Assembly (NCBI GenBank): GCA_030610855.1
Contig: JAUWQY010000008.1
Location: 1 to 62,601, forward strand
DNA: 62,601 bases
Direction: 5' to 3'
From: Dehalococcoidia bacterium
GTDB taxonomy: Bacteria; Chloroflexota; Dehalococcoidia; GIF9; AB-539-J10
Shown: piece after piece, positions 1 through 62,601 of the stretch
How positions within the stretch are numbered: the stretch's first letter is position 1
Layout: every line of letters starts with the position of its first letter
The notes under the pieces: model-generated
Database searches by the model: none
Told to the model about the DNA's origin: nothing
The model's input: the letters and a program-made list of their open reading frames with translations, nothing else
Program-made: the position numbers and the translations under genes

Positions 1-595
1 TGCCGGCGAAGACCAAATCCTGTGTTATCTGCTTATCGTTATCACTGGGTTGCGGATTCCCTGCCGGGTGGTTGTGAACGAAGATCAGGGCCGCAGCATG
101 ATGTTTGACGGCACTCTGGATGATCTCGCGAGGATAAACAGCACTGGCATTCAACGTCCCCGAAAAAAGGTCTTCAATATCCACGACGTGATTTTGGGAG
201 TCGAGAAACATGACTTTGAAGACTTCCTTTTTCAGGTCTCGCATGGAATGGTACAGATAATCGAAGACCTCCCTGGACGAGCGGCAGTAAGGCTTATCGA
301 GAACTTGTTCTTTGAGAAACTCCCTGGCTATCTCTTGCATGAATTTGATGACAAAGATGTTGTAGGCGGTGATTCCATCAATCTTCTGCAATTCCTCGGA
401 GGGAGCTTCCAGAACACCTCTCAGGGTCCTGAATTTCTTCATGGCTTCTTTGGCCTGTGGCTTGCAGTCCTTGCGAGGCGTCCCCAGCGTCAGCAGCAGT
501 TCGACGATCTCGTAGTCGAGGAACGCCGCAAGCCCCGACTGGTTGAATCGTTCCCGTAGCCTTTTCCTGTGCCCTTCCGGGCTCTTGTCTTCCAT
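1..595 (-). CDS. radC: RadC/JAB-domain protein, 3' end cut by window edge
   Basis: The minus-strand frame from an ATG at 595 stays open to base 1 and gives 198 residues; the C-terminus lies outside the window. The protein begins MEDKSPEGHRKRLRERF, has a helix-hairpin-helix-like N-terminal half with the phrase EELQKIDGITAYN, and near the cut carries the JAMM metalloprotease-like signature FVHNHPAGNPQPSDND (H-x-H-P with S and D following). This is the RadC (UPF0758/DUF2466) arrangement. The family was named for a DNA repair phenotype that has been questioned, so the true role is uncertain. A TATTAT sits 5 nt upstream of the ATG, a possible leaderless start. Upstream lies a repeat-rich gap shared with the divergent cca gene. 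Confidence 0.85.
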   Translation of the reverse strand, partial: MEDKSPEGHRKRLRERFNQSGLAAFLDYEIVELLLTLGTPRKDCKPQAKEAMKKFRTLRGVLEAPSEELQKIDGITAYNIFVIKFMQEIAREFLKEQVLDKPYCRSSREVFDYLYHSMRDLKKEVFKVMFLDSQNHVVDIEDLFSGTLNASAVYPREIIQSAVKHHAAALIFVHNHPAGNPQPSDNDKQITQDLVFAG

Positions 596-612
596 GCTTG
601 ATAATACTCCCC

Positions 613-860
613 GTCACCTTGAGCGAAGGCGAGTGATCCTGGAGATTCTTCGCCCCGGCAAGTCGGGGCTCAGAATAATTGGAGAATCGTCAAAGGGTTC
701 TCAATACTCCGGCCTTGCTAGCTGCAATAGTCCAGTTCTTCCACAGGTTCTCCCCGATGAAATCGGGGCTCTGCTTGGTAACTCCCCTTTCCCCTCTTAC
801 CTTAAGAGGGGGATTCTGGAAGAGGTCCCTTGTTATTCCTCTTATCTTAAGGGGGGCGGA
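613..860. repeat. Cluster of short palindromic repeats between radC and cca
   Basis: The 360-bp gap holds no gene. Bases 613-680 carry a REP-like unit (gagcgaaggcgag ... gattcttcgcc ... ctcagaat) related to elements at 24690, 34130 and 59611. Within it ccccg/cggggc arms form a hairpin. A second hairpin is CCCCGAT-gaa-ATCGGGG at 752-768. Two similar hairpins follow: CCCCTCTTA-cct-TAAGAGGGG at 791-811 and CCTCTTA-tct-TAAGGGG at 838-854. All are short, GC-capped stems with 3-nt loops. None is followed by a clear T-run, so I read them as mobile REP/MITE debris rather than terminators. Confidence 0.7.
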
Positions 861-939
861 GGAGCTTTCTTGTCACTCCTCAATTATATAGACTTACTGC
901 GATGATGGGAATAACGCCATGCGACTGAGACGCAAGTAT

Positions 940-948
940 TGCTATAAT
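940..948 (+). promoter_or_regulatory. Extended -10 (TGCTATAAT) of cca, leaderless
   Basis: TGCTATAAT at 940-948 ends 9 nt before the ATG at 958. With a normal -10 to start-site distance the transcript would begin at or next to the ATG. The identical 9-mer precedes dnaE. No clear -35 is visible, as expected for an extended -10 promoter. Confidence 0.6.
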
Positions 949-957
949 AACAGGGTA

Positions 958-2232
958 ATGAACTTAGCGCACCGAATGGAGCAACATCTTCCCCGGCAAC
1001 TCCTGGAGCTCATAAAATATATCAGCGAACAGGCTGCCAGGAACGAGCAGAGGGTATATCTCGTCGGCGGCATAGTACGAGACCTGCTTCTAGAAGATCC
1101 TTCGCTCCGCTCAGGACCGCTCGACTCAGGACTCCGCTTCGACATTGATCTGACGGTCGAGGGCGATGCTGTGAGACTGGCTCAACAAGTGGCTGACACC
1201 GGTAAGGCAAAGCTGCTTGCCCACCACCGCTTCGGCACCGCCAAGCTCAGATATGAGAATCTTGCCCTGGATATGGCTACAGCGCGAAAGGAAACCTATG
1301 CCAGACCGGGAGCACTGCCTGCTGTCACCCCAGGCACCCTTAAGAATGACCTCATCCGCAGGGACTTCTCCATCAACGCTATGGCCATATCTCTGTCCTC
1401 AAACGATTATGGAGAACTGGTCGACCCGTATCAAGGCAAAAGCGACCTGGAGCGCCACCTTATTCGTGTCCTGCATCCTGAAAGCTTCAGCGACGACGCT
1501 ACCCGGATTCTACGGGCCGTCCGTTATGAACAACGTCTAGGGTTTGAGCTTGAAACACAGACCGCCCGGCTGCTTAAGCGGAATACCGCTATGCTGGATA
1601 CCATAAGCGGCGATCGAATCAGGCACGAACTAGAACTGGTTTTCAGGGAAGAGCAGCCGGAACTCGCCATCAGGCGGCTTGCAAAGCTAGGAGTGCTGCA
1701 ACGGATAAGCCCCTGCCTGAAAGGCGATGGTTGGATAACCGAGCGATTTGACAGGGCACGCCGGCTGAAGAAGCCCACCCAGTTGCCATCCCTCTATTTT
1801 TGCCTTCTCATCTATGCGTTTGGCGAAGGCGAACTTGAGCAATTTCTCGGCCGTCTTAATATGCCGGCAAAGTTATCCCATGCGATGCGCGACACGCTCC
1901 GGCTCAAGAACACTCTTTGGCTCCTGGACACGGCTTCACTGAAACCCAGTGAGATCTATCATCTGCTTCATGAATATGCCCCTCTGGCGACAGAAGCAAA
2001 TGCAATTGCCTCGGCTTCTTCACCAGCACAGCGCCACCTCCAACTGTTTCTCACGAAGCTACGATATGTAAAAGCGTCGCTTAACGGAGAAGAACTGAAG
2101 AGACTGGGCATCTCGCCCGGACCTGAGATGGGCGAGATCCTCCAGAGATTACATAGGGCAAAGCTGGACGGAGAGGTTAGAACTAAAGCGGACGAGGAAA
2201 GACTAGCCCTCTCTTTATCACTGGAGTTATAG
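958..2232 (+). CDS. cca: CCA tRNA nucleotidyltransferase / poly(A) polymerase family
   Basis: Adds or repairs the 3' CCA of tRNA. The nucleotidyltransferase head domain shows VYLVGGIVRDLLL and, after an insertion, FDIDLTVEGDA (the catalytic D-x-D), then RRDFSINAMAI and the RNA-binding RVLHPESFSDDATRILRAVRYEQRLGF, which are classic for class II enzymes. About 424 residues. An in-frame ATG at 919 exists, but the promoter at 940-948 would lie inside it, so 958 (MNLAHRMEQ) is chosen. Between DLLL and FDIDL there are about 14 extra residues (EDPSLRSGPLDSGLR, bases about 1096-1137). Their DNA contains the REP signature ccttcgctccgctcagg, so this looks like a captured repeat. The stop overlaps the convergent VTT gene by 6 nt. 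Confidence 0.9.
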   Translation: MNLAHRMEQHLPRQLLELIKYISEQAARNEQRVYLVGGIVRDLLLEDPSLRSGPLDSGLRFDIDLTVEGDAVRLAQQVADTGKAKLLAHHRFGTAKLRYENLALDMATARKETYARPGALPAVTPGTLKNDLIRRDFSINAMAISLSSNDYGELVDPYQGKSDLERHLIRVLHPESFSDDATRILRAVRYEQRLGFELETQTARLLKRNTAMLDTISGDRIRHELELVFREEQPELAIRRLAKLGVLQRISPCLKGDGWITERFDRARRLKKPTQLPSLYFCLLIYAFGEGELEQFLGRLNMPAKLSHAMRDTLRLKNTLWLLDTASLKPSEIYHLLHEYAPLATEANAIASASSPAQRHLQLFLTKLRYVKASLNGEELKRLGISPGPEMGEILQRLHRAKLDGEVRTKADEERLALSLSLEL

Positions 2233-2826
2233 GGGTGGAAGGGGAAGAAGACTCCATATCACTAAGCCGAAGTAGCAGAGCAAGAGATACTTAGGAAACT
2301 TCCCCGCCCAGCAGGGCAGGAGAAACTTCCATAACGGTAGCCTGGAGACTCCGGCAAGGAGCCCGGCTACGTCAACTGGCAATACAGGCTGAAGCGAGAC
2401 GAGGAAAATACCCCACGGTCCATATCGCTGCATCCAACCTACAAGCCTGTCATATCCCGGTGTGCTCTCAAAATGCACGACTCGCTTTCCCCAGTAGCCT
2501 GCATAATAGGCAGTTATCTCTCCCAGGGTACCAGCTACGCTGGCTACAAGAGCTACAATAACAGGATCCCAGTACTCCGCTGCTGTCAAGATCACGGAAA
2601 CGTGAAGTGCCACCGGAACGAAGACGGCGGCGTTAGATACCAGCGTAACTCCAAACACAGCCAGGTAAGCTGTGGAGGCGAACTCCTCTAATCTCTCCAC
2701 CGGGATGTCAAAATAGGTTATCAAGTATCGAAACAAATAGACAAGGCCGAAGCTGAGACCAATGACAACGGCAAGGTAAAGCGCCATCTTAAGCCATTTC
2801 TTCTGCCTCGACTCTTTCATAGCCAT
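2227..2826 (-). CDS. VTT-domain (DedA/SNARE-associated-like) membrane protein
   Basis: About 199 residues with five to six hydrophobic segments. After a short basic N-terminus (MAMKESRQKKWLK) come membrane segments. The middle contains the conserved polar stretch GTLGEITAYYAGYWGKRVV and a later YGPWGIFLVSLQPVLPVDVAGLLAGVSRLP, which match the re-entrant/VTT domain of the DedA and TVP38 superfamily. These proteins act in lipid scrambling or membrane homeostasis; the substrate cannot be told from sequence. The start at 2826 is chosen because longer forms would overlap ispE. It lies 22 nt after the ispE stop, so ksgA-ispE-VTT probably form one transcript. Confidence 0.8.
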   Translation of the reverse strand: MAMKESRQKKWLKMALYLAVVIGLSFGLVYLFRYLITYFDIPVERLEEFASTAYLAVFGVTLVSNAAVFVPVALHVSVILTAAEYWDPVIVALVASVAGTLGEITAYYAGYWGKRVVHFESTPGYDRLVGWMQRYGPWGIFLVSLQPVLPVDVAGLLAGVSRLPLWKFLLPCWAGKFPKYLLLCYFGLVIWSLLPLPPL

Positions 2827-2848
2827 CGAACTACGTTGCCCTGCCCGT

Positions 2849-3715
2849 CTAGTGGCCCGCAGCCAGATCTGCGTGTGGAAGAGAAGGTGCCAAGTAGCAC
2901 TCCAATCCCCGCTGTCTGAGGTGCGCAAGCAGTTCGCGGGCTTTCCCCTCCGCTGAGAAACAGGTGAACAGACACGGCCCCGAGCCAGCGAGATGAACTC
3001 CGGGGGCTCCAGCTTCCTTCAAAGCCTTCCCGTATTCGTTCAGTTGGGGTAGGAAATCAAAGACCACCTTTTCGAAAACATTGAACATAAGAGCAGGCTT
3101 AATCATTTTCCCCTGCCTCAAGGATGACAGGGCTGCCTCAACGAACCGGCCTTCGGTGAAATGAGTAGTATCCAATCTGCTATACATCTCCTTTGTCTTG
3201 CCTGTGACCTTCGGTAACGGCGGCACCAGTAGAACAAAGTAGGTTGAGGGCAAGGATGGCAGCGGGGTCACCTTCTCCCCTTTCCCCTCTATCAAAGCTG
3301 TGCCTTTATGGATGAAGAAGGGAACATCCGAGCCCAACCTGGATGCCAGATCGACCAACTCAGAAGGCGACAGGCCACATTGCCAGAGCTCATTCAGAGC
3401 GAGGAGAGCGGCGGCGGCGTCGCTGCTGCCCCCCCCAAGTCCTGCACCCCAGGGAATATGCTTACGGAGTTCGATTCGTGCCCCAAGGCTATACCCTGTG
3501 CTTGCCTTAAGCAGGGTAGCCGCCCGTGTTACCAGATTATCGCCCTCCAGACTAGCTTCATCGCATTCAAAACATATTTCCCCGTCTAACTGGAAGTTGA
3601 GGACATCGCATAAGTCTATGGTCTGAGCAATACTGAAGACTCGGTGGTAATCATCAAGCCTGCCCAGGACTTCAAGGACGAGGTTTATCTTGGCCGGGGC
3701 ATAGACAGTCAGCAC
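2849..3715 (-). CDS. ispE: 4-diphosphocytidyl-2-C-methyl-D-erythritol kinase
   Basis: GHMP kinase of the MEP (non-mevalonate) isoprenoid pathway; phosphorylates CDP-methylerythritol with ATP. It shows the substrate-end motif PAKINLVLEVLG, the GHMP ATP-binding loop PWGAGLGGGSSDAAAALLAL, and LAGSGPCLFTCF near the C-terminus. I choose a GTG start at 3715, preceded by AAAGGA at 6-nt spacing; it overlaps the ksgA stop by 7 nt (GTGCTGA), typical of translational coupling. The open frame extends to 3763, but that would read deep into ksgA. This gives 288 residues, the usual family length. Confidence 0.92.
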   Translation of the reverse strand: MLTVYAPAKINLVLEVLGRLDDYHRVFSIAQTIDLCDVLNFQLDGEICFECDEASLEGDNLVTRAATLLKASTGYSLGARIELRKHIPWGAGLGGGSSDAAAALLALNELWQCGLSPSELVDLASRLGSDVPFFIHKGTALIEGKGEKVTPLPSLPSTYFVLLVPPLPKVTGKTKEMYSRLDTTHFTEGRFVEAALSSLRQGKMIKPALMFNVFEKVVFDFLPQLNEYGKALKEAGAPGVHLAGSGPCLFTCFSAEGKARELLAHLRQRGLECYLAPSLPHADLAAGH

Positions 3716-4578
3716 TGTAATCCTTTCATAAAGGGAGCAAAGGTCATCCATAGCTCCCTCCACTCTTCCAGGCTAAGGGTCTCAGCCCGTCGTTTAGCTT
3801 CTATTCCGGCCTTTTCCAGCAATCGAGCGACATCGCCCGGTGGCATCTCCAGAGAATGGGCCAGGGAGTTGCGTAGCTGTTTACGAGGTGAGCTGAACCC
3901 ATGCGTAACCACATCAAAGAAACCGTCAACATCGGATACGTCGATAGGCGGCTCAGAGTAAACGTCCAGCCGCAAGACAACCGAATCTACCTTCGGCGGG
4001 GGGTAAAAGCTCGCCGCCGGTACGTAGCATATAATGGCAGGCTTGCTACAGAATTGGATCTTCACGCTGAGCAGTCGCATCTTACCGGGGGCAGCAGCGA
4101 TTGTTTCACCGACTTCCTTCTGTACCATTACTACCATCTGCGCAGGCCGGGGCTGCGCCTCGAGAAAATGGCACAACACAGGCGAAGTGATGTAATAAGG
4201 AAGATTGGCGATGACTCTGTAACCTCGAACAGGTTCTTGGGCAGTAATTATGCTTTCCAGAAGCTGTCGAGGGGCAACCTTAAGTATATCAGCATGGATG
4301 ATCTTGACATCGGGAAAGGGGGCCATGCGTTTCTTCAGCAGGGCAACTAGTCTGGAATCAAGCTCAACGGCGATAACTCTGGCTCCCCGCCTGGCTAACG
4401 CCTCAGTCAGTATGCCCGGACCCGGACCCACCTCGATGACAGTGTCTCCACTGCTGAACTCGGCAGCAGACAGAATACGCTCCAATACTGCTTCGTCTGT
4501 AAGGAAATGCTGTCCCAAGCGCTTTTTCGGTCTGACGTCGAATTCGCGGGCCGCTCCTTGCCTTCGAGAGTACACCAA
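3709..4578 (-). CDS. rsmA: 16S rRNA dimethyladenosine transferase (RsmA/KsgA)
   Basis: Dimethylates two adjacent adenosines in helix 45 of 16S rRNA using SAM. Visible motifs: KKRLGQHFLTD at the N-terminus, SAM-binding IEVGPGPGILTEAL, acidic VIAVELD, and catalytic NLPYYITSPV, followed by VQKEVGE and the C-terminal SFYPPPKVDSVVLRL. The start is uncertain: TTG at 4578 or GTG at 4575; neither has a strong ribosome-binding site. First gene of a minus-strand set with ispE (overlapping) and the VTT protein. The pairing ksgA-ispE is common in bacteria. Confidence 0.93.
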   Translation of the reverse strand: MVYSRRQGAAREFDVRPKKRLGQHFLTDEAVLERILSAAEFSSGDTVIEVGPGPGILTEALARRGARVIAVELDSRLVALLKKRMAPFPDVKIIHADILKVAPRQLLESIITAQEPVRGYRVIANLPYYITSPVLCHFLEAQPRPAQMVVMVQKEVGETIAAAPGKMRLLSVKIQFCSKPAIICYVPAASFYPPPKVDSVVLRLDVYSEPPIDVSDVDGFFDVVTHGFSSPRKQLRNSLAHSLEMPPGDVARLLEKAGIEAKRRAETLSLEEWRELWMTFAPFMKGLQC

Positions 4579-4691
4579 GTTATGCTACGCTACCTTCCCG
4601 TAAGGACAAACGCCGACGGGCGAACATTGCAGTTAACGAAAGGTCTTCTCCAGTAGAGATACGGCAGCTTATTGCTTTCCCTCGACAGAAT

Positions 4692-5555
4692 CTACTTCCG
4701 GCCGAACAATTGGTAGAAGCCCTTTCCCGCTTTCCTTCCGGTGTATCCAATCTCCACCATCCTCTTCAATACCGGGGCTGGCTTATACCTTTCCCATCCA
4801 GTCTGCTGGTAAATCCCTTCCAGGAGGTCTACCACAACGTCTATGCCAACCAGGTCGGCCAGTTCAAACGGACCCATAGGCCAGTTGTGCGATAACCTTT
4901 CAATCTTGTCTATATCCTCTATGCTTGCCAGGTCCTCCTCCAGCAACTTCGCTGCCTCATTCATAACCAGCGTTACTATTCTGTTGGTCACAAATCCGGG
5001 CGAATCCTTAACTACAACCGTCTCTTTGCCCAGAGACTGCACAAAGCCGAGGCTTACCTTCAGAGTGTCCTCTGATGTAAGCAACGACTTCACTATCTCT
5101 ACTCCTTTCATCAACGGCACGGGGTTCATGAAGTGCGTACCTATCACTTTTCCGGGGCGCCTGGTGGCAGATGCCAGCAGGCTTATCGGTATCCCCGATG
5201 TGTTGGAAGCCAGAATCGTCTCTTCGGGGCAGCTTTCTTCGAGCTGTGCAAATATGGGCAGCTTCACCTCCGCCCTCTCAAACACCGCCTCAATAGCATA
5301 GTCGGCGTCTCTGGCGGCATCCCTGATGTCGGTTGAGGTTCGAAGCCTGGCCAGGGCTCCGTTCATCTCCTCCTGCTTGATCTTCTCCTTTTCCACGAAT
5401 TTGGCCAGGCTTGCCTTAATCATCTTCATGCCGCGGTCGACGAACTCCTGTTTTATGTCAACCATGGTCGTCTCATAGCCTGCCTGAGCCGACACCTGAG
5501 CTATTCCGCCACCCATAGTTCCCGAACCGATAATGCATACTTTCTTTATCGTCAT
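4692..5555 (-). CDS. 3-hydroxybutyryl/3-hydroxyacyl-CoA dehydrogenase
   Basis: NAD(P)-dependent oxidation of 3-hydroxyacyl-CoA (or the reverse). The N-terminal Rossmann domain has IIGSGTMGGGIAQ and a downstream VDI. The catalytic histidine and asparagine are in GTHFMNPVPLMKGVEI, the SNTSG segment is present, and the C-terminal domain shows RLSHNWPMGPFELADLVG and the family ending GRKAGKGFY. 287 residues, the normal length for the single-domain form. ATG at 5555 is chosen over GTG at 5561 because the GAGAGG ribosome-binding site is then 8 nt away. It stands alone on this strand, next to the SRP RNA gene. Confidence 0.9.
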   Translation of the reverse strand: MTIKKVCIIGSGTMGGGIAQVSAQAGYETTMVDIKQEFVDRGMKMIKASLAKFVEKEKIKQEEMNGALARLRTSTDIRDAARDADYAIEAVFERAEVKLPIFAQLEESCPEETILASNTSGIPISLLASATRRPGKVIGTHFMNPVPLMKGVEIVKSLLTSEDTLKVSLGFVQSLGKETVVVKDSPGFVTNRIVTLVMNEAAKLLEEDLASIEDIDKIERLSHNWPMGPFELADLVGIDVVVDLLEGIYQQTGWERYKPAPVLKRMVEIGYTGRKAGKGFYQLFGRK

Positions 5556-5640
5556 ATTCACTACCTCTCAGCTTTCTGCAAGCCGTGCACTCACTCTCGA
5601 TTCCCAAAGCGGAGAGCTGTCTCCACCAGCTAGCTCCAGC

Positions 5641-5740
5641 CAGGCAACTCTATGGCACACCGGCAATACTACTTACCGCTGCTTCCTTCCGGACCTGACG
5701 GGGTTCATAGCCCCCGGTTGCATAGAACCCAACTATCAAC
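5641..5740 (-). ncRNA. ffs: Small bacterial signal recognition particle RNA (4.5S type)
   Basis: On the minus strand bases 5699-5679 read the universally conserved SRP domain IV core TCAGGTCCGGAAGGAAGCAG, followed by CGGTAAG. The flanks pair: ACCGG upstream with CCGGT downstream, then CTATG with CATAG further out, giving one long irregular hairpin capped by the GGAA tetraloop. This is the short bacterial form without the Alu domain. A plausible promoter on the minus strand is TTGCTT, 16 nt, TAGATT (around 5785-5758). The ends are approximate. The RNA works with Ffh and FtsY; ftsY is also in this window at 24.3 kb. Confidence 0.9.
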
Positions 5741-5912
5741 ACCGCTCAGCAAAAACGAATCTATCCGATCAAGAACCTCAAGCAAGAATTCAGCCCCGCT
5801 ATAGCGGTTTTCGGGTACAGGGCACCGCTAGCTCCCCGCCTAGCACGGCTCACCTGATGATGTTAGCAACAAGCCCTGACCAAGTCAACATCCGGACTGC
5901 CCCGGAAACCGC

Positions 5913-5939
5913 TTGACGGCGTTGCGGGGCTGATATACT
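5913..5939 (+). promoter_or_regulatory. Probable promoter of the enoyl-CoA hydratase gene
   Basis: TTGACG at 5913-5918 and an extended -10 TGATATACT ending at 5939, with a 15-nt spacer (short). The leader would be about 70 nt. The same 9-mer TGATATACT lies upstream of the acyl-CoA synthetase on the other strand (8440-8448). Confidence 0.45.
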
Positions 5940-6016
5940 ATGGGGCAGGGATTCATGCCAGACCAAGGAATCACCGCCATATGCCGGTGCACCGCATTCT
6001 TCCTCAGGAAGGACTC

Positions 6017-6874
6017 ATGGAATACACAGAGATAAAGTACGAGGTATCCGACTCCATCCTGACCATAACGCTCGACAGACCGGAGAAGCTGAATGCCTAT
6101 ACCCTTGTAATGGACACCGAACTCAAGGATGCTCTGAGCAGAGGGGACAGGGATGACGACGTGAGAGTCGTGATTGTGACCGGAGCCGGTCGTGCTTTCT
6201 GTGCCGGTGCCGATTTAAGTCGAGGTGACAGGACTTTCGATTACAGGGCCTGGGGATTGGAAGACACTCCGGAGACGCCCAGAGATAGAGGCGGCCTTAC
6301 GACACTGAGAATCTATGATATGAAGAAGCCGCTGATTGCAGCTATCAATGGTCCAGCCGTAGGTTTTGGCATTACCATGACGCTGCCCATGGACATTCGT
6401 CTAGCATCCGAAAACGCAAGGATCGGATTCGTTTTCACCAGACGCGGTATTGTCCCGGAGGCATGCAGCAGCTGGTTCTTGCCCCGCATTGTCGGTATCA
6501 GCAAGGCCACGGAGTTGGTTCTCACAGGGAGAGTTTTCGGCGCCCACGAAGCGCTTGCTCTCGGACTGGTGAGCGAAGTGCTGGCATCGGAAGACCTGAT
6601 TCCCAGGGCGCGTGAGATTGCCGCCGAAATCGCTCGGAATACCTCCGCCATTTCCGTTGCTCTGTCGCGTCAGCTTCTCTGGAAAATGCTGGGCGCTGAC
6701 CATCCTGTCGAAGCTCACAGACTCGAGTCAAAATGCATGTACTGGACCGGTCGCCAGGCAGATGCCGCTGAAGGCATTCTCTCATTCCTTGAGAAGAGAC
6801 CCCCCAGATTCACGATGAGACCCAGTTCCGACATGCCGGAATTCTACCCCTGGTGGATCGACAGGCCTTTCTAG
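6017..6874 (+). CDS. Enoyl-CoA hydratase/isomerase family protein
   Basis: Crotonase-fold enzyme of acyl-CoA metabolism, 285 residues. It shows ITLDRPEKLNAYT, the first oxyanion-hole segment GRAFCAGADLS, the second oxyanion glycine in AAINGPAVGFGITM, and a catalytic-region glutamate in GIVPEACSSWFLPR. The position of the second catalytic glutamate of true hydratases (after GFG) is not acidic, so an isomerase or other crotonase activity is possible. ATG at 6017 is preceded by AGGAAGG at 4-nt spacing; an upstream in-frame ATG at 5981 is less likely. It converges on the acyl-CoA synthetase gene; with the dehydrogenase at 4.7 kb these suggest fatty or aromatic acid beta-oxidation-like chemistry. 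Confidence 0.85.
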   Translation: MEYTEIKYEVSDSILTITLDRPEKLNAYTLVMDTELKDALSRGDRDDDVRVVIVTGAGRAFCAGADLSRGDRTFDYRAWGLEDTPETPRDRGGLTTLRIYDMKKPLIAAINGPAVGFGITMTLPMDIRLASENARIGFVFTRRGIVPEACSSWFLPRIVGISKATELVLTGRVFGAHEALALGLVSEVLASEDLIPRAREIAAEIARNTSAISVALSRQLLWKMLGADHPVEAHRLESKCMYWTGRQADAAEGILSFLEKRPPRFTMRPSSDMPEFYPWWIDRPF

Positions 6875-6891
6875 AACAGCCCGATGTCCAA

Positions 6892-8412
6892 TCATAAGTG
6901 GGCAGTACGTGAACTGCGCGGGGATATCGGCATCTCCTTGAGACTCTTTCTGTCTATCTTCCCGGAAGCAGTTTTCGGGATGCTCTCTATGAATTGAAAC
7001 CTCTTAGGGAGCTTGTAATCCGCCAGGTTCTCGTAACAAAGGTCGGAGAGCTCCTTTGCGGTGGCGTGCCGGCCCTCCTTGAGCGACACAAATGCCGTCG
7101 GTATCTGCTCTCCGTAACCGTCGTCAATACCTACGTAGGCTGCCTCAGCTACGCCGGGGTGTTTCAACAGCACGAATTCAACTTCCGACGGACCGATCTT
7201 AAGCCCGGAAGGCGTGACTATTATGAACGATTTCTTCTCTATGTACTCCAGGTAGCCCTCCTCATCCATTCTCACCAGATCTCCGGTATGAAACCAGCCA
7301 TCCCGAAGGACTTCAGCCGTCAGTTCAGGTGCTCCGTGGTATCCTTTCATCACCCAGGGCGCACTGAACACGGCTTCCCCGATCTCGCCCCGCGGAACTT
7401 CCTTGCCATCGTCATCTACTACTCTGATGCCACAAATCGGCTTACCGACGGTGCCCAGTTTGCGGCTGTTAAAGGTGCTTATGGAGACGGCTGATACCTC
7501 CGTAAGGCCATATACTTCATAGAGGGATAAGGCGAACTTATCCTCCAGAGCCTTCATCAGCTCAGGAAAGGACTTGGCCCCGGCCGTAACGGCCAGCCGC
7601 AGCGAACTCGGGTTATGTCCCTGCAAGATCTGGCCCCGCACCATGGCCAGGGCATTGTACATGGCAGGTACCCCAAAGATAATGCTTCCTTTCTCCTTTT
7701 CGACAGCCTCAAGGACAGCTCTAGGCGTGAAATCAGGAATCACCACAATGGTGGAGCCCGTGATGATGGAACCAAGAAGGACTTCGCACAAACCAAAAAG
7801 GTGGGAGAAGCGAACAAGGTCTATGATGGTATCTTCGCTCTTCCGTTGTATGCCTGCCGAAACTATGGGGGGAGTCCCCATCAGAGAAGCATGTGTGTGC
7901 ACCGCGCCTTTCTGCCTTCCCACAACCCCCGAAGTATAGATTATGGTTGCTTCGTCCTCGTCTTCTATGTCGATACCGGGCGGTGTGGAAGAGCTATGAG
8001 CCAACATCCTGGCATAAGAATCGCCATCAACTTCAAGAGCGCGTCTTAGGCAAGGAATGTGAGCCAGAATCGGGGAAACCACCGGGGAGAATTCCTTCTC
8101 AGTGAGCAGGATTTCTGAGTCGGAGTCTCGCAGGAGAGAATTGAGTTCCGGCGCTTTAAGCGCGGGGTTGAGCAGCACAGCTACGCCCCCGCCTTTGATT
8201 ACCCCGAAGTAATTGATGACCCACTCAGGGCTATGAGACATTAAGATAGCCACATGGTCGCCTTTTTCCATCCCCAGCTCTCCAAGGGCACTGGCCACCT
8301 TGTTAGAAGCTCGATCCAGCTCCCCATAGGTAATCCTCTGAGCACCAAAGACGATAGCTTCCTTGCGCGGCATCTCACGAGCGGTGTCTTCCAGGGTCTG
8401 CTTCAGATTCAT
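6892..8412 (-). CDS. Acyl-CoA synthetase (AMP-forming, ANL superfamily)
   Basis: 506 residues. Adenylates a carboxylic acid and transfers it to CoA. The phosphate-binding loop reads YTSGVVGRQKGAVHTH, altered from the usual TSGTTGxPKG (both threonines are V, proline is Q). It retains YGLTEVSA, the ribose-binding aspartate in GWFHTGDLVRMDEEGYLEY, and the C-terminal catalytic lysine in PKTASGKIDRK. The hinge region is unusual: YIEKKSFIIVTPSG in place of GRxKDxIxxGG. The substrate is unknown. A close paralog at 53223 has lost further motifs, including that lysine. A ribosome-binding site GGAG lies upstream of ATG 8412. Confidence 0.85.
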   Translation of the reverse strand: MNLKQTLEDTAREMPRKEAIVFGAQRITYGELDRASNKVASALGELGMEKGDHVAILMSHSPEWVINYFGVIKGGGVAVLLNPALKAPELNSLLRDSDSEILLTEKEFSPVVSPILAHIPCLRRALEVDGDSYARMLAHSSSTPPGIDIEDEDEATIIYTSGVVGRQKGAVHTHASLMGTPPIVSAGIQRKSEDTIIDLVRFSHLFGLCEVLLGSIITGSTIVVIPDFTPRAVLEAVEKEKGSIIFGVPAMYNALAMVRGQILQGHNPSSLRLAVTAGAKSFPELMKALEDKFALSLYEVYGLTEVSAVSISTFNSRKLGTVGKPICGIRVVDDDGKEVPRGEIGEAVFSAPWVMKGYHGAPELTAEVLRDGWFHTGDLVRMDEEGYLEYIEKKSFIIVTPSGLKIGPSEVEFVLLKHPGVAEAAYVGIDDGYGEQIPTAFVSLKEGRHATAKELSDLCYENLADYKLPKRFQFIESIPKTASGKIDRKSLKEMPISPRSSRTAHL

Positions 8413-8765
8413 CTCTGTCTCCGGCGAATTCTTGCCAGAAGTATATCACAGGGCCCTTCAGCTATGGCACCTCCAGGGAAGGAATCAAAACAGATTGCCT
8501 TGTGGTAACGACATGACACGTTCTTTGAAATCGCAGTGGGGAATCATATACTGCTCTGAGGAATGTCCATCCTCTCAGTAGGTAGCGAACTCGACTTTGT
8601 TCAGGACAGGTCTCACCTTCTCTCGCTAGGGGACGGAGAATTATAAGGAGTATTGCAGCTGACTGTAAATCGACACTGGTCGCCGTGCTCTGGCTCGCGG
8701 CTTTCTTTCTGCAATCAATACTGCTTGTTTGAAATGGTGGTAGCAGGGTAAACGCTTGGAATGTG
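8413..8765. other. Gap between acyl-CoA synthetase and ClpP-like gene
   Basis: About 350 bp with no convincing gene. The only signal is a minus-strand extended -10, TGATATACT (bases 8448-8440), about 28 nt before the acyl-CoA synthetase start, which is its likely promoter. The rest shows no repeats or RNA motif that I can recognise. Confidence 0.5.
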
Positions 8766-11541
<2,776 letters not shown>

Positions 11542-11551
11542 GGCTAAGGAT

Positions 11552-12433
11552 ATGAAACTGCGACCGTATTGCGAGAACGACCTGCCGCAGCTTGTGAGCC
11601 TGCTCAATGACGCCTACAGGGAAGAATATGAGTTCATCCCCTACACTGACGAATCCCTTCAAGCGGAGCTGAAGGTGGCAAGCTCGGTCTTGCTCGCCAC
11701 CGAAGAGCAGGACGGGATCGTTGGGCTGGCCTATCTCCGCCAGGACTGGTATGGTGAGACTGTTACACTCTGTGCCCGGCCCGGGCCGAAGGATGAAGAG
11801 ATCGAGGATATCTTGCTCTCCGCTATCGAACCGGAGAACAAGACCGGTCACGTCACCACGGCAATCGATCCGCTGGAGCAGGAGAGGATCACCTTCTTCA
11901 GTGCCAGAGGGTATCTCCCCCAGAGCAGCCTGTACCAGATGGTCGCCGATCTCGATCGGTTGCAGACCCCGCCCCAGATGCCTGAAGGCTACATCATCCG
12001 CAGCCTTAGGCTCGATGAGGAGGAGCGGCTCATCCGGCTGGCGAACGCCGCCTACAACGGAGAGCGGCTCCGGCCCGGGGTTCTCGCCAAATGGAAAGCA
12101 CAAGACCCGGATTTCAGCATAGATTGGGTCCAGGTGGCGGAATATGAAGGAGAGCTGGTCGCCGCGGTCAGAGGCTGCTCCGACGGCGAGTATAACGAGC
12201 GCTATCATGCCAACCGGGGCTATCTCGGCCCGGCGGCCACCCTACGACCCCACCGGGGGAAGGGCTTGAGCAGGGCCCTCACTGCCACGGCCATGAACCT
12301 CCTGCACGAGCACGGGATGAAGACGGTCTGCCTGTATACCTGGGAAGGAAATCCCGCCGCCCTGGAACTCATAAGGCATCTGGACTTCCGCCTGGGGCAT
12401 GAGTGGAAAATCCTGGGCAAGACCTTGCGCTGA
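11552..12433 (+). CDS. Tandem GNAT acetyltransferase
   Basis: 293 residues with two GNAT-like halves: residues about 1-140 (MKLRPYCENDLPQLVSLLNDAY) and about 150-293 (YIIRSLRLDEEERLIRLANAAY). Only the second keeps a recognisable acetyl-CoA loop, LRPHRGKGLSRALT, followed by VCLYTWEGNPAALELIRHLDF. The first half is probably structural. The acceptor is unknown. It is 10 nt downstream of ligA and likely cotranscribed. Confidence 0.75.
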   Translation: MKLRPYCENDLPQLVSLLNDAYREEYEFIPYTDESLQAELKVASSVLLATEEQDGIVGLAYLRQDWYGETVTLCARPGPKDEEIEDILLSAIEPENKTGHVTTAIDPLEQERITFFSARGYLPQSSLYQMVADLDRLQTPPQMPEGYIIRSLRLDEEERLIRLANAAYNGERLRPGVLAKWKAQDPDFSIDWVQVAEYEGELVAAVRGCSDGEYNERYHANRGYLGPAATLRPHRGKGLSRALTATAMNLLHEHGMKTVCLYTWEGNPAALELIRHLDFRLGHEWKILGKTLR

Positions 12434-12568
12434 CTATGCAGAAGAGGCTGATGTTAGGCCCGAGGCAATGCTTTGCTTTCCCTCGTCTTGAGCGGCCTTC
12501 GTAGCCACGTTCGAGGGTATTGTGCGGCGGCAGCCTGCAGCATCTTTTTGAGGGACGAGAGAGGAATC

Positions 12569-13152
12569 ATGTCTTCAGGGCACAGCTTGGTTTTCGAGAC
12601 GGAGCGCCTGATCGTCAGAACGGCAACAGAAGAGGATGTTGAACTGCTCTACGCCCTGTGGACCGACCCCCAGGTGATGAGAGGAATGTGGGGTTTCCGC
12701 ATGGCCTGCGTGTGACACGATGTGAACTCCGGGAGAGACTCTCAAAACAGGGGACGTCTCAGTTTGAGAAGTTGCTGGTCGTAGAACTGAAAGCCACCGG
12801 TCAGGTCATCGGGGAGTGCAAGCTGTCTTACCCCGATGAGGAAGGCATAGCTGAACCGGACGTCAAGTTGCTTCCGGAGTTCTGGGGGCATAAGTACGGC
12901 GTCGAGGTTTGGCGTGACCTAGTGGGCTATCAGTTCACTCACACCGACTGTGATATTGTTCAAGCAACGCCCAACGTAGATAACGTAGCTTCTGTGAAAA
13001 TGCAGGAGGCTACGGGCGGGGTATGCATTGGCGAAGACGTATACCAGTTTCCAGAGTCTATGCAGGGTTACACTACGCCGGTGCACCACTACATCTACCG
13101 GGTGAACCGAACGGACTGGGAACGGGACCGGTCACATAGTCCGATCAGATAA
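12569..13152 (+). pseudogene. RimJ/RimL-type GNAT acetyltransferase, frameshifted
   Basis: The start ATG 12569 follows GAGAGG. The first frame reads FETERLIVRTATEEDVELLYALWTDP and stops at 12713. The continuation lies in another frame from about 12683: NVGFPHGLRVTR, then LVVELKATGQVIGECKLSYP, LPEFWGHKYGVEVWRDLV and NVDNVASVKMQEATG, all typical GNAT_3 segments. The switch point is in gatgagaggaatgtgg. Either a genuine frameshift or a sequencing/assembly error; the downstream part shows no other lesions. Confidence 0.75.
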
Positions 13153-13215
13153 TCCAGGGTCCCGCAATTGACGGGCAGGCCTCGCTTCGCGGGGAAGGGG
13201 ATCGAGGGAGTTGCC

Positions 13216-13231
13216 CCTGCGAATTCGCAGG
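13216..13231. repeat. 16-bp perfect palindrome downstream of tldE
   Basis: CCTGCGAATTCGCAGG lies in the 250-bp gap between the frameshifted acetyltransferase and the end of the minus-strand tldE gene. No T-run follows. It could be an operator or chance; the gap shows nothing else. Confidence 0.35.
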
Positions 13232-13401
13232 CAGTTCTTCAAGACCCGCACTACTTTGGGCCTCAAAGGATACCCTCGGAAGATCGAGCCGCTGAGCTGG
13301 TCGAGGTCGATACCCAAGCAATCGCAGCCAGATACGGGAAAATCAACCCCCGTTGGGGTGATTCCCTCAACCGACACCGAGCGCGGTCGGGATCGACGAG
13401 G

Positions 13402-14766
13402 TCAGCGAGGCGCTGGGCCCGATTCTTCTTTCTGAACGCCGGTGAAGGTGAAGTCTTTGATATAAACAGCGGGCATGACCGCAAAGGACGCCCCCTCGTC
13501 ACCGATGACCTCCCGCTTCCTGGAGATGGCCTGTACATTGGAGAGGGCCCGTAACATGCTTTCGTTCCAGCGCAGGTTCTTCACCGCATGCTTGATCTTA
13601 CCTCCCTCGACGAGAAAGGTGCCGTATCGAGTCATCCCGGTCATCAGCGCCTTCTTGGGGTCGAGAAAGCCGTTCACATAATGGAAGCTGCTGACCAGCA
13701 GCCCCCGCGGGCAGGAGGCGATCATCTCCTCTACAGAGGAGGCGCCCGGTTGTAGACAGATGTTGAAAGGTATTGCCCCGTACGGCATGCCCGGTGGCAA
13801 GCCGTGACCTGTCGGCTGAGCCTTAGCCTGATTGGCGCTCATAGAATCGAAGACGACGCCGTGGTTGATCCCACGCTCGATCAAGGTGACCCTCTGCTTT
13901 GGGAAGCCCTGGAAGTCGAATGGCAGTCCCTGTGCCTCAGGCTCATGGACGCTGTCATAGATTGTGATATTCTCGCCCATGGAACGCTCGCCCAGCTTGC
14001 CTGCCAGGAAGCTCTTCCCTTCAATGAATGAGTTCGACCCGAAGGAAATGAAGCACAACCACTGCATCACCTCAGCAAGACAGCCCGGTTCGAGTATAAC
14101 GTCATACTGTCCTAAGGCTATCTCCTGCTGGTTCTTGTTCAGTGCACACCGCTCGAGTGCCTTGGCTGCGACGCGCTCAAAGTCGATCTCTCTCACATCG
14201 TGAGAAAAGGAGCTGGAGCGACTCATGCCCTCCCGGGAGACGGGGACGATTGTGATCGCGGCCTGGGTCAGCGGCTGGTAGGCAGCCACACCATTGGAGT
14301 TCAAGATGGCGACCTCTGCCTCTCCGCTGGTGAAGGCCCCAGCCACCTCGAACCCCAGCCGCTCAGCCTGGGCGAAGATTCTCTTCACTGTCTCCGCTCT
14401 GCCAGCGGGCGTGAACTCCGCCGTGGCCTCGAAATATGTCTGCGTCCTCTGATAACTGGCTGGTTGAGGGAAGTCCTCGAAGTAGGGATTTTCCGGCTGG
14501 TGCCGTGCCAATTCCAGAGCTTTGGCTACCGCCTGCAGCAATTCCTCCTCTCCCAGCTTGTTGATCGTGACAACTCCCAGCCGCTTCCCCTCAGCCACCC
14601 TCACATAGACACGGGTATTCTCTTCAGATACATTCTGGTGGATTGCCGATTTGGTGTAGCGGGTGAGGTCGGTTCGCCCGCCCATATAGACTAACTCGGT
14701 TCGTTCTGCCGGCGAGCGACCGACAACACGCTTCAGTAGTCCCAGAATCTGCTGTTCGCCTATCAT
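13402..14766 (-). CDS. TldE/PmbA-like metalloprotease partner subunit
   Basis: 454 residues of the TldD/PmbA (U62) family without the HExxxH zinc motif, so it is the non-catalytic TldE/PmbA subunit. The N-terminal domain shows VYVRVAEGKRLGVVTINKL; the C-terminal domain has FGSNSFIEGKSFLAGKLGE, ERGINHGVVFDSMSANQAK and ETH-like substrate-channel segments. Its ATG overlaps the tldD stop by 4 nt, so the two are coupled and should form a heterodimeric protease. Known roles of the pair are peptide maturation and antitoxin (CcdA) turnover; the substrate here is unknown. Confidence 0.88.
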   Translation of the reverse strand: MIGEQQILGLLKRVVGRSPAERTELVYMGGRTDLTRYTKSAIHQNVSEENTRVYVRVAEGKRLGVVTINKLGEEELLQAVAKALELARHQPENPYFEDFPQPASYQRTQTYFEATAEFTPAGRAETVKRIFAQAERLGFEVAGAFTSGEAEVAILNSNGVAAYQPLTQAAITIVPVSREGMSRSSSFSHDVREIDFERVAAKALERCALNKNQQEIALGQYDVILEPGCLAEVMQWLCFISFGSNSFIEGKSFLAGKLGERSMGENITIYDSVHEPEAQGLPFDFQGFPKQRVTLIERGINHGVVFDSMSANQAKAQPTGHGLPPGMPYGAIPFNICLQPGASSVEEMIASCPRGLLVSSFHYVNGFLDPKKALMTGMTRYGTFLVEGGKIKHAVKNLRWNESMLRALSNVQAISRKREVIGDEGASFAVMPAVYIKDFTFTGVQKEESGPAPR

Positions 14767-16217
14767 TTTTTCACCCCCACTTCGATATTTCTGAACCTGG
14801 CGGGAGCCGCGCCGTGGGCCACATGCATGGTCTGGGGCGGCTCACCTTTGCCGCAGTTGGGCAGCCCCCAGATTCGCCACTCACTCCGCCCACAGATTGC
14901 GTCGCAGGAGTTCCAGAACTGGGGCGTGATCCCTGTATACACCGGATTCTTGAGCATCCGCACCCGCTTGCCGTGCTTGATTTCCCAGGCGATCTCGCAG
15001 CCGAACTGGAAGTTCAGTCTCAGGTCGTCGATCGACCATGATTTATTCGTGGCCACAAGGATTCCGTCCTTGGTGTCGGCGATCAGGTCCTCCAGGCTGA
15101 GATCCTGCTCCCCCGGCTCCAGGTTGATATTGACCATCCTGATCAGAGGAATATGATTCCAGCTCTCCGCGCGCATCGCCCCGCTGCTCCTCTTTCCCAC
15201 GATGGGCGCGGTTTCCCTTGAAGTAAGGTAACCGACGAAGATCCCCTCCTCAATGATGGGGAATCGCTGGGCCGGTACGCCTTCATCGTCGTACCCGAAC
15301 GATCCGATTGAGCCGGGGATGGTAGCGTCGCCGTAGATATTGACGATCTTTGAGCCGTAGCGGAAATTCCCCAACTTATCGGGCGTCAGGAAACTCCCCC
15401 CGGCGTAGCTGATCTCCGTTCCCAGAGCCCGGTCGAGCTCTGTCGGATGGCCGCAGGACTCGTGGATCTGGAGGCCCAGTTGTGAAGAGCCGATGATCAG
15501 GTCCCTCTTCCCCACCGGGCAAGGCTCGGCCGCGAGTAGGGCCAGCGCCTCCTCTCGTATCCGCTCGGCGTTCTCCACCAACTCCAACGATTCCACGAAC
15601 TCATAGCCCCGGGTAGCAATGTCTCCGCCCAGGCTGTCGGGATACGATCTTCGCTGAAGGTCGCCGTCCTCGATCGCTGTCGCCTCAGTGCCCGCGCCGC
15701 TCTCCAGGATGCTCTGCGTGATCTCGGCACCCTCGGTGCTCAAGAAGAGCTTCTCCGTCCGGCAGAAGTTCATCTCTCCCTCGGCCACAGCGATCCGCTT
15801 GTCCTGCCTCAATATCTTGACGGCAGTAAACAACAGTTCCAGTTTCCTGTCCAGGGGTACAGCGAAGGGATCGACCTCAAACCGAGTCCTGTAGCTTCCG
15901 CGATGGGGCTGCCACTCGTCGAGTTTCACAGGCTCACGCTGAGTCAAGTAACTCGCCTTGGCGACCTCCAGCGCACGCCTGGCTGTCTCCATTACATCGG
16001 CTTCCGTAAGCCGAGCTGAGGCGGCGAAGCCCCATGAGCCTTTGTAGAGGACTCGGATGCCGAACCCGCAATCGCCTCTCCGCGACAGGGCTGCCACCTG
16101 CTCGTTCCGCACCGTTATGCTCTCTGTCTCGCGGTCGAGGTAGCGTCCGTCCGCATAGTCGATACCGGCCCGGCTCAGGTCATTCAGGGCCGCTTTAAGC
16201 CATTCCTTTGTCTCCAT
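14763..16217 (-). CDS. tldD: TldD metalloprotease catalytic subunit
   Basis: About 484 residues. The catalytic zinc motif is HESCGHPTELDRALG (HExxxH), with the downstream cysteine-containing WRIWGLPNCGKGEPPQTMHV near the C-terminus. Other family segments are NIYGDATIPGSIGSFGYDDEGVPAQ and SSGAMRAESWNHIPLIRM. Start ATG 16217 has AGGAGG 4 nt upstream; a TTG at 16220 would sit too close to it. First gene of the tldD-tldE operon. Confidence 0.92.
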   Translation of the reverse strand: METKEWLKAALNDLSRAGIDYADGRYLDRETESITVRNEQVAALSRRGDCGFGIRVLYKGSWGFAASARLTEADVMETARRALEVAKASYLTQREPVKLDEWQPHRGSYRTRFEVDPFAVPLDRKLELLFTAVKILRQDKRIAVAEGEMNFCRTEKLFLSTEGAEITQSILESGAGTEATAIEDGDLQRRSYPDSLGGDIATRGYEFVESLELVENAERIREEALALLAAEPCPVGKRDLIIGSSQLGLQIHESCGHPTELDRALGTEISYAGGSFLTPDKLGNFRYGSKIVNIYGDATIPGSIGSFGYDDEGVPAQRFPIIEEGIFVGYLTSRETAPIVGKRSSGAMRAESWNHIPLIRMVNINLEPGEQDLSLEDLIADTKDGILVATNKSWSIDDLRLNFQFGCEIAWEIKHGKRVRMLKNPVYTGITPQFWNSCDAICGRSEWRIWGLPNCGKGEPPQTMHVAHGAAPARFRNIEVGVKK

Positions 16218-16709
16218 CAAGCCTCCTTTCGCCGTAAGTTTAGCAAATACCTACTACTAATCCAAGCCCGGCATGCAAGCCGCATGACGAGTGCGGCGAT
16301 GCGCCGGCCGAATGCTTCCTCGATGTGACACCGCAGGCCGGAATTGAGGGGCCGGAGGAGCGGCAGGCTAGCTGACTGGAGTTCCGAGAACCAGTCGGCC
16401 ATTGTGAGAATCGCCCGCCAACACCACTGCAGAATAGGAAACCAAGAGATGCAATATGGTAGAATCATCGCAACGAAGGCAGAAGGCGCGCTGAAAAACC
16501 GAGCAGGACCAAAGGAAGCCGGACACGGCGCTGTCAACGTGCGAGACTATGCAATGTAATCCACAGCTTCGCCAATCGCAGTTAGCTCTTAGGCCTGCGA
16601 ACCTGGCTGCTACTAAGGAACCTCTGGCGCAGGGTAGTACTGTAATGCTGAGGACAGCTCGCATCGGCATACCGTCGGCGCCAGTTGTTGAAGATGTCAA
16701 CGAAATCAA
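16218..16709. other. Long intergenic region between tldD and pth
   Basis: Nearly 490 bp between divergent genes. A 106-codon minus-strand frame ending at the tldD start has the composition of a chance frame and no start signal. On the plus strand TGGTAGAAT at 16457-16465 resembles an extended -10 and could feed pth through a 240-nt leader. I see no repeat or RNA structure that I can name. Confidence 0.4.
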
Positions 16710-17285
16710 GTGAAACTCATCGTTGGTCTGGGTAACCCGGGCAGGGTTTACGCGCGTAATCGCCACAACGTTGGCTTCCGGTGTCTCAATCACTACGCCC
16801 GGCTTCACTCCATCCGTTTCGACCGCAAGCAATGCCGGGCCAGAGTGGGCATGGGCGAAATGGGGGGTGAGAGAGTGCTGCTGGCCAGGCCCATGACATT
16901 TGTAAATCTCAGCGGCACAACCGTGGCCTGCTTGGTGCGCAAGCATGACATTCATTTCAGCGACCTCTTGATAGTCTATGATGACCTCGATTTGCCTATA
17001 GGCAAGATTCGCCTGCGGCAGAGCGGAGGCTCGGGAGGACACAGGGGAATGAACTCTCTTATCTCCGCCCTGGGAAGTGAGGATTTTCCACGCATCAGGG
17101 TGGGGATTGGGCGTCCCCAGATGGAAAGGCAATCCGTCGGCGAGGACGCCATAGTCAGCCATGTGCTCGGCGGCTTCTCACCTCAGGAAGAGAAGCTGAT
17201 TGAGCCCGCAGTTGTCACGGTATCTGAAGTCATCGATTGCTTTCTTACCCAGGGGATAGAAGCGGCGATGAACAGGTTCAACTAG
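16710..17285 (+). CDS. pth: Peptidyl-tRNA hydrolase
   Basis: Releases peptides from peptidyl-tRNA. 191 residues with MKLIVGLGNPGR, the catalytic histidine in NRHNVGF, the asparagine in RPMTFVNLSG, the aspartate in LIVYDDLDLPIGKIRLR and the SGGHRGMNSLI segment. The start is GTG 16710, set by the conserved N-terminus; there is no good ribosome-binding site in front of it. Confidence 0.95.
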   Translation: MKLIVGLGNPGRVYARNRHNVGFRCLNHYARLHSIRFDRKQCRARVGMGEMGGERVLLARPMTFVNLSGTTVACLVRKHDIHFSDLLIVYDDLDLPIGKIRLRQSGGSGGHRGMNSLISALGSEDFPRIRVGIGRPQMERQSVGEDAIVSHVLGGFSPQEEKLIEPAVVTVSEVIDCFLTQGIEAAMNRFN

Positions 17286-17326
17286 TCTCAAGGTATTCCA
17301 TTTGGAGCCTTTAGCTGGTAGTATAG

Positions 17327-17332
17327 TATAAT
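17327..17332 (+). promoter_or_regulatory. -10 box (TATAAT) of the LOG-like/eno group
   Basis: TATAAT 18 nt before ATG 17351, with TTGGAG at 17302-17307 as a possible -35 (19-nt spacer, long). It probably serves the LOG-like gene, eno and the MBL hydrolase, which are packed closely. Confidence 0.4.
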
Positions 17333-17350
17333 TCGTAAGCACACTGGGAT

Positions 17351-19163
<1,813 letters not shown>

Positions 19164-19164
<1 letters not shown>

Positions 19165-20159
19165 TGCAGGTATTGAACGGTGTTCATCAGATAAAAACCC
19201 CTGCTCCGGCAGGCGTATCGTGGCAAACCAATGTCTATGTAATGGAAGGCGGCAACGGTCACATACTGATTGATAGTGGCTGGGACAGCCAGGAAGCTCT
19301 CTGGACGCTCCAGGAAGGGATGAAGGCCGCCAACCTCAAGCTTCGAGATATCAAGAAGATCGTTATCACTCATATACATCCCGACCATTACGGGCTGTCA
19401 ACCAAGATAAAACAAATCTGTGGCGCCCAAGTTGCTATTCACCGGGCTGATGCCGCCCTCATCTCTCCCAGGTACAAGGATTTCTCTGACCTGCTCAAGA
19501 AAATCGAAGACCTGCTTCGGCAGAATGGCGTTCCCAGCGACGAACTCCCTGAGCTAAGAGAGGCTTCGCTATGGATGAACAAATATGTCACCACAGATCT
19601 GCCTGAGGTGAAGCTGGAGGATGGCGATACGATTTCCAACGACTCCTTCGAACTGGAAGTACTATGGACCCCGGGGCACTCGCCAGGCCATATCTGTCTT
19701 TACGAACGAGAGAGAAAGTTCCTTCTCAGCGGCGATCATGTTCTGTATGACACCACTCCCCATGTTAGCTTCAATCCTCATTCCGGCGATAACCCCCTCG
19801 GCGACTATGTTTCTTCCCTTAGGAAACTGGCGCGGCTTAAGGTCACTTTCACCCTTCCTGGACACGGCCCGGTGTTCAATGCCCTGGGGTTGAGAGTTGA
19901 CGAGATTCTCGCCCATCACGAAGAAAGGAATAGAGCCATCATGAGGGCTCTAAACAGCGGCCTGCAGACAGCCTACGGAATAGCTCAGAAGATTCCGTGG
20001 AGGGCAAGCGAAGGGGGCGCTGCTTTCCAGGACTTAGCAGTCTGGGACAGACGAATGGCCGTTACGGAGACCATCGCCCATCTCAAGCTCTTGACAGAGG
20101 AAGACAGGGTGGCCAATGTTGATATGGAGGGTGCTTCTTTGTACATAGCTAAAGACTAA
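19164..20159 (+). CDS. MBL-fold hydrolase (glyoxalase II / LACTB2-like)
   Basis: 331 residues. The metal site is HIHPDHYG (HxHxDH), with further ligands in WTPGHSPGH, LSGDHVLYD and LPGHGP, so a complete two-metal metallo-beta-lactamase fold. A C-terminal helical/winged region (residues about 250-331) resembles the LACTB2/BLACT_WH tail. Substrate not predictable. The start codon overlaps the eno stop by one base, implying coupled translation. Confidence 0.82.
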
Positions 20160-20178
20160 CAGATGGTATTTAGAGTGA

Positions 20179-21309
<1,131 letters not shown>

Positions 21310-21356
21310 CCGCCTCGTCCTCTCGCTTGAGAGGAAAGAGGAGACTGTATAAAAAA

Positions 21357-21409
21357 TGTAGTGCGAGGCTTTAGCCTCGTGCTGCACAACCCTGAAGGGT
21401 CGCACTACA
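21357..21409. repeat. Cloverleaf-like palindromic element B, downstream of gapA
   Basis: A perfect 9-bp outer stem, TGTAGTGCG with CGCACTACA, encloses CGAGGCT-tt-AGCCTCG (21364-21379) and ACCCT-ga-AGGGT (21389-21400). It has the same ends (TGTAGT), the same two-hairpin plan and the same GA loop as element A. It sits 47 nt after the gapA stop and could also act on the transcript 3' end, though no T-run follows. Confidence 0.75.
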
Positions 21410-21512
21410 AAACTCTGAAGTGAAAGGCTTCTAGAATGCCCAAAACTGAACGAACGACAAGAATCGGACAGCCTCTGGAAACGAATGGGGACTGAATTAG
21501 GACAGAAAAACG

Positions 21513-21800
21513 ATGAAGGTCAGTGTCTGCCGAATTGAGCTCCGTATTCCTGAGAACCATTCACTCAAGGGCAAGAGGCAAGTGGTTAAGTCCATCATTA
21601 CACGGCTGCAAAACAGGTACAAAGTTTCCGTGGCCGAGGTGGATAACCAGAGTCTATGGCAGTTGGTCACCTTGGGCGTAGCCTGCGTTAGCAATCACAG
21701 GCAACATGCCGACGAAACCCTGTCCAATGTGGTGAAGTTCATCGTTCAGAACTATCCCGATTTGGAGCTATTGGGCTCGGATATAGAAACATTCCCCTGA
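21513..21800 (+). CDS. DUF503 family protein (YlxP-like)
   Basis: 95 residues. The segments MKVSVCRIELRIPENHSLKGKRQVVKSI and RYKVSVAEVDNQSLWQ are diagnostic for DUF503, a small alpha/beta protein whose gene often sits beside translation genes; its function is not established. The stop overlaps the helicase start by one base (TGATG), so the two are coupled. Confidence 0.85.
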   Translation: MKVSVCRIELRIPENHSLKGKRQVVKSIITRLQNRYKVSVAEVDNQSLWQLVTLGVACVSNHRQHADETLSNVVKFIVQNYPDLELLGSDIETFP

Positions 21801-24103
21801 TGGATGCCGCTGCTTTTCTCCACTACCTTGCCGCTCTGCCCGATTACCGACAGCAGATTGTCCACGTTGAACGTATTCCCCGGCAGGATGCCACCCCTGG
21901 CGAATTGGAAAGCCCACTCCACCCCGGGCTTCAGACCTGTTTGGAATCCCTCGGTATATCAGCTCTTTACAGCCATCAGGCAAAGGCAGTGAACGCCATC
22001 TTTGGCGGGAAGAATGTCATAATCGCCACGCCCAGTGCCAGCGGCAAGACCCTGTGTTATCACCTGGCTACTCTTGATGCCCTTCTGCGGGAGAGAAATA
22101 GCCGCGCTCTCTATATCTTCCCTACCAAAGCTCTGGCCCAGGACCAACTACGGAGCCTGAAACAAATCGCTCGTCCCCTGTCATCGCGAGTGACCGCCTA
22201 TCCGGGCGGAGTAGTCTCCCCGGACGCTATAGCTGTCTTTGATGGCGATACACCCCAGAATGAGAGGGCAAAGATAAGAAGACGGGCAAGCATAGTGCTC
22301 ACCAACCCGGATATGCTTCATCTGGGCATTTTGCCGCACCACCAATCGTGGGCCAGATTGTTCCGCAATCTCAAATACGTTGTAATAGATGAGACCCATG
22401 TTTATCGGGGCGTTTTCGGTTCTCATGTGGCCAATGTCCTGCGCAGATTGCGGCGGCTGTGTTCTTCTTATGGCTCCGCCCCTCAATTCATCTGCAGCTC
22501 GGCCACCATTGCCAATCCCGAAGAGCATGCCCGTAATATCGTTGGCCTGCCTTTTGCAGCCGTTGTCGAAGATGGCTCACCCCATGGCGAGAAGTACTTC
22601 GCCTTCTGGAACCCGCCTTTCCTCGACGAGGCTAAGACCAGTCGGCGCAGCCCCAATAGCGAGGCTGCCCTGCTTATGAGCGCGCTTGTGCAGAAAGGTA
22701 CCCGCAGCCTAGTATTTGCCCGCACTCGTAAGCTGACCGAGCTCATCTATATCTACACTCAGGGGCAATTGTCTCCCCCCCTGGCAGACAGAATCAGCCC
22801 ATACCGCGCCGGGTATCTGCCCGAGGACAGACGCCGAATTGAACGCCAGTTCTTCGATGGTGAGCTTCTCGGCTTGGTCGCCACAACCGCCCTCGAGCTG
22901 GGGATAAACATCGGTGACCTGGAGGCGACCGTGCTTACCGGCTACCCCGGAAGCATTGCCAGTGCCTGGCAGCAGGCAGGACGCAGTGGGCGAAGCGTCG
23001 ACGGCTCCTTGAGTATTCTTATTGCCCAAGAAGGTCCGCTTGACCAGTACCTCATGAACAATCCGGATTTCTTCTTCAGCAGGAACTTCGACAATGCCAT
23101 AATCAACCCCGGCAATCCTTATATCCTGAAACCCCACCTGCTCTGCGCCGCCTGGGAGAAGCCCCTCTGCGATGAAGACGAGGACTTCTTCGGGTCTAAC
23201 ACCGGCACCATGATAGCTGAGTTGGAACAAGAAGGCACGTTAAAAAGATACCGTGAGAGATGGTATCCGATCCCTTCTATCGATTATCCCGCTCGGGATG
23301 TGAATATAAGGGCAACATCTGCGCAAAACTATGCTGTCATTGATCATCGGGAGGGTTGCCTGTTGGAGACAGTGGAAGCAGCCGTTGCTTTCTTTCTGAT
23401 ACACCCGGGCGCTATCTATCTCCACCAGGGTGAATCCTATCTCATCAAGGATCTCGACTTAGCCCGCCACATTGCCTGGGCGGAACCAAATACCGCAGAT
23501 TACTATACTCAGTCTATGGACATAACCGCCCTCCGGGTCACGAGCCTGATCAAGGAAAAGGGCTGCCACAGGGTGAAGGTTCATTTCGGAGATGTCGATG
23601 TTACTACCACGGTAGTCGGCTTCAAGAGGAAAAGGCAGCTCACAGAAGAGGTCATTGGACAGGAGCCTCTTGATTTACCACCCCAGAACTTCCCGACCAA
23701 GGCACTGTGGTTTGACTTGCCTCAGAAGGCAATGACCAGAATAGTTGATGCCGGGCTTGACTTCCGCGGCGGTTTGCATGCCTGTGAACACGCCGCCATC
23801 GGTATACTCCCTTTGTTTGCCCTGTGCGACCGCAATGACATTGGCGGCGTCTCCACTGCTTTTCATCCCGACACCGGCAAGGCCCAGATTTTCATCTACG
23901 ATGCCTACCCCGGAGGCATTGGCATCGCCGAAAAGGGATTCGAGACGATAGCCGAACTCTGGCAGGCTACTTTGAAAGCAGTGGGAGCTTGTCCATGCAC
24001 TGACGGTTGCCCTTCCTGCGTGCAATCCCCGAAGTGCGGCAACAATAACCAGCCCCTCGACAAAGCAGCTGCAATAGTGTTGCTTAAAGAACTAGTGGCA
24101 TAG
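21800..24103 (+). CDS. DEAD/DEAH helicase with C-terminal DUF1998 (MrfA/YprA-like)
   Basis: 767 residues. Walker A is IATPSASGKT, motif II is VVIDETHVYRG, motif III ICSSATIANP; the second RecA domain has LVFARTRKL, LGLVATTALELGINIGDL and WQQAGRSGRS. The C-terminal DUF1998-type region has GLHACEHAAIGILPLFALC and a four-cysteine cluster, CPCTDGCPSCVQSPKCG. This layout matches MrfA (YprA), a 3'-5' helicase acting in repair of mitomycin-type DNA damage. The usual nuclease partner MrfB is not adjacent, so the pathway assignment is inference. Confidence 0.85.
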   Translation: MDAAAFLHYLAALPDYRQQIVHVERIPRQDATPGELESPLHPGLQTCLESLGISALYSHQAKAVNAIFGGKNVIIATPSASGKTLCYHLATLDALLRERNSRALYIFPTKALAQDQLRSLKQIARPLSSRVTAYPGGVVSPDAIAVFDGDTPQNERAKIRRRASIVLTNPDMLHLGILPHHQSWARLFRNLKYVVIDETHVYRGVFGSHVANVLRRLRRLCSSYGSAPQFICSSATIANPEEHARNIVGLPFAAVVEDGSPHGEKYFAFWNPPFLDEAKTSRRSPNSEAALLMSALVQKGTRSLVFARTRKLTELIYIYTQGQLSPPLADRISPYRAGYLPEDRRRIERQFFDGELLGLVATTALELGINIGDLEATVLTGYPGSIASAWQQAGRSGRSVDGSLSILIAQEGPLDQYLMNNPDFFFSRNFDNAIINPGNPYILKPHLLCAAWEKPLCDEDEDFFGSNTGTMIAELEQEGTLKRYRERWYPIPSIDYPARDVNIRATSAQNYAVIDHREGCLLETVEAAVAFFLIHPGAIYLHQGESYLIKDLDLARHIAWAEPNTADYYTQSMDITALRVTSLIKEKGCHRVKVHFGDVDVTTTVVGFKRKRQLTEEVIGQEPLDLPPQNFPTKALWFDLPQKAMTRIVDAGLDFRGGLHACEHAAIGILPLFALCDRNDIGGVSTAFHPDTGKAQIFIYDAYPGGIGIAEKGFETIAELWQATLKAVGACPCTDGCPSCVQSPKCGNNNQPLDKAAAIVLLKELVA

Positions 24104-24294
24104 AGTTGGGGCAACTCCATTTTCCTCTGCGCCCGGCTACTGCCACGTCAAGGAAATCAGCAGGGATAGTGGCGGAGTTCATCTCCGCCTTACGTTGGGC
24201 AAAGAACATGCTCCTTCACGTTTTTCAGGATCAGGATGACAAATCAGAGACACGGTCGGTTACCGGCCGCATTCCGAAGAGCCGTCCAGACTTG

Positions 24295-24303
24295 TGCTAT
24301 CAT
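24295..24303 (+). promoter_or_regulatory. Extended -10 (TGCTATCAT) of ftsY
   Basis: TGCTATCAT fits the window's TGCTAnnnT promoter pattern. A start site about 7 nt downstream rules out the GTG at 24294 as the translation start and favours the codons at 24333 or 24342. Confidence 0.5.
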
Positions 24304-24332
24304 ATACGGGTGCCCATGATTGCGGAGGCAGC

Positions 24333-25364
24333 TTGTCCGATGTGTTGAGAAAGACTGAACTAGGAGTGCAGAGAAGCAAGGAAACGTGGTTCGGTAAGAT
24401 AGCTAACATCTTCAACCGGGATTCTTTCGGGGATGAGGTATGGGAGGAATTGGAGGAACTGCTTATCTCGGCTGACGTCGGCGTAGAGACTACGAGCAAG
24501 CTACTGAGCGAAGTCAAACAGCGGGTGAAAACGGACAGGCTTTCAGAGGCCCATCAGGTACGGGAAGCTTTGAAAGAAGAGATGATAAGTTTGCTGAACG
24601 TGTGTTCACGAAGACCCTTCACTTCCCTCAGGGCAACATCCAGTAGTTCTGAATCCGCGACTCCTCGTCACTCTGGGTCCGTCGCTTCCTGTCATTCTGA
24701 GCGAAGCGAAGAATCTGATAGTGCACAGGACAGGCTGCGTGAAGGAGAGCAATCTCCTCAGGTCATCCTTGTGGTCGGCGTGAATGGCTCAGGCAAGACG
24801 ACCAGCATTGCCAAGCTGGCCTACAGTTTCACCTCGCAGCAAAAGCGAGTTATCCTGGCGGCAGGGGATACTTTCAGAGCAGCAGCTATTGATCAACTCA
24901 AGCACTGGGGAGAGAAAGCAGGTGCTGAAGTCATCGCCCACCAGTCCGGTGGCGACCCAGGAGCAGTTGCCTATGATGCCGTTCAGGCCGGGTTCAACCG
25001 CCGTGCCCAAGTGGTGATCATCGATACCGCTGGTCGCCTTCATACCAGGTATAATCTCATGGAAGAACTCAAGAAGGTAAAGAGAGTGGTAGCCAAGCAG
25101 GATCCTTCTGCTCCTCATCAAGTTCTGCTGGTAATGGATGCTACTACGGGGCAGAATGGACTGGCCCAGGCCAAACACTTCAGCGAAGCCGTGGACGTTA
25201 CCAGTATTTTCCTGGCCAAGCTGGACGGCACAGCCAGAGGTGGTATAATATTCGCCATCTGCCACGAGTTGAACATACCGATTCACTATATTGGCACTGG
25301 TGAGAAACTGCAGGATATGGCTCCTTTTGATGCCGAAGTCTTTGTTAATGCCATTTTTTCTTGA
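24333..25364 (+). CDS. ftsY: Signal recognition particle receptor FtsY
   Basis: SRP GTPase that docks ribosome-SRP complexes at the membrane. N domain: WFGKIANIF, WEELEELLISADVGVETT. G domain: GVNGSGKTTSIAKLA (P-loop), AAGDTFRAAAIDQLKHW, QSGGDPGAVAYDAVQA, VVIIDTAGRLHTRYNLMEELKKV, DATTGQNGLAQAKHF, LAKLDGTARGG. Start is uncertain: TTG 24333 has GGAGG 4 nt upstream; GTG 24342 is an alternative. The N-G linker holds about 50 extra residues (24601-24755) including CHSERSEES, the translation of a palindromic repeat. The frame is intact, so the gene is probably functional. Lgt follows 18 nt downstream. Confidence 0.93.
   Translation: MSDVLRKTELGVQRSKETWFGKIANIFNRDSFGDEVWEELEELLISADVGVETTSKLLSEVKQRVKTDRLSEAHQVREALKEEMISLLNVCSRRPFTSLRATSSSSESATPRHSGSVASCHSERSEESDSAQDRLREGEQSPQVILVVGVNGSGKTTSIAKLAYSFTSQQKRVILAAGDTFRAAAIDQLKHWGEKAGAEVIAHQSGGDPGAVAYDAVQAGFNRRAQVVIIDTAGRLHTRYNLMEELKKVKRVVAKQDPSAPHQVLLVMDATTGQNGLAQAKHFSEAVDVTSIFLAKLDGTARGGIIFAICHELNIPIHYIGTGEKLQDMAPFDAEVFVNAIFS
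24601..24755. repeat. REP-derived insertion inside ftsY
   Basis: Bases 24690-24716 read tgtcattctgagcgaagcga and onward, the signature of a widespread palindromic repeat whose translation is CHSERSEES. It lies in frame between the N and G domains of FtsY, in a Ser-rich linker unlike the rest of the protein. Related units are at 613-680, 34130-34185 and, in another gene, 28590-28635. Confidence 0.75.
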
Positions 25365-25382
25365 ACCGAAAGGAGAAGATAA

Positions 25383-26201
25383 GTGCTCACTGTCAGCATA
25401 GACCCCATTGCTTTCACCATTGGCTCCCTGACAATGAAGTGGTACGGCATCACGACGGCTGCAGCGGTCATCTTGATGATAATCATCGTCCCCAGGGAAG
25501 CGAGAAGACTGGGCATCACGCGCGATCTCTACAGCCTCTTCCTCTGGTGTATCGTTGGTGGCTTCATAGGAGGTCGGCTAACATATGTAATCGGTGAATG
25601 GCAGTACTACTTAGCAAACCCTCGAAGCATACTCGGCTTTGCCGGCCTTGCTCAGAACGGGATGGTTGTCGGTGTCGTTGCGGCAGCGTTGATCTATATG
25701 GCGGTAACCAGAATGCGCTTCTCCACGTTGCTCCGTACAGGCAATGCCATTGCCATCGCGACACCTCTAGGCCTGGCAATAGGAAGGATAGGCTGCACCT
25801 TAAACGGCTGCTGTTTTGGCAAGCCAAGCCCATTTCACTCTTTCCCCTGGGCTGTGATATACACTCCCCGTGCTAGCATTTCTGCCGAGTACTGGGGAGT
25901 GCCGCTCTACCCCACCCAGATTTATCACATCTTATGGAATCTGGTAACATTCGCCATTGTGTGGCGATTTCGGGGACGATTCAGACGGCCGGGCTCTCTT
26001 CTATTCTTCTACTTCTGCCTCTATGCCGCTGGGGATCTCGGCATAAGGTTTCTCCGTGTTGGCGAATTGGTCGTCCCGGGGCTTCAACAGGCACAGGTCA
26101 TAAATCTAGCTATACTCGCGGTATTCTTGCCCTGGCTCATTGTCATACTGCGCAGGTCTCAGCCTTCCTCTCAACCTGACCCGGAGGGGGAGAATGTCTG
26201 A
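25383..26201 (+). CDS. lgt: Prolipoprotein diacylglyceryl transferase
   Basis: Membrane enzyme that transfers diacylglycerol to the lipobox cysteine of lipoproteins. 272 residues with about seven membrane segments. It has IGSLTMKWYG near the start, GGFIGGRLTYVI, and the signature region LGLAIGRIGCTLNGCCFGKP, where the usual GRIGNFxNGE is GRIGCTLNGCC, a variant I associate with Chloroflexota and other deep lineages. C-terminal: GVPLYPTQIYHILWN. GTG start 25383 with AGGAGA 6 nt upstream. Confidence 0.92.
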   Translation: MLTVSIDPIAFTIGSLTMKWYGITTAAAVILMIIIVPREARRLGITRDLYSLFLWCIVGGFIGGRLTYVIGEWQYYLANPRSILGFAGLAQNGMVVGVVAAALIYMAVTRMRFSTLLRTGNAIAIATPLGLAIGRIGCTLNGCCFGKPSPFHSFPWAVIYTPRASISAEYWGVPLYPTQIYHILWNLVTFAIVWRFRGRFRRPGSLLFFYFCLYAAGDLGIRFLRVGELVVPGLQQAQVINLAILAVFLPWLIVILRRSQPSSQPDPEGENV

Positions 26202-26308
26202 GACCCTCTGCAACTGCTAAGAGCCTTGCCTAAACGAATGTAGACTCTCTCGCAGCTCGCCATAGCTGGCTGCCCGATAGGAGTCAGCCATTGAGTCTAC
26301 TGATATGT

Positions 26309-27985
26309 CTAGCTTGGAGCAAGGTCACGAAGGTTAAGACCCAACACCTCTTCCCCGTTCCACCGGCTCTTTTCCAGGTTGTAAACAATATCTATGTAAG
26401 GCGGAACTTCGCTCGCTTTTCTCTGCGACGCAAAGTCTACAGCTCGCCAGGTTACCTTGCCTTGTTTGAGCTTCAGCCTCAGCCAATCGCCCTGTTTGCC
26501 GAAGTTGCGGCACTCGGTGACCTCGACGTGCCGGGTGAGAAAGGTCGGCTGCGGGTTGCCTCGACCAAAAGGGCTCAGCTTCTGCATAAGGCCAAAGGTC
26601 TCTCCCGCAAGTGCGGATAAGGGAAGCTCAGCATCTACTGCCAGTTCGGGGCGAAGGTCGAGATGACCCAGTCGATCCGTAGCCAGGCTCATAAGCCTCT
26701 CCTCCAGTTGCGCCAGATTCTGACGAGGCACGGTGAAGCCGGCGGCCCTAGCATGACCACCAAAGCTGGTAAGCAGGTCACGGCACTTCTCCAAAGCCGA
26801 CACGACGTCGAACTCGGCTATACTGCGACAGCTACCTTTGCATAGCTCCGTACCCGAGTTGACGATAATAACCGGCTTGTAGAACTCATCCACCAGTCTG
26901 CCAGCAACAGGCCCGATGACGCCGACGGAGTAGCTTTCGTCGTCCTCCATCAGCAACGGCAAGTGTAGCTTGGCTTCCAGTTTCTCTCTCGCGTGGCCCA
27001 ATACCTGGTTGCTCAGTCTTTGCCGCTCCGCATTCCTGTCCTCCAATTCCAGAGCCAGGAGACGAGCTTCCTCCGACGACCGCGTGACCAGTAGCCGGTA
27101 GCTGGTGGAGGCATTGTTCATCCTGCCGGCAGCGTTGAGGCGAGGACCCAGTGTCCAGGAGATATCTTCACTATCAACTCCGCCCTCCTTCAATCCGGCT
27201 ATTCTCAGCATTTCCTGAATTCCCAGGCGGGAGCTGCGGTTAAGCTCTCTCAGCCCTTCCTTCACAAGATAACGGTTCTCGCCAACCATGGGAGACAGAT
27301 CGGTAACAGTGGCCAAAGCTACTAAGTCCAGTAATCCGGCCAGCCATTTCTCTCTGCTATCTTTGTGAAAAACGGCCTGCAGAAGCTTAAAGGCAACGCC
27401 GGCACCTGCCAAATCAGGATAGGGATACAGGGAGTCCCTTCTCTTCGGGTCAACTACAGCTGTGGCTCGGGGCAGGCTCTGTGAAGGGATGTGGTGGTCG
27501 GTGATAATCATATCCATCCCCAGTTCTTGAGCCCGCTTCACCTCTCTGAGATCAGTTACGCCGCAATCTACAGTGATGATCAGATCTGCCCCCTGTTCAT
27601 GGAGCTTCTCTATAGCTGCCATATTCAATCCATGGCCTTCGCTGAAGCGGTCAGGAATGTAGATAGCTGCATCGACACCAAGCTTCGACAGTCCCTCGGC
27701 AAGAATGACTACAGCTGTGACACCATCAACGTCGAAGTCACCGTAGATGGCGACTTTTTCCCGTGAAAGCACAGCCTCATAGACTCTGCTCACAGCTTGT
27801 GATATATCCGGGAGCAGGAAGGGATTACCTTCGAGTCTGTGGTCAGCAGCCAGGAAAGGCTCAATCTCCTCCAGCTTAACACCCCGATTGTAGAGGAGTT
27901 GAGCCAACAGACGAGGCAGCGCAGAGCCATTCAGGTATTCATCCGGCGCCGAAGGCAGGATTCTCCATTGAGCTCGTTGATTCAA
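26309..27985 (-). CDS. recJ: Single-stranded-DNA-specific exonuclease RecJ
   Basis: 5'-3' ssDNA exonuclease of the DHH phosphoesterase family. 558 residues. Motifs: IYGDFDVDGVTAVVIL (motif I), LIITVDCGVTD, MIITDHHIPSQSLP (DHH), AGAGVAFKLLQAVF, LGPRLNAAGRMNNA, and the DHHA1 box SFGGHARAAGFTVP, then an OB-like C-terminal domain. The start appears to be TTG 27985; no ATG lies near the conserved N-terminus. Divergent from mtaB. Confidence 0.94.
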   Translation of the reverse strand: MNQRAQWRILPSAPDEYLNGSALPRLLAQLLYNRGVKLEEIEPFLAADHRLEGNPFLLPDISQAVSRVYEAVLSREKVAIYGDFDVDGVTAVVILAEGLSKLGVDAAIYIPDRFSEGHGLNMAAIEKLHEQGADLIITVDCGVTDLREVKRAQELGMDMIITDHHIPSQSLPRATAVVDPKRRDSLYPYPDLAGAGVAFKLLQAVFHKDSREKWLAGLLDLVALATVTDLSPMVGENRYLVKEGLRELNRSSRLGIQEMLRIAGLKEGGVDSEDISWTLGPRLNAAGRMNNASTSYRLLVTRSSEEARLLALELEDRNAERQRLSNQVLGHAREKLEAKLHLPLLMEDDESYSVGVIGPVAGRLVDEFYKPVIIVNSGTELCKGSCRSIAEFDVVSALEKCRDLLTSFGGHARAAGFTVPRQNLAQLEERLMSLATDRLGHLDLRPELAVDAELPLSALAGETFGLMQKLSPFGRGNPQPTFLTRHVEVTECRNFGKQGDWLRLKLKQGKVTWRAVDFASQRKASEVPPYIDIVYNLEKSRWNGEEVLGLNLRDLAPS

Positions 27986-28094
27986 CTATGCACCTAGACC
28001 TAATGCCCTTGATCGGAATCGTCAACTATATCACAGAATGACGTCCAGCAAAATGTGCCCTTGCCAGCGAAGAGCCGTAACATTCTTTTCTCGA

Positions 28095-28142
28095 GATTGC
28101 CACGTCGCCCCGATCCATCGAGGCTCCTGGCAATAACAGGTG
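28095..28142. repeat. Remnant of a REP/MITE element upstream of mtaB
   Basis: The stretch tctcgagattgccacgtcgc followed by ggctcctggcaataac matches the reverse complement of the element at 59611-59708 with several changes. It sits in the 230-bp recJ-mtaB divergent gap. Confidence 0.5.
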
Positions 28143-28181
28143 AGGCTGCTTAGTCACAAGAACCGTAAACCAGGTGATGAT

Positions 28182-28211
28182 TTGACCGTTCGGTCGCGCA
28201 GTAAATATAAT
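28182..28211 (+). promoter_or_regulatory. Promoter of mtaB, leaderless
   Basis: TTGACC (28182-28187), 18-nt spacer, TATAAT (28206-28211). The ATG is 8 nt after the -10, so the transcript should begin at the start codon. Confidence 0.65.
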
Positions 28212-28219
28212 TCATAGCA

Positions 28220-29518
28220 ATGAGGGTGGCTTTCTACACATTAGGGTGCAAGCTCAATCAGGCCGAGACAGAATCCCTGGCCAACCATTTTAGAAGAGCC
28301 GGATTTCAGCTTGTTTCACCTGGTGACGGGGCAGATATTTACGTTGTCAATACCTGCACGGTCACCCATATAGCCGACCGCAAGTCCCGCCACCGGCTCA
28401 GGTGGGCCAGGCAACGAAACCCCCACGCCTTGATTATCGCCACTGGCTGCTATGTCCAGAGAAATCGCCAGGAACTAGCTCGGCTTGCTGACCTCGTGGT
28501 CGACAACGAAGGAAAACAGCACCTGCTTGAGATTGTAGAAGGCTTGCCACCGCCGGCACTCGCTTACGTCCTTGGGGGAAATTCTCCCGGTCATTGCGAG
28601 CTCAGGTTGCATCGGGGCGAAGCAATCTCGCCCGTCGCTACCACCTTCAGGGCTCGCAGCCTGGTGAAGATCCAGAACGGCTGTCATAGCTCCTGTGCAT
28701 ATTGCATCGTCCCCAAGGTAAGGCCTTATGAACGCTCCTTGCCCGCTTCCCCGATAATGAACGAAGTTCAGCAAAAGGCAGCCCTGGGCTACAAAGAAGT
28801 GGTCCTCACCGGAACAAAGGTCGGCAGCTATAGAGACAATGGTGCCGACCTCGGGGATTTGGTGCAGGGTATTCTTCGCCATACAGCCATCCGGAGGTTA
28901 CGTCTCTCTTCTCTACAGCCCTGCGAAGTATCTGCCGGATTTCTCGCCCTGTGGCAAGATGAAAGGCTTTGTCAACATTTCCACCTGGCGCTGCAAAGCG
29001 GGAGCGAGGCCGTCCTGCAGAGGATGAGGAGGGGCTACTCTTTGGACCAATACCAGAGAGCAGTAGATATGATCACAAAGACGATACCTGAGGCATCAAT
29101 CACCACAGATATCATGGTTGGTTTCCCCGGCGAAAGTGATGAGGAGTTTGAACAGAGCTATTCGTTTTGCCGGCAGGCTGGCTTTGCCAATATCCATGTC
29201 TTCCCCTTCTCGCCCCGCCCTGAGACGGCGGCGGCCAGTATGCCCGGGCAGATAAAAGACAAGGTCAAGGCAGAGCGTAGCCGGAGCATGCGTGACCTGT
29301 CTCGAAGCTGCCGGCGCCGCTTTTGCGAGCGGTTTTTGGGACAGACCGTGCCGGTCTTATGGGAACAGGAAGCCAGCCCTGCGAGTGGGATATTCTCAGG
29401 GCTGACCGGCAACTACATCAGGGTATTCGCCAGCAACGAGAGCTCGCTGAGCAATGAGATAACCCGTGTCAAACTGGTACGATCTCACAACCAGGGAATA
29501 TGGGGGGAGGTGGTGTGA
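28220..29518 (+). CDS. mtaB: tRNA t6A37 methylthiotransferase MtaB
   Basis: Radical SAM enzyme that methylthiolates t6A37 of tRNA. 432 residues: UPF0004 N-terminal domain (FYTLGCKLNQAETESL, YVVNTCTVT, ATGCYVQ), radical SAM cluster CHSSCAYCIVP, LTGTKVGSYRDNGADL, RLRLSSLQPCEV, FHLALQSGSEAVLQRMRRGY, DIMVGFPGESDEEF, and a C-terminal TRAM-like domain. TLGCKLNQAE is the MtaB version rather than MiaB. Just before the radical SAM domain the peptide GHCELRLHRGEAIS (28590-28635) is the translation of a captured palindromic repeat. It has a leaderless promoter and no ribosome-binding site. Confidence 0.92.
   Translation: MRVAFYTLGCKLNQAETESLANHFRRAGFQLVSPGDGADIYVVNTCTVTHIADRKSRHRLRWARQRNPHALIIATGCYVQRNRQELARLADLVVDNEGKQHLLEIVEGLPPPALAYVLGGNSPGHCELRLHRGEAISPVATTFRARSLVKIQNGCHSSCAYCIVPKVRPYERSLPASPIMNEVQQKAALGYKEVVLTGTKVGSYRDNGADLGDLVQGILRHTAIRRLRLSSLQPCEVSAGFLALWQDERLCQHFHLALQSGSEAVLQRMRRGYSLDQYQRAVDMITKTIPEASITTDIMVGFPGESDEEFEQSYSFCRQAGFANIHVFPFSPRPETAAASMPGQIKDKVKAERSRSMRDLSRSCRRRFCERFLGQTVPVLWEQEASPASGIFSGLTGNYIRVFASNESSLSNEITRVKLVRSHNQGIWGEVV
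28590..28635. repeat. REP-derived insertion inside mtaB
   Basis: gtcattgcgagctc ... ggggcgaagcaatctcg is the palindromic repeat family seen at 53068 and 59611. It lies in frame between the UPF0004 and radical SAM domains. Confidence 0.7.
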
Positions 29519-29725
29519 TTATCAGCACGCCGATAGGCTTCACCTTTAGCCAACCGCCAAGGAAGGCCGACACGTTCCCGCTGACCCGCACAAGACCCAT
29601 CGACCTCAAAGCGAGAAGGCCACGATCAGGGCGAACTCCTCGCTCTCTCTGACTCTCCCGCGGGGGGATCCACGATAATGATCATGCACGGAGTTAGCCG
29701 CCACAATCAACAGGGAGTCTGAAGC

Positions 29726-30409
29726 CTATCTTCGCAGAGCCTTCTTGCCGACGACTTCCTGTTCAAGATGCCATTTCTGGATGGTCTCAACTACTTCCTC
29801 AGGAGTCTCGCAGACTGTAACCAAATCGAAATCGCCCTCGGAGATAAACCCTTTGGCCAAAACAGGAGTCCGTAACCAGTCCAGAAATCCTTTCCAGAAT
29901 TCGCCACCGTATAATATCACGGGGAAGGGCCTAATCTTGAAGGTTTGTATCAAGGTCAGTACCTCGCTCAGTTCATCCAGCGTGCCCAAGCCGCCAGGCA
30001 TGATAACAAAGGCGGCAGCGTATTTGACAAGCATGACCTTGCGAGTAAAGAAATGGTCAAACGTCATCGACTTTGTGGCGTAGACGTTAGCGACCTGTTC
30101 TTCAGGCAGTAGTATGTTCAGGCCGATCGATGTAACCCCGGCTCTGCGCGCACCTTTGTTGGCTGCTTCCATGACACCCGGACCACCACCGGTTACGATT
30201 GAGAAACCGACCTGTCCCAGCCGATAGGCGATTTCCTCCGTCTGCGCATAAAGCTCATCGTCTGCCCTCAGTCTGGCTGAGCCGTATATGGTTACCGCTG
30301 GCTCTATACCTGATAGTTTGTCGAATCCTTTCACGAACTCGCCTATTATGCGAAAAATGCGCCAGGATTCTCCTTTTGCCAGCTCATTTATCTCGTATTC
30401 GTATGCCAA
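29726..30409 (-). CDS. LOG family protein (TIGR00730 type)
   Basis: 227 residues. It shows VTIYGSARLRADD, SIVTGGGPGVMEAANKGARRAG and the signature VIMPGGLGTLDELSEVLTLIQT (PGGxGTxxE), the active-site loop of LOG-type nucleoside 5'-monophosphate phosphoribohydrolases. Activity on cytokinin riboside phosphates is known for relatives; here it could act on purine nucleotides generally. It uses a TTG start at 30409 with GGAGG 4 nt upstream. It differs from the shorter LOG-like protein at 17351. Confidence 0.85.
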   Translation of the reverse strand: MAYEYEINELAKGESWRIFRIIGEFVKGFDKLSGIEPAVTIYGSARLRADDELYAQTEEIAYRLGQVGFSIVTGGGPGVMEAANKGARRAGVTSIGLNILLPEEQVANVYATKSMTFDHFFTRKVMLVKYAAAFVIMPGGLGTLDELSEVLTLIQTFKIRPFPVILYGGEFWKGFLDWLRTPVLAKGFISEGDFDLVTVCETPEEVVETIQKWHLEQEVVGKKALRR

Positions 30410-30662
30410 TTCTCCTCCCTTCAGAAGGCATGCCGGACCTCAATAATACCGGACAACTCCTTCCGGCAAAATAATATACTTTGCGCATGAACTCTGCAAG
30501 CATTTGTCCTCGTCCAGTACCTTACTGATACATCAACTCCATTCTTCTGTTTTGCAGGTAGCCCTCAAGACACTCATAAGCGCGATCCATGTTGCCTGAG
30601 ATGCCTCGTTCCTACTGCATCATCTGCTTTACCTGAGGCTGGCAACAGAGATAATCTGCTCT

Positions 30663-30691
30663 TTTGGTGTTACCGATGACTTCGGTATAAT
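30663..30691 (+). promoter_or_regulatory. Promoter of the DUF1538 remnant, leaderless
   Basis: TTTGGT (30663-30668), 17-nt spacer, TATAAT (30686-30691), then only 6 nt to ATG 30698. The promoter looks intact although the gene is broken. Confidence 0.5.
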
Positions 30692-30697
30692 ATAGCT

Positions 30698-31260
30698 ATG
30701 CGAAACAGAATCAAAGCAAGGGCGCTGGAAGTTATGGCGGCGATTTTGCTCCTGGTTCTGGCAGTAGTCATACTCCAGTTTGCCGTTATCCGGATGCCTA
30801 CTCACCTCTTTCTCCAGTTCATCATAGGGGCAGCAATGGTAATCGGTGGTATGACTCTTTTCCTGCTCGGCGTTGAAATCGGAATCCTACCGATGGGCAA
30901 AGCTCTCGGTGCCGAACTCCCCAAACGTAAGTCGCTGTTCCTGGTTACGGGCACAGCTTTTCTCATCGGCTTTGCCGCGACAGTCGCCAAACCCGATGTC
31001 ATCGTCCTTACCAGGCAGGTTGACGAGGTCTCCCGGGGGCTATTGCCGAGAGTGTTCTGATCTACGTCATCGCTATCGGCATCGGTTTCTTCGTTGTCAC
31101 GTCGATGCTCCGCATTTTACTCAATGTTCCTATCGCGTATCTGCTGGCAGCCGGCTACATTATCATCATTATCCTTGCTTTCTTCACCCCGGCTCGATTT
31201 GTCCCGGTCGCCTTTGACTCAGGCCGAACGGAATCGGTCATACTTTCTTGGGCGTCATAA
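30698..31260 (+). pseudogene. DUF1538 membrane protein, frameshifted and truncated
   Basis: The first frame (30698-31060) reads GAAMVIGGMTLFLLGVEIGILPMGKALG and TGTAFLIGFAATVAKPDVIVLTRQVDEVS, diagnostic of DUF1538 transport-like proteins. It breaks in a run of G at 31034-31039 (one G short). The next frame continues AIAESVLIYVIAIGIGFFVV, then FFTPARFVPVAFDSG, where the second half should begin with DSGGVTTGP. Homology ends about 31223 and a stop follows at 31258-31260. So only about a third to a half of the gene is left. Confidence 0.75.
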
Positions 31261-31466
31261 GGGCTTCGCTGCTCCCATCGCTACCGGAATGCTGCCTGCA
31301 TCCAGATACTCCAGCACCCGGCGGACATTGATGTTGGTCATCTCTGCAGGAGCATTCCCCGCCACCGTGGTGATGCCCGGAACCCGCACCTCAGGGGACT
31401 GCAGGGCAAGGATCAAAGCCAGGGCATCGTCAATGCCGGGTCCATATCCCAAACGACTTTTCGCAT
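31255..31466 (-). pseudogene. Inosine-uridine nucleoside hydrolase, N-terminal fragment
   Basis: From ATG 31466 the frame reads MRKVVWDMDP, then one base is missing (CCCGG for CCCGGG) and the neighbouring frame continues PGIDDALALILALQSP, VPGITTVAGNAPAEMTNINV and IPVAMGAAKPL, stopping at 31255. This is the N-terminal quarter of the IU-nucleoside hydrolase family (DxDPGxDDALA calcium site). The rest of the gene is absent; its end abuts the DUF1538 remnant, with the two stops within 6 bp of each other. Confidence 0.8.
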
Positions 31467-31551
31467 CGAATTCTAGAAGATACACTATCACGAATACCAA
31501 AGGTGAACAATCGCACAGCAAGGATGTCTCTGGTCCTGAAAGGGCGTACTG

Positions 31552-32985
31552 TCAGGCTGAAACTGGCGGCCGCTTATCTGCCCACGGCCGGGCAGCCTCG
31601 AGTTGCGCTGCGAGGCGAAACAGCGTAGCCTCGTCGCCGAACCGCCCAGCGAAATGCGAGCCTATCGGCAGCTTCTCAGAGTTCCAGTACAGGGGCACCG
31701 ACATTGCCGGCTGGCCTGTGATATTGCACAGCGGGGTAAAAGGTATGAACTCAGCAGCACGGAAGAGAGCCTGCCAGGGGTTATCCGTCGGAGCAGTGAA
31801 GCTTCCTAGCGGGAGAGGGGGCTGAGCAAGCGTCGGTGTCAGCAGTACGTCGAAATCCAGGCAGAAGCGGGCGACTTGACGGGACAGGCGTTGCAGTGTT
31901 GTCACGGCGATGAGATAGGCAGACGAGCTCTGCTGACGGGCTCTTTCCGCAAGGGCCCATGTCAGGGGTTCGAACTGCTCCGGGGTTGGTGCCCGTCCTG
32001 TCGCAAGTGTCATACCATCTATTGACCAGGCGGCCAGGGCGGACCAGACGGAGGTAAAGGACTGCATCACCAGTTGACCGGGCAAGTCCATTTTGACCTC
32101 GACAACATCATGGCCAAGTTCGGCACAGAGCTTTGCTGCATCGAACACCGCACTCACACAGTCAGGATGTATCTTCACTTCCGTGATGGGCTGGGCAGTG
32201 AAGCCGATGCGTAGTCGCCCCGGGTCGGCACCCACCTCATGGATGAACGGCCGCTCGGGCGGAGGTGCCCAGTACGGATCGCCGACATCAGGTCCTGCCG
32301 TAGCGTCCAGCAAAGCGGCGCTGTCGCGCACAGTTCGAGTGATGGCGTGCTCGGCAATCAGCCCGCTGCCCATGTCGCCGAAGTCGGGGCCGAGAGGATT
32401 ACGCGCCCGCGTGGGCTTGAGGCCGAACAGGCCGCAGCAGGAGGCAGGAATCCGAATCGATCCTCCCCCGTCGTTGCCGTGCGCCATGGGCACCAATCCG
32501 GCAGCCACTGCCACCGCCGACCCCCCGCTAGACCCGCCCGGCGTGCGGTTCCTATCCCACGGGTTGTGAGCAGGGCCGTGCAGCCGCGACTCGGTGGTAG
32601 GGAGAATACCAAACTCGGGCAAGTTCGTCTTGCCCAGGATGATCAGCCCGGCTCGCTTGTATCTGACAACGAGTTCAGAGTCGTGGTTGGGCAGGTAATC
32701 CGAAAGAGCAGCAGACCCACACGTCATGCGTACCCCGGAGTAGCCGGCGATCAGGTCCTTGAGCAAGAACGGCACACCGGTGAACGGCCCCTCAGGCAGC
32801 GTCCCGATCGCCACAGTGCGCGCCTGTTCATACATGGTGGTGACCACCGCGTTGAGCGCGGGATTGAGGCGTTCGATGCGGTTGATAGCTGCCTCTACCA
32901 GCTCGATCGGCTTGAGTTCCTTGCGCCGCACGAGGTCGGCCTGGGCAGTAGCATCAAGCCATGTGATTTCGTCGAGATGTGCCAT
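31552..32985 (-). CDS. Amidase (amidase signature family)
   Basis: 477 residues. Catalytic lysine in [12 protein letters not shown], signature [19 protein letters not shown], and the cis-serine/nucleophile region [26 protein letters not shown]: the complete Ser-cisSer-Lys triad is present. The substrate is not predictable; it is not GatA by context, since no gatB or gatC is near. ATG 32985 has AGGAGG 8 nt upstream. Divergent from the CODH/ACS operon, with a 248-bp shared control region. Confidence 0.9.
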
Positions 32986-33156
32986 CGTCGTCACCTCCTG
33001 CAGGAGAACAGACCATTTGATTTCGTTTCACAGCTAACTCTTTGTAACCCCCACAGAGCATATGTTCTCGGCAGTGTGCCGATCCAGTTGCTGCCGGAAA
33101 CGCTGACCAACATGCAATGCTACAACCAGCCGTCGCTTTCAGTCAAGGCCTTTGAT

Positions 33157-33185
33157 TTGACAAATGGCCTCTCCGCTGCTATATT
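33157..33185 (+). promoter_or_regulatory. Near-consensus promoter of the acs/cdh operon
   Basis: TTGACA (33157-33162), exactly 17 nt, TATATT (33180-33185), with TGC directly before the -10 (TGCTATATT). It is one of the best sigma-70-type promoters in the window. The transcript would start near 33192 and carry GGAGGTG 6 nt before the acsE ATG. Confidence 0.75.
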
Positions 33186-33233
33186 GCATTGGTTTTTGCG
33201 CACTGTTGAATCAGCAAGTCGGAGGTGCTCCAT

Positions 33234-34121
33234 ATGGTCATCATAGGTGAGAACATACACGTCATCGCCCAGGCAGTTTCCACAGCGATCAGGGAGAGAA
33301 ACCCCAGCGTAATCCAGGGTTTAGCTAAGGCTCAAGCTGAAGCCGGAGCTGATTACATCGACCTGAACGTCGGCCCCATGAAAAAAGACACCGAAGAGAC
33401 CATGCAATGGTTGGTGAACGCTGTTCAGGAGGCTACCGATCTGCCCCTGTCCATAGATACTATGAATCCTGTAGCTATGGAGGCAGGCCTAAAAGCTTGC
33501 CAGAAGAGACCTTTGCTTAACTCTGCTTCGGGGAAGACTGACTCCAAAGAGCAAATGCTCCCTCTGGCCCGGAAGTACAACTGCGATGTCGTGATTTCCG
33601 TGATTACGGATAAGGGGATGCCTCCAGACGTCGAGTCCAAAATAGAGAGTATTATGGATACGGTCGCCCATGCCAATGAACTGGGGATTCCCAATGAAGA
33701 CATCTGGGTTGACCCCATACTCCTTCCCGTGAGTACCGCTGGCGAAGGGCAGAGGTTCGCCGTAGCCTGTTTGGAATTTATAAAGATACTCGAGGACGTT
33801 TTGCCCGAGATTAAATCAACTGTGGGGCTTTCCAATGTATCTAATGGGGTGCCCAATGAACTCAGGCCGATTCTTAACCGCACGTATCTGGTTATGCTGG
33901 GGAGAAACAGGCTTTATTCTGCTATCGCCGACCCTTTGGATAAAGAGCTTATGAGCTTAATTAAGGGCGGGATGCCGGAAATTGTGGAACTTATCTGCAA
34001 GGTCATGGACGGGGAAGATATAGACATCTCTTCCCTATCTCCAAAGGAAGTTGAGTATGTTAAGACAGCCAAGGTTCTTATGGGAGAGACCTTGTACTCC
34101 GATGCCTGGCTTGAAAGTTAG
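33234..34121 (+). CDS. acsE: Methyl-THF:corrinoid/iron-sulfur protein methyltransferase
   Basis: Moves the methyl group from methyl-tetrahydrofolate to the cobalt of the corrinoid iron-sulfur protein, linking the two branches of the Wood-Ljungdahl pathway. 295 residues, a pterin-binding TIM barrel: IIGENIHV, GADYIDLNVGP, LPLSIDTMNPVAMEAGL, LLNSASG, DVVISVITDKGMPPD, IWVDPILLPVS, VGLSNVSNGVPNELRPILNR. ATG 33234 is preceded by GGAGGTG. First gene of the CODH/ACS operon. Use of this enzyme shows a THF-based (bacterial) methyl branch. Confidence 0.94.
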   Translation: MVIIGENIHVIAQAVSTAIRERNPSVIQGLAKAQAEAGADYIDLNVGPMKKDTEETMQWLVNAVQEATDLPLSIDTMNPVAMEAGLKACQKRPLLNSASGKTDSKEQMLPLARKYNCDVVISVITDKGMPPDVESKIESIMDTVAHANELGIPNEDIWVDPILLPVSTAGEGQRFAVACLEFIKILEDVLPEIKSTVGLSNVSNGVPNELRPILNRTYLVMLGRNRLYSAIADPLDKELMSLIKGGMPEIVELICKVMDGEDIDISSLSPKEVEYVKTAKVLMGETLYSDAWLES

Positions 34122-34127
34122 CGCTCA

Positions 34128-34190
34128 GTTTGTCACCCTGAGCAATAGCGAAGGGGCTAGATTCCTCGCCATGCTCAGAATGACAGGCGG
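34128..34190. repeat. REP-like element in the acsE-acsD spacer
   Basis: tttgtcaccctgagcaatag ... attcctcgcc ... ctcagaatgacagg is an imperfect palindrome of the CHSERSEES family. It occupies most of the 107-bp spacer; a good ribosome-binding site (TAAGGAGGATAAGGA) for acsD follows. Confidence 0.65.
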
Positions 34191-34228
34191 GTTGTTAAAC
34201 AACCTTTGAACGTTAAGGAGGATAAGGA

Positions 34229-35134
34229 ATGGGATATAAAGCACCAATTGAAGCGTATACTGGGTCAGTTAGAGAGATAACTATTGGGAAAGAAAAGAAA
34301 AGCTTGAAGATTGGGGGAGAGAATATTCTCCCCTTTCATTCTTTTGATGAAGGCTCAAATCCCAATCCGGCAAAGTTTGCCCTAGAAATTCTTGATATGG
34401 AACCTCAGGATTGGCCGGAACACCTAACTCAGCCTTTCAAAGATGTGATAGCCGACCCGGTGAAATGGGCCAAGAGATGTGAGGAACTTGGTGCAGATGC
34501 AGTGTTTCTTCGTCTTGTAAGCACCGACCCGGCAGTGAAGGATAGTTCTGCGGACGGAGCGGCAGCCATGGCAAAAAAGGTGGCCGAGGCTATAAACATT
34601 CCCCTAATTATTTATGGCTCCGGGGATGATAAGAAAGATGCCGAGGTGCTGCCCAAAGTTGCCGAGGCTTGCGATGGAATGAATCTCCTTATAGGACCGG
34701 TTCAAAAGGAGAACTATGAGATTGTAGGGAGGGCGCTCTTAGAACATGGACATAATGCTAGCGCTCTAAGTCCTCTGGACATCAATTTGCTTAAGGAAAT
34801 AAATGTAAAACTTTGCAAGTTTTTCCCCGGTGAAAAGATAGTTATCGATCCTGAATCCGCAGCATTAGGCTATGGTATGGAATACAGCTTTTCTCTGATG
34901 GAAAGGGTGAAGCAGATTGGGATAATCACCAAGGATAACATGACAATGATGCCCATTATCGCTGACCTAGGGGGAGAGTGCTGGAAGACAAAACAGGCTA
35001 AGGAAAATAAGGAACAAGGATTGCTGTGGGAAGGAATGACAGCGCTATCGCTTTTGCTGGCTGGGGCAAATATCCTTGTCTTAAGGCATCCCGAGACCTT
35101 GAAATTAATAAAGGAAACGATAGAAGCGAGGTGA
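34229..35134 (+). CDS. acsD: Corrinoid/iron-sulfur protein small (delta/beta) subunit
   Basis: TIM-barrel subunit of the CoFeSP that carries the methyl group to acetyl-CoA synthase. 301 residues: REITIGKEKKSLKIGGENILPFHSFDEGSNPNP, VIADPVKWAKRCEELGADAVFLRLVSTDP, IIYGSGDDKKDAEVLPKVAEAC, IDPESAALGYGMEYSFSLMERV. All are typical of AcsD/CdhD. Its partner AcsC is four genes downstream. Strong ribosome-binding site; cdhA follows after 3 nt. Confidence 0.94.
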   Translation: MGYKAPIEAYTGSVREITIGKEKKSLKIGGENILPFHSFDEGSNPNPAKFALEILDMEPQDWPEHLTQPFKDVIADPVKWAKRCEELGADAVFLRLVSTDPAVKDSSADGAAAMAKKVAEAINIPLIIYGSGDDKKDAEVLPKVAEACDGMNLLIGPVQKENYEIVGRALLEHGHNASALSPLDINLLKEINVKLCKFFPGEKIVIDPESAALGYGMEYSFSLMERVKQIGIITKDNMTMMPIIADLGGECWKTKQAKENKEQGLLWEGMTALSLLLAGANILVLRHPETLKLIKETIEAR

Positions 35135-35137
35135 AAA

Positions 35138-37444
35138 ATGGCAGAATTAAAAGAAATAACCAGAAAATTAGAGGAGATTCATAGAAAGATAAAAGCAGAG
35201 ATTCCCTGGGAGCCAGTAGGTCCCACGCCGATGCCGGAAATTCCCGACCTCAGACAGTGGGACATGAGGTTATTGAAAACATATGCGCCTTTTTACGCGC
35301 CATTCTGTGATTTGTGTTGCTTCTGCACCTACGGTAAGTGTGACCTCACCGAAGGAAGGAGAGGCGCCTGTGGTATTGATATAGCTACCCAACAAGCCAG
35401 GTTTGTACTTCTCGCCTGCTTGATGGGATGCTCCGCTCATGCTGCTCATGGTGGGCACATTCTGGAGTTCTTGATTGAAAGGCACGGCCCGGACAAGAAG
35501 ATAGATCTGGGAACATTTATTGAGCTTGAAGCACCAAATATAAGGACAGTTGTAGGCCTGAAGCCTGAGACTCTGGGAGACCTTCAAATAGCTCTAGAGT
35601 ATGTCTTCAAAGAGATTGCGCATCTTCTTGATTCTTGCCATACGGGGCAAGAGGGAAGCGCTCTGGACTATGAATCCAAGGCCTTGCATGCCAGCATGCT
35701 GGACCATGTAGGCATGGAAGTAGCTGATATCGCACAAATAGTGGGATTCAATTATCCCACTTCCGTTGCTGATACACCATTGGTGGATATGGGGTGGGGT
35801 GCAATAGATAAGAGTAAGCCTGTAATTTTAGTATCAGGACACAATCCAGCTACGTCAACGGTATTGATTGACTATCTCAGGGAACACAACCTTGAAGACC
35901 AGGTGGAGGTCTGTGGCCTGTGCTGCACTGCACTGGAAACAACCAGGTATTCGGACAAAGCCAAAATAGTCGGTCCTCTTTCCCGTGCGCTTTTTTTCAT
36001 GAGGGCAGGCATTGCCGATGTGATAATGACTGACGAGCAGTGCATCAGAACAGATACGCCTCAAGAAGCAGCCAAAGTGGGTTCAGCAGTTATCGCCTGC
36101 CTGGACAAGGCTATGTATGGGCTTGAGGATGCCACTGACTGGGATCCAGATGAGATAGTAAGGCGAATGGTGGATAATAAGGAGCAGTTCGCTATCCTGG
36201 ACTCCCCCAAAGCGGCCGAGGTAGCGGTTAAAGTTGCCATGGAAATCGCTCCTAAGAGGAAGAAGGAATGGCTATCAGAGGAGGAGGCTATAGAGCTGGC
36301 TAAGAAGTGCACCAATTGTGGCATATGCGAGCAGGTATGCCCTAACCTCTTCTCTATCGGCGACGGTATAACTGAGGTCGCCAAAGGTAACTTTGACTTA
36401 ATAAGGCAGCAATTCCTGCAATGTATTGGCTGCGGTAAGTGCGAACAGGAGTGCCCTCGAGACGTTCCTATATTCAGACTGATGCAGGTGGCTGCAGGCA
36501 ACGAGACCTGGAAATGCAGAGCTGGACGCGGTCCGGTTATGGATACCGAGATAAGAAACGTTGGTGCGCCTATAACCCTGGGCACAATCCCGGGAATTAT
36601 TGCCTTAGTAGGCTGTTCTAACTACCCCGATATAGATGATATTGCCGACATGGTGGATGAATTCGCCAAAAGAAAGTATATCGTGGTTCTCACAGGTTGT
36701 GCCGCCATGGTTGCCGGAATGAAAAAGGACAAGGATGGCTTGACAGTTTATGAAAAATACCCTCCCGACTTCGATGCTGGTGGAGTGGTAAATATTGGCT
36801 CCTGTGTTTCCAATGCCCACATCTCTGGGGCAGCAATAAAAATAGCCAATATCTTTGCTGCTCTTCCCTTGAGAGGCAACTACGAGGTCATGGCCGATTA
36901 TGTCCTTAATCGGGTGGGCGCCTGCGGCGTAGCCTGGGGGGCAATGTCCCAGAAGGCAGCTTCCATTGGCACAGGGTTTAACAGGCTGGGTGTTCCTGTC
37001 GTTTTGGGCCCTCACTCCTCCAAGTATAGAAGGCTATACCTCTCCAGGAAGGAAGAGGACGACTGGAGAGTCATGGATGCCAGGAAGAGGGAGATTGTGG
37101 ATACTGTGGAGCCAGCACCTGAGCACCTGGCTTATGTATGTGAGACTAAAGAGAAGGCCATGCCCATGATCGCTAAGCTTTGCATAAGAAGAAACGATAC
37201 CCCTCAGGGAAGGGCGGTAAAGTTGAACCACTATATTTCCCTGTACAAGAAATATATTGGAGCCGGTCTTCCTGAAGACATTCACCTCTTCGTGCGAAGG
37301 GATCCTGATATTCCACTGGTCTATAAGAAAGAAGTGCGAGCACACTTACAGGAAATCGGCTGGCAGCCCAGGGAGCCGATTGGACTTCCTACTCTCATTG
37401 GCACCTATGCCACTAAGGTTCCTCTGGATGCAGTGATACACTAG
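35138..37444 (+). CDS. cdhA: CO dehydrogenase alpha subunit, archaeal ACDS type
   Basis: Interconverts CO2 and CO and hands CO to acetyl-CoA synthase. 768 residues. It has an N-terminal cysteine cluster, FCDLCCFCTYGKCDL with GRRGACGID (B/D clusters), two inserted 4Fe-4S ferredoxin motifs at about residues 391-440 (CTNCGICEQVCPN and CIGCGKCEQECPRDVP), then the C-cluster region with VNIGSCVSNAHISG, RVGACGVAWG and VVLGPHSSKYRRLY. The inserted ferredoxin domain and the cdhB neighbour mark the archaeal CdhA class rather than bacterial AcsA/CooS, which lacks both. Confidence 0.93.
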   Translation: MAELKEITRKLEEIHRKIKAEIPWEPVGPTPMPEIPDLRQWDMRLLKTYAPFYAPFCDLCCFCTYGKCDLTEGRRGACGIDIATQQARFVLLACLMGCSAHAAHGGHILEFLIERHGPDKKIDLGTFIELEAPNIRTVVGLKPETLGDLQIALEYVFKEIAHLLDSCHTGQEGSALDYESKALHASMLDHVGMEVADIAQIVGFNYPTSVADTPLVDMGWGAIDKSKPVILVSGHNPATSTVLIDYLREHNLEDQVEVCGLCCTALETTRYSDKAKIVGPLSRALFFMRAGIADVIMTDEQCIRTDTPQEAAKVGSAVIACLDKAMYGLEDATDWDPDEIVRRMVDNKEQFAILDSPKAAEVAVKVAMEIAPKRKKEWLSEEEAIELAKKCTNCGICEQVCPNLFSIGDGITEVAKGNFDLIRQQFLQCIGCGKCEQECPRDVPIFRLMQVAAGNETWKCRAGRGPVMDTEIRNVGAPITLGTIPGIIALVGCSNYPDIDDIADMVDEFAKRKYIVVLTGCAAMVAGMKKDKDGLTVYEKYPPDFDAGGVVNIGSCVSNAHISGAAIKIANIFAALPLRGNYEVMADYVLNRVGACGVAWGAMSQKAASIGTGFNRLGVPVVLGPHSSKYRRLYLSRKEEDDWRVMDARKREIVDTVEPAPEHLAYVCETKEKAMPMIAKLCIRRNDTPQGRAVKLNHYISLYKKYIGAGLPEDIHLFVRRDPDIPLVYKKEVRAHLQEIGWQPREPIGLPTLIGTYATKVPLDAVIH

Positions 37445-37476
37445 TAACAGGAAAGACGGCTTAAAAGGAGGGTAAA

Positions 37477-38028
37477 ATGAGTGCAGTACTGCCACGTCAT
37501 AGAGTGAATGTCTTAACGGGCACAAAATCAGCCAGATTAATAGAAGATGCCGCGGAATATGCCGATTTCATCAAAAAGGCCAAGAGACCGCTGCTTGTAA
37601 TCGGTCCTCTCTTGCTGGCATCTACGGCTGATGGAAAACTACTTCTGGAGTACGCCCTGGACATAGCTAAAGCGGCTGGTATTCCAATATGCGCAACGGC
37701 GCAGACTAAGGGAAAGGTGGTGGAGCTTGGGGTGAAACCAGATAGCGTCTATGATGTCGTGGAAATAGCGAACGCTCTTAAAGACCCTGAATGGCAGGGA
37801 GTTAAGAAGGAAGGAAACCACGACCTGGTGATCTTGTTCGGCATAAGGTCGGACCTTGGTAATCAGAGTCTTTCTACACTCAAGCACTTCGCACCTCATT
37901 TAAAGACTATGACGCTGTGCAAGCATTACTTCCCTCATGCCAACTACTCACTCCCTAATTTCAAGAAGGATGCGAAGTGGCAAGAGTTCTTAGAAAGCTT
38001 GATAGCCAATTTAAAGAAAGGAGACTAA
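37477..38028 (+). CDS. cdhB: CO dehydrogenase epsilon subunit (ACDS)
   Basis: 183 residues. It has a Rossmann-like/DHS-type fold with AKRPLLVIGPLLLAST, AAGIPICATAQTKGKV, HDLVILFGIRSDLGNQSLSTLKHFAP and LCKHYFPHANYSLPN, typical of CdhB. In archaeal complexes it sits on CdhA; its exact role (perhaps FAD or electron transfer) is unsettled. Its presence is a strong sign of the archaeal-type complex. Ribosome-binding site AAAAGGAGG before ATG; cdhC begins 6 nt after the stop. Confidence 0.9.
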   Translation: MSAVLPRHRVNVLTGTKSARLIEDAAEYADFIKKAKRPLLVIGPLLLASTADGKLLLEYALDIAKAAGIPICATAQTKGKVVELGVKPDSVYDVVEIANALKDPEWQGVKKEGNHDLVILFGIRSDLGNQSLSTLKHFAPHLKTMTLCKHYFPHANYSLPNFKKDAKWQEFLESLIANLKKGD

Positions 38029-38034
38029 AGGAAA

Positions 38035-39282
38035 ATGGAAGGCGAATTTCATGCAGATATGGGACCACAGTATGAAGGAGAGGTGATAAGAAAGGAAGAC
38101 CTCTACATCGAGTTCGGTGGGCCAAAAGTAGCACATAAGTTTGAATTAGCAACAGTTAAGAGCCCTGATGAAATAGAGAATGAGAAAGTAGAGATTATCG
38201 GCCCGGACCTAGATGATTTGCAGCCTTACGATGAAGAGAAAGGCGGTGGTAGCTATCCTATTGCCGTTCTGGTGGATGTTGCCGGAGGGGAATTGGACAA
38301 GGATGCCGAAGCAATCATCGAGAGAAGAATTCATATGTTCACCAACATGATTGAGGGCTGGTATCATATGAATCAGAGGCAGGATGTATGGATGAGGATA
38401 AATAAAGACTGCTATAAAAAGGGCTTTACTTCCCTGCGGGAATTGGGAGAAATTTATATCTTGCTTTATACATCAGAGATGTCAATCATCGAGAGCATCC
38501 AGGTCACTATTATCACCGATGAAAAAAAGATAGAGGAGCTCCTTCCCCACGCTTTAGAGGTTTATGCCGCCAGGGATGAGCGGGCAAGGACATTGAATGA
38601 TGAGGATGTGGATACTTTCTACGGCTGCGTTCTATGCCAGAGCTTCGCCCCAACCCATATCTCTATCATAACTCCAAATAGAATCGCCAACTGTGGAGCC
38701 ATAAACTGGTTTGACGGCAGAGCTGCTGCCAAGATTGACCCTGATGGGCCCATATTTGCCATACCAAAGGGGGAGCTTATAGATGCTATAAAAGGGGAAT
38801 ATTCGGGAGCGAATGCAATTGAAGCTGAAAAGTCTCTGGGAACCTACGATAGAGTTTATCTCTACAGTGCATTTGAGCACCCCCATACATCCTGCGGCTG
38901 TTTCGAAGCAATCGTATATTACATTCCTGAAGCGGATGCCTTTGGGGTAGTGAACAGAGACTTCAAGGGCGAAACTGTAGTTGGAGAAACATTTTCCCAC
39001 ATGGCTGGTGAAACTTCGGGAGGAAAACAAATAGAAGGAAGATTAGGAACCGGACTGGAGCAACTAAGGTCGCCCAAATTCATCCAGGCGGATGGTGGCC
39101 TGGCCAGGATAGTGTGGATGCCCAAGGATATAAAGGAAAGGGTTAAAGATGCCCTGGAGGCGAAAGGACTCTACGATAAGATAGCCACAGAGGAAGACGT
39201 TAAAAACGTGGACGAGCTTCTAGAGTTCTTAGAAAAGGTGGGGCATCCCTGGATAAAAGGGGAGGTAGAACTTCCGACATAA
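38035..39282 (+). CDS. cdhC: Acetyl-CoA synthase (CdhC type, short form)
   Basis: Joins CO, methyl and CoA at the Ni-Ni-4Fe4S A-cluster. 415 residues: GPKVAHKFELATVKSPDEIE, LYTSEMSIIESIQVTIITD, A-cluster cysteines in FYGCVLCQSFAPTHI (about residue 198), NRIANCGAINWFDGRAAAK, and the Cys-Gly-Cys nickel ligands in SCGCFEAIVYY (about 287). It lacks the roughly 300-residue N-terminal domain by which bacterial AcsB contacts CODH, so it is the archaeal CdhC form and consistent with cdhA/cdhB. Confidence 0.93.
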   Translation: MEGEFHADMGPQYEGEVIRKEDLYIEFGGPKVAHKFELATVKSPDEIENEKVEIIGPDLDDLQPYDEEKGGGSYPIAVLVDVAGGELDKDAEAIIERRIHMFTNMIEGWYHMNQRQDVWMRINKDCYKKGFTSLRELGEIYILLYTSEMSIIESIQVTIITDEKKIEELLPHALEVYAARDERARTLNDEDVDTFYGCVLCQSFAPTHISIITPNRIANCGAINWFDGRAAAKIDPDGPIFAIPKGELIDAIKGEYSGANAIEAEKSLGTYDRVYLYSAFEHPHTSCGCFEAIVYYIPEADAFGVVNRDFKGETVVGETFSHMAGETSGGKQIEGRLGTGLEQLRSPKFIQADGGLARIVWMPKDIKERVKDALEAKGLYDKIATEEDVKNVDELLEFLEKVGHPWIKGEVELPT

Positions 39283-39293
39283 ATACAAGAGTA

Positions 39294-39342
39294 GTCAGTA
39301 GTCAGCGGTCAGCTAACTGAAAGCTGAAAACTGATAGCTGCA
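39294..39342. repeat. Degenerate AGTCAG/GCTGA repeat in the cdhC-acsC spacer
   Basis: agtagtcagtagtcagcggt followed by cagctaactgaaagctgaa and actgatagctg. The halves are made of short direct and inverted copies of TCAGC/GCTGA. It fills most of the 74-bp spacer and ends just before GAAGGAGG, the acsC ribosome-binding site. Confidence 0.6.
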
Positions 39343-39356
39343 GAAGGAGGTTTGTT

Positions 39357-40721
39357 ATGCCAATTGCAGGTTCTGGAATTGTAAAGATGCTTCCCGGAAG
39401 AAAGCCATGTAAAGATTGTGGCTTCCCTACTTGTTTTGCCTTCGCCATGAAGCTAGCGTCCGGCGGAGTCACCGTGGACAAGTGTCCCTATCTCTCAGAG
39501 GAAGTGAAAGACAAGTTGCTGGATGCTCTGGCGCCGCCTATAAAGCTTGTTACTGTGGGCTCTGGGGAGAACGCCGTCAAAATCGGGAACGAGGAAGTCG
39601 TATACCGCCATGAGAAGACATTCGTCCACTCGCCCGCCATTACCCTCCGTATCTCAGACAAAGAGGACAATGCCAGAGTTGAGGAGAAGATAAAGAAGAT
39701 AAAGGAACTGCAGTTCCCGTGGGTTGGCGTGAATCTAAAGGCAGACCTCCTGGCACTTCATTTCGAATCAGGGAACAAGGATAGGTTTCTGGCTCTGACC
39801 AAGAAGGTCAACGACGCAACAGACGTGGGCGTGGTCTTAATCTCAGAAGACATGGACGCCCTGTTTGCTGCACGGGACATATGCGCAGACAGGCATCCGC
39901 TCATTTACCCCATAACAAAGGAGAACATTGAAGAGGCCCTTCCCAGAATCAAAGCCAACCTTACTCCTGTTGGCCTTCGTGGGAAGAACATCGAAGAACT
40001 GATCCCTCTCACTACCAGGTTGAAGGATGCCGGGATCGAGGAACTGGTTCTGGACCCGGGTTCTAAGAACGTACTGGAGGGCATACGAGACCAGACTTTC
40101 ATCAGAAGGGCGGCACTGAAGCAAGGATTCAGGCCTCTTGGCTACCCCACCATTGCCTTTCCATGCTTCTTAGCCAAAGACGGGTTGAAGGAGATGATAG
40201 CGGGGTCGGCGTTCATAAACAAGTGGGCAAGCATCATCGTCTTTTCCGATTTCGACCAGTATTCTCTGCTTCCGCTTCTAGTTCACCGGCTCAATATCTA
40301 CACGGATCCTCGTTTCCCCATGGCAGTAGAAGAGAAGTATTATGAAGTGGGAGAACCTGATGAATCTTCCCCGGTCCTTGTCACTTCAAACTGGGCTTTG
40401 ACCTACTTCCTTGTCTCATCGGCTGTTGAGGCTACCAAGGTTCCCGCCTACATCTGCGTTAAGGAGGCAGAAGGGCTTGGCGTCCTCACTGCCTGGGCAG
40501 CGGGTAAGTTTAGCGGCGATTCCGTAGGAACATTTGTCAAGAAATGTGGCATCGAGGATAAGGTGAAACACAGAAAGATAATTATCCCGGGGAAAGTGGC
40601 CAGAATCAAAGGTGAGCTTGAAGATGCGCTGGACCTTAAGTGGGAGGTAATAATTGGTCCCCGGGAAACGACCGGAATAGGGGCTTTCCTGCCTGGATTT
40701 GCTAAGCAACTCAAGGGATAG
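39357..40721 (+). CDS. acsC: Corrinoid/iron-sulfur protein large (gamma) subunit
   Basis: 454 residues. The N-terminal 4Fe-4S domain is LPGRKPCKDCGFPTCFAFAMKLASG...CPYL, which holds the low-potential cluster that reactivates Co(II). A TIM barrel and a C-terminal corrinoid-binding domain follow (DKVKHRKIIIPGKVARIKGEL, IIGPRETTGIGAFLPGF). It forms the CoFeSP with AcsD. ATG 39357 with AGGAGG upstream. Confidence 0.94.
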   Translation: MPIAGSGIVKMLPGRKPCKDCGFPTCFAFAMKLASGGVTVDKCPYLSEEVKDKLLDALAPPIKLVTVGSGENAVKIGNEEVVYRHEKTFVHSPAITLRISDKEDNARVEEKIKKIKELQFPWVGVNLKADLLALHFESGNKDRFLALTKKVNDATDVGVVLISEDMDALFAARDICADRHPLIYPITKENIEEALPRIKANLTPVGLRGKNIEELIPLTTRLKDAGIEELVLDPGSKNVLEGIRDQTFIRRAALKQGFRPLGYPTIAFPCFLAKDGLKEMIAGSAFINKWASIIVFSDFDQYSLLPLLVHRLNIYTDPRFPMAVEEKYYEVGEPDESSPVLVTSNWALTYFLVSSAVEATKVPAYICVKEAEGLGVLTAWAAGKFSGDSVGTFVKKCGIEDKVKHRKIIIPGKVARIKGELEDALDLKWEVIIGPRETTGIGAFLPGFAKQLKG

Positions 40722-40740
40722 TCTTGAGTCTGGCGAAGGA

Positions 40741-41232
40741 ATGGTTACAGAAGAACAAGTTGACCAAGTAATAGCTGAGATTTTAGGCTCGTATAGAAAA
40801 GATAGGAAAAATTTAGTTCCCCTGTTGCAAGCAGTCCAGACAAAACTGGGGTATCTCCCCAAGGAAGCGATGAAGGGGATTGCTAGCTTTCTGGAGATGC
40901 CAGAAGTTGATGTTTGGGGGGTTGCTACCTTCTATAATCAGTTTCGCTTTGTTCCGTTAGGAAAATACCACACCGTGGTTTGTATGGGGACTGCTTGTCA
41001 CTTAGCGGGGGGTAGACTTATTTTAGAGGCCCTGGAGCGTGAGTTAGATATCAAAGTAGGCGAGACTGCCGAGGATGGTAACTTTAGCTTGGAAAGGGTC
41101 GCTTGTATTGGGTGCTGCATGCTGGCTCCCGTGATAATAATAAAGGATAAAATCCATCCTAAGATAACGCCTTTTAAGGTGGAAGAGGCTTTGATACCGT
41201 ATAAGCACGAAGCTCAGAGCGAGAAGAGTTGA
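40741..41232 (+). CDS. NuoE/HndA-like 2Fe-2S subunit of an NADH module
   Basis: About 163 residues of the thioredoxin-like 24-kDa subunit family. It shows VPLLQAVQTKLGYLPKEAMKGIA, ATFYNQFRFVPLGKYHTVVCMGTACHLAGG and VACIGCCMLAP; the four cysteines (CxxxxC and CxxxC) ligate a 2Fe-2S cluster. It partners the following NuoF-like protein. No NuoG, hydrogenase or membrane subunit is adjacent. ATG 40741 is chosen by homology; GAAGGA abuts it, so the true signal is unclear and a TTG at 40699 is an alternative. Confidence 0.86.
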   Translation: MVTEEQVDQVIAEILGSYRKDRKNLVPLLQAVQTKLGYLPKEAMKGIASFLEMPEVDVWGVATFYNQFRFVPLGKYHTVVCMGTACHLAGGRLILEALERELDIKVGETAEDGNFSLERVACIGCCMLAPVIIIKDKIHPKITPFKVEEALIPYKHEAQSEKS

Positions 41233-41247
41233 GGCAGAGCCCCTAAC

Positions 41248-41278
41248 CTCTCTCTCTCTCTATCTCTGTCTCTATCTT
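41248..41278 (+). repeat. CT microsatellite in the leader of the NuoF-like gene
   Basis: cctctctctctctctatctc followed by tgtctctatctttt, a 30-nt pyrimidine tract between the NuoE and NuoF stop/start codons. The NuoF start has no purine-rich ribosome-binding site, so this tract occupies the usual position. Confidence 0.7.
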
Positions 41279-41287
41279 TTGTTTAAC

Positions 41288-43192
41288 ATGACTTTCGAGG
41301 AGATTAGTAATAAAGCAAAGTCGGAATGGGAAGCTCTGCAGAAGGGCAACTATATTCTTGTTGGCACAGCCACTTGTGGTCGGGCAGCCGGCGCCCTGGA
41401 TGTAGTTGATGCTTTTGGTAAGGAACTGAAGCGTCGAGGTCTGGAAGTCCCCATTATCCAGGTTGGCTGCATGGAGCTATGCTATGCGGAGCCATTGGTT
41501 ACTATATCCAAGCCTGACTCGCTTCGTGTCGTGTATAACAATGTAACTCCGGAGATTGTACCCCGCCTTGTAGCGGGTTATGTCGCAGGCGATGACCCCT
41601 GCCTCGAGCTTGCCCTCGGCACCCTTGAAGGAGGCGATGAGGAAGCTGTTTATATCCCGGAGCTTCCCAGATATGAACGCGAGCTTCGCCTTATACTGCG
41701 CCGCTGTGGCTATATCGATCCTGAGAGCATGAATGACTACATAGCCAACGGCGGCTATAGCGGTCTGGAGAAGGCATTAAAGATATCGCCAGATGAGATA
41801 ATTGTGGAACTGAAGAAGTCCGGACTGCGGGGGAGAGGAGGGGCTGGCTTTCCCACCCATCGAAAGTGGGAGCAGTGCCGTAAGGCCAAAGGCACGCCGA
41901 AATACGTTATATGCAACGCCGATGAGGGCGACCCCGGTGCTTTCATGGACCGGGTTGTCCTTGAAAGCGACCCCCATCAGGTTATCGAGGGAATGACTAT
42001 TGCCGGCTACGCCGTAGGTGCTGAACAAGGCTATGTTTATGTCCGCGCCGAATATCCCTTAGCCATCGAGCGTGTGCGGATTGCTCTGAAACAAGCCGCC
42101 GAATTTGGTTTCCTGGGAGACAATGTTATGGGCAGTGGTTTCGCGTTTCATATCGAGATAGCAGCAGGGGCCGGTGCCTTCGTCTCCGGGGAAGCGACGG
42201 CGTTAGTCGCGGCTATGGAAGGCAGGAGAAGCGAACCCAGAATCAGGCCTCCTCGCCTTGCCGAGGCTGGCCTCTGGAATAAACCTACTTTGTTAAACAA
42301 CGTGAAAACCTTTGCTTACGTTCCATCCATAATCGAGCGGGGGGCGGAATGGTTCGCCTCCAACGGCACCGAAGGAAGCAAGGGCACGGCGGTGTTCGCC
42401 CTGGCGGGCAAAGTGGTCAATTCGGGATTGGCCGAAGTGCCTATGGGAACAACACTGCGCCAGCTTGTCTATGACATCGGCGGTGGTATTGTTAAAGACA
42501 GGCAGTTCAAAGCGGTGCAGATAGGGGGGCCCTCAGGGGGTTGCCTCCCTGAGGCTCTGCTCGATATCCCTATCGATTATGATTCGCTTCGCGAGGCTGG
42601 CTCGATGATGGGCTCAGGCGGTATCATCATCATGGATGAGGATAACTGCATGGTCGACGCTGCGAGGTTCTTCCTCGATTTTTCGGCCAGGGAATCCTGC
42701 GGGAAGTGCACTATGTGCCGCCTGGGTACCCTGCAAATGCTGCACATTCTGGAGGACATCACGGCCGGCCGGGGCAAAATGGAGGATATCGATCTTGTCC
42801 TCGCGTTAGCTGAGGATGTTAAGGCAGGTTCCCTCTGTGGATTGGGCAAAACAGCGCCCAATCCCGTCCTTACCACCCTCCGCTATTTCCGGGACGAATA
42901 TGAAGCTCATATTCAGGAGAAATTCTGCCCGGCGAAGGTGTGTACCGAACTCATTGTCTATTACATCCTTCCCGACAGGTGTGATAGAGCCTGCGAACAC
43001 TGTGTCCTCACCTGTCCCACCGAAGCAATCAAGGGAGGTAAAGGAGAGGTCAAGATCATAGATCAGGAGAAGTGTTCTAAGTGTGGTACATGCCTGGAAG
43101 TTTGTCCTCCTGAGTATAATGCGGTGGTTAAGCTATCGCCTGTTAGCTCACTCCCTTCACCGGAGTTACCTAAAAGGAGAAGCAAGAAATGA
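41288..43192 (+). CDS. NuoF/HndC-like NADH-binding flavo-iron-sulfur subunit
   Basis: 634 residues in order: thioredoxin-like 2Fe-2S domain (GTATCGRAAGAL, QVGCMELCYAEP), FMN/NADH domain (LRGRGGAGFPTHRKWEQC, CNADEGDPGAFMDR), SLBB, the NuoF 4Fe-4S site (ESCGKCTMCRLGT...SLCGLG), and two C-terminal ferredoxin motifs (CDRACEHCVLTCP, CSKCGTCLEVCPP). It is the diaphorase part of bifurcating or NAD-linked complexes. In this operon it could exchange electrons between NADH and ferredoxin or feed the MetVF complex (inference). ATG 41288; no ribosome-binding site. The stop overlaps the cooC start by 4 nt. Confidence 0.9.
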   Translation: MTFEEISNKAKSEWEALQKGNYILVGTATCGRAAGALDVVDAFGKELKRRGLEVPIIQVGCMELCYAEPLVTISKPDSLRVVYNNVTPEIVPRLVAGYVAGDDPCLELALGTLEGGDEEAVYIPELPRYERELRLILRRCGYIDPESMNDYIANGGYSGLEKALKISPDEIIVELKKSGLRGRGGAGFPTHRKWEQCRKAKGTPKYVICNADEGDPGAFMDRVVLESDPHQVIEGMTIAGYAVGAEQGYVYVRAEYPLAIERVRIALKQAAEFGFLGDNVMGSGFAFHIEIAAGAGAFVSGEATALVAAMEGRRSEPRIRPPRLAEAGLWNKPTLLNNVKTFAYVPSIIERGAEWFASNGTEGSKGTAVFALAGKVVNSGLAEVPMGTTLRQLVYDIGGGIVKDRQFKAVQIGGPSGGCLPEALLDIPIDYDSLREAGSMMGSGGIIIMDEDNCMVDAARFFLDFSARESCGKCTMCRLGTLQMLHILEDITAGRGKMEDIDLVLALAEDVKAGSLCGLGKTAPNPVLTTLRYFRDEYEAHIQEKFCPAKVCTELIVYYILPDRCDRACEHCVLTCPTEAIKGGKGEVKIIDQEKCSKCGTCLEVCPPEYNAVVKLSPVSSLPSPELPKRRSKK

Positions 43193-43956
43193 CAAAAACA
43201 ATCGCCATGGCGGGAAAAGGAGGCGTAGGCAAGACTACCGTTGCTGCCTTAATCGTCAAACTTCTATCCCAGAAGGGGTTGGTTTTGGCCGTGGATGCTG
43301 ACCCCAGCACCAACCTTAACCAGGCCCTGGGGCTACCTCTCGATGATAGTCAGACTGTAGGCAGAATACGGGAGAAGATGACTGAAGATGTCTCCAGGGG
43401 TACTCTCAGCCCCACCATCGTCAAGCAGGAATACCTGTTTGGCAAGATAGTGGAATCGCTGGCAGAGTCCAAAGGATTTGACCTTATAGCCATGGGGCGC
43501 CCCGAGGGGCCCGGATGCTACTGCGCCTCCAATCGATTTCTGCGCACTTCGCTGGATAAGCTGGTGCAGGACCATGAATACGACTATATCGTTATGGACT
43601 GCGAGGCAGGACTGGAACACATAAGCCGCCAAACAACGAGAGACATCGATGTCTTGCTCATCATGTCCGACCCCACGATAAGAGGTATCACTGCGGCAGC
43701 TCGAATGAAGAAGCTAATCGAGGAATTGAGATCGAACGTGGGCAAAACCGGGCTTATCGTCAATCGCGTCAAAGGTGAGCTGTCTCCAGAGATAAAAAGG
43801 GCAATCGAGGAATCTGGCCTCGAGGTTCTTGCCCTGATTCCAGAAGAGCCCGATATGTCGGATCTGGAGATGAAAGGAAAACCCGTGACTGACCTCCCTC
43901 AGGAATCTCCGCTCCAGTCGAAGGTAAAAGAGATAGTCGAGAGCTTGTCTCTATGA
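43189..43956 (+). CDS. cooC: CO dehydrogenase maturation ATPase CooC/AcsF
   Basis: MinD/ParA-type ATPase that helps insert nickel into CODH/ACS. 255 residues: deviant Walker A MAGKGGVGKTTVAAL, LAVDADPSTNLNQALG, the metal-binding CxC in RPEGPGCYCASN, YDYIVMDCEAGLEHISR, DPTIRGITAAARM. AGGAG lies 9 nt before ATG, coupled to the NuoF-like gene. Confidence 0.92.
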   Translation: MTKTIAMAGKGGVGKTTVAALIVKLLSQKGLVLAVDADPSTNLNQALGLPLDDSQTVGRIREKMTEDVSRGTLSPTIVKQEYLFGKIVESLAESKGFDLIAMGRPEGPGCYCASNRFLRTSLDKLVQDHEYDYIVMDCEAGLEHISRQTTRDIDVLLIMSDPTIRGITAAARMKKLIEELRSNVGKTGLIVNRVKGELSPEIKRAIEESGLEVLALIPEEPDMSDLEMKGKPVTDLPQESPLQSKVKEIVESLSL

Positions 43957-44117
43957 TGAAGTACTCAACAGCCGGAGCTTGTGAAACTGATGCCAGATGG
44001 TTTAGAATACGGCGGCTTGCCGGAAGATAAACCACGAAGGGAAGACTGACACCCCATGAGGCAAGGTACAGCCAGGCCCGGTCTTCTCAGCCGACTAACA
44101 CGTGAGGTCCTTAAGAC
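43957..44117. other. 161-bp spacer before the metV-rnfC fusion
   Basis: The largest spacer inside the operon. It contains no repeat I recognise. A TTTAGAAT around 44001 could be a weak internal -10, which would let the methyl-branch genes be transcribed separately; this is only suggestive. Confidence 0.3.
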
Positions 44118-46145
44118 ATGCAGATGCGCCTGATGGACTACACTAAATTCAGACCAAAACCCGCCGAAGAAATCAGTGAGGTTTTCCAACGAGTCAATCG
44201 GATATTCATCCTCTCATGTGGCAAGTGTTTCAAGAAGTTTGAGGAGGAAGACGAAGGGCAGTACGCGCAGCTTCTGGAGACCCTGGGAGCGGACAGAACG
44301 AAGGTCGTGGGGCATACGCAAGTTGATTTCCTTTGTAACGAATTTCTCTCTGGAAAGAGAATTTCAGACCTGGATCTCTCTCGTTGTGACAGTATAGGGG
44401 TGACTTCTTGCGGCCTGGGAGTCCAGTTTGTCGCCAGGCTCCTTGAGCGGACGCCTGTTTACGCCCTGGCTGATTCAGTGCCACACAGCCCGAACTACCC
44501 GGCTGAGGTTGGCTATCACGGTATTTCCCTGGAAGAAGAGAAATGTGCCGCCTGCGGTCAGTGTTATCTGAATCTGACGGGAGGGATTTGCCCTATTACG
44601 AACTGCGCCAAAGGCCTGTTGAATGGCCCTTGCGGCGGAGCAACCGACGGAAAATGTGAGGTGAACTCAAGTGTTGATTGTGCCTGGGTAAGAATCCATG
44701 AGCGGCTTAAGAAACGGGGAGAGCAGTCCGCCTCAGAATATGTTCAACCAAGAGATTACTCCAGGCCGTCCTGGAAGGTTACGAACGGTCTATCCTTGCA
44801 GAATCAAGCGCTTAGAGGCGGAGGATTCTACGGCGGCTTTCATCCTCTAGAGAATAAGGAGGCAACTGCGGACAAACGGGTAGAGAGATTCCCGGAACCC
44901 CAAGTGGCGGTCATCTTTCTTTCTCAACACGCCGGCAGAAGAGCAAAACCCGTAGTCGAACCGGGCGACAAAGTCAAGGTTGGCCAGAAGGTTGGAGAAG
45001 CCGACGGTTTCGTTTCCTCTTCCATCCACTCTAGCATCAGCGGGAACGTCATATCTGTAGAGGAGCGAGCGTATCCTGCAGCGCAAAGAGAGGAACTGGC
45101 GGTAGTAATAGAAAATGACGGAAAGAACGAATTACATCCTTCGATTCAACCTCGTGACGATTTTGAAGCACTGCCGAAAGAGGCTTTGCTGGACATAATC
45201 AAGGAAAGCGGAATCGTGGGTCTTGGCGGAGCGATGTTTCCGACACACGTGAAATTCTCTCCTCCCAGACCGGTAGATACTCTGCTTGTAAATGGATGTG
45301 AATGCGAGCCTTACCTGAATACTGATAACAGGCTTATGATTGAGCATCCCGAGGAGATTCTCGCCGGAATAAGTATAGTCCAGAAGATTCTGGGGGTCGA
45401 TAAGGTGTTTGTGGGAGTCGAGGAGAATAAACCTGAGGCTATAGCAGCATTAAGCAGGTTTTCAGACAAATATCCATCGGTGGAGCTGGTCAGCCTGAAA
45501 ACCAAGTATCCTCAAGGCGCGGAAAGGTCGCTGATCAAGAGAATTCTCGACAGAGACGTCCCTCCACCTCCGAAGGGACTTCCTTTCGATGTCGGGGTGA
45601 TGGTCTCAAATGTCGGTACGCTTTTTGCCATTTATCAGGCAGTGGCAAAGGGCATTCCCCTGTTTCAAAGGGTCATAACGGTATCGGGAGAAGGCTTGAC
45701 CAGGCCCGGAAACTACCTGGTTAAGATAGGGACTCCGATCAAGGATATCATCCAGTATTGCTTTGATGAGAACGTGGACGGACTTCTGGAGAAATACGAT
45801 GTAAAGATGGGCGGTGCAATTATGGGGATTCCCCAGGCGAGCCTGGAGTCGTCCGTCATAAAAGGGACGACGGGTCTCACTGTCCTCAAGAAGCACCCCG
45901 TGATGGCGTCTGAGGAAAGGGATTGCATAAAATGCGGTCGTTGCGTGGAAGTCTGTCCCATGCAGCTTTATCCTCTTTTCTATGGTTTCTACGGGAAGAA
46001 GGGCGATCTGGCAAAGGCAGTCGAGCACAAGGTAGAGGAATGCGTGGAATGCGGATGCTGTGAATACATGTGCGCTTCCAAGATTGCCCTTCTCAGTTTC
46101 ATAAGACAGGAGAAGGCGTATGCTCGCAGTGCAAGTAAAGGCTGA
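44118..46145 (+). CDS. MetV-RnfC fusion protein
   Basis: 675 residues made of two proteins that are separate elsewhere. Residues 1-205 are MetV-like (DUF5981/MTHFR_C): ILSCGKCFKK, VTSCGLGVQF, CAACGQCYLNLTGGICPITNC, LLNGPCGGATDGKC. Residues about 225-675 are a full RnfC: GGFYGGFHPLENKEAT, LSQHAGRRAKPVVEPGDKVK, GFVSSSIHSSISG, nucleotide-site GIVGLGGAMFPTHVKF, VNGCECEPYLNTDNRLM, and two 4Fe-4S motifs (CIKCGRCVEVCP, CVECGCCEYMC). In Acetobacterium MetF, MetV and RnfC2 form an NADH-dependent methylene-THF reductase; here two of the three are fused. No other rnf gene is near. The start may be 44118, 44124 or 44133. Confidence 0.9.
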   Translation: MQMRLMDYTKFRPKPAEEISEVFQRVNRIFILSCGKCFKKFEEEDEGQYAQLLETLGADRTKVVGHTQVDFLCNEFLSGKRISDLDLSRCDSIGVTSCGLGVQFVARLLERTPVYALADSVPHSPNYPAEVGYHGISLEEEKCAACGQCYLNLTGGICPITNCAKGLLNGPCGGATDGKCEVNSSVDCAWVRIHERLKKRGEQSASEYVQPRDYSRPSWKVTNGLSLQNQALRGGGFYGGFHPLENKEATADKRVERFPEPQVAVIFLSQHAGRRAKPVVEPGDKVKVGQKVGEADGFVSSSIHSSISGNVISVEERAYPAAQREELAVVIENDGKNELHPSIQPRDDFEALPKEALLDIIKESGIVGLGGAMFPTHVKFSPPRPVDTLLVNGCECEPYLNTDNRLMIEHPEEILAGISIVQKILGVDKVFVGVEENKPEAIAALSRFSDKYPSVELVSLKTKYPQGAERSLIKRILDRDVPPPPKGLPFDVGVMVSNVGTLFAIYQAVAKGIPLFQRVITVSGEGLTRPGNYLVKIGTPIKDIIQYCFDENVDGLLEKYDVKMGGAIMGIPQASLESSVIKGTTGLTVLKKHPVMASEERDCIKCGRCVEVCPMQLYPLFYGFYGKKGDLAKAVEHKVEECVECGCCEYMCASKIALLSFIRQEKAYARSASKG

Positions 46146-46755
46146 GGCAGAGATACTGCCCCTGATTTCCTCAAAGAGGCTTTTCATCTTTGAATGCCTG
46201 GGCTGTCGGGACGTTCACTATCCCGTGGAGAAGGCAGCAGAATTCATGGACAGCTTGAAGGAAGAAATCGTGGGCAAGGCAACTCTTGATTATCTATGCC
46301 ACAGGGAGTTTGTTCACGAATACGTCAAGGCGTATGCCGGTGAAATAGAGAGGGCACAGGTGATCCTTGTCTTCTCCTGCGGCGTAGGCGCTCAAGTTGT
46401 TTCCTCGCTGCTGGAAGATAGGATAGTCTATACCTGTTGCGATACGCTTTATCTGAACGGTTTCCAGGGACTTACTGCGAAGGAGTTCAACTGTGATCAA
46501 TGCGGCGAATGTTATCTGAACTATACCGGAGGGCTTTGCCCCGTTGCTCTATGTTCCAAGAACCTTCTCAACGGTCCCTGTGGCGGCTCACAGGCCGGCA
46601 AATGTGAAGTTGATCCCGATATGCCCTGCGTCTGGCAGCAGATCTTCGACCGCCTTGCCAAACTGGGACAGCTTCATACATTGGAGAGGCTCGGTACGCC
46701 GAAGAATTGGAATGTGAGTCCCGCTTCATCAGCGCCAGAAAAGAGGCTTCCCTAG
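46120..46755 (+). CDS. metV: Second MetV-like zinc/iron-sulfur subunit
   Basis: 211 residues, a stand-alone MetV: FIFECLGCRDVHYP, DYLCHREF, LVFSCGVGAQVV, CDQCGECYLNYTGGLCPVALCSK, LLNGPCGGSQAGKCEV. It begins 26 nt inside the fusion gene with GGAGAAGG as ribosome-binding site, so it is translationally coupled. It is a clear paralog of residues 1-200 of the fusion protein. Known MetV proteins bind MetF and carry the electron-accepting cluster for methylene-THF reductase. Confidence 0.88.
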   Translation: MLAVQVKAEAEILPLISSKRLFIFECLGCRDVHYPVEKAAEFMDSLKEEIVGKATLDYLCHREFVHEYVKAYAGEIERAQVILVFSCGVGAQVVSSLLEDRIVYTCCDTLYLNGFQGLTAKEFNCDQCGECYLNYTGGLCPVALCSKNLLNGPCGGSQAGKCEVDPDMPCVWQQIFDRLAKLGQLHTLERLGTPKNWNVSPASSAPEKRLP

Positions 46756-46799
46756 AGTGTCCCGATCTCACCGGGATGAGCGAAACAACCGGAGGAGCA

Positions 46800-47729
46800 A
46801 TGAAGACCAGAAGTAATCTTGAACGGGTACTGGAGTCCGGGCAGTTTGCCGTCACAGGCGAATTAGGACCGCCACGGAGCGCCGACGCGGAGGTTATCAG
46901 AAAGAAGGCCAAGATACTGAAAGGGCATGTAGATGCCTTTAATATCACCGACGGTCAGACTGCCGTCGTGCGAATGGCATCGTGGGCCGCTGCCATCATA
47001 GGCAAAGAGGAGGGGTTGGAACCCATCGTGCAGATGACCTGCCGCGACCGAAACCGCATTGCTCTCCAGATGGATGTGCTGGGCATCGCAGCACTGGGCA
47101 TAAACAACATGCTATGCCTCACCGGTGACCACCAGAAATTCGGTAACCACCCTGCGGCCAGAGGTGTCTATGATCTCGACTCCATTCAGTTGGTCAGGAT
47201 GGTGAAGGATATGCGGGACGAGAAGAAGTTCCAGTGTGGCGATGAGATGGCAGTTGAGCCCCGTCTCTTCATCGGCGCCGCCGAGAATCCCTTTGCCGAC
47301 CCATTTGAGTTCCGGGTAACACGTCTGGCCAAGAAGGTAGAGGCGGGAGCGGACTTCATCCAGACTCAGATTATCTACAATGTAGATAAGTTCGCAGAGT
47401 GGATGAAGGGGGTACGCGATAGGGGACTTCATGAGCGGGTGAAGATACTCGCCGGTGTTGCCCCCATAAAGTCGATGGGTGCCGCCAGATACATGAAGAC
47501 TAAGGTTCCCGGCATGGATGTACCGGACAGCGTTATTGAGCGTCTTCAAGGAGTAACCAAGGAGCAGGTGTCCAGGGAGGGCATCAAGCTTTGCGTCGAC
47601 ATCATCAATCAGGTGCGTCAAATCGAGGGCGTGGCTGGTATTCACCTGATGGCCATCGAATGGGAGGAGGTTGTGCCCGAGATAGTAGAGGCGGCCGGCC
47701 TCTTGCCCCGCCCCAAAATAGCCCCATGA
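46800..47729 (+). CDS. metF: Methylenetetrahydrofolate reductase
   Basis: Flavoprotein TIM barrel that reduces methylene-THF to methyl-THF, the substrate of AcsE. 309 residues: FAVTGELGPPRSADAEVI, VDAFNITDGQTAVVRM, VQMTCRDRNRIALQMDVLG, MLCLTGDHQKFG, FIGAAENPFADP, EAGADFIQTQIIYN, ILAGVAPIKSMGAARYM. ATG 46800 after GGAGG is chosen; the frame is open to 46707 in the metV gene. The TGA overlaps the next ATG (ATGA). Confidence 0.92.
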   Translation: MKTRSNLERVLESGQFAVTGELGPPRSADAEVIRKKAKILKGHVDAFNITDGQTAVVRMASWAAAIIGKEEGLEPIVQMTCRDRNRIALQMDVLGIAALGINNMLCLTGDHQKFGNHPAARGVYDLDSIQLVRMVKDMRDEKKFQCGDEMAVEPRLFIGAAENPFADPFEFRVTRLAKKVEAGADFIQTQIIYNVDKFAEWMKGVRDRGLHERVKILAGVAPIKSMGAARYMKTKVPGMDVPDSVIERLQGVTKEQVSREGIKLCVDIINQVRQIEGVAGIHLMAIEWEEVVPEIVEAAGLLPRPKIAP

Positions 47730-48388
47730 TGAAAGAACGCCGTTCTCCGTCACACGGCTCCCGGGAACAGGGTTTTGAGCTTCCCTATCAACTCGCCCGT
47801 AAGCAGTTGGCCAGGATCACCAACCTTGAAGAGCAGTGCCACAGAAGCGGTGCCCGCTACGTGGGCCCCAACAGCATCATTGTTCATTATCTGAATCGGC
47901 CATATCACATTACCCTTCCCGATGTCGGCCTTTCGCTAGAGGATAGCCCCGATTCCGTGGGGATGGAAGTCCCGTTAACAGACAAGATCCTGATACTCCA
48001 CTACTTCAACCAGGCACAGGGCACCCCGGCTACCGGCAGGCTAATCACCTTCAAACAGATACCGGGAGGTATTAGCTACTACCCGGCATTCTTCCAGAGA
48101 GTGATCGCTCCATTGGTAAACCGCTTTGGCAAGAACCCCGATCTGTTGATGAAGGCAGCAGTGCGGTTTGGCGGTTACGAAGCACCTTACGGCGACACAT
48201 CGGTGACCATCGATGCTTTCCCGCGTGTCCCCGTAACCCTGGTGCTGTGGAGAGGCGACGAGGAAGTTGCTTCCGCGGGTAACGTATTATTCGACGGCAA
48301 TATCCCCGACTATCTTCCCACCGAGGATGTAACCGCACTCTGCGGGAACATCGTCTGGAAGATGGTGAAGGATACTCCTTCCGCCTGA
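47726..48388 (+). CDS. DUF3786 family protein
   Basis: 220 residues. It shows FELPYQLARKQLARI, ARYVGPNSIIVHYLNRPYHITLPD, EVPLTDKILILHYFNQAQGTPATGRLITFKQIPGG, and FGGYEAPYGDTSVTIDAFPRVPVTLVLWRGDEE, the DUF3786 pattern. The function is unknown. Its start overlaps the metF stop by 4 nt, so it is the last gene of the Wood-Ljungdahl operon and probably serves it, perhaps in corrinoid or methyl-transfer chemistry (inference from context only). Confidence 0.85.
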   Translation: MMKERRSPSHGSREQGFELPYQLARKQLARITNLEEQCHRSGARYVGPNSIIVHYLNRPYHITLPDVGLSLEDSPDSVGMEVPLTDKILILHYFNQAQGTPATGRLITFKQIPGGISYYPAFFQRVIAPLVNRFGKNPDLLMKAAVRFGGYEAPYGDTSVTIDAFPRVPVTLVLWRGDEEVASAGNVLFDGNIPDYLPTEDVTALCGNIVWKMVKDTPSA

Positions 48389-48481
48389 CCTGACGACCCT
48401 TGGGCCTGATATCAGATCCTAAATCCCAAGCACCACATCCTAAGCAACATCGAAGCCCAAAATACCGATGACCAAAGCAGT

Positions 48482-48509
48482 TTGGCGCTCTCAGCACAAA
48501 TGCTATAAT
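48482..48509 (+). promoter_or_regulatory. Promoter of dnaE, leaderless
   Basis: TTGGCG (48482-48487), 16-nt spacer, extended -10 TGCTATAAT (48501-48509), ATG 7 nt later. The same 9-mer serves cca. Confidence 0.65.
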
Positions 48510-48516
48510 CTAACCG

Positions 48517-51500
48517 ATGCCACGGAAGTTCGCCCACCTTCACGTCCACACAGAATACAGCCTGCTCGATGGCATGTGTCGCATCCCTCAGCTTGTTGCC
48601 CGCACGAAAGAGCTGGGGATGGACAGCCTGGCTATCACCGACCACGGCGCTATGTATGGCGTCATCGATTTCTATACGGCAGCCAAGGAAGCAGGTATAA
48701 AACCGATCATCGGCTGCGAAGTCTACGTTGCCGAGACCGATTGCCGTAGCCGGGAGCCAGCCCACAAGAGCTCCAATCATCTTACTCTCCTCGTCAAGAA
48801 CGAAAAGGGCTACCGCAATCTGCTCCAGCTGGTTACCAAGAGCCACCTCGAGGGATTCTACTATAAGCCCAGGGTGGATAAGGAGCTTCTAAAGCTTCAT
48901 CATGACGGGCTGATCGCCCTCTCCGGATGCGCTCGCGGGGAGCTGGCCCGGCTTATCCTCGAAGGGCGGACCGACGAGCTCCCGGGCGCAGCTTCATGGT
49001 ACAAGGAGGTCTTCGGCGATTACTACCTGGAGATTCAAAGGCATCCTATGCCGGAACTGGAACAGATAAACCGGGAGCTTGTTTCCCTATCGACCAAGCT
49101 CAACATACCGCCTGTAGCTACGTTTGATGTGCATTACATCGACAAGAAAGACGCCCGGTCTCATGAGCTTCTCCTGTGCATACAGACCAATACCTCTGTC
49201 TATGATGAAAAGAGGCTGAAGATGGCCGGTGATTTCTTCTACCTGAAGACCCCTCAAGAGGTGACAGAGCTCTTTGCCGACCTGCCTCAGGCTGTGGACA
49301 ATGCCCAAGCCATTGCCGACATGTGCCGGCTGGAGCTGGATTTCACCGGGCTGCATCTGCCGCAGATCGAACTGCCCCTCGACAGGAAAGCCGATGACTT
49401 CCTGGCCGAGCTTTGCTGGCAGGGTCTGGAGAAGCGTTACCCGCAGCCGGGCTCGGCAGTCAAGAAACAGCTTACGCACGAGCTCGACGTCATCCAGAAG
49501 ACCAGGTTCGCCGATTACTTCCTCGTCGTTTGGGACATCATTCGCTTTGCCAGGGAACGGGGCATCTACTGTGGCGTTAGGGGAAGCGCGGCTGCCAGCC
49601 TCGCCCTCTACTGCCTGGAGGTGACCGACATAGACCCGCTGCCCCACGGGCTCGTCTTTGAACGATTCCTCAATGTCGAACGCACGGAACTCCCCGATAT
49701 CGACCTTGATTTTCAGGACGATCGCCGCGATGAGGTCTTCGCTTATGTCAACCAGAAATACGGCTCCGACCACGTAGCCCAGATAGTCACCTTCGGCACC
49801 CTGGGCGCCAGAGCGGCGATAAGAGATACCGGACGGGCCCTGGGCATGCCCTATGCCCAGGTCGACCGGGTAGCCCGGCTCATTCCTGTGGAGCTAACGA
49901 TAACCCTGGACAGAGCCTTGCAGCAAAGCAGAGAGCTTCATGACATCTACTACGGCGACGCAGACATACGTAAGCTGGTCGACTCCGCCACGGAATTGGA
50001 GGGAATGGTCAGGCACGTTAGCACTCATGCCGCCGGCGTGGTCATCTCGCACGAGCCCTTAATCGAATATGTGCCCCTGCAGCTGCTGCGAAGGGGTGAA
50101 CAGCGCACCGTCATGACCCAGTTCCACATGTGGAACATCGCCCGCCTCGGGCTGCTGAAGATGGACTTCCTGGGACTGTCCAACCTGACCATCATGGCCA
50201 GGGCTAAGGAAATCATCGCCCGGAACCGCGGGATATCCCTCGATCTGGAACATATTCCTCTCAATGACGCGAAGACTTTTGAACTGCTGGCTTCCGGCGA
50301 AACCAGAGGCATTTTCCAGCTGGAAGGCACCGGGATGCGCCGCTACATCAAGGAACTCAAACCCACCGGCTTCAGCGACATCGCAGCCATGGTGGCACTC
50401 TACCGCCCCGGCCCCATGGAACAGCTTCCCACCTTCATCAGAGCCAAGCAGGGTGTTGCCCCTGTTCATTACCCTCACCCCATCCTGAAGGAGATTTTGG
50501 AGGAAACCTATGGAGTTATCGTCTACCAGGAGCAGGTAATATTCATCGCCCGGGCTCTGGCCGGCTACAGCCTGGGCCAGGCCGACATCTTCCGCAAAGC
50601 CATGGGTAAGAAGATACCCGAGGTGATGAAGAAAGAGGAGCGCAATTTTATCTCGGGAGCGCAGAAGAAGGGCATATCGCAAGAACTGGCCAGGGAGATA
50701 TTCTCGCTGATCGAACCCTTCGCCGGTTACGCCTTCAACAAGGCCCACAGCGTCATCTATGCCCTCATCGCCTACCACAATGCCTATCTCAAGGCAAACT
50801 ACCCCATTGAGTTCATGGTTGCCGTGCTCGACACCTATTACGATAACACGGATAAGGTTCATTCGACGATTGCGGAATGCCGGAGGCTGGGCATCAAGGT
50901 GCTCTCGCCCGACATCAACAAGAGCCATACCAGGTTCGCCATTGAGAGCTCCCCCTCCACTCCCTCTGCGGCAGTTGGAGAGGGGCGGGGGGAGGCAACG
51001 ATCCGCTTCGGACTGGCTTCGGTCAAGAACGTCGGCTCGTCCCCCATCGAGCATATCGTGTCTGCCCGGGAGGCGGGGGGAGACTTTACGTCCATAGAGG
51101 ACTTCTGCTGTCGGACCGACCTTCGTAACATCAACAAGAAGGTGCTGGAAAGCCTGATCAAGGTCGGTGCCTTCGACTCCCTGGACACGCGCAAGACGCT
51201 GCTCGAGTCGCTGAACAAGAACATCTCCCTGGCCCAGGCCAAACAAAAGGCAAAGGAATCGGGACAGGTCAGCATGTTTGATTCACTGCCCCAGACCTCC
51301 CCTGCCCTGCGTATTGCTCAGGGGCAGACGGAAGAAGAGGTATCGACCCAGCAGAAGCTCGTCTGGGAAAGAGAGCTACTGGGGGTTTACTTCTCCCAGC
51401 CTCTTCATTCACTGGCCGGAGAGCTTTCTCCAAAGGGCACCGTTTCCTGCGGCGAAATCAACATGGACATGGTCGACCAAACGGTGACGGTCACGGGAAT

Positions 51501-51993
51501 AGTGGTCTCGGTGCGTCAGGCCTACACCCGGGATAAGCGCCCCTTCATCGTCGCCTCCGTCGAAGACCTGGATGCCAGTATCGAGGTCATCGCCTGGCCC
51601 AGGGTTTATGAGAGCACCCAGGGGCTATGGCAGGAGGGTAACATGCTCACGGTCAGGGGCACAGTGAAGGTCAGGGATGGGGAAATGAAGCTGAACTGCG
51701 AGGACGTAACGCTGCTTCCCGCACGGCAGGAAGTGCTGAAGGAGCCGGTGCGCCGCCATGTCATGATAGATATCAACCGGTCGGACGACGCCGAAAAAGA
51801 CATAGAACGCCTCCGTAAGATCATGGATATCCTCAAGAGTTATCCCGGGCAGGACAGAGTGTCGCTGGCTGTTGTCGGCGATGGTGAGACAACCAACCTG
51901 GATGTGCCGGCGCTAACGGTGAATTACTGTCCTGAACTGGCCGGGGAACTAGGCAGCATACTGGGCGAAGGCAACCTCAGACTTGAACCATAA
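48517..51993 (+). CDS. dnaE: DNA polymerase III alpha subunit
   Basis: Replicative polymerase, 1158 residues. PHP domain (AHLHVHTEYSLLDGMCRIPQL, AITDHGAMYGVIDFY), polymerase core (GIYCGVRGSAAASLALY, catalytic LPDIDLDFQDDRRDEV), tandem HhH and an OB domain (VTGIVVSVRQAYTRDKRPFIV). Near residue 812 the peptide SSPSTPSAAVGEGRGEA (50950-50994) interrupts a conserved region. Its DNA has near-complementary C-rich and G-rich arms, another captured repeat. A second irregular patch, TSPALRIAQGQ, lies at about 51295. Leaderless promoter. Confidence 0.96.
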   Translation: MPRKFAHLHVHTEYSLLDGMCRIPQLVARTKELGMDSLAITDHGAMYGVIDFYTAAKEAGIKPIIGCEVYVAETDCRSREPAHKSSNHLTLLVKNEKGYRNLLQLVTKSHLEGFYYKPRVDKELLKLHHDGLIALSGCARGELARLILEGRTDELPGAASWYKEVFGDYYLEIQRHPMPELEQINRELVSLSTKLNIPPVATFDVHYIDKKDARSHELLLCIQTNTSVYDEKRLKMAGDFFYLKTPQEVTELFADLPQAVDNAQAIADMCRLELDFTGLHLPQIELPLDRKADDFLAELCWQGLEKRYPQPGSAVKKQLTHELDVIQKTRFADYFLVVWDIIRFARERGIYCGVRGSAAASLALYCLEVTDIDPLPHGLVFERFLNVERTELPDIDLDFQDDRRDEVFAYVNQKYGSDHVAQIVTFGTLGARAAIRDTGRALGMPYAQVDRVARLIPVELTITLDRALQQSRELHDIYYGDADIRKLVDSATELEGMVRHVSTHAAGVVISHEPLIEYVPLQLLRRGEQRTVMTQFHMWNIARLGLLKMDFLGLSNLTIMARAKEIIARNRGISLDLEHIPLNDAKTFELLASGETRGIFQLEGTGMRRYIKELKPTGFSDIAAMVALYRPGPMEQLPTFIRAKQGVAPVHYPHPILKEILEETYGVIVYQEQVIFIARALAGYSLGQADIFRKAMGKKIPEVMKKEERNFISGAQKKGISQELAREIFSLIEPFAGYAFNKAHSVIYALIAYHNAYLKANYPIEFMVAVLDTYYDNTDKVHSTIAECRRLGIKVLSPDINKSHTRFAIESSPSTPSAAVGEGRGEATIRFGLASVKNVGSSPIEHIVSAREAGGDFTSIEDFCCRTDLRNINKKVLESLIKVGAFDSLDTRKTLLESLNKNISLAQAKQKAKESGQVSMFDSLPQTSPALRIAQGQTEEEVSTQQKLVWERELLGVYFSQPLHSLAGELSPKGTVSCGEINMDMVDQTVTVTGIVVSVRQAYTRDKRPFIVASVEDLDASIEVIAWPRVYESTQGLWQEGNMLTVRGTVKVRDGEMKLNCEDVTLLPARQEVLKEPVRRHVMIDINRSDDAEKDIERLRKIMDILKSYPGQDRVSLAVVGDGETTNLDVPALTVNYCPELAGELGSILGEGNLRLEP

Positions 51994-52106
51994 GGCATTC
52001 CCGCTTGTACCGGTTGCCCCCCCCATTCAGATTTGCTCTCCTGTGCCGTTTCGTTATTGTAGGGAGCGGAGCGATCAAAGAATCTCGCAAACTGCCGTTC
52101 TTCAGT

Positions 52107-52165
52107 ATTCTGGGAACATAATACCTGACTAGTAGTAGACGTGCTCAGTACGGCGTCCCCGGAAT
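52107..52165. repeat. 59-bp interspersed repeat, copy 1
   Basis: A diverged copy of the 59-bp unit (attctgggaacataatacct ... gtccccggaat), between the convergent ends of dnaE and the DUF4389 gene. The unit has imperfect 19-bp inverted ends around a 21-bp core. Confidence 0.8.
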
Positions 52166-52210
52166 CCGCATTCACCCGGGAGACGTGTTCCGTGACGTAG
52201 CCGACTGAAC

Positions 52211-52855
52211 CTAGGTCAGCCTGAACAGAGGATAGCGATCGGTTGTCAATAAGAAAGCGTATGCAGCTACTCTGAGCGACCATCGGTGTACACCAACTAC
52301 GAAGTCAAACAGACCCCTGGGATAGCGACCGGTAAACAGGATGGCAAACCAGGCTATCACCACGCAGACGAAGGCTGCAATGAACAGGACGGCCAGGACG
52401 ATGTAATGCGGGATAGCCAGAAGCCACTTCACCAGCGGTAACCCGCGGCTAAGGTCTTTCGGGACATCCGGATATGGAAGCTCAATATGAACCGCCTGCT
52501 CTTCATCAGTCGACGGGTATACATCTGTAAGCAAACTCATATAAGCGGCAACACGTGTGCCGAACTTAGTCAGTGCCAGGTTCCAGTCGAACCACCATCT
52601 GGGATACTTCTTCCGGAAGAGAATCATGAGTACAATCGGCAGAAACAGGATACCACCTGCACTATATTGCCAGGTCGAACCGGGCATACTGCTCCAATCG
52701 GTGTTCCCGCCGCTTACCAGAGCCAGGATAATAGCGATTGGGATCACCGTGAAGATCCTGAAGAACGTGGTCAACCGGTTAAGGGATCTGTCCGGGTAGT
52801 CGATTGTCAAAGTCGCGGGATACTCGGGCGTTGTCGGCGAAGTTGTAGTTGCCAT
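52211..52855 (-). CDS. DUF4389 membrane protein
   Basis: 215 residues with two similar halves, each opening with a YP-x-R/L motif: [29 protein letters not shown] and [33 protein letters not shown], both followed by membrane segments and [26 protein letters not shown] or [25 protein letters not shown]. That duplication is the DUF4389 pattern; the function is unknown. ATG 52855 follows GGGAGG. Confidence 0.85.
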
Positions 52856-53222
52856 TGTCAATACCTCCCTCTAGATTTTGGTCTGTGCTCTGTTTAGCCA
52901 ATGCATACGTGGGGGTTGACTTGTCCGCAGTGTCAATCAACAGCGTCGATTGGCACAGGTTGCACATCATCTCGACCGTACGTTTCTGCTCCTTCCAATT
53001 TAAGCACACCCCATGATCTGGCGCAAGTACATGTACTCGTTCAGGTGATTAGTGACACTTCTTTTCTGCCATTGCGAGGAGCGAGATTCCTCACCTGCGG
53101 TTCGGAACAGGCTCCGCAATCTCTTTTCCAATCACAAACGTGGCCAGGTCCCACCGTGTTGACACCACGCAAGAAAGTGGCTCATAATCCTACTTCAGAC
53201 TCGTCAAGTATTAGGGGAGAGA
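52856..53222. other. Divergent gap with one MITE copy
   Basis: About 370 bp between the DUF4389 gene and the acyl-CoA synthetase paralog. Apart from the palindromic element at 53068-53142 I see no feature; no convincing promoter for either gene. Confidence 0.5.
53068..53142. repeat. MITE-like palindromic element
   Basis: ttctgccattgcgaggagcg, agattcctcacc, ttcggaacaggctccgcaat: this matches the reverse complement of the element at 59611-59708 through the shared ttcggaacaggctccgcaat block. Same family as the insert in mtaB. Confidence 0.75.
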
Positions 53223-54731
53223 ATGAACTTAAAACAACTGCTAGAAAGAACCGCCAGCGAGATGCCACAGAATACGGCTATCGTCCTTGGCTCTCAAAGA
53301 GTCAGCTATCGGGAATTCGACGAAACGTCTAACAGGGTAGCCAACGCTCTCATAAGTCTGGGAATAAAGAGGGGCGACCACGTAGCCATTCTAATGTCTC
53401 GTACCCCTGAGTGGCTCATCAATTGTTTTGGAGCGCTTAAAGCCGGAGCGGCGGGCGTGCTCCTCGATACCGGAGCTAAGGCGCCCGACCTTGATCTTCA
53501 ACTCCGCGAATCTGATTCCAGGATTCTGATTACCGAAGAAAGATTCTCCCAAATGCTATCTCCGATCTTACCCGATATCCCCCTGATGAAACAGGTTCTT
53601 GAAGTCGGTTCAGACCACTACAGCAGGATGTTGGCCGGCAGTTCCCCTGTATCACCCTCTGTCGATATAGAGGACGAGGATGAAGCCGTCGTTTTCTACA
53701 CTCTGGGCGTGCTGGGGAAGCATAAAGGCATAGTGCATACTCACGAGTCGCTCATTTCAGCTCTGTTCGCGCTGGTGCCAGGGCTTGAACTGGAGAGCGA
53801 CGATGTTGTTTTGGGGTTGGTCCCTTTTAACTACCTTATTGGTTTCGGGATGATTGTTCTCATGCCCACTATGAAGGGAGCGACCATGGTAATCCTCCCT
53901 CATTTCAGTTCAAAGAACGTACTGGAGATTGTAGAGCGGGAAAGAGTAACCATGCTTATGGGCGTCCCGGCTAGCTTTAATGCCCTGGCCAGGATAGAGG
54001 AAGAAACGATTAAGAACTATGACGTCAGTTCGTTAAGGGCGGTGCTTTCCGGCGGGGCAAAATCCTCAGCCTATTATACGGAGATACTTGAGAAGAAATT
54101 TAACTTGACTGTGTGCGAAATATATGGGCTCACCGAGTTACTAATCGTCACTATGGGTACTGTTAGTAACCGCAAATTGGGTACCGCAGGGAAGCCTCTG
54201 GCTGAGCTTAGAGTGCTGGACAAGAGCGGCAGGGAAGTACCCCGGGGCGAAGTGGGGGAAGCCGTTGCCAGGGCCCCCTGGATGATGAAGGAATACTACA
54301 ACTCGCCTGAACTCACGGCACAGGTTATCAAAGACGGCTGGTTCTACACCGGCGATCTGGTCAGGATGGACGAGGACGGCTATCTGGAATACGTAGAGAA
54401 GATGTCGTCCATCATAGTGCCCTCGGGGGGAGTTAAGATTCTCCCCGCGGCAGTCGAGGAAGTCCTCCTGGCGCATCCCGCGGTAGCCGAAACAGCCTGT
54501 ATCGGTGTCATTGATGATTACAAAGGGCAAATACCGACAGCTTTCATAGTGCTTAAGGAAGGACAGAGTGTTACGGCGGACGAAATACGCGACTTTTGCC
54601 GCCAGAGCTTAGCCGATTATAAGGTGCCCAAGCAAGTCAGGTTTATTGACAGCATGCCCAGAACCGGGTCGGGCCAGATAGACCGGCGACTACTGAGCGC
54701 CATAAAGCAAAACTCTCAGAGAGAAGACTAA
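53223..54731 (+). CDS. Degenerate acyl-CoA synthetase paralog (ANL fold)
   Basis: 502 residues, co-linear with the protein at 6892-8412 (both begin MNLKQ and share VDIEDEDEA and GDLVRMDE). Key motifs are eroded: the P-loop is YTLGVLGKHKGIVHTH (no TSGTTG), the hinge reads YVEKMSSIIVPSGGVKILP, and the C-terminal catalytic lysine is replaced by glutamine (RTGSGQIDRR for SGKIxRR). YGLTELL and the GDL aspartate remain. The frame is intact with a good ribosome-binding site (GGGGAGAG), so it is probably expressed; it may bind but not adenylate acids, or do thioesterification-independent chemistry. Confidence 0.82.
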   Translation: MNLKQLLERTASEMPQNTAIVLGSQRVSYREFDETSNRVANALISLGIKRGDHVAILMSRTPEWLINCFGALKAGAAGVLLDTGAKAPDLDLQLRESDSRILITEERFSQMLSPILPDIPLMKQVLEVGSDHYSRMLAGSSPVSPSVDIEDEDEAVVFYTLGVLGKHKGIVHTHESLISALFALVPGLELESDDVVLGLVPFNYLIGFGMIVLMPTMKGATMVILPHFSSKNVLEIVERERVTMLMGVPASFNALARIEEETIKNYDVSSLRAVLSGGAKSSAYYTEILEKKFNLTVCEIYGLTELLIVTMGTVSNRKLGTAGKPLAELRVLDKSGREVPRGEVGEAVARAPWMMKEYYNSPELTAQVIKDGWFYTGDLVRMDEDGYLEYVEKMSSIIVPSGGVKILPAAVEEVLLAHPAVAETACIGVIDDYKGQIPTAFIVLKEGQSVTADEIRDFCRQSLADYKVPKQVRFIDSMPRTGSGQIDRRLLSAIKQNSQRED

Positions 54732-54768
54732 GACGCCGACCGGGTATTCCACGGCGTTTGCCACCGCG

Positions 54769-54827
54769 CCCCGGGAATGTAAGATCTGATTCGTAGCAGG
54801 CCCGATCGGTATGGTGTCCCCGGAATC
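54769..54827. repeat. 59-bp interspersed repeat, copy 2
   Basis: It aligns without gaps to the other copies from position 13 on; its first 12 bases are diverged. It ends 4 bp from the amidohydrolase stop, between two convergent genes. Confidence 0.7.
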
Positions 54828-54831
54828 CGTA

Positions 54832-56475
54832 TTATCCTGCGCCACGAACATATAGAGTCTCCCCGGCCAAGACAGTCCTGAACGCTTCTATGTCTTTGAT
54901 TTCTTCAACCGGGCAGGTCATGTAATCTCTGTCAATGACTACAAAGTCGGCCAGTTTACCTATCTCAATGGAGCCTTTTACGTGTTCCTCAAATTGGGCA
55001 TAGGCAGCCCATATTGTGTGCGATCTAAGCGCTTCTTGCCGGGTCATACACTCTTCCGGATACCACCCTCCCGGAGGCCGTCCGTCACGGTCCACCCTTG
55101 TCACTCCTGCATAGAGGCTGTGATAGGGGTTGACCAGCTCTACCGGTGAATCCGTTCCGTTAGGAATGATGGAGCCGGACTCGATAAACTTGCGGAATGC
55201 GTTCACCCCCTTGATACGTTCTGATCCCCGTCCCAGACGGGCTTCCACCAGGCTCCAATCGGAAGCTGCGAAGACGGTTTGCATAGAAGGCAATACGCCC
55301 AGCTGAGCAAAACGCGGAATATCCTCCAATGCGACGACCTCTGCATGCTCGATGCAGTATCTGTGGTCGGGATCGGGCATTTCTTTCAGAACCTTTTCGT
55401 AAGCATCAAGCACTTGCCTGGTTGCGGCATCACCTATAGCGTGGGTATTCGCCTGGAAGCCTGCTTCCCGTGCTTTCTTTACCAGGTCATATATTTCCTT
55501 GTCTGTATATCGCGGATTCCCGACATGCCCCGGCCTGTCATTGTACTCTTCCAGCAGCCAGGCGCTGCCGCCCCCAAGCGAGCCGTCGGCCATCAATTTC
55601 ACAGAACGTATAGTATAGCGATTATCAAAGAGACCGATTCGTTCATCTTCAGGCACTTCATAGAAATACTCTGCCGCTTCGCCCGGAGAGCACATTTGAT
55701 ATATTCGAATCTTCAGATCACCGGAACCATAAAGAGCCTTCATGTGACTTATGGTTTCCAGGTCGCCACCGGCATCGCGAGCGCCGGTAAGACCAAAGGA
55801 AAGTAGATGCTCTTGTGCGGCTAAGAGGGCTTCGATCTTCTCTTTCTCAGTAGGGTCGGGACCGCATCTTGAAACAGCGTCTATTGCAGTATCTATGAGT
55901 ACGCCGGTGGGGTCACCATTATCGTCCCTGATGATCTCGCCGCCTGCCGGGTCAGGGGTGTTTCTTATAATGCCCGCGATTTCGAGGGCTTTGGAATTGA
56001 CCCACGCAGCGTGACCGCACACACGATACAGAACTACCGGAATATCCGGTGCAACTGCGTCTAAATCTTCTTTAGCTGGAAATACAGCAGGATCCCACTT
56101 CGTTTGAGTCCACCCCCGTCCTCTTATCCACTCTCCTGCCTCCCTTCTCTTATATGCGTCTGCCACATCGTTTAGAATATCCTGCTTTGGCTTCAGAAAA
56201 GCATCCAGTTGAATAAGCGATAATCCTATGCCCAGAAAATGGAGATGCGAATTGACTAAGCCGGGCATGACGGTCTTCCCTTGAAGATCGTTTACTACTG
56301 TCTTTTCACCTGTATGTTTCTGAGCGTCTTCATCAGAGCCGACAAAGATGAACCTATCACCCTTTATAGCTAAGGCAGAGGCTACAGAAAAGTCACCGTC
56401 TACCGTATAGATCTTGCCGTTCCGATATACGGAATCCGCAATACCCTTTTCAAAACGCCTAACACCCTTTGGCAT
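54832..56475 (-). CDS. YtcJ/NfdA-like amidohydrolase
   Basis: 547 residues of the amidohydrolase-3 family. Metal ligands: PGLVNSHLHFLG (HxH), KLMADGSLGGGSAWLLEEY, ANTHAIGDAATRQVLDAY, YCIEHAEVV and PNGTDSPVELVNPY; the ending GKLADFVVIDRDYMTCP is the usual small beta domain. Relatives deformylate N-substituted formamides or hydrolyse other C-N bonds; the substrate here is unknown. ATG 56475 has AGGAGG 6 nt upstream. Confidence 0.88.
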   Translation of the reverse strand: MPKGVRRFEKGIADSVYRNGKIYTVDGDFSVASALAIKGDRFIFVGSDEDAQKHTGEKTVVNDLQGKTVMPGLVNSHLHFLGIGLSLIQLDAFLKPKQDILNDVADAYKRREAGEWIRGRGWTQTKWDPAVFPAKEDLDAVAPDIPVVLYRVCGHAAWVNSKALEIAGIIRNTPDPAGGEIIRDDNGDPTGVLIDTAIDAVSRCGPDPTEKEKIEALLAAQEHLLSFGLTGARDAGGDLETISHMKALYGSGDLKIRIYQMCSPGEAAEYFYEVPEDERIGLFDNRYTIRSVKLMADGSLGGGSAWLLEEYNDRPGHVGNPRYTDKEIYDLVKKAREAGFQANTHAIGDAATRQVLDAYEKVLKEMPDPDHRYCIEHAEVVALEDIPRFAQLGVLPSMQTVFAASDWSLVEARLGRGSERIKGVNAFRKFIESGSIIPNGTDSPVELVNPYHSLYAGVTRVDRDGRPPGGWYPEECMTRQEALRSHTIWAAYAQFEEHVKGSIEIGKLADFVVIDRDYMTCPVEEIKDIEAFRTVLAGETLYVRGAG

Positions 56476-56600
56476 CTCTGACCTCCTCTCAAAACCATGA
56501 AGGCGCCTGCGAAGCTACGCCCTTACGCACCTCCCGTCTTTCATCAGTAATCCCAAACACGGATCTCTTTCATTCTCCAGAGCAGTTCTACTGTGAAGCT

Positions 56601-56659
56601 ACTCCGGCAATATAATACATGATTTGCAGCAGGCGTGATTGGTATGGTGTCCCTGAAAT
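56601..56659. repeat. 59-bp interspersed repeat, copy 3
   Basis: Gapless copy (tccggcaatataatacatga ... ggtatggtgtccctgaaat) in the divergent gap between the amidohydrolase and the small-protein gene. Confidence 0.75.
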
Positions 56660-56718
56660 TCGCTGGAGTTTGGAATGTGCCTGACTTCGTTGATTGGTAT
56701 TTTTCATAATGTTAGAAT

Positions 56719-56919
56719 ATGAAAGAGATTCGAGTGATTGTTCACGGCAGTTCGCACTCGAGGAGAATTATGGGGATCACTACACCAGAAGCTATCAAGC
56801 AGCTATGTCAGGTCGTGAAACAACTGCGGGACGCGTATCCCGGGAAAAAGTTTACACTCGACGGTCGCCTTGTGGGCGACCTCGGTGAGGTCCTTGCACA
56901 ATTCAAATATGGACAATAA
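56719..56919 (+). CDS. Small conserved-looking protein, possibly DUF6998-like
   Basis: 66 residues: EAIKQLCQVVKQLRDAYPGK, then KKFTLDGRLVGDLGEVLAQF. The second segment resembles the FTxDGHLVGSIGEVxA motif of a domain seen near defence genes (DUF6998), but here the protein ends right after it. No ribosome-binding site; CATAAT 8 nt before the ATG suggests a leaderless mRNA. It is followed by the DUF350-like gene after 12 nt with GGAGG between, so all three genes to 58268 likely form an operon. Confidence 0.5.
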   Translation: MKEIRVIVHGSSHSRRIMGITTPEAIKQLCQVVKQLRDAYPGKKFTLDGRLVGDLGEVLAQFKYGQ

Positions 56920-56931
56920 GGAGGCACTAAT

Positions 56932-57417
56932 ATGCCAGAGCTAGGTTTATCCGTCCCTTTCTGGGTAATTACTTTAATATGGTTAACTAAGGTTGTGTTG
57001 CTGGTTTTCGTCTCTGCTCTTCTGGCGTGGCTTGGAGTCAGGGCACTGGATGCTCTTATCCCTCATGTCCCTTATCGCGAGCGGATTGGCGAGAGCCCGG
57101 TGGCTGTCGGGTTGTTCGTAGCCGGCTTCTTCATCCTGATTGGTCTTGTTATCCACGGCGCTATTACCGCACTTACCGCGGTCACAGCTCCAATAGTGTG
57201 GTACATATTCGACTTCAGGGCGTGGGGGTTACTGGCTATAAGCTTTGCGATAAGCTTACTTCTTGGAGTGGCCCTATTCTATATCGTGGACAAGCTAACG
57301 CCTAAAATAGCGTTTGGCAGTATTAAGGAAAGCCCGGTGGCTGCAGGGCTACATATGTTTGGTTACCTCGTCTTCTTTGGCTTAATACTGCATGCGGCAC
57401 TAACCGGACCGTTATGA
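56932..57417 (+). CDS. DUF350-like membrane protein with internal duplication
   Basis: 161 residues, about four membrane segments in two repeated units: the first contains IGESPVAVGLFVAGFFILIG and the second IKESPVAAGLHMFGYLVFFG. Each unit is a long helix, a charged loop, the ESPVA-GL motif and a second helix. This duplication fits DUF350 (YjfL-type) proteins; function unknown. ATG after GGAGG; its stop overlaps the next start by 4 nt. Confidence 0.65.
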   Translation: MPELGLSVPFWVITLIWLTKVVLLVFVSALLAWLGVRALDALIPHVPYRERIGESPVAVGLFVAGFFILIGLVIHGAITALTAVTAPIVWYIFDFRAWGLLAISFAISLLLGVALFYIVDKLTPKIAFGSIKESPVAAGLHMFGYLVFFGLILHAALTGPL

Positions 57418-58268
57418 AGAGAGCCAGGGTTTTACTAGGTTTAATAGTCGTCTTATTAGCTGCGGTGGCGACTGCCGGTTATGCCTCGGCATTTCCGTCT
57501 GAAGATTTCTACGAGAGAGGCGGCCATATCTTTGATGATTGGGAGATATGCAGGACCAGAGCCTTTGGTGAAGACGGTTTTTATCAAATAACTGAGATAG
57601 GATTTCGCCCCGTTATTGCCTTCCAGAGCCTGGGGGAAGAGGCTGACCTGGCCTATAGCCTGGGTGAGCAAATTGCCAATGGATATCCAGACCTGGTACG
57701 GAGGGCAGAGGCGGTATTTTATTTTGTTCGTGACGGGGTGGAATATACCCCTGATACAGACCAAAATGGAAATGGAGAGTTTGCCCAGAATGCCGACGAG
57801 CTGGCTACAGCTATTGTCGAGGATGGAATTGGGTATGCTGATTGTGAAGATATGGCGGTATTATTGGCGGTTATGTATAAGGCTGCCGGATTACGTTCAG
57901 CCATAGTGCTTCTCCCGGAGCACACTGCGGTATTGGTTTATCTACCTGAATACAACAAGGCAACGGCCGTTTTTGAACTGGAAGGTGAGACAGGATGGGT
58001 CTGGGCAGAGGCTACCGGCAGAAACAACCCGCTGGGTTGGGCGCCCAAACAGTACCTCAATGACAGGATAGCTGCCTATGAAATTTCTGCCGAGGTGCCT
58101 GCTTACGAAATACCTGCCGAAACAGCAGCTCCGTTAAGACCACCTCCCGCCCCGGCGATGGCGGTTACCGGAATCGGCGAGGGGACCACCTACCGACCGT
58201 ATCCTTTTCTCGGTGTAATTGGCTTATTGTGGATTATGTCTATGTTCAGACGGAGGCGAAGACGTTGA
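57414..58268 (+). CDS. Secreted, C-terminally anchored transglutaminase-like protein
   Basis: 284 residues: signal peptide (MKRARVLLGLIVVLLAAVATAGYASA), a transglutaminase-like domain with cysteine in GYADCEDMAVLLAVMY, histidine in LLPEHTAVLVYLP and acidic residue in WVWAEATGRNNPLGW, then a Pro/Ala-rich linker (about 225-255) and a final hydrophobic helix followed by RRRRRR. The tail looks like a C-terminal membrane anchor or sorting signal. The catalytic triad is complete, so a peptidase or crosslinking activity at the cell surface is plausible. Coupled (ATGA) to the DUF350-like gene. Confidence 0.75.
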   Translation: MKRARVLLGLIVVLLAAVATAGYASAFPSEDFYERGGHIFDDWEICRTRAFGEDGFYQITEIGFRPVIAFQSLGEEADLAYSLGEQIANGYPDLVRRAEAVFYFVRDGVEYTPDTDQNGNGEFAQNADELATAIVEDGIGYADCEDMAVLLAVMYKAAGLRSAIVLLPEHTAVLVYLPEYNKATAVFELEGETGWVWAEATGRNNPLGWAPKQYLNDRIAAYEISAEVPAYEIPAETAAPLRPPPAPAMAVTGIGEGTTYRPYPFLGVIGLLWIMSMFRRRRRR

Positions 58269-58407
58269 GCCAGACCCCCGTGTGCATCATCAGTGATGCT
58301 GGTATGATTCAGCAACGGACACAGTAGTAGCCGAACTCGACACAAGGTGCAACGCCAGGTGTACCTATTTCCGCTCAATTCCTACAGACGGGCTATCTAC
58401 TCGGGGT

Positions 58408-58466
58408 ATTCTGGGGACATAATACCTGATTTGTAGCAGGTCTAGTTGGTGTGGTGCCCCTGGAAT
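58408..58466. repeat. 59-bp interspersed repeat, copy 4
   Basis: attctggggacataatacct at the left end and gtggtgcccctggaat at the right end. Between the convergent ends of the transglutaminase and haloalkane dehalogenase genes. Confidence 0.85.
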
Positions 58467-58495
58467 TCGCGTAGTCTACGAGACCTGCCGAAATA

Positions 58496-59392
58496 CTAGG
58501 CAACCGGCGTTCTGCTTATGAAGTCCAGTATATGCTGAGATATTTCCTTGCTCTTCTCTTCCTGAAGAAAGTGACCGGCGTCCTTGATTACAATCTCCGG
58601 CTGGTCTTTGGCTGTAGGTATAAGAGAGCGAAAGAATTTGTCACCGCCACCTGTAACAGGGTCTTTATCTGAAAACATGACCAGGGCCGGCTTATCCCAC
58701 TTTGACAGAACCTCGCGAGCACGCCGCATTTCGTTGGAAGCAGGGTTATCAGGACTAATGGGAACGAGTAGTGGCCACATGGCAGCCCCGGCCTTATAGG
58801 TAACGTCCGGAAATGGCGCTTCATAGGCGGCGATGATTTCCTTTGTAAGCTTCTCGGGGTGAGCAACACCATGAAGTATCGTTTGACCGACTTGCAAATC
58901 AGGATGAGTCTCAGCAAAGCTACGCCATGCCAGAAAAGCTTCGCTGGGCTTTCCCTTACCTGTGGGCAGGCCGGTATTCATGATAACCAGCCTGGCAAAA
59001 CGTTCCGGCATATGAGCGACCGCAGCCAGACCAAGCAACCCACCCCAATCCTGCACCACAACAGTTATCTGCTCAAGGTTCATCGCCTTTATAACCCCCA
59101 TAAGCGTGTCCAGATGCATCTGAAAGGTATATGCCTCCCGCTCGGTGAATTTATCAGACCGGCCAAAGCCGATAAAGTCCATAGCCATAACACGGTGCTG
59201 CTTTGACATAGAGGCAATCATTTTACGGTATAGAAATGACCATGAGGGCTCGCCATGCAAACAGAGTATGGTCTCTCCTTTGCCTTCATCCACATAGTGT
59301 ATGCGCAATCCCTTAACCTCAATATAGTGTGGGGCAAAAGGGAAATCAGGCAATTTAGAAAAACGTTCATCTGGCGTACGGATAACTGTCAT
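58496..59392 (-). CDS. Haloalkane dehalogenase (subfamily I-like)
   Basis: Alpha/beta hydrolase, 298 residues, that hydrolyses carbon-halogen bonds. Oxyanion/halide region LHGEPSWSFLYRKMI, nucleophile aspartate with adjacent tryptophan in VVVQDWGGLLGLA, cap tryptophan in AAMWPLLVPIS, acid in MFSDKDPVTGGGDKF, and catalytic histidine in DAGHFLQEEKSKEI. The HGEPxWS and QDWGG motifs match haloalkane dehalogenases rather than epoxide hydrolases. ATG 59392 has AGGAGG 9 nt upstream, and a strong promoter precedes it. Hydrolytic, so distinct from reductive dehalogenases. Confidence 0.82.
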   Translation of the reverse strand: MTVIRTPDERFSKLPDFPFAPHYIEVKGLRIHYVDEGKGETILCLHGEPSWSFLYRKMIASMSKQHRVMAMDFIGFGRSDKFTEREAYTFQMHLDTLMGVIKAMNLEQITVVVQDWGGLLGLAAVAHMPERFARLVIMNTGLPTGKGKPSEAFLAWRSFAETHPDLQVGQTILHGVAHPEKLTKEIIAAYEAPFPDVTYKAGAAMWPLLVPISPDNPASNEMRRAREVLSKWDKPALVMFSDKDPVTGGGDKFFRSLIPTAKDQPEIVIKDAGHFLQEEKSKEISQHILDFISRTPVA

Positions 59393-59433
59393 GCCTATAT
59401 ACCTCCTGTTTAATTAATTATTATGCTGTGAAA

Positions 59434-59463
59434 ATGATATGTACCTGTGCCTTGGTTTGTCAA
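59434..59463 (-). promoter_or_regulatory. Promoter of the haloalkane dehalogenase
   Basis: Minus strand TTGACA (59463-59458), 18-nt spacer, TATCAT (59439-59434). The leader of about 35 nt is AT-rich and contains AGGAGG. Confidence 0.65.
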
Positions 59464-59534
59464 CGTATTATACTCCGAATGGAACATCGTTTGTCACCAC
59501 ACGCCCGGCACTAATGCCTTGCGCTGGGGGGGCT

Positions 59535-59593
59535 ATTCTGGGGACATAATACCTGATTTGTAGCAAGCCTAATTGGTATGGTGTCCCTGGAAT
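59535..59593. repeat. 59-bp interspersed repeat, copy 5
   Basis: attctggggacataatacct ... ggtatggtgtccctggaat, close to the consensus. It lies in the divergent gap between the dehalogenase and the HTH gene, about 16 bp from a MITE. Confidence 0.85.
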
Positions 59594-59608
59594 TCTCGCC
59601 CCTACCGG

Positions 59609-59710
59609 CGTGTCATTGCGAGCCCCGACTTGTCGGGGCGTGGCAATCTCAGGGACTGCGGAGCCTGTTCCGAAGTGTAAGCGAGGAATCTCGCTCCTCG
59701 CAATGACAAA
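59609..59710. repeat. MITE-like palindromic element, about 100 bp
   Basis: It runs from gtcattgcgagccccgactt to gctcctcgcaatgac. The ends gtcattgcgag/ctcgcaatgac are inverted repeats; inside are the hairpin gccccgac-ttg-tcggggc and the block shared with 53068-53142. It is the longest copy of this family in the window. Confidence 0.85.
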
Positions 59711-59769
59711 AAAGAGGTGTCACTAAGGCACTGAACGAGGACACAGTACTGCTGTTATTTGCGTATATG

Positions 59770-59778
59770 TGCTAGAAT
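59770..59778 (+). promoter_or_regulatory. Extended -10 (TGCTAGAAT) of the HTH-PemK pair
   Basis: TGCTAGAAT, 40 nt before ATG 59819; the leader includes GGAGG at 59807-59811. Confidence 0.5.
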
Positions 59779-59818
59779 GGTATCAGACACGAACACGAGC
59801 TTGTGTGGAGGTATGCTC

Positions 59819-60100
59819 ATGGCAATCACTAAAGAATGGTTTACAATTGAGGAAGCCGCTCAATACCTGTGTGTATCTAGAAGAACTATCTACAAATTGA
59901 CCGCGGAAGGGAGGTTGCCGGCTTTTCGCATTGGTAAGGAACGTCATCGCCGGTTTCGTAAAGAAGACTTAGATAAGGTGCCCCGTCCAAGCGAGGAAAT
60001 TGCAGATGTAGAGACGCTTTTGAAGTTGTCTGCAAAAGCTGACCCGGTTCTTGCCGAAGTCTGGGACAATGAAAGGGATGCAGCTTATGACAGGATATGA
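59819..60100 (+). CDS. Excisionase-type HTH protein, likely antitoxin
   Basis: 93 residues. HTH_17/MerR-like N-terminal domain: WFTIEEAAQYLCVSRRTIYKLTAEGRLPAFRIG followed by RHRRFRKEDLD. The acidic C-terminal tail ends DPVLAEVWDNERDAAYDRI. ATG 59819 is 7 nt after GGAGG. It overlaps the PemK/MazF-like gene by 14 nt, so DNA binding plus a toxin-binding tail is the natural reading: an autoregulating antitoxin. Confidence 0.8.
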   Translation: MAITKEWFTIEEAAQYLCVSRRTIYKLTAEGRLPAFRIGKERHRRFRKEDLDKVPRPSEEIADVETLLKLSAKADPVLAEVWDNERDAAYDRI

Positions 60101-60428
60101 ACGCGGGGATATAGTCCTCGTCAGCTTTACGTTCTCTGACGAGACGGGGGAGAGGCGACGCCCGGCAGTCATAGTAAGCTCAGACGCTTACCATCAAAGC
60201 CGTCAAGAGGCCATAATTGCAGCAATCACCAGCAGGACTGACCGGATATTGCAGGGCGACCATCTTATCAGTGATTGGCAGGGGGCGGGACTGCTTTTCC
60301 CCTCCATAGCAACAGGAATCATAAGGACGATAAAGCAGGGTATGATAGCAAAGAAGCTTGGAACAATGCCCCTGCCAGATATGAAGAGAATTGAAGGCAA
60401 CCTACGAGATGCCCTGGGACTCAAGTAG
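60087..60428 (+). CDS. PemK/MazF-like toxin (endoribonuclease)
   Basis: 113 residues: RGDIVLVSFTFSDETGERRRPAVIVSS at the N-terminus, IIAAITSRTD in the middle, and the C-terminal LPDMKRIEGNLRDALGL, the MazF/PemK fold order. Family members cleave mRNA. ATG 60087 lies within the HTH gene. The usual antitoxin of MazF is a MazE/AbrB or RHH protein; an excisionase-type HTH partner is less common. A 59-bp repeat begins 4 bp after the stop. Confidence 0.82.
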   Translation: MTGYERGDIVLVSFTFSDETGERRRPAVIVSSDAYHQSRQEAIIAAITSRTDRILQGDHLISDWQGAGLLFPSIATGIIRTIKQGMIAKKLGTMPLPDMKRIEGNLRDALGLK

Positions 60429-60431
60429 GGT

Positions 60432-60490
60432 ATTCTGGGGACATAATACCTGAGTTGTAGCAGGCCTGATTGGTACGGTGTCCCTGGAAT
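60432..60490. repeat. 59-bp interspersed repeat, copy 6
   Basis: attctggggacataatacct ... ggtacggtgtccctggaat. It sits 4 bp after the PemK-like stop and 18 bp from the stop of the convergent nucleotidyltransferase gene. Confidence 0.85.
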
Positions 60491-60508
60491 TCGCAGTGAT
60501 ACATAAAG

Positions 60509-61339
60509 TCACCGTGCAGCGATTTCTTGGAGTGCTTGGATGAAGTCTCGGAAGGTACGATAAGCATAGTTTCGAAAAGTCTCGGCGGGCATATGGCCAC
60601 TATACTGTGTTGCTACCAAAGCAGGGCCTTCACCACCTGATTCAGGAAAATACCTATTTAGATTTGAAATAAAGCTACGAAACCACCTGGCGGCGTACCG
60701 TGACCGCAAAGAGTTGATTTCTGCTGGGATTGAATCCCGCAATTCCTTGCAGGAATCCACAAAGCTAAAGATGTAGTAGAGATCCTTAGATACTTTGGTG
60801 GAAGGCCTACGAGAGCTAGGAGAGAGCGTGAGCCCTTTCTGGTAAATAAAGGCACCAGGCGAAGGTACTGTCACAACTAAACTGATATCCGAGCCGTATA
60901 TAGTATCGTTTATCTTTATTTTCTTAGTGTTTTCCAGGAGAATCTGTAGATATCTAAGTGCTTGTGCAGTAAGGCCACGTTGTACGGTGAGTGCTGCCTT
61001 GCCGGGTTTCCCAATCTCTGGCGTGAGAAACTCAATCTCGGTAACAGGAGAAGTAAGCTCGTACTTGACTACCGGGACGTCTGAGCCGTAGATGCGTGCC
61101 TCGTACCCTGCACGCGATAATAGTTCATCAATAGTTGGACGCCCACGCTCCTCCAAATGTCTCGGAACGACAACATCTATATCCATCGTGCGTAGCAATG
61201 GATGCGGAGAGGGCATCTGACCATATCTGTTATATAGGAAAGGAACCCATCCCCCGACTACTACGATTTCGTCCAGGTAAGGTGCCAAAACATCTATTGC
61301 CTTAAGCAGTGATAGAAGATCAGTCTTGCTTGCTTCCAC
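60509..61339 (-). CDS. Nucleotidyltransferase (AbiEii/GSU2403-like), likely toxin
   Basis: About 276 residues. The polymerase-beta-type signature is DEIVVVGGWVPFLYNRYG followed by RTMDIDVVVP (GGW plus the D-x-D metal site), and a third acidic strand in TEIEFLTPEIG. It resembles the NTP_transf_8/AbiEii group. GTG 61339 is chosen because AGAGG lies 5 nt upstream; GTG 61345 is an alternative. It overlaps the upstream regulator gene by about 20 nt. In AbiE systems the nucleotidyltransferase is the toxin (tRNA or nucleotide transfer); target unknown here. Confidence 0.72.
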   Translation of the reverse strand: MEASKTDLLSLLKAIDVLAPYLDEIVVVGGWVPFLYNRYGQMPSPHPLLRTMDIDVVVPRHLEERGRPTIDELLSRAGYEARIYGSDVPVVKYELTSPVTEIEFLTPEIGKPGKAALTVQRGLTAQALRYLQILLENTKKIKINDTIYGSDISLVVTVPSPGAFIYQKGLTLSPSSRRPSTKVSKDLYYIFSFVDSCKELRDSIPAEINSLRSRYAARWFRSFISNLNRYFPESGGEGPALVATQYSGHMPAETFRNYAYRTFRDFIQALQEIAAR

Positions 61340-62405
61340 GTGCACCTCTAGTCGCCTTTTTAAATCTAGGGCGTATAACCTTCTCCAATAAATGTTCCGC
61401 CTGCTCTTGGCCTCGAAGTGGATATTTGTTTAAATCCAAATACAACTGAACATCTGAAACTACCCACCAGTTTTCAATCTTTCGGGCACCGAAGAGAGCT
61501 GAGTATTTGTAATAAGGATGGACCAAGATCAAATTTGCCCCTTCTTTCCTTGACTCCAGTTCTAGTTGCCGTTCAATATCGGGGCGAATGATATCAAAGG
61601 AAGGCCCATCAATCAGGAGATGTACTTGACTGAATGTAGAATAAGGAGAGACTAGATAAGCCCCAGCTTGAAATCCAAGTGCGATAATTTCATCTCTATA
61701 GAGGTTAAGCTCGCTGATTTTCTCGAGGACTTCTCGAAAGTCCAGTGCATGACAATAATAGTGGTAGAATTTGTTTCGATGCCAGTCATAAATGTCTGCC
61801 CACTCCTTAAGCATGTCCTCACCCCTCAGCAATGCTATCCCGTTTTGGCGACTGAACTCGATCAGACCTCGTTCCACTAAACTATCAACGACCCGAGAAA
61901 CCCAACCGGGGCTGATATCACCGGCCTTGGCTATCTCCCGAATCTTCCATTTTCGGCTTGGCTCGTTCATCAGTATGCGTAGTATTATCGATGCTTTGTC
62001 CGAGTAGGGATTCAATCCTTCACGCTCATAGCCAAAAGGATTTCGTTTCTCTTCTCGTTCTATAAAAACACCGGGGGCTCGCAAATATATGTTTCCAGCC
62101 ATATCTATGTAACCAATGCCCATCTCCTTGAGAAGTGCTCTTCGGTTCGGTCCCATGAAGTGAGATGCAACCATCGGAATTTGATTTGGACCAGCATACT
62201 GCTTTATCGCGTCAGCTGCCAAACGCAGACCTGCTAGGTGGGGACGCTCCTTCACTTCAATTATCAGTTCGATTTCCCTTCCGTCTATGTCAGCGCGAGC
62301 CACAAAGTCAGGTACCCGATTGAATATCCTGGGCTGTGACTGTAAATCGAATATTCTAAGTCCAGCCTCCTTAAACTTCTCTCTCAGTGCATATTCGTTT
62401 AACAT
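61320..62405 (-). CDS. Nuclease-like plus winged-helix regulator (AbiEi-like)
   Basis: 361 residues in three parts. N-terminal (about 1-110) PD-(D/E)xK-like: RVPDFVARADIDGREIELIIEVKERPH, with D, E and K spaced as in restriction-type nucleases. Middle (about 140-195) winged helix: KASIILRILMNEPSRKWKIREIAKAG, then GWVSRVVDSLVERGLIE. C-terminal half resembles AbiEi family sensors: FQAGAYLVSPYSTFSQVHLLIDG. It precedes and overlaps the nucleotidyltransferase, so it is the likely antitoxin/repressor. Whether the nuclease-like domain is active is not known. Confidence 0.7.
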   Translation of the reverse strand: MLNEYALREKFKEAGLRIFDLQSQPRIFNRVPDFVARADIDGREIELIIEVKERPHLAGLRLAADAIKQYAGPNQIPMVASHFMGPNRRALLKEMGIGYIDMAGNIYLRAPGVFIEREEKRNPFGYEREGLNPYSDKASIILRILMNEPSRKWKIREIAKAGDISPGWVSRVVDSLVERGLIEFSRQNGIALLRGEDMLKEWADIYDWHRNKFYHYYCHALDFREVLEKISELNLYRDEIIALGFQAGAYLVSPYSTFSQVHLLIDGPSFDIIRPDIERQLELESRKEGANLILVHPYYKYSALFGARKIENWWVVSDVQLYLDLNKYPLRGQEQAEHLLEKVIRPRFKKATRGARGSKQD

Positions 62406-62459
62406 CGTAAACGTTACCTCGTTCCTGTTTACTTTTCGACCAGTGTTGCCTACGCACTA

Positions 62460-62488
62460 AACATATCATATATAATAAACAATGTCAA
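62460..62488 (-). promoter_or_regulatory. Promoter of the AbiE-like pair
   Basis: Minus strand TTGACA (62488-62483), 17 nt, TATGTT (62465-62460), in a very AT-rich stretch, leader about 50 nt. The remaining bases to 62601 show nothing I can name. Confidence 0.6.
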
Positions 62489-62601
62489 GCCACTGCACTA
62501 CCCCGTACGAGATTATCCATCGCGCTCTCGTTCTATTAGTGCAATCCCCCTTTCGAGGATTAGGTTCTTCCCGACACATAACGCCAAAAGTGAGGGTAGG
62601 G

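Follow-up and report, generated by a model that had tools for sequence, protein, structure and literature searches.

The 675-aa MetV-RnfC protein encoded by rnfC2 (44118..46145, + strand) in the window, a 62,601-nucleotide stretch of the genome of a Dehalococcoidia bacterium, is, judged by its sequence, the known electron-input subunit RnfC2, and the fusion itself is one already known. The interest that remains after the claim of novelty falls lies in an exchange of input modules. In the genus of the window, the operon position held by rnfC2 is taken in sister species by a [NiFe] hydrogenase, and the joint between the modules appears to lie inside the separate MetV subunit.

The MetV-RnfC protein

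The gene is a single, ATG-started, uninterrupted frame of 675 codons. Pfam and NCBIfam domains bear out the preliminary description in that a MetV part and a complete RnfC are joined in one protein. The N-terminal MetV domain (44118..44762, +; residues 1-215), assigned from the Pfam profile and a cysteine comparison, includes DUF5981 (DUF5981/MTHFR_C match at residues 137-214, 44526-44759, +; E 1e-28). The RnfC part (44826..46127, +; residues 237-670) is made up of a barrel-sandwich domain (RnfC_N, residues 237-336), an FMN/NADH domain (Nuo51 FMN-binding, 361-507), an SLBB domain and two 4Fe-4S motifs (599-655), and the NCBIfam rnfC profile scores 492 bits on the product. The flavin/nucleotide-site motif GLGGAMFPTHVK (45219..45254, +; residues 368-379) and both ferredoxin motifs of the CxxCxxCxxxC form (C603/606/609/613 at 45924..45956, + and C642/645/648/652 at 46041..46073, +) are present as had been claimed, and the cluster cysteines and the core glycines of the flavin and cluster sites are invariant across 26 aligned fusions. 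Along its length the RnfC part matches the RnfC chains of solved Rnf complexes (9eri, 351 bits; 7zc6, 344 bits), and it shares with them the GLGGAxFPTHVK motif and the two cluster motifs. In the fused MetV domain all eight C-terminal (cluster) cysteines and four N-terminal cysteines are kept; Ala118 replaces the fifth N-terminal cysteine, which is invariant in the separate MetV of such clusters. No sequence match to a solved structure was found for MetV, fused or separate. The fusion was modelled with AlphaFold2 (mean pLDDT 70.6, pTM 0.58), and the model is confident in the MetV N domain and the RnfC core and poor in both cluster regions and the linker.

That the fusion is an artefact of assembly or of a frameshift is next to impossible, and this reading is rejected by full-length homologues in two ranges of identity. 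Eight genomes among the 60 relatives searched, seven congeners and one from a different genus of the family, carry it at full or nearly full length (67-95% identity). Farther afield (44-56% identity), full-length fusions were found in two taxa: the class of a Clostridiales bin, where 6 of 391 genomes have one (44-47%), and the phylum of an unclassified bacterium, where 13 of 35 do (47-56%). Sampling of the window genome's own class found the fusion in 6 of 393 genomes, the window genome included. The join is without a stop in 25 full-length homologues from other genomes, and the linker is open and unbroken in the alignment of 26 full-length fusions from separate genomes. No relative was found in viral contigs.

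The preliminary description knew of no such fusion and took the RnfC2 of Acetobacterium to be separate from MetV. Both statements were in error: Poehlein et al. (2012) described A. woodii RnfC2 (Awo_c09290), which sits ahead of metV and metF, as having, compared with RnfC1, a 220-residue N-terminal MetV-like extension (PMC3315566), and RnfC2 with a MetV part is also described in PMC8515935 and PMC8760232. Because RnfC2 has been published with the same make-up, the MetV-RnfC architecture is not new, and these three papers dispose of the reading as an undescribed fusion. Many described homologs had been named as the finding that would undo the novelty, and in substance the architecture is both described and widespread. 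The window protein, with MetV N-terminal to a complete RnfC that has the FMN/NADH domain and two 4Fe-4S motifs, groups with the MetV-fused RnfC: the RnfC parts of all sampled fusions form a single clade apart from unfused RnfC (SH-aLRT 97). The MetV domains of the fusions likewise fall into a single clade, distinct from the one that the separate MetV proteins of the same clusters make up. A. woodii RnfC2 is not in the RnfC tree, and the identity rests on its published description and on the orthologues from the class of the Clostridiales bin.

The window protein and A. woodii RnfC2, of the type III (3S) RnfC2-MetV-MetF system, have in common the N-terminal MetV and C-terminal RnfC, the gene order rnfC2-metV-metF, and the flavin and cluster sites. 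They differ in host, here a member of the Dehalococcoidia, and in setting: the window module is the last part of a CODH/ACS operon whose CdhA is archaeal-type, whereas that of A. woodii lies with fhs, fchA and folD. The RnfC of Rnf complexes (PDB 9eri, 7zc6, 8ahx) corresponds to the entire C-terminal 430 residues of the window protein, but it lacks the MetV extension, is encoded in an rnf operon and falls outside the fusion clade.

Operon context and predicted reaction

The preliminary description missed the next gene, a separate metV (46120..46755, +; 211 aa, by profile match) whose first 26 nt overlap the end of rnfC2, and the metF behind it (about 46797..47729, +), which by profile match and tree encodes the catalytic flavoprotein, off the usual type III branch. 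The three genes are adjacent, in the order of the type III (3S) NADH-dependent methylene-THF reductase; metV is downstream in 28 of 29 fusion loci and metF as well in 27, the exceptions stopping at contig edges. A cooC-like ATPase gene (43189..43956, +) forms the left edge of the exchangeable slot. Farther upstream (33225..43192, +) are genes for an acsE-like methyltransferase, cdhD, cdhA, cdhB, cdhC, cdhE, nuoE and nuoF, assigned from profiles except for cdhB and cdhC, which are named from position and size without a profile match. The CODH subunit (35138-37444) is an archaeal-type CdhA (TIGR00314, 1096 bits); the operon around it is bacterial and also holds cdhE. nuoE and a 637-aa nuoF with a C-terminal ferredoxin domain (40741-43192) lie between cdhE and cooC in both states of the slot.

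Very probably RnfC2 is the subunit that oxidises NADH in a type III (3S) methylene-THF reductase, RnfC2-MetV-MetF, whose genes end the CODH/acetyl-CoA synthase operon. NADH would reduce FMN in the RnfC domain, and electrons would pass over both [4Fe-4S] clusters of the RnfC part, then over two in the fused MetV and two more in the separate MetV, to the MetF flavin, which would reduce methylene-THF to methyl-THF, or do the reverse when methyl groups are oxidised. Neither bifurcation nor a membrane complex would be required. Six [4Fe-4S] clusters are predicted because the cysteines of RnfC, fused MetV and separate MetV are kept, a count that agrees with the iron found in the A. woodii enzyme, a 1:1:1 RnfC2-MetV-MetF complex with 2 FMN and about 24 Fe (PMC8760232). 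We infer NADH as donor, the stoichiometry and the direction from this enzyme, for which NADH:methylene-THF activity has been reported (PMC8760232). The earlier reading of the locus as an A. woodii-like NADH-dependent methylene-THF reductase, in which the NADH/FMN site is joined to the MetV cluster chain, thus largely stands, shorn of its novelty. Two features count against the type III assignment: the position of MetF off the usual type III branch, and nuoE-nuoF in the operon as an alternative entry for NADH.

Poehlein et al. (2012) proposed that RnfC2 takes the place of RnfC in the membrane Rnf complex, coupling methylene-THF reduction to ion transport (PMC3315566), and the window genome does hold a full rnf operon. 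This ordinary operon, with RnfD, lies elsewhere in the genome (G000 C46, L031), separate from rnfC2, around which neither rnfD nor the other rnf subunits were found. RnfD was not found in the RnfC2-bearing genomes G004, G008, G012, G013, G017, G030, G672, G1075 and G1068, some of them incomplete; G012 is 96% complete, and no other RnfC is among the matches listed for it. Since RnfC2 is present without detectable RnfD in G012 and others, it is not merely a part of Rnf, and membership in that complex is very unlikely, the A. woodii enzyme being apparently soluble as well (PMC8760232). In another genome of the genus an RnfC and RnfD pair (L040:7112-12658, G014 C17) lies beside a long oxidoreductase-like gene and a ferredoxin-like gene that replace rnfGEAB, and this locus possibly encodes a different Rnf-like complex.

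Bifurcation, in which NADH would reduce methylene-THF and ferredoxin together, was suggested for A. woodii in 2012 (PMC3315566) and would suit the many clusters and the nuoEF in the same operon. It is nevertheless very unlikely, given that the purified A. woodii enzyme neither reduced ferredoxin nor was stimulated by it (PMC8760232) and that RnfC2 has a single flavin domain with no additional one (Pfam). Alternatively, the operon's NuoEF could be the NADH module of MetVF (X type), with RnfC2 relaying electrons to something else. nuoE and nuoF are at hand in the operon, NuoEFG-MetVF clusters have been reported in Chloroflexi (PMC8515935), and a similar set lies elsewhere in the window genome (L043). 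However, congeners with the hydrogenase in place of RnfC2 also have nuoEF ahead of cooC, so that nuoEF belongs with the cdh genes rather than with the RnfC2 module. There is also no NuoG-like gene at the window locus, and this assignment of NuoEF is highly improbable.

The RnfC2-MetV-MetF module can be set beside two other MetVF sets of the same genome. One (L042:1094-10969, contig C54) is type IV-like, with HdrA-like proteins and MvhD/FlpD, and the other (L043:7432-15533, contig C16) is X-type-like, with NuoEF and a molybdopterin NuoG/formate-dehydrogenase-like protein, so that three MetVF systems occur in one 1.6 Mb genome. The type IV (6S) reductase MetVF-HdrABC-MvhD has the MetVF core in common with the window locus, but no hdrABC-mvhD was found beside the window metVF. 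X-type MetVF with NuoEFG has in common both the MetVF core and the nuoEF in the operon; in the window it is RnfC2, not NuoG, that precedes metV.

The exchangeable slot and the separate MetV

In the window genus the operon reads cdhD-cdhA-cdhB-cdhC-cdhE-nuoE-nuoF-cooC, a variable slot and metF. The slot contains rnfC2 and metV in nine genomes (G000, G004, G008, G011, G012, G013, G014, G017, G018; the upstream view is cut by a contig end in G013, G008 and G017), and hydrogenase small subunit, large subunit, maturation protease and metV in nine others (G001, G003, G005, G006, G007, G010, G015, G016, G019). The two never occur together in a genome of the genus, and neither is seen in G002 and G009. 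On the operon tree, two slot changes are needed within the genus. This hydrogenase belongs to the [NiFe]/NiFeSe group, and its maturation protease is HybD-like; the small subunit is without a twin-arginine leader and the enzyme looks cytoplasmic. Uptake hydrogenases that are more distant within the class do carry the leader, and they have no MetV as neighbour. Hydrogenase adjoining MetV recurs in other Dehalococcoidia families, and in sister genomes the [NiFe] hydrogenase and maturation protease lie directly upstream of metV-metF in the cdh operon (L133:8960-12603, L130:646-4211, L137:6953-10558). The slot hydrogenase with MetVF is a candidate H2-driven methylene-THF reductase; no description of the hydrogenase-metV-metF arrangement was found in the literature searched.

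Within the genus, the window MetF shows 85-96% identity to its counterparts from either slot state. In the tree it does not group with the MetF that accompanies RnfC2 elsewhere, the one from sister genus G030 among them. Of the window's separate MetV, just the N half falls in the branch of RnfC2-linked MetV. The MetF/MetV group shared by 3S enzymes (group II, PMC8515935) takes in G030 and leaves out the window genus, and the window enzyme is classed as 3S on subunit composition only, not on MetF/MetV phylogeny.

The two halves of the separate MetV have different relatives. Over residues 1-120, identity to G030 is 68% and to hydrogenase-type MetV from the genus about 30%; for residues 121-200 the values are 55% and 69-75%. 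The N-half tree groups the window protein with G030 (96/98) and the C-half tree with the hydrogenase type (100/99). An AU test rejected grouping of the C half with G030 (p 0.005); grouping of the N half alone with the hydrogenase type was not rejected (p 0.19). The DNA across the metV-metF junction (46564-46900) is 74-77% identical to most hydrogenase-type operons and gives no alignment to G030. On the model of the fused MetV domain, the jump in identity falls where the N-terminal alpha/beta domain gives way to the cluster domain. From the identity jump, the half trees and the DNA alignment we infer a recombination junction within metV (46480..46554, +), upstream of which the gene is RnfC2-type and downstream hydrogenase-type, making the separate MetV a chimera. 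The RnfC2 module would have been joined there to the MetV C-terminal half and the MetF that are used with [NiFe] hydrogenase in sister species. The chimeric MetV and the MetF of another branch also set the window enzyme apart from the A. woodii 3S enzyme.

It is rather likely that methylene-THF reductases are built by swapping input modules ahead of a MetF that stays in place, the seam running through MetV. The donor, which is RnfC2 where NADH is used and a cytoplasmic [NiFe] hydrogenase where H2 is, would bind to the N half of MetV, and MetF to its C-terminal cluster domain. The window enzyme would then be an NADH module on a hydrogenase-type MetVF, and its counterpart in sister species an H2-driven hydrogenase-MetVF reductase.

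Implications

The fusion as such adds little, RnfC2 having been known since 2012. The type III gene set is extended to Dehalococcoidia and a candidate phylum, and the RnfC2-bearing genomes without a detectable Rnf complex argue for RnfC2 as a soluble NADH module. What is new is the exchange of hydrogenase and rnfC2 at the same operon position via a chimeric MetV, the hybrid assembly being a modest variant. The exchange amounts to a natural experiment for telling the donor-facing half of MetV from the MetF-facing one, and it points to a testable H2-driven methylene-THF reductase.
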